From positions 1 to 37,803 of the forward strand of contig QCGF01000009.1 in the NCBI GenBank assembly GCA_003278175.1: 37,803 bases of DNA, given 5' to 3'. Position 1 is the stretch's first letter. Each line of letters opens with the position of its first letter. The notes beneath the pieces were generated by a model. The model saw only the letters and a program-made list of their open reading frames with translations. It had not been told where the DNA came from and searched no databases. Positions 1 through 37,803 of this stretch are shown piece by piece. Position numbers and translations under genes: made by a program. Source of the DNA: Prochlorococcus sp. AG-363-P15. Its GTDB lineage: Bacteria; Cyanobacteriota; Cyanobacteriia; PCC-6307; Cyanobiaceae.

Positions 1-1273
1 CGCTGATGATGGTGTACGTCCTCAGACATTGGAAGCCATTAGTCATGCACGTGCCGCAGAAGTTCCAATAGTTGTTGCCATTAACAAGATCGATAAAGAA
101 GGAGCTAATCCAGATCGAGCAAAGCAAGAGCTTTCAGAACAAAACTTAATTGCTGAAGATTGGGGAGGCGATGTCGTGATGGTACCCGTCAGTGCAATCA
201 AAGGTGAAAATATCGACAAACTTCTAGAAATGATATTGCTAGTTACTGAAGTGGAAGATCTTCAAGCCAATCCTGATCGCCTAGCAAAAGGAACAGTTAT
301 TGAAGCGCATCTAGACAAAGCCAAGGGTCCAGTCGCAACACTATTGATCCAAAATGGCACCTTGAGATCAGGGGATGTAGTTGCTGCTGGGCCAGTACTT
401 GGAAAAGTCAGAGCGATGGTCGATGAAAATGGAGCAAGATTAAAAACAAGTGGCCCTTCGAGTGCTGTTGAAGCACTTGGTTTCAGCGAAGTACCTACTG
501 CAGGGGATGAGTTCGAAGTTTATCCAGACGAGAAATCTGCAAGGTCAGTAGTAGGAGAACGCGCTTCAGATGCACGCGCAACACGACTGGCACAGCAAAT
601 GGCATCTAGGCGAGTATCCCTATCAGCGATGTCAAGTCAGGCAAGTGAAGGAGAGCTTAAAGAACTAAATCTCATCTTGAAAGCTGATGTACAAGGTAGT
701 GTTGAAGCAATTCTTGGGTCACTCGAACAACTACCCAAAGATGAAGTCCAAGTAAGGGTTTTACTTTCAGCACCAGGAGAGATAACAGAAACTGACATAG
801 ATCTAGCTGCCGCATCAGGAGCAGTAGTAGTTGGCTTTAACACCTCAATGGCATCTGGAGCCAAACGAGCAGCTGATGCAACTGGTGTGGACGTTAGAGA
901 CTACGAAGTGATCTACAAACTGCTAGAAGACATTCAACTGGCCATGGAAGGACTTCTAGAGCCAGAAATGATTGAAGAAGCATTAGGCAATGCCGAAGTT
1001 CGAGCTATCTTTACCATTGGCAAGAGCTCAGTAGCAGGTTGCTATATAACCAATGGGAAATTACAACGAAACTGTCGTGTTCGAGTAAAGCGAGACTCTC
1101 AAATAGTCTTCGAAGGAGATCTCGACTCTCTCCGTCGCAATAAGGATGACGTCAAAGAAGTTGCCACTGGTTTCGAATGTGGATTAGGTTGCGATCGATT
1201 CTCTAATTGGAAAGAAGGTGACAACATTGAAGCATATAAATTTGTTACCCAAAAAAGAAAATTGCAAAACTAA
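1..1273 (+). CDS. infB: Translation initiation factor IF-2, C-terminal part (5' end outside window)
   Basis: IF-2 is the GTPase that brings initiator tRNA to the small ribosomal subunit. The frame is already open at base 2 and reads [16 protein letters not shown], a segment of the IF-2 G domain, so the gene begins before the window. Visible G-domain motifs are INKID (G4) and VPVSAIKG (G5). They are followed by domain II ([18 protein letters not shown]), domain III, and domain IV ending in [19 protein letters not shown]. The stop is TAA at 1271-1273. The variable N-terminal region is not seen. The next gene converges from the opposite strand, and I see no convincing terminator in the 78-base spacer. 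Identification is secure; only completeness is lacking. Confidence 0.97.
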
Positions 1274-1351
1274 TAGAAACAAATTTAGCCACAAGATTTC
1301 CTTGAAATAATTAGAATTTTACCATGTGATTATCTATCATTGATTATATAT

Positions 1352-1609
1352 TTAATTATTTCTGGATCGGTCAAAATATAACAAAGAACTAAAGAGCAAA
1401 AGAGCACAAAACTGTATTAAGGCATCATTTAAAGTAACCATATTCCCAGAAAGTGCCCTCAAGCACATAACAAAGAGTCCAAGACATGAAGAGCCAAAAA
1501 AAGCAATCCACAAAACTCTCCGCAAACCCAGATAAGGGCTTTTAGATTCTTTCAGAAGTCTTTCTCTAAGCTTTGGATCAATTTTGGAAGAGGGAGATTT
1601 CTCAGTCAA
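1352..1609 (-). CDS. DUF3493-type small membrane protein
   Basis: This is an 85-residue protein with a charged N-terminus (residues 1-30, containing the segment SPYLGLRR) and two hydrophobic segments at about 32-50 and 63-78. The short RxxLL-K-(A/S)-(K/S)-PY-GLRR pattern before two membrane spans resembles the cyanobacterial and plastid DUF3493 family, whose function is not established. The family assignment is from memory of the pattern, not from a search. The gene converges on infB and sits 43 bases upstream of tRNA-Thr, which is on the other strand. The start is the ATG at 1609; no strong Shine-Dalgarno sequence is visible. Confidence 0.72.
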   Translation of the reverse strand: MTEKSPSSKIDPKLRERLLKESKSPYLGLRRVLWIAFFGSSCLGLFVMCLRALSGNMVTLNDALIQFCALLLFSSLLYFDRSRNN

Positions 1610-1652
1610 CAGATTCTCAAAACAGAAACAACAATGTTAGGTTCCCTTTGCT

Positions 1653-1724
<72 letters not shown>

Positions 1725-1755
1725 CTTTTAATGGGCTTTTTGAAACGCAAAAGCA

Positions 1756-1779
1756 AAGCCCCCTCGTTAGAGGGGGCTT
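1756..1779 (-). terminator. Rho-independent terminator of psbA
   Basis: A perfect 10-base stem, AAGCCCCCTC/GAGGGGGCTT, encloses the loop GTTA. It lies 54 bases past the psbA stop. Read on the minus strand, the stem is followed by the T-rich stretch TTTGCTTTTGCG. On the plus strand no T-tract follows, so it serves psbA best, although it also lies just beyond tRNA-Thr. Confidence 0.85.
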
Positions 1780-1833
1780 GAAGGCTGAGGCAAGGGAAAC
1801 CTTATTGCCTCTCTAAACCAAATTTACTGAAGC

Positions 1834-2916
1834 TCAACCAATAGCAGGAGCAACTAATGCCACAGAAGTGGTCTCAGCAGCTGCCAAGTCTAGAGGGAAG
1901 TTATGAGCATTACGCTCATGCATTACTTCCATACCTAAGTTGGCGCGGTTCAGAACGTCACCCCAAGTTGGAACGACCTTACCTTGAGCATCAAGGATCG
2001 ACTGGTTGAAGTTAAAGCCATTCAAGTTGAAGGCCATGGTGCAAATGCCCATGGACGTAAACCAAACGCAAACAACCGGGAAGATCGCTAAGAAAAAGTG
2101 AAGGCTACGACTGTTATTAAAGCTGGCGTATTGGAAGATCAAACGACCAAAGTAACCGTGTGCAGCAACAATGTTGTAGGTCTCTTCTTCTTGGCCAAAC
2201 TTGTAGCCATAGTTCTGTGATTCGTTCTCAGTAGTTTCACGAATCAAGGATGAAGTAACAAGCGAACCATGCATCGCTGAGAACAAACTTCCACCAAACA
2301 TGCCTGCGACACCAAGCATATGGAAAGGATGCATCAGGATATTGTGCTCAGCTTGGAACACAAACATGAAGTTGAAGGTTCCTGAGATGCCAAGAGGCAT
2401 ACCATCAGACAATGAACCTTGTCCGAATGGATAGATAAGGAACACTGCAAAAGCAGCAGACACAGGAGCGGAATAAGCAACGCAAATCCAAGGACGCATG
2501 CCTAAACGGTATGAAAGCTCCCACTGACGTCCCATCCAACCGCAAATACCGATCAGAAAATGGAAAACAATCAGCTGGTAAGGACCGCCGTTATAAAGCC
2601 ATTCATCAATTGATGCAGCTTCCCAAATTGGGTAGAAGTGCATACCAATGGCATTACTAGAAGGCACAACAGCACCAGAAATGATGTTGTTGCCATACAT
2701 CAAAGAACCTGCAACAGGCTCGCGGATACCATCGATATCAACCGGTGGTGCCGCAATGAAGGCAATGATGAAACAAATGGTGGCCGATAACAGGCAAGGG
2801 ATCATCAAAACTCCAAACCAACCGACATATAGACGGTTATTGGTAGAAGTGACCCACTCGCAGAACTGCGGCCAACCTTTAAGCAACGCAGAACGCTGCT
2901 GTTGAAGGGTGGTCAT
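1834..2916 (-). CDS. psbA: Photosystem II reaction centre protein D1
   Basis: D1 binds P680, pheophytin, QB and most of the Mn4CaO5 cluster in photosystem II. The 360-residue sequence is nearly identical to known D1 across its five membrane helices. TyrZ lies in the segment containing YSAPVSAA, the Mn ligand Asp in [12 protein letters not shown], and the QB/iron histidine in [10 protein letters not shown]. The C-terminal precursor is cut after LDLA, leaving a 15-residue extension to be removed by CtpA. The protein has one more residue near the N-terminus than Synechocystis D1, so canonical position 130 is residue 131 here. It is Gln, the residue associated with low-light-type D1:1. The gene is monocistronic with its own terminator. 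No clear Shine-Dalgarno sequence precedes the ATG at 2916. Confidence 0.99.
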
Positions 2917-3261
2917 GAGGACGTGTAAAAAGTCCCAAAGGGACGGTTAGTAAGGACAGGTACAACCTGCCGCAAGGATTTTAAAGGAAAATTGTGCAAT
3001 TTGCGGGATGAAGTTAAAAGGCTTTGTAAATCCATAAGCAGTTTCTAATGGATTTATTCTTAATCAGTTGCCTGAGAATTGAACAGCAAGGTACCTTTCA
3101 TTTGCCGTTGGAAAAGCAATTCGTTCAAGCCCAAAGCTCGAATGGCTCAAAACGCCTTCTGAAAAAGAAAGTTAGTACACTTACAATTAGAAAAGCTTTG
3201 CGGCCAATTGTTAGCGTCTCTCTCAAGGTGAACCTCACGTAAATTCGACCAAGATTGACTA
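2917..3261. other. psbA / radical SAM divergent intergenic region
   Basis: This spacer of 345 bases holds the psbA leader and promoter (minus strand) and the upstream region of the radical SAM gene (plus strand). In the psbA leader there is a small hairpin, GTCCC-AAA-GGGAC (2932-2936 with 2940-2944), and a shorter AGGT-ACA-ACCT (2958-2968). An A/T-rich TAAAAT-like hexamer lies on the psbA strand, but I cannot pair it with a good -35 box. A 64-codon open frame on the plus strand (3048-3242) has no recognisable features, and I do not call it a gene. Confidence 0.5.
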
Positions 3262-4887
3262 ATGAGTAGCATTGCCTCTCATACATCTCCTTCAGCAAAG
3301 GTCTTGGCTAAAGCATCAGAAGCCGAGAAAGTCTTATTTGTTCGCCTTCCATGCAATCCAATATTCCCAATTGGACCTATATACCTAGCCGATCATTTGC
3401 ACAAATGTTTTCCAAGACTGCCTCAAAAGATTCTTGACCTAGCAGCCATACCAGTACTTGATGTTGAGCCAGCATTAATTGCAAATATCAATGAATTTCA
3501 CCCTTCATTATTAGTTTTTTCATGGAGGGATATTCAAATATATGCACCAGTTGATGGGAGAGGAGGGAATCCACTTCAAAACTCATTTGAAGTTTTTTAT
3601 GCACGCAACCCTCTCAAAAGATTAAGAGGAGCCATAGGCGGCTTGAGGCTAATGACTAGTCATTATGGCGAACTTTGGAGGAATCAACGTCTCATAAAAA
3701 AAGGTCTTAGTCATGCCCAAACTCATAAAAAACATGCAAGAGCGGTTTTAGGTGGTGGAGCAGTAAGCGTGTTTTATGAGCAACTTGGGAAATCACTTCC
3801 AAAAGGAACAATTGTTTCGGTAGGAGAAGGAGAACCTTTACTAGAAAAATTACTTCTTGGAGAATCAATAAAGCAAGAGAGGTGTTTTGTAGCAGGTGAA
3901 CAAATAAGGCCAGGACTTATCCATGAGAATCCAATTAGCCGTCCCAAGACAGCGTGTGATTATAAATATATTGCCTCTATATGGTCACAACTAGATTGGT
4001 ATTTCGAGGGGGGTGATTTCTATATTGGAGTGCAAACTAAAAGAGGCTGTCCTCACAATTGCTGCTATTGCATCTATACAGTCGTTGAGGGGAAGCAAGT
4101 GCGTGTAAACCCTGTAAAAGAAGTCGTCAAAGAAATGAGCCAGCTATATGAATTAGGGGTCAGGAGCTTTTGGTTTACAGATGCACAGTTTATACCTGCC
4201 AAACGTTACATAGAAGATGCCAAGGAACTATTGATAGCAATTAAAGAAGCTGGCCTCAAGGATATTCAATGGGCAGCATATATACGAGCAGATAATATTG
4301 ATAATGAATTGGCCAAATTAATGGTTGAGACAGGGATGAGCTACTTTGAAATTGGAATAACTTCTGGGTCGCAAGAGCTTACAAGAAAAATGAGAATGGG
4401 CTATAATCTAAGGACAGTTCTAGAGAACTGTGAAATGCTTGCCAAGGCAGGCTTCAATGCGAATGTTTCGGTTAATTATTCATTCAATGTTATTGATGAG
4501 AAGCCTGAAACCATTCGGCAAACAATTACATATCATAGAGAAATCGAACGTATTTTTGGCCCCGAAAAAGTTGAAGCCGCAATCTTCTTTATTGGGCTTC
4601 AACCACATACTCACTTAGAGCAATATGGCTTTGAAAAAGGAATAATCAAGCCAGGGTATAACCCAATGAGCATGATGCCTTGGACAGCAAGGAAACTTCT
4701 ATGGAATCCTGAGCCAATGGGAAAAACTTTTGGAAAGATATGCCTGGAAGCCTTTGATAAAAATCCCGAAAACTTCGGAAGAACAGTAATGGAATTACTA
4801 GAACGTGACTATGGGAAAGCCCCTCTAGAAGAATCATTGCGAGCACCTTTGAAAGGGGCTCGGCCTATTGCAAATGCAATACGCTGA
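3262..4887 (+). CDS. B12-binding-type radical SAM protein, possible photosystem II high-light acclimation family
   Basis: The 541-residue protein has an N-terminal Rossmann-like region (about 20-210, including LFVRLPCNPIFPIGPIYLA and VSVGEGEPLLEKLL) that resembles the cobalamin-binding domain of B12-dependent radical SAM enzymes. A radical SAM core follows with Cys263, Cys267 and Cys270 in the segment RGCPHNCCYC, the CX3CX2C motif that binds the 4Fe-4S cluster and SAM. Downstream, the segments FWFTDAQFIP and EIGITSGSQELTRKMRMGY fit the radical SAM barrel. I recall cyanobacterial relatives being named for photosystem II high-light acclimation; the reaction is not known to me. It is divergent from psbA, which fits that name. 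The last 79 bases overlap the convergent CPBP gene. The start ATG at 3262 lacks a clear ribosome binding site. Confidence 0.85.
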   Translation: MSSIASHTSPSAKVLAKASEAEKVLFVRLPCNPIFPIGPIYLADHLHKCFPRLPQKILDLAAIPVLDVEPALIANINEFHPSLLVFSWRDIQIYAPVDGRGGNPLQNSFEVFYARNPLKRLRGAIGGLRLMTSHYGELWRNQRLIKKGLSHAQTHKKHARAVLGGGAVSVFYEQLGKSLPKGTIVSVGEGEPLLEKLLLGESIKQERCFVAGEQIRPGLIHENPISRPKTACDYKYIASIWSQLDWYFEGGDFYIGVQTKRGCPHNCCYCIYTVVEGKQVRVNPVKEVVKEMSQLYELGVRSFWFTDAQFIPAKRYIEDAKELLIAIKEAGLKDIQWAAYIRADNIDNELAKLMVETGMSYFEIGITSGSQELTRKMRMGYNLRTVLENCEMLAKAGFNANVSVNYSFNVIDEKPETIRQTITYHREIERIFGPEKVEAAIFFIGLQPHTHLEQYGFEKGIIKPGYNPMSMMPWTARKLLWNPEPMGKTFGKICLEAFDKNPENFGRTVMELLERDYGKAPLEESLRAPLKGARPIANAIR

Positions 4888-5696
4888 CCAATAAGAAACA
4901 ACAAAAGAGCAAAAATAGCTAAAAAGCCCCCAATAGGATTCAATTCAGATCCACCGGGCCCAAATAACCAACCTGGTGTATCAGGAGAAAATTGAACCAA
5001 ACCATTAGAGACAACAAACCATCCACCTACCAATCCTCCATGGAGGCCGATACATCCCCATAATGAACCTATATCAAGCTTTTTAATGAGTGCCAAGGCC
5101 AGTCCTAATAGAAATAGTCCAATCAGTATTCCTATGAGAGGCCAAAAACCAATATTGAAACGTGCATGCACAACGCTAAAAATTGACGCATGAAAAATAC
5201 ATCCCAGCTGAGGACGAACTAGAAAATTCATTTCGGTCAAAAGCCAACCACGGAAAATAACTTCTTCTGCGAACCCAACTCCTATAGCCAAAGCAATTGC
5301 ATTAAGTAAAACACCTATATTTAACTCTCCTTTCCAATGACCCCAAGATGTAGATAAAACAGGTATTAAAATGAAAGAAATCAAAACAAAAGAATAAAAA
5401 AATCCTCTGAATAAAGATTTTATAGATCTATTCAAAGGCAGCCAATTTAAGCCAAGAGAAGTAATGTAATTCGCATGGTTCCATCTATATCTAGACCAAC
5501 TTGGCATCAATAGTAAAAACACAGAAAAGCTAAAAATAGTTCCTATCAATGCAATCTGATTCTGAGCTAATTTTAAGAAGGCAAAACTAAATAGCTGCGA
5601 AAGGATCCATCCCACCAAGTAAACTACGGGGATTAATGTAATAGTCGGAATCCAGAGATATTTCTGAGTTAACCAACCTTTCCAATAGTAAAGCAA
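4809..5696 (-). CDS. CPBP family intramembrane metalloprotease
   Basis: This is a 295-residue multi-spanning membrane protein. It carries the CPBP (CAAX protease and bacteriocin-processing) motifs: EEVIFRGW (about residues 144-151), a histidine in HASIFSVVHARF, and a third histidine in GLHGGLVGG. These residues form the presumed metal-binding active site. In cyanobacteria the family's substrates are mostly unknown. The start appears to be TTG at 5696, since no ATG lies near the N-terminus before residue 64; the exact start is uncertain. It begins 8 bases after the clpS stop, so it probably belongs to a dapL-clpS-CPBP unit. The 3' end runs 79 bases into the radical SAM gene. Confidence 0.85.
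   Translation of the reverse strand: MLYYWKGWLTQKYLWIPTITLIPVVYLVGWILSQLFSFAFLKLAQNQIALIGTIFSFSVFLLLMPSWSRYRWNHANYITSLGLNWLPLNRSIKSLFRGFFYSFVLISFILIPVLSTSWGHWKGELNIGVLLNAIALAIGVGFAEEVIFRGWLLTEMNFLVRPQLGCIFHASIFSVVHARFNIGFWPLIGILIGLFLLGLALALIKKLDIGSLWGCIGLHGGLVGGWFVVSNGLVQFSPDTPGWLFGPGGSELNPIGGFLAIFALLLFLIGQRIAFAIGRAPFKGARNDSSRGAFP
4841..4861. repeat. 21-base near-perfect palindrome inside two overlapping gene ends
   Basis: GAGCACCTTT-G-AAAGGGGCTC is a palindrome with a single A/G mismatch. It lies in the convergent overlap of the radical SAM and CPBP genes and codes on both strands. The plus frame reads RAPLKGAR and the minus frame reads RAPFKGAR. With a loop of only 1 to 3 bases it would make a tight hairpin in RNA. 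No T-tract follows on either strand, so ordinary intrinsic termination is not evident. Confidence 0.8.
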
Positions 5697-5704
5697 TGTG
5701 CTAA

Positions 5705-6001
5705 TCAGTTTTCTTTTTCGATGGTACTAGTTAGGCCCTTGGAGTTAAGAGTCTCAGAATAAAATTCTGCAGGTTCAAGGTCGCATATTATGACAAGGCC
5801 AATACCCGTTTTATGAGCCTCAAGCATCACTGCAATTGCATCCTGCTCGCTCAGCTGAGGGACCACACTTCGCAAGGTTTCTACAACATATTCCATAGTA
5901 TTGACAGGATCATTGTGAAGTAAAACCTTATATCTAGGCGATGTCTTTCTTATAGTCTCAGGTTTCTTTTCTAAAACTGTAGCTCCACTTTGACCAGACA
6001 T
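5705..6001 (-). CDS. clpS: ATP-dependent Clp protease adaptor ClpS
   Basis: ClpS binds N-degron substrates and hands them to the ClpAP/ClpCP protease. Family features are the segment YKVLLHNDPVNTMEYVVETL, with the Asn-Asp degron pocket, followed by AHKTGIGLVIICDLEPAEFY. I chose the ATG at 6001 (98 residues) because GGAG stands six bases upstream and because the family begins with a short disordered tail. The adjacent ATG at 6004 is equally possible. The frame also stays open to a TTG at 6082 that overlaps the dapL stop (TTGA), which would add 27 residues and would suggest coupled translation. It is followed 8 bases later by the CPBP protease gene. Confidence 0.93.
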   Translation of the reverse strand: MSGQSGATVLEKKPETIRKTSPRYKVLLHNDPVNTMEYVVETLRSVVPQLSEQDAIAVMLEAHKTGIGLVIICDLEPAEFYSETLNSKGLTSTIEKEN

Positions 6002-6078
6002 CATAAACTCCACTAAAGGAAAAGTTGTTGAACTTTTATTCTCATGAGACTTGAGAATATTTTGATAGACAAAGTATT

Positions 6079-7308
6079 TCAAGAAATACTGGCTATCTGT
6101 CGCATAGCCTTCTCAACATTTACTCGATTGTTAAATGCAGAAAGACGAAAATAGCCTTCTCCAGAACTACCAAAACCACTACCTGGTGTCCCAACCACAT
6201 ATGCCTTTTGAAGCAAAAAGTCAAAGAAGTCCCAGGAGCTCATCCCATCAGGAACTTTAATCCATACGTATGGAGCATTTTGACCACCATAAACTGTAAA
6301 TCCTGCCTTAGTTAAACAACTTCTGATTATTGCTGCATTTTCCATATAAAAGCTGACAAGTGCCTTAACTTCTATCTGACCCTCTTTTGAATAAACAGCT
6401 TCCGCTCCGCGTTGAACTATATAACTAACTCCATTAAATTTAGTACTCTGACGTCGATTCCACAAACTCCAAAGATCCACAAGATTTCCATTAGAAGTTT
6501 TACCTTTAAGATTTTTTGGAATCACAGTAAATGCGCAGCGGGTTCCTGTAAATCCTGCATTCTTAGAAAAAGAACGAAATTCAATAGCACAATCTTTAGC
6601 ACCATCTATTTCATAAATCGAATGCGGCAAAGATTCATCTTGAATAAATGCTTCATAAGCCGCATCAAATAAAATCAATGCGTCATTTTTGTTGGCATAA
6701 GAAACCCAATTTGCAAGCTGTTTTTTACTTGCAGTTGCACCAGTTGGATTATTAGGGAAACACAAATAGATCAAATCCAAAGGCTTTTCAGGAAGACTTG
6801 CCTCAAAATTATTTTCTGCATTGATTGGAAGATAGGAAAGACCGGCATATCTTCCAGACTCTCCAGCAATCCCAGTCCGGCCTGACATCACATTGCTATC
6901 CACATAAACCGGGTAAACAGGATCTGTTACCGCAATATGATTACTATCTCCAAGAATATCGAGAATATTGCTGCTATCACATTTAGAGCCATCAGAAACG
7001 AAAATTTCATCTGCACTTACTTCACAGCCACGTTTCTGGTAATCGGATTTAGCAATAGCTTCTCTCAACCAGCTATATCCTTGTTCTGGTCCATACCCAT
7101 GGAAGCCAACCTCTGTACCCATCTCATCAATGGCCTGCTTCATTGCATTTCGACAAGCCAATGGCAGAGGTTCTGTTACATCTCCAATGCCTAGGCGAAT
7201 AAGATCAGCATTAACCTGGCGCTGACTGAATTCCTGAACTCTTCGAGCAATCTCTGGGAACAAATATCCCGCTTTGAGTTTTAGATAATTCGAATTGACC
7301 TGAACCAC
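6079..7308 (-). CDS. dapL: LL-diaminopimelate aminotransferase
   Basis: DapL converts tetrahydrodipicolinate directly to LL-diaminopimelate, the route to lysine and peptidoglycan used by cyanobacteria and plants. It is a class I PLP aminotransferase: the PLP lysine lies in [14 protein letters not shown], with [10 protein letters not shown] near the N-terminus, FVSDGSKCD, and [10 protein letters not shown] favour the GTG at 7308 (409 residues) because family members begin at [19 protein letters not shown]. Two ATG codons further upstream (7335 and 7356) would add 9 or 16 residues and cannot be excluded, since no start has a clear ribosome binding site. The likely partner genes downstream are clpS and the CPBP protease. 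Confidence 0.95.
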
Positions 7309-7401
7309 GAAAGCAAATGCATCAACCAAGTTCATCCTGCTACGAAAAGTGTCCATCTGTGGAGTCCATCCATACGATGTATCTAAGGGAGAACTTTGTC
7401 T

Positions 7402-10086
7402 ATGGTCCCCATTCCCTTGAAAAAGACAGCTCCATCAACTAACCGCCTCAATCCAATCATCTTTGAAAAGTTAGTTGATCCTGATATCAATAAGCCTGCT
7501 CGCTACTTAGGGCATGAATTAGGAGTAAAGGAACGCAATTGGGAAACAGCCAAAGTACGTTGGGGACTTACATATCCAGAGTTATATGAAGTTGGAATAA
7601 GTAACTCGGGCCATATCATTCTCTATTCAATATTGAATGCAATACCAGGACAAATATGTGACAGAGCATATCTTCCTGCTCCTGATTTTGCTGAACGCCT
7701 CAGACAAACTGGTCAATCTTTATTTGGCCTGGAAAATCGCAAACCACTTTTCTCATTCGACATACTTGGCTTCAGTCTTAGCTATGAACTAGGGGCTACC
7801 AACATCTTAGAAATGTTGGACCTTGCGGATATACCGCTTTATGCAAAAGATCGTGGAGATCTGGCTATAAATCATCCAGATTCTCCCCCACTTATTTTTG
7901 CTGGTGGTCCCACAGCCACAAGTAATCCAGAACCTTATGCAGATTTCTTTGATTTTTTTGCTCTAGGTGATGGTGAAGAACTTTTACCAGAAATTGGGCT
8001 AGTAATTGGTGAATCTAAAAATGGCAACATTTCACGTTCTGAATTGCTTCGCGATCTTTCAGAAATTCCTGGTGTCTATATCCCCTCTCTCTATAAATTT
8101 AATGCAAGTAAAACCACAATTGAACCACTTCATCAAAGTACACCAAAAAAAATCATTAGGCGTGTCGCAACCCCAATTCCGCACTATGCCATTGGCTTAG
8201 TTCCCCATATAGAAACCATCCATGATCGCTTAACAGTAGAAGTCAGGAGAGGTTGTACACGTGGATGTCGTTTTTGTCAGCCAGGAATGCTTACAAGGCC
8301 AGCCAGAGACGTAAGTCCAAAAGAAGTAATCAATGCCATTGAAACAGGCATGCAAAAAACTGGCTATAGCGACTTTTCTCTTCTCTCTCTCAGCTGTAGC
8401 GATTATCTAGCTTTACCTGCCGTAGGAATGGAGCTGCGGAATAGACTAAATAAGCAAAACATCTCACTGCAATTACCCAGCCAAAGAATAGATAGATTTA
8501 ATGATGACATTGCTCATATTCTTGGTGGTAGTAGAAGATCTGGATTGACTTTTGCCCCTGAAGCAGGAACACAAAGACTCAGAGACATTATTAATAAAGG
8601 GCTAACTGATGCTGATCTTTTACAAGGTGTTCGCAAGGCAATGGAAAACGGATATAAAAAAATCAAGCTCTATTTTATGATTGGACTTCCTGGAGAAAAT
8701 GATGAAGACGTTCTAGGCATCGCTGGTACTTGTCAGATGCTTCAAGAAAAATGCAAAGATCTAGGAAACTTAAAGTTAAACATAACCATAAGTAACTTCA
8801 CCCCAAAACCTCATACACCTTTTCAATGGCACAATGTTTCCAATCAAGAATTAGAGCGGCGGCAAAAGCTATTAAAAAGCAGATTTCGCTCTCTTAAAAG
8901 TATTAAAGGAAATTTCACCGATGTTCGCCTATCTTCAATGGAAGATTTCATCGGGAGAGGTGATAGAAGTCTCTCAAGAGTTATAGAGGCGGCTTGGAGA
9001 AAAGGGGCTGGAATGGATGCATGGTTCGAATCTTTAGACCGTACTTATGAAGCGTGGTCTCAAGCCATTAAGGAAGCAGGACTGGAAGGGAAATACAGGA
9101 AACTTGAAATGGGCTTTTGGAGTGCTATAGAAGCACTAAATCATGGAGATCTGAATCAATTTTGCGCACAGAATCTTCCATGGGACCACATTGATACAGG
9201 CATAACTAAAAGCTGGCTAGCCAAAGATCTTGTAAATGCCTTAAACAAACAAATAACTCCTGATTGTTCCTTTGAAAAATGCAGCTCATGTGGAGTTTGT
9301 GGACCTGAACTAGGTCACAACGTTATTGTTCCGGCTCCTTCAATCCCAAAGCGACAACCTCCTCAATCTCCTCCAAATAAAAGAGCTTGCCGAATCCGCT
9401 TCCGCTTTTCAAAAACAAAGCCAATAGATCTACTTAGTCATCTAGATATTGTTCGTTTAATTGAAAGAGCACTTCGACGTAGTCAATTGCCAGTTAGTTA
9501 CAGCGAAGGATTTCATCCCTTGCCACGTTTAAAAATTGCCCTGGCTTTACCACTAGGGGTTGAAGCATTTGGAGAATGGATGGAAATCGATTTCTTCGAA
9601 GAAGTGCATCATGAAAAAGTGAAAAAAAAGCTCGAAGAAAACCTACCGAAAGGTCTAAACATAATTGAAGCAAAAAGCATTCCCACATCTAAAAGTACAA
9701 TTAACAAAGAGCTTTATTCTTCAGTCTGGAGTTTCGAACTACAAGTCATTTCAGGAGACAGGCTTCGACACTTTGAATGGCAAGAATCTATAGATCATAT
9801 CCTTAAATCTGAAGAACTAATTTGGAATGATACTGATAAGAAAGGAAGGCCAAGAACAAGAAACTGTCGGAATGAACTAAACTCACTAATACTTAAACCC
9901 ACAAAATATTCAATATCAGAGCTTTCTAGGAACCAAGGGATCCAACTTCAACTCAATGCTTTGATAGATCCTATAGGAAGAAGTATTAAACCAATACAGG
10001 TAAAGCACTGGATAGAGGAATATTTAGGCAAATCACTTGGGATGTCTCATGTGCAAAGGGATGAAATTCAGTTACTCAAATGCTAG
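7402..10086 (+). CDS. TIGR03960-type radical SAM protein fused to DUF2344
   Basis: The protein has 894 residues with at least three parts. The N-terminal region (about 1-270) resembles the B12-binding-like domain of this family ([17 protein letters not shown] and [20 protein letters not shown]). A radical SAM core follows with Cys285, Cys289 and Cys292 in [14 protein letters not shown]. The C-terminal DUF2344 domain runs from about residue 655 ([19 protein letters not shown]). Between them, near residue 622, is the four-cysteine cluster [12 protein letters not shown]. The reaction is unknown to me. The family is often found beside RNase E/G, as here, which suggests an RNA- or ribosome-related role. 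The start is ATG 7402 or TTG 7396; AGGGAG at 7386-7391 would serve TTG with 4-base and ATG with 10-base spacing. Confidence 0.9.
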
Positions 10087-10359
10087 TGTCATACAAAGAC
10101 GCGACAAACCGGGCATCTTTTGCCACAAGTGCGTCCAGGCCTTATTTAACCCCAATTTTGAGTAAATCGAGGCCTGTTGCCCCTCGCATCTTTCTGTCTG
10201 TTATCTCCGGATAAATAAAAGCCTCCTAATGGAGCAACTACTCCAAACATTGCTTTTATCGACCTTTGGTCGTTGACTATTGGATTTTCAAAGCTTCGCA
10301 GGATTTCTGCAAGTTTTAATCATTCCTGAGCCAAGCAGGGCTCCTACTTTTCTTTATAT
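10087..10359 (+). promoter_or_regulatory. Structured leader of rne
   Basis: The 273-base spacer before RNase E can form several hairpins. AGGCCT (10137-10142) pairs with AGGCCT (10170-10175), extended inside by TTTA/TAAA (10145-10148 with 10163-10166). CTCC-TAAT-GGAG (10223-10234) competes with GGAG-CAACTA-CTCC (10231-10244). CGACC-TTT-GGTCG (10260-10272) is perfect. Long structured leaders that let RNase E control its own mRNA are known in other bacteria; that this one does so is inference. No strong promoter or Shine-Dalgarno sequence is visible. Confidence 0.45.
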
Positions 10360-12318
10360 ATGCCCCAGCAAATTTTCATCGCAGAGCAGCTGCGGATAGC
10401 AGCCTTGCTCAAAGATGAGCGAATAGATGAATTAATCGTCGCCCAAGGTCGATATCAAATAGGAGATATCTTTCTAGGCACAGTAGAAAACGTCTTGCCT
10501 GGTATAGATGCCGCCTTCGTAAATATTGGAGAAAGTGAAAAAAATGGTTTCATTCATGTCACAGACTTAGGGCCTTTAAGACTGAAAAAAGCTGCTGCAG
10601 GAATTACAGAACTCCTCGAGCCTAGGCAACAAGTTTTAGTCCAGGTTATGAAAGAACCAACTGGGAATAAAGGACCCAGGCTGACAGGAAATATCTCTCT
10701 CCCAGGTAGGTATCTAGTCCTTCAACCTCATGGACAGGGTGTAAATATTTCTCGACGTATTACCTCTGAGGGCGAACGAAATCGTCTGCGAGCATTAGGA
10801 GTATTAATAAAGCCGCCAGGGAATGGACTTTTAATTCGAAGTGAAGCTAACAGTATCAATGAAGAATTACTAATAAATGACCTTGAAAGCCTTCTACAAC
10901 AATGGGAAGCAATTCAACAAGCATCAGAAAGCTTTACCCCCCCTGTATTGCTAAATCGAGACGAAGACTTCATTCACCGGGTACTGCGAGATCACATCAA
11001 CCCCGACCTTGCAAGAGTTGTAGTTGACCAAGCAAATGCCGTCGAAAGAATAAATGAATTTCTAACCAAAGATGGCAAGCAAAATGTACTGGTTGAAGCA
11101 CATAATGGATCCACTGATTTCCTTCAACATTTCAGAATTAATTCAGTCATAAGTGATGCATTAAGGCCAAGAGTAGATTTGCCTTCAGGGGGCTACATCA
11201 TTATCGAGCCAACTGAGGCTTTAACAGTAATAGACGTCAATTCTGGCTCCTTCACTCGCTCAGCCAATTCCAGGGAAACAGTTTTATGGACTAATTGTGA
11301 GGCAGCAATTGAGATTGCCCGACAACTAAAGCTTCGGAATATCGGTGGAGTGATCATTATTGATTTCATAGACATGGAATCACGACGAGACCAACTGCAA
11401 TTACTTGAACATTTCACCTCAGCAGTTAAAGAAGATTCGGCACGCCCACAAATAGCCCAGCTCACAGAACTAGGGCTTGTGGAACTTACTAGAAAGCGTC
11501 AAGGTCAAAATATTTATGAATTGTTTGGCAAAGCCTGTCAACACTGTGGAGGGCTTGGGCTCACTCCCTTACTCCCTGGGCACGATCTTCTCCAACCTAT
11601 GGCCAAAGCAACTGGCTTAGTTAGATCTTCAAGTTTGAGCAGGTCTGATGAGCAAGTATCAGCAAATAACAACAACCTCCGTCGCAACCAATTAATCAGA
11701 AACCGCAGCAATGAAATCACCTCCATCCCAATTCATGCTGCCCCTCCTTCAGGGAGCTCATTCCAAAGCCCAATTAATGAGACGACATCAGAAGCAACTA
11801 CGAATGATGTGTCAGGAAATAGGCAAGATCCAGAGCTTATTGGTGTCCGTATGGATTCCGAACAAGAAGAAGTTTTTAGCTTCCTAGGATTAAACCCAGT
11901 TCTCTTACTCGATCAAACACCATCTAATGAGAACTTTTTAGTTCGCATAGTCAGGCAAGGCGAAGAAATAGAAACAGTTCTAGAAGAAGCCAAAAAACAA
12001 CTCACTGCTGCAGTAACTCGTCGTCGCAAAAGGGGCAAAGGAGGGGGTACTACTCGAGTTATCAATAGAAGCAACTCAGAGGCACGAATAAATCTCGAAA
12101 GCGCTAACCCTATGGATGATGATGAAGCAATCGAAAGCTCTCAGAATGAAATCAAACCAAAAGTTGTACCTGAAACAAATAACTCAAGTGAAGAGACTCA
12201 ATCCATACAAAATCTTGAATCATCAGAGCCCGAAGAAGGTTCGAAATCTGATCAAGAGATAGAGGATCCACGTCGCCGGCGCCGTCGCTCCTCAGCTTCT
12301 AACGAAAGTGATTCCTAG
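10360..12318 (+). CDS. rne: Ribonuclease E/G family endoribonuclease
   Basis: RNase E starts decay and processing of many RNAs. The 652-residue protein has an S1 domain (about 35-120, GDIFLGTVENVLPGIDAAFV) and a 5'-sensor/DNase I-like catalytic region with the metal-binding aspartates Asp292 (TVIDVNSGSF) and Asp335 (IIIDFIDM). The zinc-link is CQHC at 393-396. The tail after about 410 is low in complexity and rich in polar residues. It ends with six arginines followed by SSA (from residue 638), the motif reported in cyanobacterial RNase E to bind polynucleotide phosphorylase. The gene lies downstream of the radical SAM-DUF2344 gene and overlaps rnhB by 11 bases. The start ATG at 10360 fits the family N-terminus. 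Confidence 0.98.
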   Translation: MPQQIFIAEQLRIAALLKDERIDELIVAQGRYQIGDIFLGTVENVLPGIDAAFVNIGESEKNGFIHVTDLGPLRLKKAAAGITELLEPRQQVLVQVMKEPTGNKGPRLTGNISLPGRYLVLQPHGQGVNISRRITSEGERNRLRALGVLIKPPGNGLLIRSEANSINEELLINDLESLLQQWEAIQQASESFTPPVLLNRDEDFIHRVLRDHINPDLARVVVDQANAVERINEFLTKDGKQNVLVEAHNGSTDFLQHFRINSVISDALRPRVDLPSGGYIIIEPTEALTVIDVNSGSFTRSANSRETVLWTNCEAAIEIARQLKLRNIGGVIIIDFIDMESRRDQLQLLEHFTSAVKEDSARPQIAQLTELGLVELTRKRQGQNIYELFGKACQHCGGLGLTPLLPGHDLLQPMAKATGLVRSSSLSRSDEQVSANNNNLRRNQLIRNRSNEITSIPIHAAPPSGSSFQSPINETTSEATTNDVSGNRQDPELIGVRMDSEQEEVFSFLGLNPVLLLDQTPSNENFLVRIVRQGEEIETVLEEAKKQLTAAVTRRRKRGKGGGTTRVINRSNSEARINLESANPMDDDEAIESSQNEIKPKVVPETNNSSEETQSIQNLESSEPEEGSKSDQEIEDPRRRRRRSSASNESDS

Positions 12319-12892
12319 CCAGAGCACTATTGCAGGAGTAGATGAAGTCGGGCGCGGCTCATTGTTTGGTCCCGTATTTGCTGGGGCCGTGATACTTGAT
12401 CTTGATTCTGAAAAGGACTTACTAGACAAAGGCTTAAAAGACAGCAAACTTCTTAGTGCAAAAAAAAGGGCTCATCTTGTCCCTTTGATTAAGCAAAAAT
12501 CCAAAGACTGGGCCCTAGGGCAAGCTTCCTCATCAGAAATCGACTCAATAGGTATTCGTAAGGCCACTGAAAAAGCAATGATAAGAGCACTGAAAAAACT
12601 TAAACAACCATTCAAATTAGTCCTAGTTGATGGAATACTTCCAATCAGTATTTGGGAAGGTCCTCAAAAAACATTAGTCCATGGAGAAAGTCAATCCACA
12701 GCAATTGCCGCCGCAAGTGTTCTTGCGAAAGAAACTCGCGATCAACTGATAAAAGGTTTAGCGAAACATTTCCCAAATTATGGCCTTGAAACTAATGTGG
12801 GTTATGGAACAAAGTTACATAGAGAAGGTCTTCTAGCTTTAGGCCCAACACCTTTACATCGTCAAACATTCCTATCAAAAATAATTATTTAG
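12308..12892 (+). CDS. rnhB: Ribonuclease HII
   Basis: RNase HII cuts RNA in RNA-DNA hybrids and removes ribonucleotides misincorporated in DNA. The family signature GVDEVGRGSLFGP gives Asp12 and Glu13, and LVDG gives Asp108. The fourth acidic site, normally Asp in a KGDS-like motif, is Glu127 here (VHGESQS), a conservative change. The following segment IAAASVLAKETRD is typical. The length of 194 residues is normal. The start is GTG at 12308, overlapping the rne stop by 11 bases, so translation is probably coupled. It converges on the DUF1997 gene with a 25-base gap. Confidence 0.96.
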   Translation: MIPSQSTIAGVDEVGRGSLFGPVFAGAVILDLDSEKDLLDKGLKDSKLLSAKKRAHLVPLIKQKSKDWALGQASSSEIDSIGIRKATEKAMIRALKKLKQPFKLVLVDGILPISIWEGPQKTLVHGESQSTAIAAASVLAKETRDQLIKGLAKHFPNYGLETNVGYGTKLHREGLLALGPTPLHRQTFLSKIII

Positions 12893-12917
12893 ATCTCTTT
12901 TAACTAAACACTCAAAC

Positions 12918-13448
12918 TTATTCTTTGCACCATTTAGTGAAATCCTCAATTAGTTGTTTCCTAACACGGGCTTTAATCCCAAGAAGAATAGTACTAAGAA
13001 TCGACTGGCCAGTACTTTCAAGAACTTGACGTGGAATTAGTTTCAAAAGAGGAGGCGGACTAACTGTTACACCTAGCAATGCTTCCCCCTCAAGACCTTT
13101 GGATGTCGCTTCGAGAACAGCATTCAAAGTTAGCTCAAAGTCATCAACCAAACCCAGGCCATCCAACTCACTATCAGTGGCATGCATACGCAATTGGCCA
13201 TCGCTATTTTCTGCTGCTATTGAAACAACTGGATTAACTTCTAATTGAAAAACCTTAAAGCTCGTTACGTTGTAACGGTAACTGCCTGGTCCTAAAAGAG
13301 TGAGCTTCTTGGAGTCCAACATGGCGCCTACAACCCTCTCCTGCTCTAGAAGATAGTCAGAAAGACGGTCTGAATTGCTCATAACCGGCAGATCAAGTTT
13401 CTGTCGGGCTTCGAAAGCCAGAGGCATAATCGGCAACTGACGCGCCAT
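12918..13448 (-). CDS. DUF1997 family protein
   Basis: This is a 176-residue soluble protein of the DUF1997 family found in cyanobacteria and plastids. Family-like segments are LAFEARQKLDLPV, YLLEQERVVGAMLD and LGPGSYRYNVTSFKVFQLEVNPVV. The function is unknown. The frame stays open to 13574, but that would run over the start of pheA. I prefer the ATG at 13448, which has AGGA just upstream and leaves 32 bases between the two divergent starts. No membrane segment or signal peptide is seen. The family assignment is from pattern memory. Confidence 0.78.
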   Translation of the reverse strand: MARQLPIMPLAFEARQKLDLPVMSNSDRLSDYLLEQERVVGAMLDSKKLTLLGPGSYRYNVTSFKVFQLEVNPVVSIAAENSDGQLRMHATDSELDGLGLVDDFELTLNAVLEATSKGLEGEALLGVTVSPPPLLKLIPRQVLESTGQSILSTILLGIKARVRKQLIEDFTKWCKE

Positions 13449-13480
13449 GATCCTATCGACCCTTCTGTTCTCTGAAGCCA

Positions 13481-14323
13481 ATGCCAACAAAAGTGGCCTA
13501 CCTGGGACCGGAGGGAACTTATGCCGAAAAAGCTGCTCATACCCTTGCCAAGCTTGAAAAACTAGAGGATCCAACGTTTATTCCTTGTGTCGGATTGCGC
13601 TCAGTCATTGAGCATTTAGCAAAGAAACTTTGTGATGCTGCTGTAGTCCCAATCGAAAACTCTGTAGAAGGTGGAGTAACAACAAGCCTGGATGCTCTGT
13701 GGAGCCATCCAGAGCTATTCATCCGTAGAGAAGTGATCCTGCCTATACGTCATTGTTTATTAAGCACCGGATCTTTAAATGAAATTTCTGAAGTTCTTTC
13801 ACATCCACAGGCCCTGGCCCAATGCAGCGAATGGTTAAACAAACATCTGCCCAATGCCCTTCAACTGCCAACAAACTCAACAGCCGAAGCAGTAAGAATG
13901 ATAACCAATAGCAAATTTCGCGGGGCAATTGCATCTAGATCAGCAAACAAATTGCAAGAACTAAATGAAATTGCTTACCCAATTAATGATGTTTTAGGGA
14001 ATAGGACAAGATTCATCTTGCTTAACCATGAAGAAGCCCAAGTCATTGGAAACACTGCAAGCCTAGCCTTCTCACTTAAAGCAAATCAACCAGGCTCATT
14101 ATTAAAAGCCCTGTCCTACATTGCAAACCTAGAATTAAACATGAGTAGAATTGAATCACGGCCTTCCAAAAGGGAACTAGGTGAATATGTCTTCTTTGTA
14201 GATCTAGATTTATCTTCTTGCAGAAATAAGTCTTATCTTACATTGTTCAAGAAATTAGAACCTTTGTGCGAGCATTTAGTCCACTTCGGTGCTTACAAAA
14301 GTAAAACCATTGAGGAGTCCTAA
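13481..14323 (+). CDS. pheA: Prephenate dehydratase
   Basis: This enzyme converts prephenate to phenylpyruvate in phenylalanine synthesis. The 280-residue protein is the stand-alone type without chorismate mutase. It shows LGPEGTYAEKAA at the N-terminus, VPIENSVEGGVTTSLD, and the catalytic-site motif NRTRF (about residues 176-180). A C-terminal ACT domain (SLKANQPGSLLKAL and ESRPSKRELGEYVFFVD) should bind phenylalanine for feedback control. It is divergent from the DUF1997 gene and convergent with the methyltransferase gene, with only 3 bases between stops. The ATG at 13481 fits the family start. Confidence 0.97.
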   Translation: MPTKVAYLGPEGTYAEKAAHTLAKLEKLEDPTFIPCVGLRSVIEHLAKKLCDAAVVPIENSVEGGVTTSLDALWSHPELFIRREVILPIRHCLLSTGSLNEISEVLSHPQALAQCSEWLNKHLPNALQLPTNSTAEAVRMITNSKFRGAIASRSANKLQELNEIAYPINDVLGNRTRFILLNHEEAQVIGNTASLAFSLKANQPGSLLKALSYIANLELNMSRIESRPSKRELGEYVFFVDLDLSSCRNKSYLTLFKKLEPLCEHLVHFGAYKSKTIEES

Positions 14324-14326
14324 ATA

Positions 14327-15262
14327 TCAACCACGGGAGCGAAATACACCAAACCTCATAAGATCATTTTTAAATGCCCAACGCATTAACAATATTGTTG
14401 GAATTTCCCTCAAACCTTTGATAACTCCCTGTGGACCCAAGCTCAAAACTGCGCCTGGGCGGCGAATACCCTCAAAAATCGAATCTGTCCAGGAAGGGAT
14501 AGTAAATTTGGTCCAATCATCTATTTCAACAGAGCTGCCACAAAAGCGACTATTTAATAAATTCATTCGAAAATCGTTAATACTTGAAAATTCCGGATGT
14601 GCCCATTGATTTAAAAGTTGGCGCATAACAAAACTTTCCAAAACATTTCTTGTACCAGAACAAGAGTCACGTGAATTCCAATCTGCTACAGCCAAAAAGC
14701 CTCCAGGTCTAAGGACTCTTAACATTTCATCTGCATAAAGCTGCTTATCTGGCATATGAGGCCCCGCTTCTACACTCCAAACCCCATCAAAACTTCCATC
14801 CGGAAATTTCAAATCAAGAGCATTCATCACTTCAAAGCGACAAAACAGTTTCTTAGATGTCAACTCATTAGCACGTTTAACTTGCTCACTGCTAATAGTG
14901 ATCCCAATTACATCAAATCCATAATCCCTAGCCAGAATCCTTGCACTTCCTCCAATTCCACATCCAACGTCAATTACTCTCGATCCTCTTGGAAGTTGAT
15001 CCAAACCACTCCAACGAACTAGCTCATGAACAAAATCAACTTTTGCACCTCTAAAATCAATTTTTTGTAGAGGGCCAGTGTAATAACCAAGATGAACATG
15101 CTCTCCCCATAATTTCTCAAGAAGTTGATCATTTGTCCAAGAATCGTAGGCAGAAGCAACGCTTTGACTTGATTGATACCTTCTATCTTTGCTTAACCAA
15201 ATGAGCCAACATATTGAACAAAAAGCAATAGTCAGTGTCAGACTCCAAAACCAAAAGTCCAT
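14327..15262 (-). CDS. MPBQ/MSBQ (2-methyl-6-phytylbenzoquinone) methyltransferase
   Basis: This SAM-dependent enzyme methylates the ring of tocopherol and, in plants, plastoquinone precursors. The protein has 311 residues: an N-terminal membrane anchor (about 3-23), the segment YQSSQSVASAYDSWT, then a class I methyltransferase fold with motif I VIDVGCGIGGSARIL. It also has GITISSEQVKRA, WSVEAGPHMPDK and a C-terminal segment REIPTILLMRWAF. As I recall Synechocystis Sll0418, the match extends across its whole length, including the anchor. The ATG at 15262 shares its A with the TGA stop of the upstream gene (TGATG), so translation is probably coupled to the Lon-domain protein. Confidence 0.9.
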   Translation of the reverse strand: MDFWFWSLTLTIAFCSICWLIWLSKDRRYQSSQSVASAYDSWTNDQLLEKLWGEHVHLGYYTGPLQKIDFRGAKVDFVHELVRWSGLDQLPRGSRVIDVGCGIGGSARILARDYGFDVIGITISSEQVKRANELTSKKLFCRFEVMNALDLKFPDGSFDGVWSVEAGPHMPDKQLYADEMLRVLRPGGFLAVADWNSRDSCSGTRNVLESFVMRQLLNQWAHPEFSSINDFRMNLLNSRFCGSSVEIDDWTKFTIPSWTDSIFEGIRRPGAVLSLGPQGVIKGLREIPTILLMRWAFKNDLMRFGVFRSRG

Positions 15263-15924
15263 CAACTGTTTGCTTGATCTACATTGGAAAGCGTGTCCTT
15301 AATAGCCGTCCTAGCTGCAAGTTGACGCCTAGTACTGTCAAGCATCTCATATTCACGTTGTAAGCGCTCCCAGGTACTTGTTAGCTCTAACAAGTGCTGT
15401 TGTTCATGAGCAACAGGTCCTGCAAGATGAGCTCCAATCCAAAACGAGAGTTCCCGCGGCAAATCAGGCAAATCATCAGGAAGAGTTGCTTCAGAATCCC
15501 GCAACTTACCTGTGAGAGAAACAACATCTTTCAAAGCCTGTAATACTGACTCAGAGAGTTTCTTAATCTGTTCAGAATTCTGCACCTCTTCATCCTCTAT
15601 CCAACTGACCATTGCAGTAATAAAAGGCGCTTCCCTAATTCGCTCAAGCACTCGGAACCTCTGCTGACCAAGCGTAATAATGTTGCTGCGTCCATCTTCT
15701 GAGGTCTGACATTTGATTATCTCTGCGCAACATCCAACGTCAGAGATTGTCTTATTGGCTGGATCCCATCGGACCACACCAAAACGACTATCACTTTCCA
15801 AAACACTCTGAAGCATGATCCTGTAACGGGACTCAAAAATATGCAGTGGCAAAACTTCCCTGGGGAAGAGCACTACATCTGGCAAAGGAAATAGTGGCAA
15901 CTCCCTGACAGCCAATTCGGTCAC
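15262..15924 (-). CDS. Lon substrate-binding (LON N-terminal) domain protein
   Basis: The 220-residue protein carries only the N-terminal substrate-binding domain of Lon: RELPLFPLPDVVLFPREVLP followed by HIFESRYR, and later GQQRFRVLERIREAPF. There is no ATPase or protease domain. Such short proteins are common in cyanobacteria, with no established function that I know of. The C-terminal part (about 110-205) is helical and rich in charged residues. It lies 64 bases downstream of rpsJ at the end of the str operon and overlaps the methyltransferase gene by one base. Confidence 0.92.
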   Translation of the reverse strand: MTELAVRELPLFPLPDVVLFPREVLPLHIFESRYRIMLQSVLESDSRFGVVRWDPANKTISDVGCCAEIIKCQTSEDGRSNIITLGQQRFRVLERIREAPFITAMVSWIEDEEVQNSEQIKKLSESVLQALKDVVSLTGKLRDSEATLPDDLPDLPRELSFWIGAHLAGPVAHEQQHLLELTSTWERLQREYEMLDSTRRQLAARTAIKDTLSNVDQANS

Positions 15925-15974
15925 GGGAAGCCTCAGAAACAGAACTAAATCTTAGAGAAATTATCTCAACTTGG

Positions 15975-16005
15975 TTGAAGTTAAGTTGTCAGAGCTTAAC
16001 TTCAA
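15975..16005 (-). promoter_or_regulatory. Hairpin spanning the rpsJ stop codon
   Basis: A perfect 11-base stem, TTGAAGTTAAG/CTTAACTTCAA, encloses a 9-base loop that contains the rpsJ TGA. One arm is coding sequence and the other is in the spacer before the Lon-domain gene. No T-tract follows on the minus strand, so it is not a classic terminator. It could be an mRNA 3'-end stabiliser or a processing site separating ribosomal from downstream genes. Confidence 0.6.
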
Positions 16006-16309
16006 TATCAACTCCACTGGGCAGATCCAATTTCATCAGTGCATCAATGGTCTTAGCAGAAGGGTTGTATATATCAATAATTCTTCTATGTGTGCGCGTT
16101 TCAAAATGCTCTCTCGAATCCTTATCAACATGAGGAGACCGAAGCACGCAATAAATCTTTCTTTTTGTGGGGAGAGGAATTGGGCCTATTGCGGTAGCTG
16201 CAGTGTTGTCAGCAGTTTCAATAATTTTTTCGCATGAAAGATCAAGCATTCGCCTATCAAATGCTTTTAAGCGAATACGTATCTTTTGCTGAGCAATGGC
16301 CGAAGACAT
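15989..16309 (-). CDS. rpsJ: 30S ribosomal protein S10
   Basis: The 106-residue protein matches S10 throughout: [57 protein letters not shown] and the C-terminus [12 protein letters not shown]10 sits in the small-subunit head and also acts in transcription antitermination as NusE. The gene follows tuf in the cyanobacterial str operon, not the S10 operon as in E. coli. The spacer from tuf is 145 bases and holds two hairpins. Confidence 0.99.
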
Positions 16310-16372
16310 AACAAATTCCCAATGATTTCCCGTAAAGGTCGAGAAGATTAATTTTCAAGGTTCAGTAGAAAT

Positions 16373-16443
16373 CGATCAAAACAAAGGTTCTTGATCGAAG
16401 AGTTCAGATTAGAGGATGGCCAGTGAAAAATCTAGCCATCCTC
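16373..16443 (-). promoter_or_regulatory. Two hairpins in the tuf-rpsJ spacer
   Basis: GAGGATGGC/GCCATCCTC (16412-16420 with 16435-16443) is a perfect 9-base stem with a 14-base loop, 11 bases past the tuf stop. CGATCAA/TTGATCG (16373-16379 with 16391-16397) is a second perfect stem. Neither is followed by a T-run on the minus strand. They may protect the tuf mRNA end or be a cleavage region that sets rpsJ expression apart from tuf. Confidence 0.55.
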
Positions 16444-16454
16444 GTCATCAGCAT

Positions 16455-17654
16455 TTACTCGATAATCTTCGATACAACTCCAGCACCAATTGTACGACCG
16501 CCTTCTCGTATCGCAAAACGCATATTCTTTTCAATTGCCACTGGACAAATCAACTCACCTGTCATTTTGATGCGATCTCCAGGCATGACCATTTCAACAT
16601 TACTGCCATCATCTGCTGTGAATGCTGTGATTTGGCCAGTCACATCAGTTGTTCTGATATAAAACTGTGGGCGATAACCGGCAAAGAAAGGAGTATGGCG
16701 TCCTCCTTCTTCCTTCTTAAGAACATATACCTCACCTTCAAACTTAGTGTGAGGTGTAATAGAGCCTGGCTTGACTAGAACCATTCCTCGTTCAATATCT
16801 TCCTTTTGCAAGCCTCGAAGCAGCAAGCCAACATTGTCACCAGCCATACCTTCATCTAGAAGTTTGCGGAACATCTCAACACCCGTAACTGTTGTCTTAC
16901 GAGTGTCTTTAATGCCAACAATCTCAATTTCCTCTCCTACCTTTACCTTCCCCCTTTCAATTCGGCCAGTTGCAACTGTACCGCGCCCAGTAATTGAAAA
17001 GACATCTTCCACTGCCATCAAGAAAGGCTTGTCAATCTCTCTCTCAGGCTCAGGAATTGAATCATCCACCGCCTTCATCAATTCATCAATCTTTGCTTCC
17101 CAATCCGAATCTCCTTCTAAAGCTTTGAGAGCAGAAACTTGTATTACAGGAAGATCATCACCAGGGAAATCGTAACTGGTAAGTAACTCGCGAATCTCCA
17201 TCTCAACGAGTTCGATCATTTCCTCATCGTCGACCATGTCACATTTATTGAGTGCAACAACCAATGAAGGAACACCAACCTGCTTGGCAAGAAGAATGTG
17301 CTCTTTTGTCTGAGCCATCGCTCCATCTGTAGCAGCAACAACAATGATGGCACCATCCATTTGAGCCGCACCAGTGATCATGTTCTTCACATAATCAGCA
17401 TGGCCAGGACAATCCACATGCGCATAGTGTCGTCCTTCAGTTTCATATTCAACGTGAGCAGTATTAATCGTTATGCCGCGCTCTCTTTCTTCTGGAGCAC
17501 CATCTATGTCTCCATAGTCTTGGGCTTGGGCCTGCCCTTTCTTGGCTAGCACATTTGTAATTGCTGCCGTAAGGGTTGTCTTACCATGGTCAACATGACC
17601 AATAGTTCCGATGTTGACGTGAGGCTTGTTCCTCTCAAACTTCTCGCGGGCCAT
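16455..17654 (-). CDS. tuf: Elongation factor Tu
   Basis: EF-Tu delivers aminoacyl-tRNA to the ribosome as a GTP complex. The 399-residue protein has the P-loop GHVDHGKT at 19-26, the switch segment [18 protein letters not shown], the NKCD guanine-binding motif and SALKALEG. Domains II and III follow and the protein ends at [10 protein letters not shown]. It is the single tuf copy in this window, 39 bases after fusA in the str operon. Long open frames on the opposite strand are shadows of its codon pattern. Confidence 0.99.
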
Positions 17655-17693
17655 TGTTTTAAAGAATCGGGGGTAAAAAAGAGGTGTTAGAGA

Positions 17694-19775
17694 TCAGGAA
17701 TTGCCCTGATTCTTGGAGATAATTGCTTCAGCCACATTACGTGGAACTTCCTCGTAATTGCTGAACTCCATTGAAAAGATACCCCGACCCTGGGTCATAG
17801 ATCGGAGTGTAGTGGCGTAGCCAAACATTTCAGCCAAAGGCACTTTGGCATTCACTTTAGACAGTCCATCGTCAATGGACTGTCCTTCAACTTGTCCTCG
17901 ACGTGAGGACAAGTCACCAATAACAGAACCAAGAAAGTCCTCTGGCACTTCGACTTCCACCTTCATCATTGGCTCAAGGAGTACAGGATTACACTTCCTA
18001 ACTCCATCTTTAAAGGCCATTGAGCCTGCAATTTTAAAGGCCATTTCTGATGAGTCAACATCATGATAAGAACCATCTACAAGGGTTACCTTGACATCGA
18101 TCAGTGGATACCCAGCAATCACGCCTGACTCTGAAGTCTCCTTCATTCCAGATTCGGCAGGTTTGATGTATTCCTTAGGCACTACTCCACCAACAATTTT
18201 GTTTACGAACTCAAATCCTGTTCCTGGTTCACCAGGTTCAACTTCTACAACGACATGTCCATATTGACCTTTACCACCTGTTTGCCTGGCAAATTTACCT
18301 TCGCCTGATGCACTTGCACGAATAGTTTCTCTATAAGAAACCTGCGGAGCGCCAATATTTGCTTCTACCTTAAATTCACGCAACATTCGGTCAACAAGAA
18401 TTTCAAGGTGTAATTCACCCATCCCTGCAATCACCGTTTGATTAGTTTCAGGGTCAGTACTGACTCTGAAAGTAGGGTCTTCCTCAGCCAAGGCAGTAAG
18501 TGCCTTAGAAAGTTTTTCCATATCCCCTTTAGTCTTTGGCTCTACTGCAACAGAAATAACAGGTTCTGGTATAAACAAAGTCTCCAAAACAATTGGATCT
18601 TCTGTTGTACATAACGTGTCACCTGTCGTTGTGTTCTTCAAACCAAGCACTGCACCAAGGTCTCCAGCACGAAGTTCATCAACCTCTTCGCGATCATCAG
18701 CCTTAAGGATTATCAATCTAGAGATTCTTTCCTTCTCATCTTTAGTTGAATTAAGTACATAACTCCCTTTGGAAAGAACGCCTGAATACATCCGTACAAA
18801 AGTCAACTTCCCATAAGGGTCTGACATGACCTTGAACGCCAATGCACTAAATGGAGCATTGTCATCAGAAGTACGCAAGGCCTCTTCCCCACTAGGAAGT
18901 AAACCCTGAATAGGTGGAACGTCTACAGGTGCTGGAAGATAGGCAACTACTGCATCGAGAAGCAACTGCACACCTTTATTTTTAAAAGCAGAGCCACAAA
19001 GCATTGGGACAAGGCCATGCTTTAAGACTCCTTCTCGGATTCCTTGCTCCAGTTGATCTTGACTAAGCTCACCTTTATCAAGGAATGTCTCAATAAGGCT
19101 TTCATCAGTTTCAGCGACAGACTCCATCAACTTTGCTCTCCATTCTGCTGCAATCTCTTCCATATCTGCAGGTATTGCGGTCTCTTCAATATCCTTGCCT
19201 AAGTCATCTTTATAAATAAAAGCCTTATTCTTAACAAGATCAACAATTCCCTTCAAATCATTTTCAGCTCCTATTGGTAACTGAATCGGGGCAGCATTTG
19301 CCTTAAGTCGATCCTTTATTTGACTATAAACTTTTAAGAAATCTGCACCAGTTCTATCCATTTTATTGACAAAAACCATCCTTGGCACTGAATAGCGATC
19401 TGCCTGCCTCCAAACTGTTTCTGACTGAGGTTGAACCCCTCCCACTGCACAAAAAACAGCAATAACTCCATCGAGAACTCTCATGGAGCGTTCAACTTCA
19501 ATCGTGAAATCAACGTGTCCAGGAGTATCAATGATATTGATCCTGTGGTCTTCCCAAGTGGTTGAAATAGCTGCTGCAGTAATCGTGATGCCACGCTCTC
19601 TTTCCTGAGCCATCCAATCGGTTACTGCTGCACCGTCATGGACTTCACCCATCTTATGAACTACGCCTGAATAAAACAGGATGCGCTCAGTACAAGTTGT
19701 TTTTCCAGCGTCAATATGGGCTGCGATTCCTATATTTCTGACGCGTTCCAATGGGAAGGCACGAGCCACGGTCAA
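17694..19775 (-). CDS. fusA: Elongation factor G
   Basis: EF-G is the GTPase that drives translocation. The 693-residue protein has the P-loop AHIDAGKT at 19-26, the switch segment [17 protein letters not shown] and [10 protein letters not shown]. It then shows domain II ([20 protein letters not shown]), domain III ([15 protein letters not shown]) and domains IV-V with [11 protein letters not shown] and [15 protein letters not shown]. The length is that of bacterial canonical EF-G. The gene is 96 bases after rpsG and 39 bases before tuf. Confidence 0.99.
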
Positions 19776-19871
19776 ATCTCCAGAATGGGTGGGGAATAAA
19801 AGCGGCTGTGACTCTACAGGTCAGCCCCCTCAATTCAGAGATACAGATGGTGGATTGATTAAATTAAATTC

Positions 19872-20342
19872 TCAATAACGATAATGCGCGAATGCTTTGT
19901 TCGCTTCAGCCATCTTGTGTGTTTCTTCTCTTTTGCGAACTGCACTGCCTGATTCATTAGCAGCATCCATAAGTTCCGCAGCAAGTTTTTGAGCCATGCT
20001 GCGACCATTCCTAGACCTAGAGAAATTGACTAGCCAACGAAGTGCCATTGCAGTTCCACGCTCCTGACGTACCTCCATAGGCACTTGATAAGTCGCACCG
20101 CCAACACGACGAGCCCTTACTTCGACAAGGGGAGTCGCATTCTTAATGGCTGTCTCAAATAATTCAATAGGGTCACTTCCAGTTCGCTCATTAATTAATC
20201 CAAACGCTTCTGACAAAATTCTTTGTGCTGTAGATTTTTTTCCATGTTTCATTAATCTTGCGACCATCATTGTCGCCAAGCGATTATTGAACTGTGGGTC
20301 AGGAAGGACTGGACGTTTGACGGCTGCGTTTCGACGTGACAT
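19872..20342 (-). CDS. rpsG: 30S ribosomal protein S7
   Basis: The 156-residue S7 organises the 3' domain of 16S rRNA. It begins [16 protein letters not shown] and contains [31 protein letters not shown] and [20 protein letters not shown], all typical. It is the second gene of the str operon, 64 bases after rpsL. Confidence 0.99.
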
Positions 20343-20406
20343 AAATAAATCTGAATTTAGTGAAATGAATTAATTAAAAACAATTGAGAAAAGTAAAGTT
20401 GGATTT

Positions 20407-20781
20407 TTACTCCTTAGGAGCCTTTGCACCGTACTTAGAGCGGGCCTGGCGTCGATCTTTTACTCCTGCAGTATCAAGAGTTCCGCGAATTATGTGATAA
20501 CGAACACCTGGCAAATCTTTAACCCTTCCCCCTCTTAACAAAACAACCGAGTGTTCTTGCAAATTATGACCAATCCCAGGGATATAAGCTGTCACTTCGA
20601 AACCCGAAGTTAAGCGAACTCTTGCGACTTTACGTAAAGCCGAATTAGGTTTTTTAGGGGTCGAGGTATAAACCCTTGTACAAACCCCCCTGCGTTCAGG
20701 GCAAGCTCGCAAGGCTGGTGATTTGGTCTTGCGCGTCATACGCTGACGCTCTGTTCGAATTAATTGTTGGATAGTTGGCAT
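20407..20781 (-). CDS. rpsL: 30S ribosomal protein S12
   Basis: S12 lies at the decoding site and affects accuracy. The 124-residue protein begins [14 protein letters not shown] and contains [17 protein letters not shown] and [20 protein letters not shown], which carry the lysines linked to streptomycin response; the sequence looks wild-type there. It is the first gene of the str operon (rpsL-rpsG-fusA-tuf-rpsJ and two more). Confidence 0.99.
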
Positions 20782-21165
20782 CGACGTTCAACATTTGGCC
20801 GGACATCCGACCTAACTCCAGAATCAATCACATTACTGGTTCACATGACCAAGTACCAAGCAGCCCATGAACGAAGTAAAGGTATTAATCCAAAAAAACC
20901 ACATTTTCAAAAATGAAACCTAAATAAATTGGTGCTTATCCAAGACATAGCAATCTGCCTATAAACGATGACAAACCCATTACAGACAACCATCCCAATT
21001 GGGCTCAAATTCAGCTATAGAAATATTGAATCTCACATCAATTACTTACAACTTGCTTAGAACTACCTATTCCATTAATGGGAGATACCTCTCTAGGATT
21101 ATTAATTCACCCCTTCCACTGCTTTCCATTCTCTAAAGCGTCTGGAAAGAATTCGGTCGAAGTTT
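20782..21165. other. rpsL / gltB divergent intergenic region
   Basis: This spacer of 384 bases holds the promoters of the str operon (minus) and gltB (plus). I find no coding sequence in it. No clear NtcA box (GTA-N8-TAC) is seen upstream of gltB. A weak sigma70-like pair for rpsL is listed separately. The last 30 bases before gltB contain no strong Shine-Dalgarno sequence. Confidence 0.5.
20830..20859 (-). promoter_or_regulatory. Candidate str operon promoter
   Basis: On the minus strand, TTGGTA (20859-20854) and TAATGT (20835-20830) are separated by 18 bases, and the rpsL start lies 49 bases beyond the second box. The hexamers match sigma70 consensus only in part. This was picked by eye and may be chance. 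Confidence 0.3.
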
Positions 21166-24100
21166 ATGTCTCAAATTCCTCGTAGTCCTAATTGGCCCTA
21201 CTGCGACAGCAGTGCCCCGCATTCAATCGCTGGGGAAAAGGATGCCTGTGGTGTGGGCTTTTTAGCTCAAATCAATGGCGAACAAAGCAATTGGGTCCTG
21301 CAACAAGCTCTTCGCGGACTCAAATGCATGGAGCACAGAGGTGGGTGTGGAGGGGATAGCGATTCTGGTGATGGAGCAGGAATCCTTTGTGCAATCCCTT
21401 GGGATTATCTAAAAGTAGTTTGGGAAGAAGCAAAATCCATTAGCAAATCATCTGGCCTAGGCATGTTTTTTATGCCTCAGAACCATGAACTAAGGAGTCA
21501 AGCCAAACATATTTGTGAACAAGAAGCCAAAGCTCTAGGAATTCAATCCAAAGGATGGCGAGTTGTACCAGTTGAAAGTTCAGTTTTAGGTCAACTTGCC
21601 CGTGAGACAGCACCATTCATTGAACAGTGGCTAATCGAAGGGTCTTCAGAAGGAAATAAATTAGAAGCAGATCTCTTCCGCCTTCGCAGACGCATTGGTT
21701 ATCGCATTAGATCACTCTGGGGGGGCAAATCAAATGAGCTCTATATAGCGTCTTTAAGCAGCAGAACAGTTGTTTACAAAGGCATGGTTAGGTCTGAGGT
21801 GCTTTCAGCCTTTTATTCCGACCTCAGAGACCCACGCTTCGAAATTTCATTTGCTGTATACCATCGTCGATTCAGCACGAATACATTGCCACGCTGGGCA
21901 CTAGCTCAACCAATGCGTCTACTTGGACATAACGGAGAAATTAATACTCTTCTAGGCAACCTCAATTGGGCTAAAGCCACCGAAGTCAACCTTGATGGTG
22001 TCTGGGGAAAAGCAGCTACCGATTTAAAGCCCGTGGTCAATCCTGCTTTTAGTGATTCAGCAAATCTTGATGCAACCTTAGAGCTCCTAGTCCGCAGTGG
22101 GCGGCCAATTACCGATAGTCTTCTAACCCTTGTTCCAGAAGCATTTAGGGACCAACCTGAACTAAAAGAACAACCAAACATTCAAGCTTTTTACGAATTT
22201 TCAGCAATCACTCAAGAAGCTTGGGATGGGCCTGCATTACTTGTCTTTTCAGATGGTTGTTCTGTTGGCGCAACACTTGATCGGAATGGATTACGTCCTG
22301 CCCGTTATTGCATAACCAACAATGGTTTCGTCATTATGGGATCTGAAACAGGAGTAGTAGAAGTTGATGAGAGTCAAATAATTGAAAAGGGTCGTCTAGG
22401 CCCTGGCCAAATGCTTGCAGTTGATCTTGAGAAAAGGCGCTTGCTTAGGAATTGGGATGTCAAGAAAGAAGCCGCGGCTCAATATCCATATCAAGACTGG
22501 CTAAAGAAAAATCGTAAAAATCTCGTCCCACAAATCTGGGAAGAAAAAACCCTTTTAGGAAATCTTGAGCTACTGCAGCAACAAACAGCCTTTGGCTTTT
22601 CAGCTGAGGATTTCGACTTAATTATCGACTCGATGGCTGGAGGAGCAAAAGAACCAACCTTCTGTATGGGTGATGACATTCCCCTTGCTGTCCTATCTGA
22701 TAAGCCTCACCTCCTTTACGACTACTTCAAACAAAGGTTTGCACAAGTCACCAACCCCCCTATAGATCCATTACGCGAAAAACTTGTCATGAGCCTAGAA
22801 ATGCATCTAGGCAAGCGAGGCTCACCTTTAAGGCCAAATGCAAGTTCAGCCTCTGTCATTCATCTTCAAACGCCCATTCTTAATGAAGCCGAGCTTCAGC
22901 AATTAATCAAACAAGGTATCAATTCGATAACACTTTCGACACTGCTCACAATTAGCGATGGGCCCTTAGAACTAGAGGAGCAAGTTCAATCTCTTTGCCT
23001 GAAAGCAGAGAGAGCCGTTAGAGATGGCAATGAAATCTTGATTCTTTCTGATCGTGGCGTCAATGCAAGCAATACCTACATTCCACCTTTACTCGCTGTT
23101 GGTGCAGTTCATCACCACCTACTCAATCAAGGCCTGCGACTTGATGCCTCAATAATCATAGATACAGCACAATGCTGGAGCACACACCACATTGCATGTC
23201 TAATTGGCTATGGAGCTAGCGCAGTTTGTCCATGGCTAACTTGGGAAACCACAAGACATTGGTGGCAACAGCCCAAAACACAAAAGCTTATTGAGACTGG
23301 AAAACTCGCAAAATTGGACATTTACAAAGCTCAAGCCAATTTAAGAACAGCCTTAGAAGATGGGGTTAGAAAAATCCTCTCCAAAATAGGAATCTCACTT
23401 CTTGCGAGTTACCACGGTGCACAAATTTTCGAAGCTATCGGAATTGGTGCTGACCTGGTTGATTTAGCTTTTAAAGGCACCACAAGCAGAGTCGCAGGAC
23501 TAAGTCTTAAAGAATTAGCCAACGAAACTCTCACATTTCATACCAAAGCTTTCCCAGAACTAGACCTGAAAAAACTTGAATTTATGGGGTTCGTTCAATA
23601 TAGAAATAGTGGAGAGTTTCATCTCAACAACCCAGAGATGTCTAAAGCACTTCACAAAGCAGTAAAAATTGGACCAGGTTATGACCACTTTTCCATATAC
23701 CAAAACCTTTTAGAAAGCAGACCCACAACATCTCTTCGTGATTTGCTCACCCTTCGAAAAACATTAGAACCTATTCCATTGGATCAGATTGAAAGTGTAG
23801 AAGATATCTGCAGACGCTTTTGCACTGGTGGCATGAGCTTAGGTGCACTTTCTAGAGAAGCTCATGAAGTACTAGCAGTCGCAATGAATCGAATTGGGGG
23901 TAAAAGCAATAGTGGAGAGGGAGGTGAAGATCCTTCACGTTTCAAAGTTCTTGAGGACGTTGATGAAAGCAATCAATCAGCAACCTTGCCCTCAATAAAA
24001 GGTCTCAAAAATGGAGATACTGCTTGTTCAGCTATCAAGCAAATTGCTTCAGGGCGTTTTGGCGTAACGGCAGAATATCTACGAAGCGGCCAGCAACTTG

Positions 24101-25749
24101 AAATCAAAGTTGCTCAAGGGGCAAAGCCTGGAGAAGGAGGCCAGCTTCCAGGACCAAAGGTTGATCCCTATATAGCGAAATTACGTAATAGCAAGCCTGG
24201 TGTAGCTCTTATCTCGCCACCCCCTCATCACGATATATATTCCATTGAGGATTTAGCTCAACTAATTCATGACCTTCACCAAGTTCACCCAGAGGCAAAA
24301 GTTAGTGTCAAGCTAGTTGCAGAAATTGGTATTGGAACAATTGCTGCAGGAGTAGCAAAAGCAAATGCTGATGTAATACAAATTTCCGGCCATGATGGAG
24401 GAACAGGAGCTTCGCCTCTTAGTTCAATAAAACATGCAGGTGGGCCTTGGGAGTTAGGTCTAACTGAAGTACATCGATCTCTTGTAGAAAATGGTTTGCG
24501 TGATCGTGTTTTACTAAGAACTGATGGCGGGTTGAAAACTGGCTGGGACGTAGTAATTGCAGCCTTACTTGGTGCTGAAGAGTTTGGCTTTGGATCAGTA
24601 GCCATGATCGCTGAAGGGTGCATCATGGCGCGCGTTTGTCATACCAACAAGTGCCCTGTAGGAGTAGCAACGCAACAAGAAGCTTTGAGAAAGCGATTCA
24701 ACGGCCTTCCTGAACACGTGGTCAACTTTTTTATCTTCATTGCGGAAGAGGTTCGCCAAATAATGAGTGTTTTAGGGGTTCGTCATATCGAAGATCTAAT
24801 CGGAAGGACAGATTTACTTGAGCAAAGAGAACTGAAATTGACAAAAACCAATTCCATTGATCTGTCATGTCTTCTGCAACCAATCAAAGGAACAGAAGAT
24901 AGATCATGGTTGTGCCACGACAACAAGGCACACAGCAATGGAGCAATCCTCGAAGACCAACTTCTCAATGACCCTGAACTAATTAACGCAATAAAAACTC
25001 ATGGAGATTGTGCACGAACGATGAACATCACAAATGTGGATCGTAGTGTCTGTGCTCGCATTTCTGGCGAAATTGCGGCACTTCATGGAAATAAAGGCTT
25101 TAAAGGCCACCTAGATCTGAGATTTAATGGTGCTGCTGGACAAAGTTTCGGAGCTTTTAGCATTCAAGGAATGAATATTTTCCTCAACGGTGAAGCAAAT
25201 GACTATGTCGGCAAAGGGATCAATGGAGGATGTATAACAGTTGTACCTCCATCAAGAAATAGCGAAATTGGTAATCAAGTAATCCTCGGCAATACTTGTC
25301 TTTATGGAGCGACCGGTGGAGAGTTATTTGCATTAGGAAGAGCAGGAGAGCGTTTTGCCGTTCGCAACAGTGGAGCGTCTGCAGTTGTAGAAGGCACTGG
25401 GGATCATTGCTGTGAATACATGACTGGAGGAGTAATAGTCGTATTAGGTACAACAGGCCGGAATGTTGCTGCAGGGATGACAGGTGGCGTTGCATTTCTG
25501 CTTGACGAAAGTAATCAATTAACTGAACGTGTCAACAAAGAAATTGTTCAAATCTATGATCTATCTAATGACACTCAAGAGAATATTCTGAAAAGTCTAA
25601 TAGAATCACATTTCAATCACACAAAAAGTGAAAAGGCCAAGGAAATGCTATCTAGTTGGGGTAAATGGCGAAACAAATTCAAGATACTTATCCCTCCCAG
25701 TGAGAAGGACAAGTTAGGAGTGAAAACCATAGAAAAATTAGCTTTATAA
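21166..25749 (+). CDS. gltB: Ferredoxin-dependent glutamate synthase
   Basis: This enzyme (Fd-GOGAT, also called glsF) makes two glutamates from glutamine and 2-oxoglutarate, completing ammonium assimilation after glutamine synthetase. The 1,527-residue protein has a 27-residue propeptide before Cys28 (DACGVGFLAQ), the nucleophile of the class II glutamine amidotransferase domain. The FMN/synthase domain follows (SGEGGEDPSRF, GAKPGEGGQLPG, QISGHDGGTGASPLSS). The 3Fe-4S cysteines are Cys1152, Cys1158 and Cys1163 (CX5CX4C in CIMARVCHTNKCPVG). The C-terminal GXGXG helix domain ends it. No NADPH-dependent small subunit (gltD) is nearby, which fits the ferredoxin type. A YciI-like gene starts 4 bases after the stop. 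Confidence 0.98.
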   Translation: MSQIPRSPNWPYCDSSAPHSIAGEKDACGVGFLAQINGEQSNWVLQQALRGLKCMEHRGGCGGDSDSGDGAGILCAIPWDYLKVVWEEAKSISKSSGLGMFFMPQNHELRSQAKHICEQEAKALGIQSKGWRVVPVESSVLGQLARETAPFIEQWLIEGSSEGNKLEADLFRLRRRIGYRIRSLWGGKSNELYIASLSSRTVVYKGMVRSEVLSAFYSDLRDPRFEISFAVYHRRFSTNTLPRWALAQPMRLLGHNGEINTLLGNLNWAKATEVNLDGVWGKAATDLKPVVNPAFSDSANLDATLELLVRSGRPITDSLLTLVPEAFRDQPELKEQPNIQAFYEFSAITQEAWDGPALLVFSDGCSVGATLDRNGLRPARYCITNNGFVIMGSETGVVEVDESQIIEKGRLGPGQMLAVDLEKRRLLRNWDVKKEAAAQYPYQDWLKKNRKNLVPQIWEEKTLLGNLELLQQQTAFGFSAEDFDLIIDSMAGGAKEPTFCMGDDIPLAVLSDKPHLLYDYFKQRFAQVTNPPIDPLREKLVMSLEMHLGKRGSPLRPNASSASVIHLQTPILNEAELQQLIKQGINSITLSTLLTISDGPLELEEQVQSLCLKAERAVRDGNEILILSDRGVNASNTYIPPLLAVGAVHHHLLNQGLRLDASIIIDTAQCWSTHHIACLIGYGASAVCPWLTWETTRHWWQQPKTQKLIETGKLAKLDIYKAQANLRTALEDGVRKILSKIGISLLASYHGAQIFEAIGIGADLVDLAFKGTTSRVAGLSLKELANETLTFHTKAFPELDLKKLEFMGFVQYRNSGEFHLNNPEMSKALHKAVKIGPGYDHFSIYQNLLESRPTTSLRDLLTLRKTLEPIPLDQIESVEDICRRFCTGGMSLGALSREAHEVLAVAMNRIGGKSNSGEGGEDPSRFKVLEDVDESNQSATLPSIKGLKNGDTACSAIKQIASGRFGVTAEYLRSGQQLEIKVAQGAKPGEGGQLPGPKVDPYIAKLRNSKPGVALISPPPHHDIYSIEDLAQLIHDLHQVHPEAKVSVKLVAEIGIGTIAAGVAKANADVIQISGHDGGTGASPLSSIKHAGGPWELGLTEVHRSLVENGLRDRVLLRTDGGLKTGWDVVIAALLGAEEFGFGSVAMIAEGCIMARVCHTNKCPVGVATQQEALRKRFNGLPEHVVNFFIFIAEEVRQIMSVLGVRHIEDLIGRTDLLEQRELKLTKTNSIDLSCLLQPIKGTEDRSWLCHDNKAHSNGAILEDQLLNDPELINAIKTHGDCARTMNITNVDRSVCARISGEIAALHGNKGFKGHLDLRFNGAAGQSFGAFSIQGMNIFLNGEANDYVGKGINGGCITVVPPSRNSEIGNQVILGNTCLYGATGGELFALGRAGERFAVRNSGASAVVEGTGDHCCEYMTGGVIVVLGTTGRNVAAGMTGGVAFLLDESNQLTERVNKEIVQIYDLSNDTQENILKSLIESHFNHTKSEKAKEMLSSWGKWRNKFKILIPPSEKDKLGVKTIEKLAL

Positions 25750-25752
25750 TTC

Positions 25753-26085
25753 ATGGCATGGTTTATTAAGACTGAGCAATTTACGCCAGAAACAAATACA
25801 ATGGGAAAAGAATTTCGAGAAAAATATCTTGAAGAACACCGAACTTGGGTTAAAAGTATAGCCAAGAAAGGAATTAAAATATTCAGTGGGTACTTAGCTG
25901 ATGAAAATACCTCTCCAGGCGGAGGTGGCCTATTACTTATTGAAAGCAATTCCTTCCAAAATGCAAAATCTATAATTATAAATGATCCTTTAATTTTAGC
26001 TGGCTTAGTAACTTGGGAAATTCAAGAATGGATAATAGTAGAAGGTGATTTTAGTGCTGCAATTAGCGAGGAAATGATTTCATAA
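25753..26085 (+). CDS. YciI-like (YCII-related) small protein
   Basis: The 110-residue protein begins [10 protein letters not shown] and has the YciI-like layout: an N-terminal strand, [27 protein letters not shown], a glycine-rich turn ([12 protein letters not shown]) and a C-terminal strand ([12 protein letters not shown]). The ferredoxin-like fold of this family is known, but the function is not. It starts 4 bases after gltB and is probably co-transcribed with it. Its last 23 bases overlap lipA on the other strand. Confidence 0.75.
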
Positions 26086-26932
26086 GTCTTTGAACTTCAC
26101 CAGCATGATAACTACTTCTTGTAAGTGGTGAGCTAATTACTTGTAGAAAACCAAGTTCAGCCTCCCCATACTTGCGAAAATACTCAAACTGCCTAGGCTC
26201 TACAAATCGATCTACCGCCAGATGTTTCGCGCTAGGAGAAAGATATTGGCCAATCGTGACAATATCAACTTGGCAAGATGAAAGATCTTTCATGACATCG
26301 AGCACCTCATCATCTGTTTCACCTAAACCAACCATTAAGCCTGATTTGGTATAAACCTTTTTCCACCCTTTTCTAACTCTTCTTAAAAGCTCTAAGGAAA
26401 GTTGATAAGAACCTTGAGGTCTAACTTTTTTATAAAGCCTTGGGATTGTCTCAATATTGTGATTAAGAACATTTGGCGCTACATCCAAAACAGTCCTCAA
26501 AGCAGACCAATCTCCAGAAAAATCAGGGATCAATAATTCAATTGTCGTTTTTGAGGAGCGTTTTCGCACCTCTTCTACACAAGCAACAAATTGACTAGCA
26601 CCTCCATCATCCAAGTCATCACGATTAACAGATGTAATCACAACATGACTTAGACCCATACGAGCGACAGCTTCGCCAAGGCGAATTGGCTCAGTTGGGT
26701 CTAACGCCCTCAAGCTTCTATCAAAATCAATATCGCAGTAAGGACAAGCGCGGGTGCATCCAGGCCCCATAATTAGGAATGTAGCTGTCCCACTTGCAAA
26801 ACATTCTCCAATATTTGGGCAACTAGCCTCTTGGCAAACTGTGTTTAGTCTTAAGTCCAACAAAAGATCCGATACTGCCCCAATGCGCTCACGCTGAGGA
26901 GCCTTAACACGCAACCAAGGTGGTTTCAACAA
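26063..26932 (-). CDS. lipA: Lipoyl synthase
   Basis: LipA inserts two sulfurs into protein-bound octanoyl groups to make lipoate for pyruvate dehydrogenase and glycine cleavage. The 289-residue radical SAM protein carries the auxiliary cluster Cys33, Cys38 and Cys44 ([12 protein letters not shown]) and the SAM cluster Cys59, Cys63 and Cys66 (CTRACPYC). The conserved RSSYHAGE near the C-terminus provides the serine ligand. The ATG at 26932 fits the family. It is divergent from tRNA-Pro and has a 23-base 3' overlap with the YciI-like gene. Confidence 0.98.
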
Positions 26933-27015
26933 TGTTTCTCCTCTTAATTAAACAACTCTAGGAACACTTACCTAAAAGCATTTTCTTTATGGAGAATCTT
27001 CTACAGTCGGTCAAT

Positions 27016-27089
27016 CGGGATGTAGCGCAGCTTGGTAGCGCACTTCGTTCGGGACGAAGGGGCCGCAGGTTCGAATCCTGTCATCCCGA
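27016..27089 (+). tRNA. tRNA-Pro(CGG)
   Basis: The acceptor stem is CGGGATG/CATCCCG (27016-27022 with 27082-27088) and the discriminator is A27089. The anticodon stem is CTTCG/CGAAG around TTCGGGA, giving anticodon CGG (27050-27052) for CCG proline codons. The T-arm GCAGG-TTCGAAT-CCTGT is intact. CCA is not encoded. It lies between lipA and cobJ, both on the other strand. Confidence 0.95.
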
Positions 27090-27112
27090 CTAAGAATAAT
27101 TAGACATAATTT

Positions 27113-28846
27113 TCAATCTCCTAAATAACCACGAGGTGTAACAAAGAATCCATCCTTTAAAAGACTTTTGCTATTACCTATCAATAAAATAGATAACATA
27201 TCTACTTTCTCTTGAGGGAAGTTTTTAAGAGTGTAAAAAAGAACTTTTTCTCCAGGTCTCCCAAGTTGATATCCCAAAGCGACTGGAGTTTTAACTGACC
27301 GGTATTCTCTAATTATATTTAATGCCTCCTCAAGTTGCCAATTTCGATCTATAGATCTTGGATTATAGATAGCCATAACAAAATCTCCTATCAAAGCTCC
27401 CTTCAATCGATTCTTAATTACTTTCCAGGGAGTTAATTTATCGCTAAGACTTATTGTACAAAAGTCATTCATAATTGGCGCCCCCATCCGAGCAGCTGCC
27501 ATTTGGACGGCTGAAATTCCGGGATGAATATTAAACATCGGTCGATCCACCTCTGGTTGATCTAGCCAAAGCTCCAAAGCAAGACCACCCATTCCATAAA
27601 TGCCACTATCTCCAGAAGAAATAAGCGCAACACGAACCCCTTGCATTGCCAAATCAAGAGCCTGCTTAGAACGTTCCATCTCAAGAGTTAATTGACCATC
27701 TAAACGAACTTGATCAATGCGTCGCATTGGCTCCAGCAGATCTAAATAGCGTTTATAACCAATCCAAACTGCACTTCTTGCCAAAGCAGAACGCGCGTCA
27801 TTCGTTAAGTAGCTCAAATCACCAGGTCCACTCCCAACCAAATGCAGTTCGCCTCGCCTTGGAGCAAATGGTTGCTTTGCTTCAGCAATAGCAATAGTTG
27901 CACCTCCTCTTTCATTAGGTAATGGGGAATAAATATCCTTCTGGCGTAATAACCTGCCATTTTTACCTGCCATCACAAGGGCAGATGCTTCAGCCACTGA
28001 AGGGGTTCCTGTAGCACCTTTTACGACTTCAGAAGGGTTAGGAACAAGCACTTTTGAAAGCCTTTGCGCATTCAGAAAATGCAAATGCCAATCATGCCGC
28101 TTCGCCAATGCCAACAAGGCAGGTTCATCTGCCTTTAAATCAATACTTGCAAGACCTGACACAGCCTCTTTAGCCAAACAAAGATCTGCCAAGGCACTCT
28201 CTAATGCTCTTTCTAAAAGACTTTCACTAGTGTTTCTCTCACAACCAATCCCAATCCAAAGTGTTTGAGGGTGCCAAGAGCAATCATGACTTCTCTTTGG
28301 TCCAATACTAAAACTATTAACTTTGGATGAATTCTTTCTTTTCTTGACTGCTAAAGACTTTTCAGCAGCCTTAGATGCTCGCCATAAATCAGTACCTGAA
28401 AACTGTTCAACATACAAATTTTCTTGACTTGCTTGGTTCAACATCAATTCATGCCAAGAGGACTTGTGTCCACCCCTTTGCCAACCCCAGGCCTCTCCAA
28501 AACTATCTAAAGGTAGATATTCTTCGCTATTTGTAGCTCCAGTAATTACAGGGTTACCTCCTAATTCCTCTGCCAAAAGTTGCGCCCAGCTCTCCGCACC
28601 AGCCTTATGCCCGCCCACAAGAGGAACAATATTCAAAGCCTTGGGATCAAGGACAATGACCGCAGGATCTTCATCCTTACTTGCCAACAAAGGTGCAACT
28701 AGTCGAGTTACTGCGCCTATGGCGCCAACAACAATAAAAAGCCCACCAGAATTCCAATTTTTGCTAAATATTTCGAACGCAGAGCCCACCAACAAGTCAT
28801 CTGGCAATGGGTCTAATTGTGCTGCTGCTCTTGGGGGCAGAGCCAC
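27113..28846 (-). CDS. cobJ: CbiG/CobE-CobJ fusion: precorrin-3B C17-methyltransferase
   Basis: This protein acts in corrin ring contraction for (pseudo)cobalamin synthesis. From the GTG at 28846 it has 577 residues in three parts. The CbiG N-terminal domain has VVGAIGAVTRLVAPLLASK and DPAVIVLDP. A CbiG C-terminal/CobE domain has LWIGIGCERNTS, DLKADEPALLALA and TGTPSVAEASAL. A CobJ/CbiH SAM methyltransferase domain has GELHLVGSGPGDLSYLT and SSGDSGIYGMGGLALE. The frame is open upstream to 28984 with family-like sequence (KIALGLSVASWTLLKRL) but no ATG, GTG or TTG. The true start may therefore be a rare codon such as CTG 28954 or ATT 28918. The fusion type is known in picocyanobacteria. Confidence 0.93.
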   Translation of the reverse strand: MALPPRAAAQLDPLPDDLLVGSAFEIFSKNWNSGGLFIVVGAIGAVTRLVAPLLASKDEDPAVIVLDPKALNIVPLVGGHKAGAESWAQLLAEELGGNPVITGATNSEEYLPLDSFGEAWGWQRGGHKSSWHELMLNQASQENLYVEQFSGTDLWRASKAAEKSLAVKKRKNSSKVNSFSIGPKRSHDCSWHPQTLWIGIGCERNTSESLLERALESALADLCLAKEAVSGLASIDLKADEPALLALAKRHDWHLHFLNAQRLSKVLVPNPSEVVKGATGTPSVAEASALVMAGKNGRLLRQKDIYSPLPNERGGATIAIAEAKQPFAPRRGELHLVGSGPGDLSYLTNDARSALARSAVWIGYKRYLDLLEPMRRIDQVRLDGQLTLEMERSKQALDLAMQGVRVALISSGDSGIYGMGGLALELWLDQPEVDRPMFNIHPGISAVQMAAARMGAPIMNDFCTISLSDKLTPWKVIKNRLKGALIGDFVMAIYNPRSIDRNWQLEEALNIIREYRSVKTPVALGYQLGRPGEKVLFYTLKNFPQEKVDMLSILLIGNSKSLLKDGFFVTPRGYLGD

Positions 28847-29076
28847 TCGATTTACATAATTACGATCTTTCAGCCTTTTTAGTAACGTCCAGGAAGCAAC
28901 AGAAAGGCCTAGTGCAATTTTTTGAGTAGTGGGAGAAGATGAAGTATTCGTCAGGGTAAGTATTTCAACAGAAATGAAATTACTCTAATTTTAACTTTCA
29001 ATCTAATAATGAGACCAAAAAATGCAAGAAATGATCAGCGAGTTTAAATAATTAATAAAAAATCTCTAAAATTATG

Positions 29077-30147
29077 CTATTGCTTTAACTCTCTAGGGAA
29101 AATTAATTCATAGTTAGCAACTGACGGGTTCTGGATCTCCTCATTAAAAGAATTGTTCGGAGAATTTCTTGTACCTATAACATTGTCTTTGCTTAAAGAT
29201 ATTGCCTTCAGCTTTTCATCTTCCCCTAGAAACTTTGCAAGTTGGTCCTCATTCAGTTGAGGAAGTGTCCAGAGTGGTTTCCCTATTTCAGAGTCCTCTA
29301 AAATAATTAATTGACTATTGAAAATTGGACAAATAGGCTCACCCAAGTTATCCAATAATTCAAAATGCAAAACTTTCTCAGTTGAGGGGATTCCTTCAAC
29401 CCAAATAGCTTCCTCTCTATCCAAAAGAAAGCTATCTTCATTAATGCTTACTTTCAAACGCCATCTATCATCGTCATTTTTTAAACCTTGAATAGGCGCA
29501 TTCCAAATCAAGGAATCAATTAAAACTGGCCCTAAGGGACGTTGATCAGGTGGCCTAACAACTGTTAACCAAGTTTGATCAATATTAGGTTGTGCTCCTG
29601 GAATTTTTCGAAAAAAATGTATTCTTGATTGGACATGTGAACCAGGCACTTTTAATGCTTCTCCCCAGGGGTATGCAAGGTAAGCCGCCATTCGATGACT
29701 TCCTGGGCTTAATCCATTCATAGGGATGACAATTTTATCCCCAATTGAATTAGTAATTCGAATGGGTAGTTCATTATCTAACTGAACAACTAAATGTGGC
29801 CCTAACCCAACTTGAGGGTCTTCAATAAGTGGCCAGTCCTTTAGTAAAAAGACTAGCTCCCAGGTATCATTCAGTCTTGTTGTCAGGATCTCTTCTTGAG
29901 TGGGCGATTGAATAGTTAGTTGTGGGTGATAATTACTTAATCGAGACTTGATTTGGCGAACAGCAGCTGGAGGAGGAACTTCCTTTAAACTCCCTGACAA
30001 GGATTCAAACTCTAAAAATGAATTCTCCGAGCTTCCTGACAAAGCTGAAGAATTAAATGGGCTTGCTGATATTGCAATTGCTGGGCTGACCGAAAAGCAA
30101 AAAACAAGAATTAGGATTACAAGTCGAAAATCATTTATTCTGAACAT
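29077..30147 (-). CDS. Exported protein of unknown function
   Basis: The 356-residue protein has a signal peptide (hydrophobic residues 8-22, probable cut after AIA near residue 26). The mature part begins with a serine-rich stretch. It has no other membrane segment, so it should be periplasmic, lumenal or outside the cell. Segments such as DTWELVFLLKDWPLIEDPQVGLGPH and SPGSHRMAAYLAYPWGEAL suggest beta-rich immunoglobulin-like folds, but I recognise no family by name. It is divergent from psaA across a 487-base region. I recall similar unnamed proteins next to psaA in related genomes, but cannot check this. Confidence 0.85.
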   Translation of the reverse strand: MFRINDFRLVILILVFCFSVSPAIAISASPFNSSALSGSSENSFLEFESLSGSLKEVPPPAAVRQIKSRLSNYHPQLTIQSPTQEEILTTRLNDTWELVFLLKDWPLIEDPQVGLGPHLVVQLDNELPIRITNSIGDKIVIPMNGLSPGSHRMAAYLAYPWGEALKVPGSHVQSRIHFFRKIPGAQPNIDQTWLTVVRPPDQRPLGPVLIDSLIWNAPIQGLKNDDDRWRLKVSINEDSFLLDREEAIWVEGIPSTEKVLHFELLDNLGEPICPIFNSQLIILEDSEIGKPLWTLPQLNEDQLAKFLGEDEKLKAISLSKDNVIGTRNSPNNSFNEEIQNPSVANYELIFPRELKQ

Positions 30148-30634
30148 CAGCGTTACATCGATTGAAATTTCAAAAAGAGATGCAGCAAATCACAAGGGAA
30201 ACAAAAGTCTTTTGCCTTTGTTAAAGACTTCAAGTTTATTCAGAGTTTTGAAGCAAAGCATAAACAAAAGTCAAAAGTGATTAATGGCAGTCGCTTTACA
30301 GAAAAATTTTCTCTAGCTCAATAATTCCAAAACCACCCATCGAGATGAGTTTAACGACGAATTGCTCTGCCAAAAACCCTGGTGAAAATAACCAGGGGTA
30401 GAACATTTGTTACGTGCCTAGGTAGTAACCGGCTCGCGGTTCTAAGCTTTCAGGATGCGGACCCCAATTAGGGAACCCTTTAAAGCGTGATAGCAAGGCT
30501 AAACCCTTGCCATCACTGAATCCATAAGTGAAATCTACTCATTTCAGTAGTTATTTACTTCTGGAAAAAACAAGCCTTTTGCTTGTTTCTGCGGTGGAAA
30601 TCCACCTGGACCCCATACCTCGAGGAACCTCTCG
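30148..30634 (+). promoter_or_regulatory. Hairpin-rich psaA upstream region and leader
   Basis: The 487 bases before psaA contain no gene on either strand. From about 30370 they are dense in inverted repeats. These are CCCTGGT/ACCAGGG (30377-30397), a GTTAC...GTAAC dyad centred on CCTAGG (30409-30429), and a 30-base hairpin at 30487-30516. Next come alternative stems among ACTGAA, TGAAAT/ATTTCA and CTACT/AGTAG/TTCAGT (30515-30550), then AAACAAGC/GCTTGTTT (30568-30588) and GGTGG/CCACC (30593-30606). The psaA ATG follows a GAGGAAC context. Light-regulated psaAB promoters are known in cyanobacteria; which of these elements act is inference. No exact HLR1 (RpaB) direct repeat was seen. Confidence 0.6.
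30487..30516 (+). promoter_or_regulatory. Strong hairpin in psaA leader
   Basis: GTGAT-A-GCAAGG, loop CTAAAC, CCTTGC-C-ATCAC: eleven base pairs with a single A-C mismatch after the fifth. No T-tract follows, so it is not a terminator. It ends 118 bases before the psaA start. Confidence 0.7.
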
Positions 30635-32914
30635 ATGACCATTAGCCCACCAGAAAGTGGGGAGAAAGCGAACGCTTCAGGAGTTCCGACTCCATATAAC
30701 CAGCCTGTCGACAGGGATCATGTCCCTGCTGATCTTGAAAAAACCGGCAACCCCGGTTTCTGGTCAAGAAGCCTCGCCAAAGGACCCAAAACCACAACCT
30801 GGATTTGGAATCTCCACGCTGACGCTCACGACTTTGACACCCATATAGGTGATCTTGAAGAAACAAGTCGAAAGATCTTTTCGGCCCACTTCGGTCATCT
30901 AGCAATCGTCTTCATCTGGATGAGCGGTGCCTTTTTCCATGGCGCTCGCTTCTCTAATTACTCCGGTTGGTTAGCTGACCCAACGCACGTGAAACCAAGT
31001 GCGCAGGTTCTCTGGCCAATTGTCGGGCAAGAAGTGATGAATGGTGATGTGGGGGCCGGTTTCCATGGCCTCCAGATCACCTCAGGTATTTTCCAGATGT
31101 GGAGATCTTGGGGCATCACCAGCGAGACACAGTTAATGGCATTAGCCATTGGTGCTGTTGTGTTTGCGGGTCTAATGCTCCATGGAGGTATTTACCACTA
31201 TCACAAGGCTGCTCCAAAACTGCAGTGGTTCCAAAAAATTGAACCAATGCTTCAGCACCATCAGATTATTCTGTTTGGTTTGGGATCCATTGCTTGGGCA
31301 GGACACCTAATTCATATAGGTGCACCTGTTGCTGCAATGATGGATGCCATTGATGCTGGTTCGCCTCTTGTAGTTGACGGCGTAACCATTGCAAGTGCTG
31401 CAGACATTACGAATCTGTCTACAAGGCTCTGTGATCCACAAGTTGCTAGTCAAATCTTCCCTAGCCTTGGTGGACGCACAGTTGAAAACTTCTTCACCCT
31501 TAACTGGTGGGCCTTCAGCGATATTCTTACCAACAAAGGTGGCTTAAATCCTGTAACAGGAAGCCTCTGGATGACAGACATCTCACACCATCATTTGGCA
31601 TGGGGTGTATTTGCCATCTTTGGCGGCCACATGTGGGGTAATAGCGTTCATGGAATGGGACACAGAATGAAGGAAATTATGGATGCCCATAAAGGCGATC
31701 CAATCCTTTACCCTGCTCCTAAAGGCCACGAAGGCATTTTTGAATTCTTAAGCAATAGCTGGCATGGTCAACTAAGTATCAACCTTGCCATGATTGGTTC
31801 AGGAAGCATTGTTGTTGCACATCATCAATATGCTTTACCTGCATACCCATATCTATCGCTTGATTACCCAACAGTCCTTGGTCTATTTACCCATCACATG
31901 TGGATTGGTGGATTAATGATTTGCGGAGCTGCGGCTCATGGTGGTATTGCCATGATTCGCGACTATGACCCTGCACTTCATATAGACAACGTTTTAGATC
32001 GAATACTCAAGGCGCGCGATGCAATCATCAGTCAATTGAATTGGGTTTGCATGTTTATTGGCTTCCACAGCTTCGGTCTTTATATCCATAACGATGTAAT
32101 GCGTGCTCTGGGACGTCCTTCAGACATGTTCAGCGACACAGCCATCCAATTACAGCCAGTCCTTGCTCAGTGGGTTCAAAATCTCTGGAAAGGTTCTGTA
32201 GGAACAGGCGATCTTGTTGGAGCTGGACCAATCCCCGGTGCAGTTAGTGATGCTTTCTCAATTCCTTTGGGAACAGCGGACTTAATGATCCACCACGTCC
32301 ATGCATTCACTATCCACGTCACCTTGCTCATCCTTCTCAAGGGTGTTCTCTATGCAAGAAGTTCACGCTTGATACCTGACAAGGCAAAGCTTGGATTCCG
32401 CTTCCCTTGTGATGGACCGGGTCGTGGAGGTACATGTCAGGTTTCATCTTGGGACCATGTCTTCCTAGGTCTCTTCTGGATGTACAACTCCCTCTCTGTA
32501 GTTATCTTCTATTTCTCATGGAAGATGCAAAGTGATGTGTGGGGACTCACTGGTGGAAACTTTGCTCAAAGCTCCATCACAATTAATGGTTGGCTACGTG
32601 ACTTCCTCTGGGCACAATCCTCACAGGTTCTCACTGGTTATGGCCAAGCAACAGCTGGCTACAGCCTTTTATTCCTAGGAGCTCACTTCATTTGGGCTTT
32701 CAGCCTGATGTTCCTATTTACAGGCCGCGGTTATTGGCAAGAATTGTTTGAGTCCATCATCTGGGCCCATAGCAAGCTCAAGTTGGCTCCAACAATCCAA
32801 CCTCGCGCACTTTCCATTACTCAAGGCCGTGCTGTGGGTGTTACCCACTTCCTCCTCGGTGGAATAGTTACCACCTGGGCCTTCTTCCATGCCCGCCTTA
32901 TCGGGCTCGGCTGA
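30635..32914 (+). CDS. psaA: Photosystem I P700 apoprotein A1
   Basis: PsaA forms the photosystem I reaction-centre heterodimer with PsaB and binds P700, A0, A1 and the FX cluster. The 759-residue protein matches the family over its length with eleven expected membrane helices and many conserved histidines ([23 protein letters not shown]). The FX ligands are Cys592 and Cys601 in [12 protein letters not shown]. Compared with what I recall of other PsaA sequences, the loop before [12 protein letters not shown] is short ([20 protein letters not shown]). The N-terminus [11 protein letters not shown] is typical of Prochlorococcus and Synechococcus. psaB follows after 22 bases, so the two are co-transcribed. 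Confidence 0.99.
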
Positions 32915-32936
32915 CCTCTCCTGACCTTATTCCCAC

Positions 32937-35165
32937 ATGGCAACGAAATTTCCTTCGTTTAGTCAGGGTCTGGCACAGGACCCAACAACCCGTCGTATTT
33001 GGTACGGCATAGCCACGGCTCACGATTTCGAGAGCCACGATGGCATGACCGAGGAGCGTCTTTATCAAAAGATCTTCGCAACACACTTCGGTCATCTTGC
33101 AATCATTGGTCTTTGGGTTGCTGGAAACCTGTTCCATATCGCCTGGCAAGGCAACTTTGAACAGTGGGTTACTGACCCACTGCATGTTCGCCCGATTGCT
33201 CACGCAATCTGGGACCCACATTTTGGTCAAGGCATTACTGATGCCATGACCCAAGCTGGTGCAAGTGGACCAGTAAACATTGCTTATTCAGGTCTTTACC
33301 ATTGGTGGTACACCATAGGTATGCGCACTAATGAGCAGCTATTTCAAGGTGCGATTTTTATCAACATCTTGGTTTGCTGGCTCTTATTTGCAGGTTGGTT
33401 GCATCTTCAGCCAAAGTTCCGTCCTTCTTTGGCTTGGTTCAAAAATGCTGAAGCACAACTAAACCACCACATTGCTGTCCTATTCGGTTTCAGCAATATC
33501 GCCTGGAATGCTCACTTAGTTCATGTAGCAATCCCTGAATCTCGTGGACAACACGTTGGATGGGATAACTGGCTAACAGTTCTTCCTCATCCAGCTGGAC
33601 TAGCCCCATTCTTTACAGGTAATTGGGGAGCATATGCTGGAAATCCTGATTCACTTGAACATGTTTTTGGCACCTCTCAAGGAGCAGGTACTGCCATTTA
33701 CACTTTCATGGGTGGATTGCATCCAGGAACTCAATCTCTTTGGTTAACAGACATTGCACATCACCATCTTGCTCTTGGTGTAGTGATGATTGTTGGTGGC
33801 CATATGTATCGAAATACATTCGGTATTGGCCATACCCTTAAAGAGATCACTGAAGGGCACAATACTGATCATCCAAATGACCCTCATAAAGGCCATTTTG
33901 GAATCAATCACAATGGAATCTATGAGACAGTAAATAACTCTCTGCACTTCCAGCTCGGTCTTGCTCTTGCTTCTCTAGGAACTGTTTGCAGCTTAGTTGC
34001 TCACCATATGGGTGCCTTGCCCTCATATGCATATATAGCGAGCGATTACACAACTCAAGCAGCCCTATACACGCACCATCAATACATCGCAATTTTGTTG
34101 ATGTGTGGTGCTTTCTCTCACGGTGCAATTTTCTTTGTACGTGACTATGACCCAGAACTCAACAAAGACAACGTTCTAGCCAGAGTTCTAGGTACTAAAG
34201 AAGCACTAATTAGCCACTTGAGCTGGGTTTGCATGCTTCTTGGTTTCCATACCTTAGGCCTATACGTTCATAACGATGTATGTGTGGCATTTGGTACACC
34301 AGAGAAACAAATTCTGATAGAGCCTGTGTTTGCTCAAGCTCTACAGGCATTTAGTGGGAAAACGATGTATGGAATAGATGCACTACTCGCCAATGCAAAT
34401 AGTGCCGCCACCATCGCTTCTCAACAAATTCCTGGGAATCACTATTGGATGGATATGATCAACGCGTCCGACGCGACAAGTAATTTCCTTCCCATAGGTC
34501 CTGCTGATTTCTTGGTTCATCACGGCATTGCTTTAGGTGTGCATACAACAGCTTTGATCCTTATCAAAGGCGCTCTAGATGCAAGAGGTTCGAAACTAAT
34601 TCCTGACAAAAAGGACTTTGGTTACGCCTACCCATGCGATGGTCCAGGAAGAGGTGGTACATGTGACTCCTCAGCTTGGGACGCAACCTATATGGCTCTC
34701 TTCTGGGCAGTAAATACAATTGCTTGGGTTCAGTTCTACTGGCACTGGAAACACTTAGCCATATGGCAAGGAAACGTTGCTCAGTTCAATGAATCTGGGA
34801 CATATCTAATGGGTTGGTTTAGAGATTACTTGTGGCTTAATAGCTCTCAATTAATCAATGGCTATAACCCATTTGGTGTGAATGAACTTTCTGTCTGGGC
34901 TTGGATCTTCTTGTTTGGCCACTTAATTTGGGCAACTGGATTTATGTTCCTAATTTCCTGGCGTGGTTATTGGCAAGAACTAATTGAAACACTAGTTTGG
35001 GCTCATCAGCGTACTCCAATTGCAAACCTTGTTGGTTGGAGAGATAAGCCAGTAGCACTATCAATTGTTCAGGCTCGACTTACGGGTGTTACCCATTTCG
35101 TAGTGGGAACTGCCATAACATACGCAGCCTTCGTGATTGGCTCAACTGCCGGTAAATTCGGATAA
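32937..35165 (+). CDS. psaB: Photosystem I P700 apoprotein A2
   Basis: PsaB is the second core subunit of photosystem I and also helps dock plastocyanin. The 742-residue protein begins [20 protein letters not shown] and has [19 protein letters not shown]. The FX cysteines are Cys567 and Cys576 in [12 protein letters not shown], and the conserved end [20 protein letters not shown] closes it. The length is normal. It lies 22 bases after psaA and is followed 35 bases later by a strong terminator. Confidence 0.99.
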
Positions 35166-35200
35166 AAGCTAGTTACGAAAAGGTCAACATCACGAGAGGT

Positions 35201-35233
35201 AAAAACCCCGTCAGTAAAACTGACGGGGTTTTT
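35201..35233 (+). terminator. Rho-independent terminator of psaAB
   Basis: AAAAACCCCGTCAG (35201-35214) pairs perfectly with CTGACGGGGTTTTT (35220-35233) around TAAAA, followed by CTTTTT. It stands 35 bases past the psaB stop. The A-run on the other side means it could also stop minus-strand transcripts. Confidence 0.95.
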
Positions 35234-35474
35234 CTTTTTGAATGGTTTTCACTTGGAAAACTAATTAACATTTTCAGCTTAGAATCATAGATCTATTTAT
35301 AAGCTATAAGCATATATGAAATCGAATTCAGCACATAGTCGAATAAAGATCAGCAGACTAAGTATAAAGCCTATCCCAATAAATCAGTTTTCCTGGCTAA
35401 CCAATTTTCTTATTCAAATAAGTGCTGTGTGACGCAAACAAAAAGCTCAAAAAGAAGACATTTTGATTGCACTA
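35234..35474. other. Intergenic region between psaAB terminator and 77-residue ORF
   Basis: This A/T-rich stretch of 241 bases has no gene I can support. A loose inverted repeat AGCTTA...TAAGCT lies near 35278-35306. I see no terminator for the minus-strand ORF that ends at 35475 other than the psaAB hairpin itself, which could act in both directions. Confidence 0.4.
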
Positions 35475-35708
35475 TTATTTGCTATCATCAACCTTAAAGG
35501 CAGGAATTTTAGATTCATTGATGTCATTTTCATTAGCATTATTAGCCTCATTAGCTGATATTTTTTTCAAAAATTTATTCCAGATATTTGGCCATCTCCA
35601 ACGAAAAATGACAGCCAATAAGAATAAATAGAATGTACCTTCTAAAGGATGACTTATATCTGAAAGCGCCAAGAACAAAAGATTAGTGTGGATTGTTGTG
35701 CTACCCAT
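35475..35708 (-). CDS. Small hypothetical membrane protein
   Basis: This is a 77-residue open frame with two hydrophobic stretches (about 9-16 and 24-36, the second ending in FRWRWP) and a hydrophilic, Asn/Glu-rich tail (DINESKIPAFKVDD). I recognise no family. It lies downstream of psaL on the same strand, but the psaL terminator stands between them, so it would need its own promoter. No Shine-Dalgarno sequence is seen before the ATG at 35708. The membrane segment followed by a charged tail favours a real gene, but it could be chance. Confidence 0.5.
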   Translation of the reverse strand: MGSTTIHTNLLFLALSDISHPLEGTFYLFLLAVIFRWRWPNIWNKFLKKISANEANNANENDINESKIPAFKVDDSK

Positions 35709-35797
35709 AGCATCTTGGCTTTTTAAAATTAGCTAACTTTGCGTTCTCTAATGAGGTTAACCTACACGAGATTTTGGCAGATTTTCAGTGATAGCCA

Positions 35798-35841
35798 AAA
35801 AAATTGTCCTGATACATGATTAGTGCTCAGGACAATTTTTT
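35798..35841 (-). terminator. Rho-independent terminator of psaI-psaL
   Basis: AAAAAATTGTCCTG (35798-35811) pairs with CAGGACAATTTTTT (35828-35841), a 14-base perfect stem with a 16-base loop. On the minus strand the stem ends in a T-run. It begins 46 bases after the psaL stop. Confidence 0.9.
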
Positions 35842-35887
35842 ATTTGTATTTAGATGTTGAATTGATAGGCATAGGCAACTAAAGCAT

Positions 35888-36487
35888 TCAGCCGACCCAG
35901 GGGAAAAATGCTCCCTGCTTCATCAATGTATCGACATGAAGGGTACCGCAAAGCAACCAAGCAAATACAACACCTCCACATCCACCAAGCCAGAATCCAC
36001 TTGTAAAGTCAGCCCAACCTGTACGGGTAAACAAATCAGCTGGTGGATTGTCAATGGTGATATCAGCAGGCTGAACGTTTGGCGCTTTACCTGGAGCGTT
36101 GTACAAAACCAGAAGGGCAGTAAGAATATGCATTGCGCCTATAGCGCTTAACAACCCAGCAGTTAGAGCGAAATCGGAATTACGAAATGGACCAGTAATT
36201 GTAAAAGGTCCATACAAAAAATATCCAAAAATTGCACCTACTTCTAGGCCGCGAAAATTCGGGGAAAGACCAGCACGATAAAAAGGCAAATTGTTGATCC
36301 AAGCCTTAGTGAAATAACCGCTATTGACAGGGGTTACCAAATCACCGACGCAAGGGTCAGCAGCTGGCTTAACAGCCCACTGATCAGCGATCCCAATATC
36401 ATCAGGCCTTACGTTGTTGTCAACGTATTTAGGGTTGAATTTGATGGGATCTCCCGACTTTAAAAATGGGTCTTGGAATTCAGTCAT
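35888..36487 (-). CDS. psaL: Photosystem I subunit XI (PsaL)
   Basis: PsaL is the membrane subunit that holds photosystem I trimers together. The 199-residue protein has the conserved segment [20 protein letters not shown] and [17 protein letters not shown], then [19 protein letters not shown] and a C-terminal membrane helix ([19 protein letters not shown]). Three membrane spans are expected. It follows psaI by 41 bases on the same strand and ends in its own terminator. Confidence 0.98.
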
Positions 36488-36528
36488 TGGCTAGAAAGGA
36501 CTAGGTGAACTAAGAAGGAAGACTGTTT

Positions 36529-36645
36529 TCAGTCAGTTGCAGTAATGTGGCGACCCACAAGAACAATGAAAACCGCAGGTGTAACAAGCCCAATAAGAGG
36601 GACAAATACACCGGGCAACCAGTTGGCAGCGAACTCGCTAGACAT
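36529..36645 (-). CDS. psaI: Photosystem I subunit VIII (PsaI)
   Basis: A 38-residue single-span protein that begins MSSEFAANWLPGVFVPLIG and ends with a short polar tail (GRHITATD). The pattern (A)-WLP-x-(I/V)-F-(I/V)-P-L-(V/I)-G before one hydrophobic helix is that of PsaI, which packs against PsaL in the trimer centre. It lies 41 bases upstream of psaL, as expected for an interacting pair, and is easily missed because it is so short. The ATG is at 36645 and the TGA at 36529-36531. Confidence 0.93.
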   Translation of the reverse strand: MSSEFAANWLPGVFVPLIGLVTPAVFIVLVGRHITATD

Positions 36646-36787
36646 GACTTATACCAATAAATCCATAGTTACTGTATAGATTGCTGTAGGAATGGTGTCC
36701 CCTAAAGCACATTGGTGACATAAAAGTTCAATCCAAGAAACTTTTACGCAGGAACCATTTTCACTTAGGCAACAAAAAATCCAAGCC

Positions 36788-37276
36788 ATGAACCAAGTTT
36801 TCGCAGGAGTTGCTGCACTAATCATTGCTCTAACCCTTTGGGGCTTAGGGAAAAAGCCACGTAGTCTTTTGATTACCAAATCCACTCAAAACCAATGGAA
36901 TGGTCCTGGCCAAGAGCAACTGTCTTTGGTTACCAATGCTATTTCTGCAAAAAGAAACCAAGATGAGAACAAATATTTCCATAAAAGCAAGTGGCACCCT
37001 CCACAAACAATGCAAGAGCGAATAAGCCTTCAAAAACAACTGAAGAAATTGATATCAGGCAATCCAGAGGAGCGACTTGAAGCTATAACACTTTCGAAGG
37101 CTTGGGGACATACAACTATTTTGCCAATTCTCAGAAAAGGTCTGAAAGATTCAGATGGGCGAGTTGTTGCGATGGCAGCCTCAGCGATAGAAAAATTCCG
37201 CAAAGTCCCTAATTTGCAAAATGATCAAAAATCAACAGTCCGCCTTCCACCACGCAATGTGGCCCGAATGCGATAG
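36788..37276 (+). CDS. HEAT-repeat-like membrane-anchored protein
   Basis: The 162-residue protein has an N-terminal membrane anchor (about 5-20, FAGVAALIIALTLWGLG). A polar linker follows, then a C-terminal helical region (about 82-140) with two HEAT-like units (NPEERLEAITLSKAWGH and DSDGRVVAMAASAIEKFRK). HEAT repeats usually bind proteins; in cyanobacteria related repeats include phycobilin lyases, but this is too short and I do not suggest that role. It is divergent from psaI (142 bases) and overlaps the glycosyltransferase gene by 52 bases at the 3' end. Confidence 0.8.
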   Translation: MNQVFAGVAALIIALTLWGLGKKPRSLLITKSTQNQWNGPGQEQLSLVTNAISAKRNQDENKYFHKSKWHPPQTMQERISLQKQLKKLISGNPEERLEAITLSKAWGHTTILPILRKGLKDSDGRVVAMAASAIEKFRKVPNLQNDQKSTVRLPPRNVARMR

Positions 37277-37803
37277 ATAGGACGCCCCTGACTTTCGTGA
37301 TATGTCCGAATCTGTAATTCACCTAAAAGACCAAAGCAAAAAAGCTGTATCCCAGCAATGCCAAGAACTAATGCAAATGTCAGTAATGGGCGTGTTCCAA
37401 TATCCTCTCCCAATAGCTTAAGCATCAACAAGTAAGCACTAACAAATATGCTTCCAAGGATTGAAAGAATCCCCCCAAAGCCAAAAACATACATAGGTCG
37501 AGTTAAAAATCGATTCATAAACCAAACTGTTAGTAAATCCATCAATACCCGAAATGTTCTATCTATTCCGTATTTGCTATTCCCATATTGACGAGCCCTA
37601 TGGTTTACCTTTACTTCTGTAATTCTAGCCCCCTCAATATTTGCTAAAACTGGCAAAAAGCGATGTAGCTCGCCATAAAGCCTCATATCGGCAAGGATCT
37701 CTCTTCTATAAGCCTTCAAAGAACATCCATAATCATGCAATCGGACACCAGTCACTTGACCAATCAATCGATTTGCAATTCGAGAAGGCAACTTACGCTG
37801 TAA
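37225..37803 (-). CDS. Family 2 glycosyltransferase, C-terminal part (5' end outside window)
   Basis: The frame is open to the window edge, so the N-terminal catalytic half is missing. The visible part has PSRIANRLIGQVTGVRLHDY then GCSLKAYRREIL and NHRARQYGNSKYGI, as in DPM synthase-like (ArnC/GtrB-type) glycosyltransferases. Two membrane helices follow (about 102-124 and 137-157 counted from the TTG at 37791). Such enzymes transfer sugars to polyprenyl phosphate for cell-envelope glycans. The actual start lies beyond 37803. The gene end overlaps the HEAT-like gene. Confidence 0.92.
   Translation of the reverse strand, partial: LQRKLPSRIANRLIGQVTGVRLHDYGCSLKAYRREILADMRLYGELHRFLPVLANIEGARITEVKVNHRARQYGNSKYGIDRTFRVLMDLLTVWFMNRFLTRPMYVFGFGGILSILGSIFVSAYLLMLKLLGEDIGTRPLLTFALVLGIAGIQLFCFGLLGELQIRTYHESQGRPIYRIRATLRGGRRTVDF

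Follow-up and report, generated by a model that had tools for sequence, protein, structure and literature searches.

A probable divergent psaA RNA with covarying hairpins and a predicted masked Shine-Dalgarno sequence in the psaAB leader of a Prochlorococcus-type genome

We confirm that the leader of psaA in the DNA studied here is a structured RNA with real hairpins, and the comparison with relatives makes it very probable that this leader is a divergent form of the psaA RNA (RF01752), which heads the psaAB operon as its 5' leader in marine picocyanobacteria. Our preferred reading joins this identity to a mechanism in which the leader would limit ribosome loading through a hairpin over the Shine-Dalgarno (SD) sequence and slow the decay of the psaAB mRNA; for the two taken jointly we put the probability at roughly 0.5. 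For some of the most abundant phototrophs in the ocean, photosystem I is a large expense in iron and protein. A catalogue entry for the psaA RNA has existed since 2010, and the comparison presented here provides a natural series that runs from the full leader to almost none, along which the longest-lasting parts are the promoter element, the SD hairpin and a hairpin that we call T.

The window, by which we mean the whole 37,803-nt stretch of contig QCGF01000009.1 that was analysed, belongs to an incomplete Prochlorococcus-type genome (57% complete), and the Prochlorococcus sp. single-cell genome AG-363-C20 is among its closest named relatives within the best 80 of 444 psaA loci (99% identity over the 257 residues compared). 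The psaA open reading frame lies on the plus strand at 30635..32914 (Pfam PF00223), and that of psaB runs from 32937 to 35165. Adjoining psaA is a divergently transcribed minus-strand reading frame of 356 aa (29077-30147) with no Pfam match at E 0.001, and a second minus-strand frame, at 27113-28846, combines CbiG N- and C-terminal domains with a tetrapyrrole methylase domain in what is a cobalamin-synthesis fusion.

Upstream of psaA, the segment 30455-30637 has a predicted folding energy of -60.6 kcal/mol, whereas its shuffles average -37.1 (sd 4.1); the resulting z-score of -5.8 was reached by 0/200 of them. An earlier note on this DNA had described the entire 265 nt from 30370 to 30634 as a leader packed with hairpins. 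Folding beyond chance bears this out (z -4.5, 0/200 shuffles), although the bare stem count is only mildly high: there are four perfect stems of at least six pairs where shuffles average 1.6 (16/200 shuffles reach this count) and ten of at least five pairs where they average 6.5 (22/200). The extent given to the leader also needs trimming. It is structured from about 30455, but its first stretch, 30370-30454, folds barely above chance (z -1.6, reached by 19/200 shuffles) and carries a conserved promoter-like block, so that the leader as originally drawn is probably about 85 nt too long and its first part looks like a promoter region. Because the opposite strand folds equally strongly (z -5.5), folding by itself cannot pick the strand, and it is homology, promoter and position that assign the leader to the plus one. 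Nearly all whole-leader folds further contain a CCCAC/GUGGG hairpin within the coding sequence, at about codons 4-10 of psaA (after 30635), which protein constraint alone may explain.

The promoter-like block recurs in every relative sampled. Collapsing of 152 psaA upstream regions left 125 distinct ones, with five loci dropped for having too short an upstream sequence, and all 125 carry an AAC[ACT]TTTGT[AT]AC-type element followed at 24-32 nt by TAnnnT, the element pattern (with small variants) having been written after inspection of the sequences. The window's version is AACATTTGTTAC (30402..30413, plus strand), an HLR1-like half-site of which the genome assembly holds no other exact copy. 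The probable -10 box, TAAGCT, follows at 30443..30448 on the same strand, in keeping with the TAnnnT that stands 29 nt past the element in the window's genus. The first positions of the RF01752 model span the same box, and its description as a -10 box is our own reading. Transcription of psaA probably starts at about 30455, a prediction from the 6-7 nt that would separate the start from the -10-like box. A sigma-70 consensus scan of 30000-30800 returned no promoter (1.2 were expected by chance) because no good -35 is present, and the main texts of PMC5069720 and PMC5607370, in which we sought a mapped Prochlorococcus transcription start, do not contain the word psaA. On the minus strand of the same region, 30377-30397 forms a terminator-like hairpin with a T run, weakly similar to the PsrR1 end (E 2.5). 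We considered whether 30372-30412 might encode, on that strand, an antisense RNA or a relative of PsrR1, and rejected the idea in view of the weak match and a hairpin that is not kept as such in five genus mates.

The hairpins are also backed by covariation. Leaders were taken from the best 80 of the 444 psaA loci and from a genome search that sampled 251 genomes of a family with more members, and two sets were aligned: A2, with all the long low-light leaders but one (28 of 29; L069, almost identical to L067, was omitted), and A3, with 16 short leaders. LLI-like, HL-like and Synechococcus-like leaders stand outside both alignments and were tallied only; all of these group labels are our own, drawn from the order of similarity with the help of a few named strains, and are not formal taxonomy. 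The leader RNA is placed at 30455..30634 on the plus strand by the Rfam match, the alignment with relatives and the fold, its start being predicted. Within it lie three well-formed plus-strand hairpins: P3 (30487..30516; 11 bp, probability 0.99), P4 (30521..30565; probabilities 0.95 and 0.98) and P5, formed by AAACAAGC/GCTTGTTT (30569..30587; probability 0.97). Across the 28 A2 leaders, 33 of the 36 pairs in these three hairpins show changes on both sides, and 78.2% of 958 cells are paired compared with 33-49% when the helices are slid, a control that somewhat flatters them since A2 was aligned by sequence and the helices were drawn on one of its members. On each of five measures, 0/500 shuffles match the observed covariation, with the shuffles ignoring relatedness. 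Compensatory changes among related leaders, the check that had been suggested along with the original observation, are thus present.

The remaining hairpins vary in how much the alignments can say about them. P0, a weak hairpin at the 5' end (30459..30477, plus strand), consists of GG/CC, a 2x2 internal loop and CCC/GGG; in the window its CCC/GGG core has a probability of 0.65 and the outer GG pairs elsewhere. Its covariation is weak: 85% of cells are paired on A2, with 8/500 shuffles as good on that measure and 42-48/500 on the others, and in the 16 leaders of A3 95% are paired with covariation not above shuffles (194/500). The T hairpin, GGTGG/CCACC (30593..30606, plus strand; probability 0.98), is invariant in 28/28 A2 rows, and S2 (30620..30635, plus strand; probability 0.91) pairs the SD with a CTCGA that takes in the first base of the start codon. 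Because T and S2 hardly vary in A2, covariation cannot test them there, and their constancy may reflect sequence needs such as the SD, the start codon or a protein site. The T hairpin is present in all six leaders of the window's genus, 24/24 other low-light leaders, 34/38 Synechococcus-like leaders (L120 counted among them) and 14/16 short leaders, and it is scarce in the LLI-like (1/24) and HL-like (0/17) groups. A possible substitute helix, GCGGA/UCUGC, joins 30457-30461 to 30588-30592 with a probability of 0.72 in the window; in the alignment its 3' word is missing from 3/5 genus mates.

These hairpins bear directly on what the earlier note had made of the region, namely a switch built from three mutually exclusive stems at 30515-30550 together with a weak attenuator at AAACAAGC/GCTTGTTT. 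The words it quoted are all in place (ACTGAA 30515-30520/TTCAGT 30543-30548, TGAAAT 30529-30534/ATTTCA 30541-30546, CTACT 30535-30539/AGTAG 30546-30550, and AAACAAGC 30568-30575/GCTTGTTT 30581-30588), and the three stems do overlap as described. Their competition is another matter: the mean pair probabilities are 5e-8 for ACTGAA/TTCAGT and 4e-6 for TGAAAT/ATTTCA, which are practically absent from the ensemble because the longer P4 wins, and 0.98 for CTACT/AGTAG, which is simply the inner part of that conserved hairpin. On A2, ACTGAA/TTCAGT is paired in 51.6% of 95 cells, with 247/500 shuffles as good and 64% paired when it is slid by +3. A weak covariation signal does favour TGAAAT/ATTTCA (45.5% of 99 cells, 6/500 shuffles, compared with 33-42% when slid), but no leader among the other 27 in A2 carries a full copy of either stem. 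The proposed attenuator is a conserved hairpin, but only UUU follows it, relatives have no U-tract there, and a terminator scan gave no plus-strand site. We give this combination of switch and attenuator almost no credence.

An Rfam scan of the whole window at curated cut-offs returned two tRNAs only, with no riboswitch family among its hits. At a permissive threshold, RF01752 matches 30525-30638; the score of 31.9 bits (E 1.3e-5 in 651 nt) falls short of the curated cut-off, which is 50, and 94 positions in the middle of the model are skipped. All 18 relatives tested match the model from its first position to its last, ten of them above the cut-off (67.8-187.9 bits) and eight at 33.8-43.7 bits; the genus mates score 34-42.5 bits, and the next relatives 43.7 (L016) and 67.8 (L015). 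Because the window aligns with full-match relatives along the leader, we read its short match as divergence, and because it scores below 50 bits we call it a divergent relative by descent and not a full member of RF01752. Among 244 genomes sampled across the phylum, 15 match RF01752, 11 of them above the cut-off, under strict filters that may miss weak cases; 14 of these matches fall inside the window's taxonomic family and one, a weak one, outside. The earlier note knew of no such RNA switch, yet the element belongs to this published and curated family, which Weinberg et al. (2010; PMC2864571) place in the potential psaAB 5' UTR and present as three hairpins, frequently capped by UNCG loops; they propose a role in light regulation as possible and show no function. 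In the open-licence literature that paper is the sole match for the accession RF01752, and a search of the same literature for function tests of the cyanobacterial psaA leader element, judged mostly from listings, found none.

The family itself raises the prospect of a switch of another kind. In full psaA RNAs, P0 overlaps two long-range helices, P1 and P2; T overlaps both the 3' side of P1 and the final hairpin S; and S excludes S2, because the palindrome CUCGAG pairs with CUCGA on either side. The 5'-end GGUCCCC could form P0 with the GGGGCC next to it or P1 with the GGGGUGGCC that precedes the start codon, GGGGCCC could take part in P0 or in P2, and the SD could be held from upstream (S) or from downstream (S2), with a ligand, protein or sRNA shifting the balance between these exclusive pairings. 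The overlaps exist in the sequences, P1, P2 and S fall within the Rfam consensus, 7/28 A2 leaders have 8 or 9 of the 9 P1 pairs and seven have 7/7 P2 pairs, and both states carry weight in L072 (T 0.35, S 0.53) and L018 (T 0.65, S 0.21). Set against this, P1 covariation on A2 does not rise above shuffles (66.8% paired, with slid versions as good), and T and S2 dominate most of the 22 leaders folded. We consider a two-state switch in the family decidedly unlikely, and it hardly applies in the window, where P1 has 3/9 pairs, P2 has 0/7 and S is mismatched. Across the window's genus P1 retains 2-5 of its 9 pairs and P2 0-1 of its 7, and two genus mates share the S mismatch. Most components of a possible switch have thus gone from this lineage, and any switch should be sought in the full-length relatives. 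An evolutionary version, also unlikely in our estimation, would see true switches between P0 and P1/P2, tuning photosystem I synthesis, in the full-length psaA RNAs that low-light Prochlorococcus and marine Synechococcus carry, and would have them dismantled stepwise with genome shrinkage, in the window's genus, in the short-leader group and finally in the HL-like group, the SD hairpin being rebuilt out of different sequence in LLI-like leaders and given up in HL-like ones.

Outside the HL-like group, masking of the SD is a constant feature in our predictions. The window's SD is GAGG (30622..30625, plus strand); for the comparison, an SD was defined as at least four letters of AAGGAGGU, located in each leader separately, and was called masked when at least half of it was paired in a local fold. 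It is predicted to be paired in 104/104 non-HL leaders with an SD of four or more letters (genus 6/6, other low-light 25/25, short 13/13, LLI-like 24/24, Synechococcus-like 36/36), compared with 2/17 HL-like leaders. Four non-HL leaders (L035, L036, L059 and L147) have no SD word of four letters, and the whole-leader fold of L035 leaves the SD region mostly free. Relative to 65-nt shuffles, the mean unpaired probability of the SD is 0.08 vs 0.47 in the genus, 0.08 vs 0.46 in other low-light leaders, 0.13 vs 0.56 in short, 0.39 vs 0.58 in LLI-like and 0.15 vs 0.44 in Synechococcus-like leaders, and 0.42 vs 0.47 in HL-like ones. Since on average 12-25% of shuffles are equally closed in the non-HL groups (42% in the HL-like group), single leaders are weak evidence, and the strength of the observation lies in its recurrence among leaders that are related and hence not independent. 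In the LLI-like leaders (L075-L100) the masking is done not by S2 but by AUUCC/GGAAU, within the last 45 nt before psaA, and two CUCGA copies flank this SD hairpin, pairing together in L099 and L100. The HL-like leaders (L101-L118) keep the promoter element and are otherwise wholly different, without T and mostly without an SD hairpin, and their SD stands closer to the AUG than in other leaders. Phages offer one further case: psaA of cyanophage P-TIM68 (L163, 533-541) starts 9 nt past psaC without a leader RNA. This is the sole phage psaA found (two records, one phage), and we rejected the idea of a phage-borne leader.

Taken together, transcription probably begins at about 30455. Its promoter has an upstream element and a -10-like box that the whole family retains, and the RNA is predicted to fold into a row of hairpins, P0, P3, P4, P5 and T, with S2 coming last and pairing the SD with bases immediately ahead of the start codon and with its first base. 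Such a leader would act post-transcriptionally. By default S2 would hold ribosome loading low, so that loading would require a trans-acting factor or the aid of adjacent single-stranded standby sites, and the upstream hairpins would slow decay of the psaAB mRNA; the window's copy, which lacks P1 and P2, the helices that tie the 5' end to the ribosome-binding region in relatives, and has a mismatched S, would be a set of static hairpins and not a switch. The predicted masking of the SD points in this direction, and we hold the proposed effects on loading and decay tentatively, at slightly short of even odds. Weighing against our preferred explanation are the window's score below the RF01752 cut-off and the HL-like leaders and phage psaA, which do without SD masking or without the leader.

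Two other readings of the leader have to be considered. One is that S2 is an RNA thermometer that melts upon warming to free the SD. Such a thermometer operates in the chloroplast psaA 5' UTR of Chlamydomonas, where a local hairpin masks the SD, and the authors of that work suggest a similar one for cyanobacterial psaA (PMC10639063). Gene and SD-masking layout are shared, but the predicted stability of S2 declines only from -8.5 kcal/mol at 20°C to -6.0 at 37°C and is still -4.3 at 55°C, and the predicted mean accessibility of the SD rises by at most 0.02 between 10 and 30°C in every group, which makes this explanation very unlikely. For one leader of the HL-like group, L109, opening upon heating was predicted, though in a misplaced segment that missed its SD. 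The other possibility is that the leader is the site of an RNA-binding protein that stabilises the psaAB mRNA or places it at the thylakoids. Such a protein would recognise the T loop together with the conserved copies of CUCGA, and SD masking would be a by-product. Constancy of sequence beyond pairing in A2 would fit such a site, as would the presence of CUCGA both upstream of the SD and at the start codon in 24/24 LLI-like leaders each despite their different SD hairpin, but since the copies pair together in L099 and L100 their conservation may be structural. Moreover, the window and two of its genus mates have CTGGA as their first copy (CTCGA is kept in 3/6), and 16/16 short leaders have no first copy. 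An RRM protein, Rbp3, has been tied to photosynthesis mRNAs and ribosomes (PMC13139465; a title cited in PMC12850537), but the former report places it at the 3' ends of photosynthesis mRNAs and not at the leader. On balance we view a protein site as rather unlikely, and limited loading through S2 with slower decay remains the reading that we prefer.

Comparison with known systems places the element as follows. According to a review (PMC13421787), the HLR1 consensus is KTTACAWW-N2-KTTACAWW, with an activating range of -66 to -45. Like photosystem I promoters with HLR1 and RpaB, the window has its element at about -53 to -42 relative to the predicted start, close to that range, and the Synechococcus-like TTTGTAAC is an exact fit to half of the HLR1 reverse complement, with TTTGTTAC of the window showing one mismatch to the reverse-complemented half-site. 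Unlike HLR1 promoters, it has one half-site only and the full 18-bp motif is absent; binding of RpaB there is a guess on our part. A transcription attenuator would have a terminator hairpin with a U-tract, which the window does not, and a riboswitch would have two conserved exclusive folds, where the stems first proposed find no support and P1, P2 and S are degenerate in the window. The closest published working analogue is the Chlamydomonas psaA thermometer, which shares SD masking (predicted in the window's case) but differs in that predictions show no melting of S2 at physiological temperatures. Closest by descent is the psaA RNA itself. The window differs from RF01752 in the long-range helices, which are lost in its genus, in the final hairpin S (CCUCGA/UCGAGG), which has 5/6 pairs with a central mismatch, and in having no UNCG tetraloop among its predicted hairpins, loops that the original description calls frequent and that are therefore not required. 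It agrees with RF01752 in gene and place, lying directly 5' of psaAB and ending at the psaA start codon, and in its internal hairpins P3, P4 and P5. Homology extends along the leader, with the -10-like box, the P0 strands, the hairpins, the T sequence and the SD region all recognisable.
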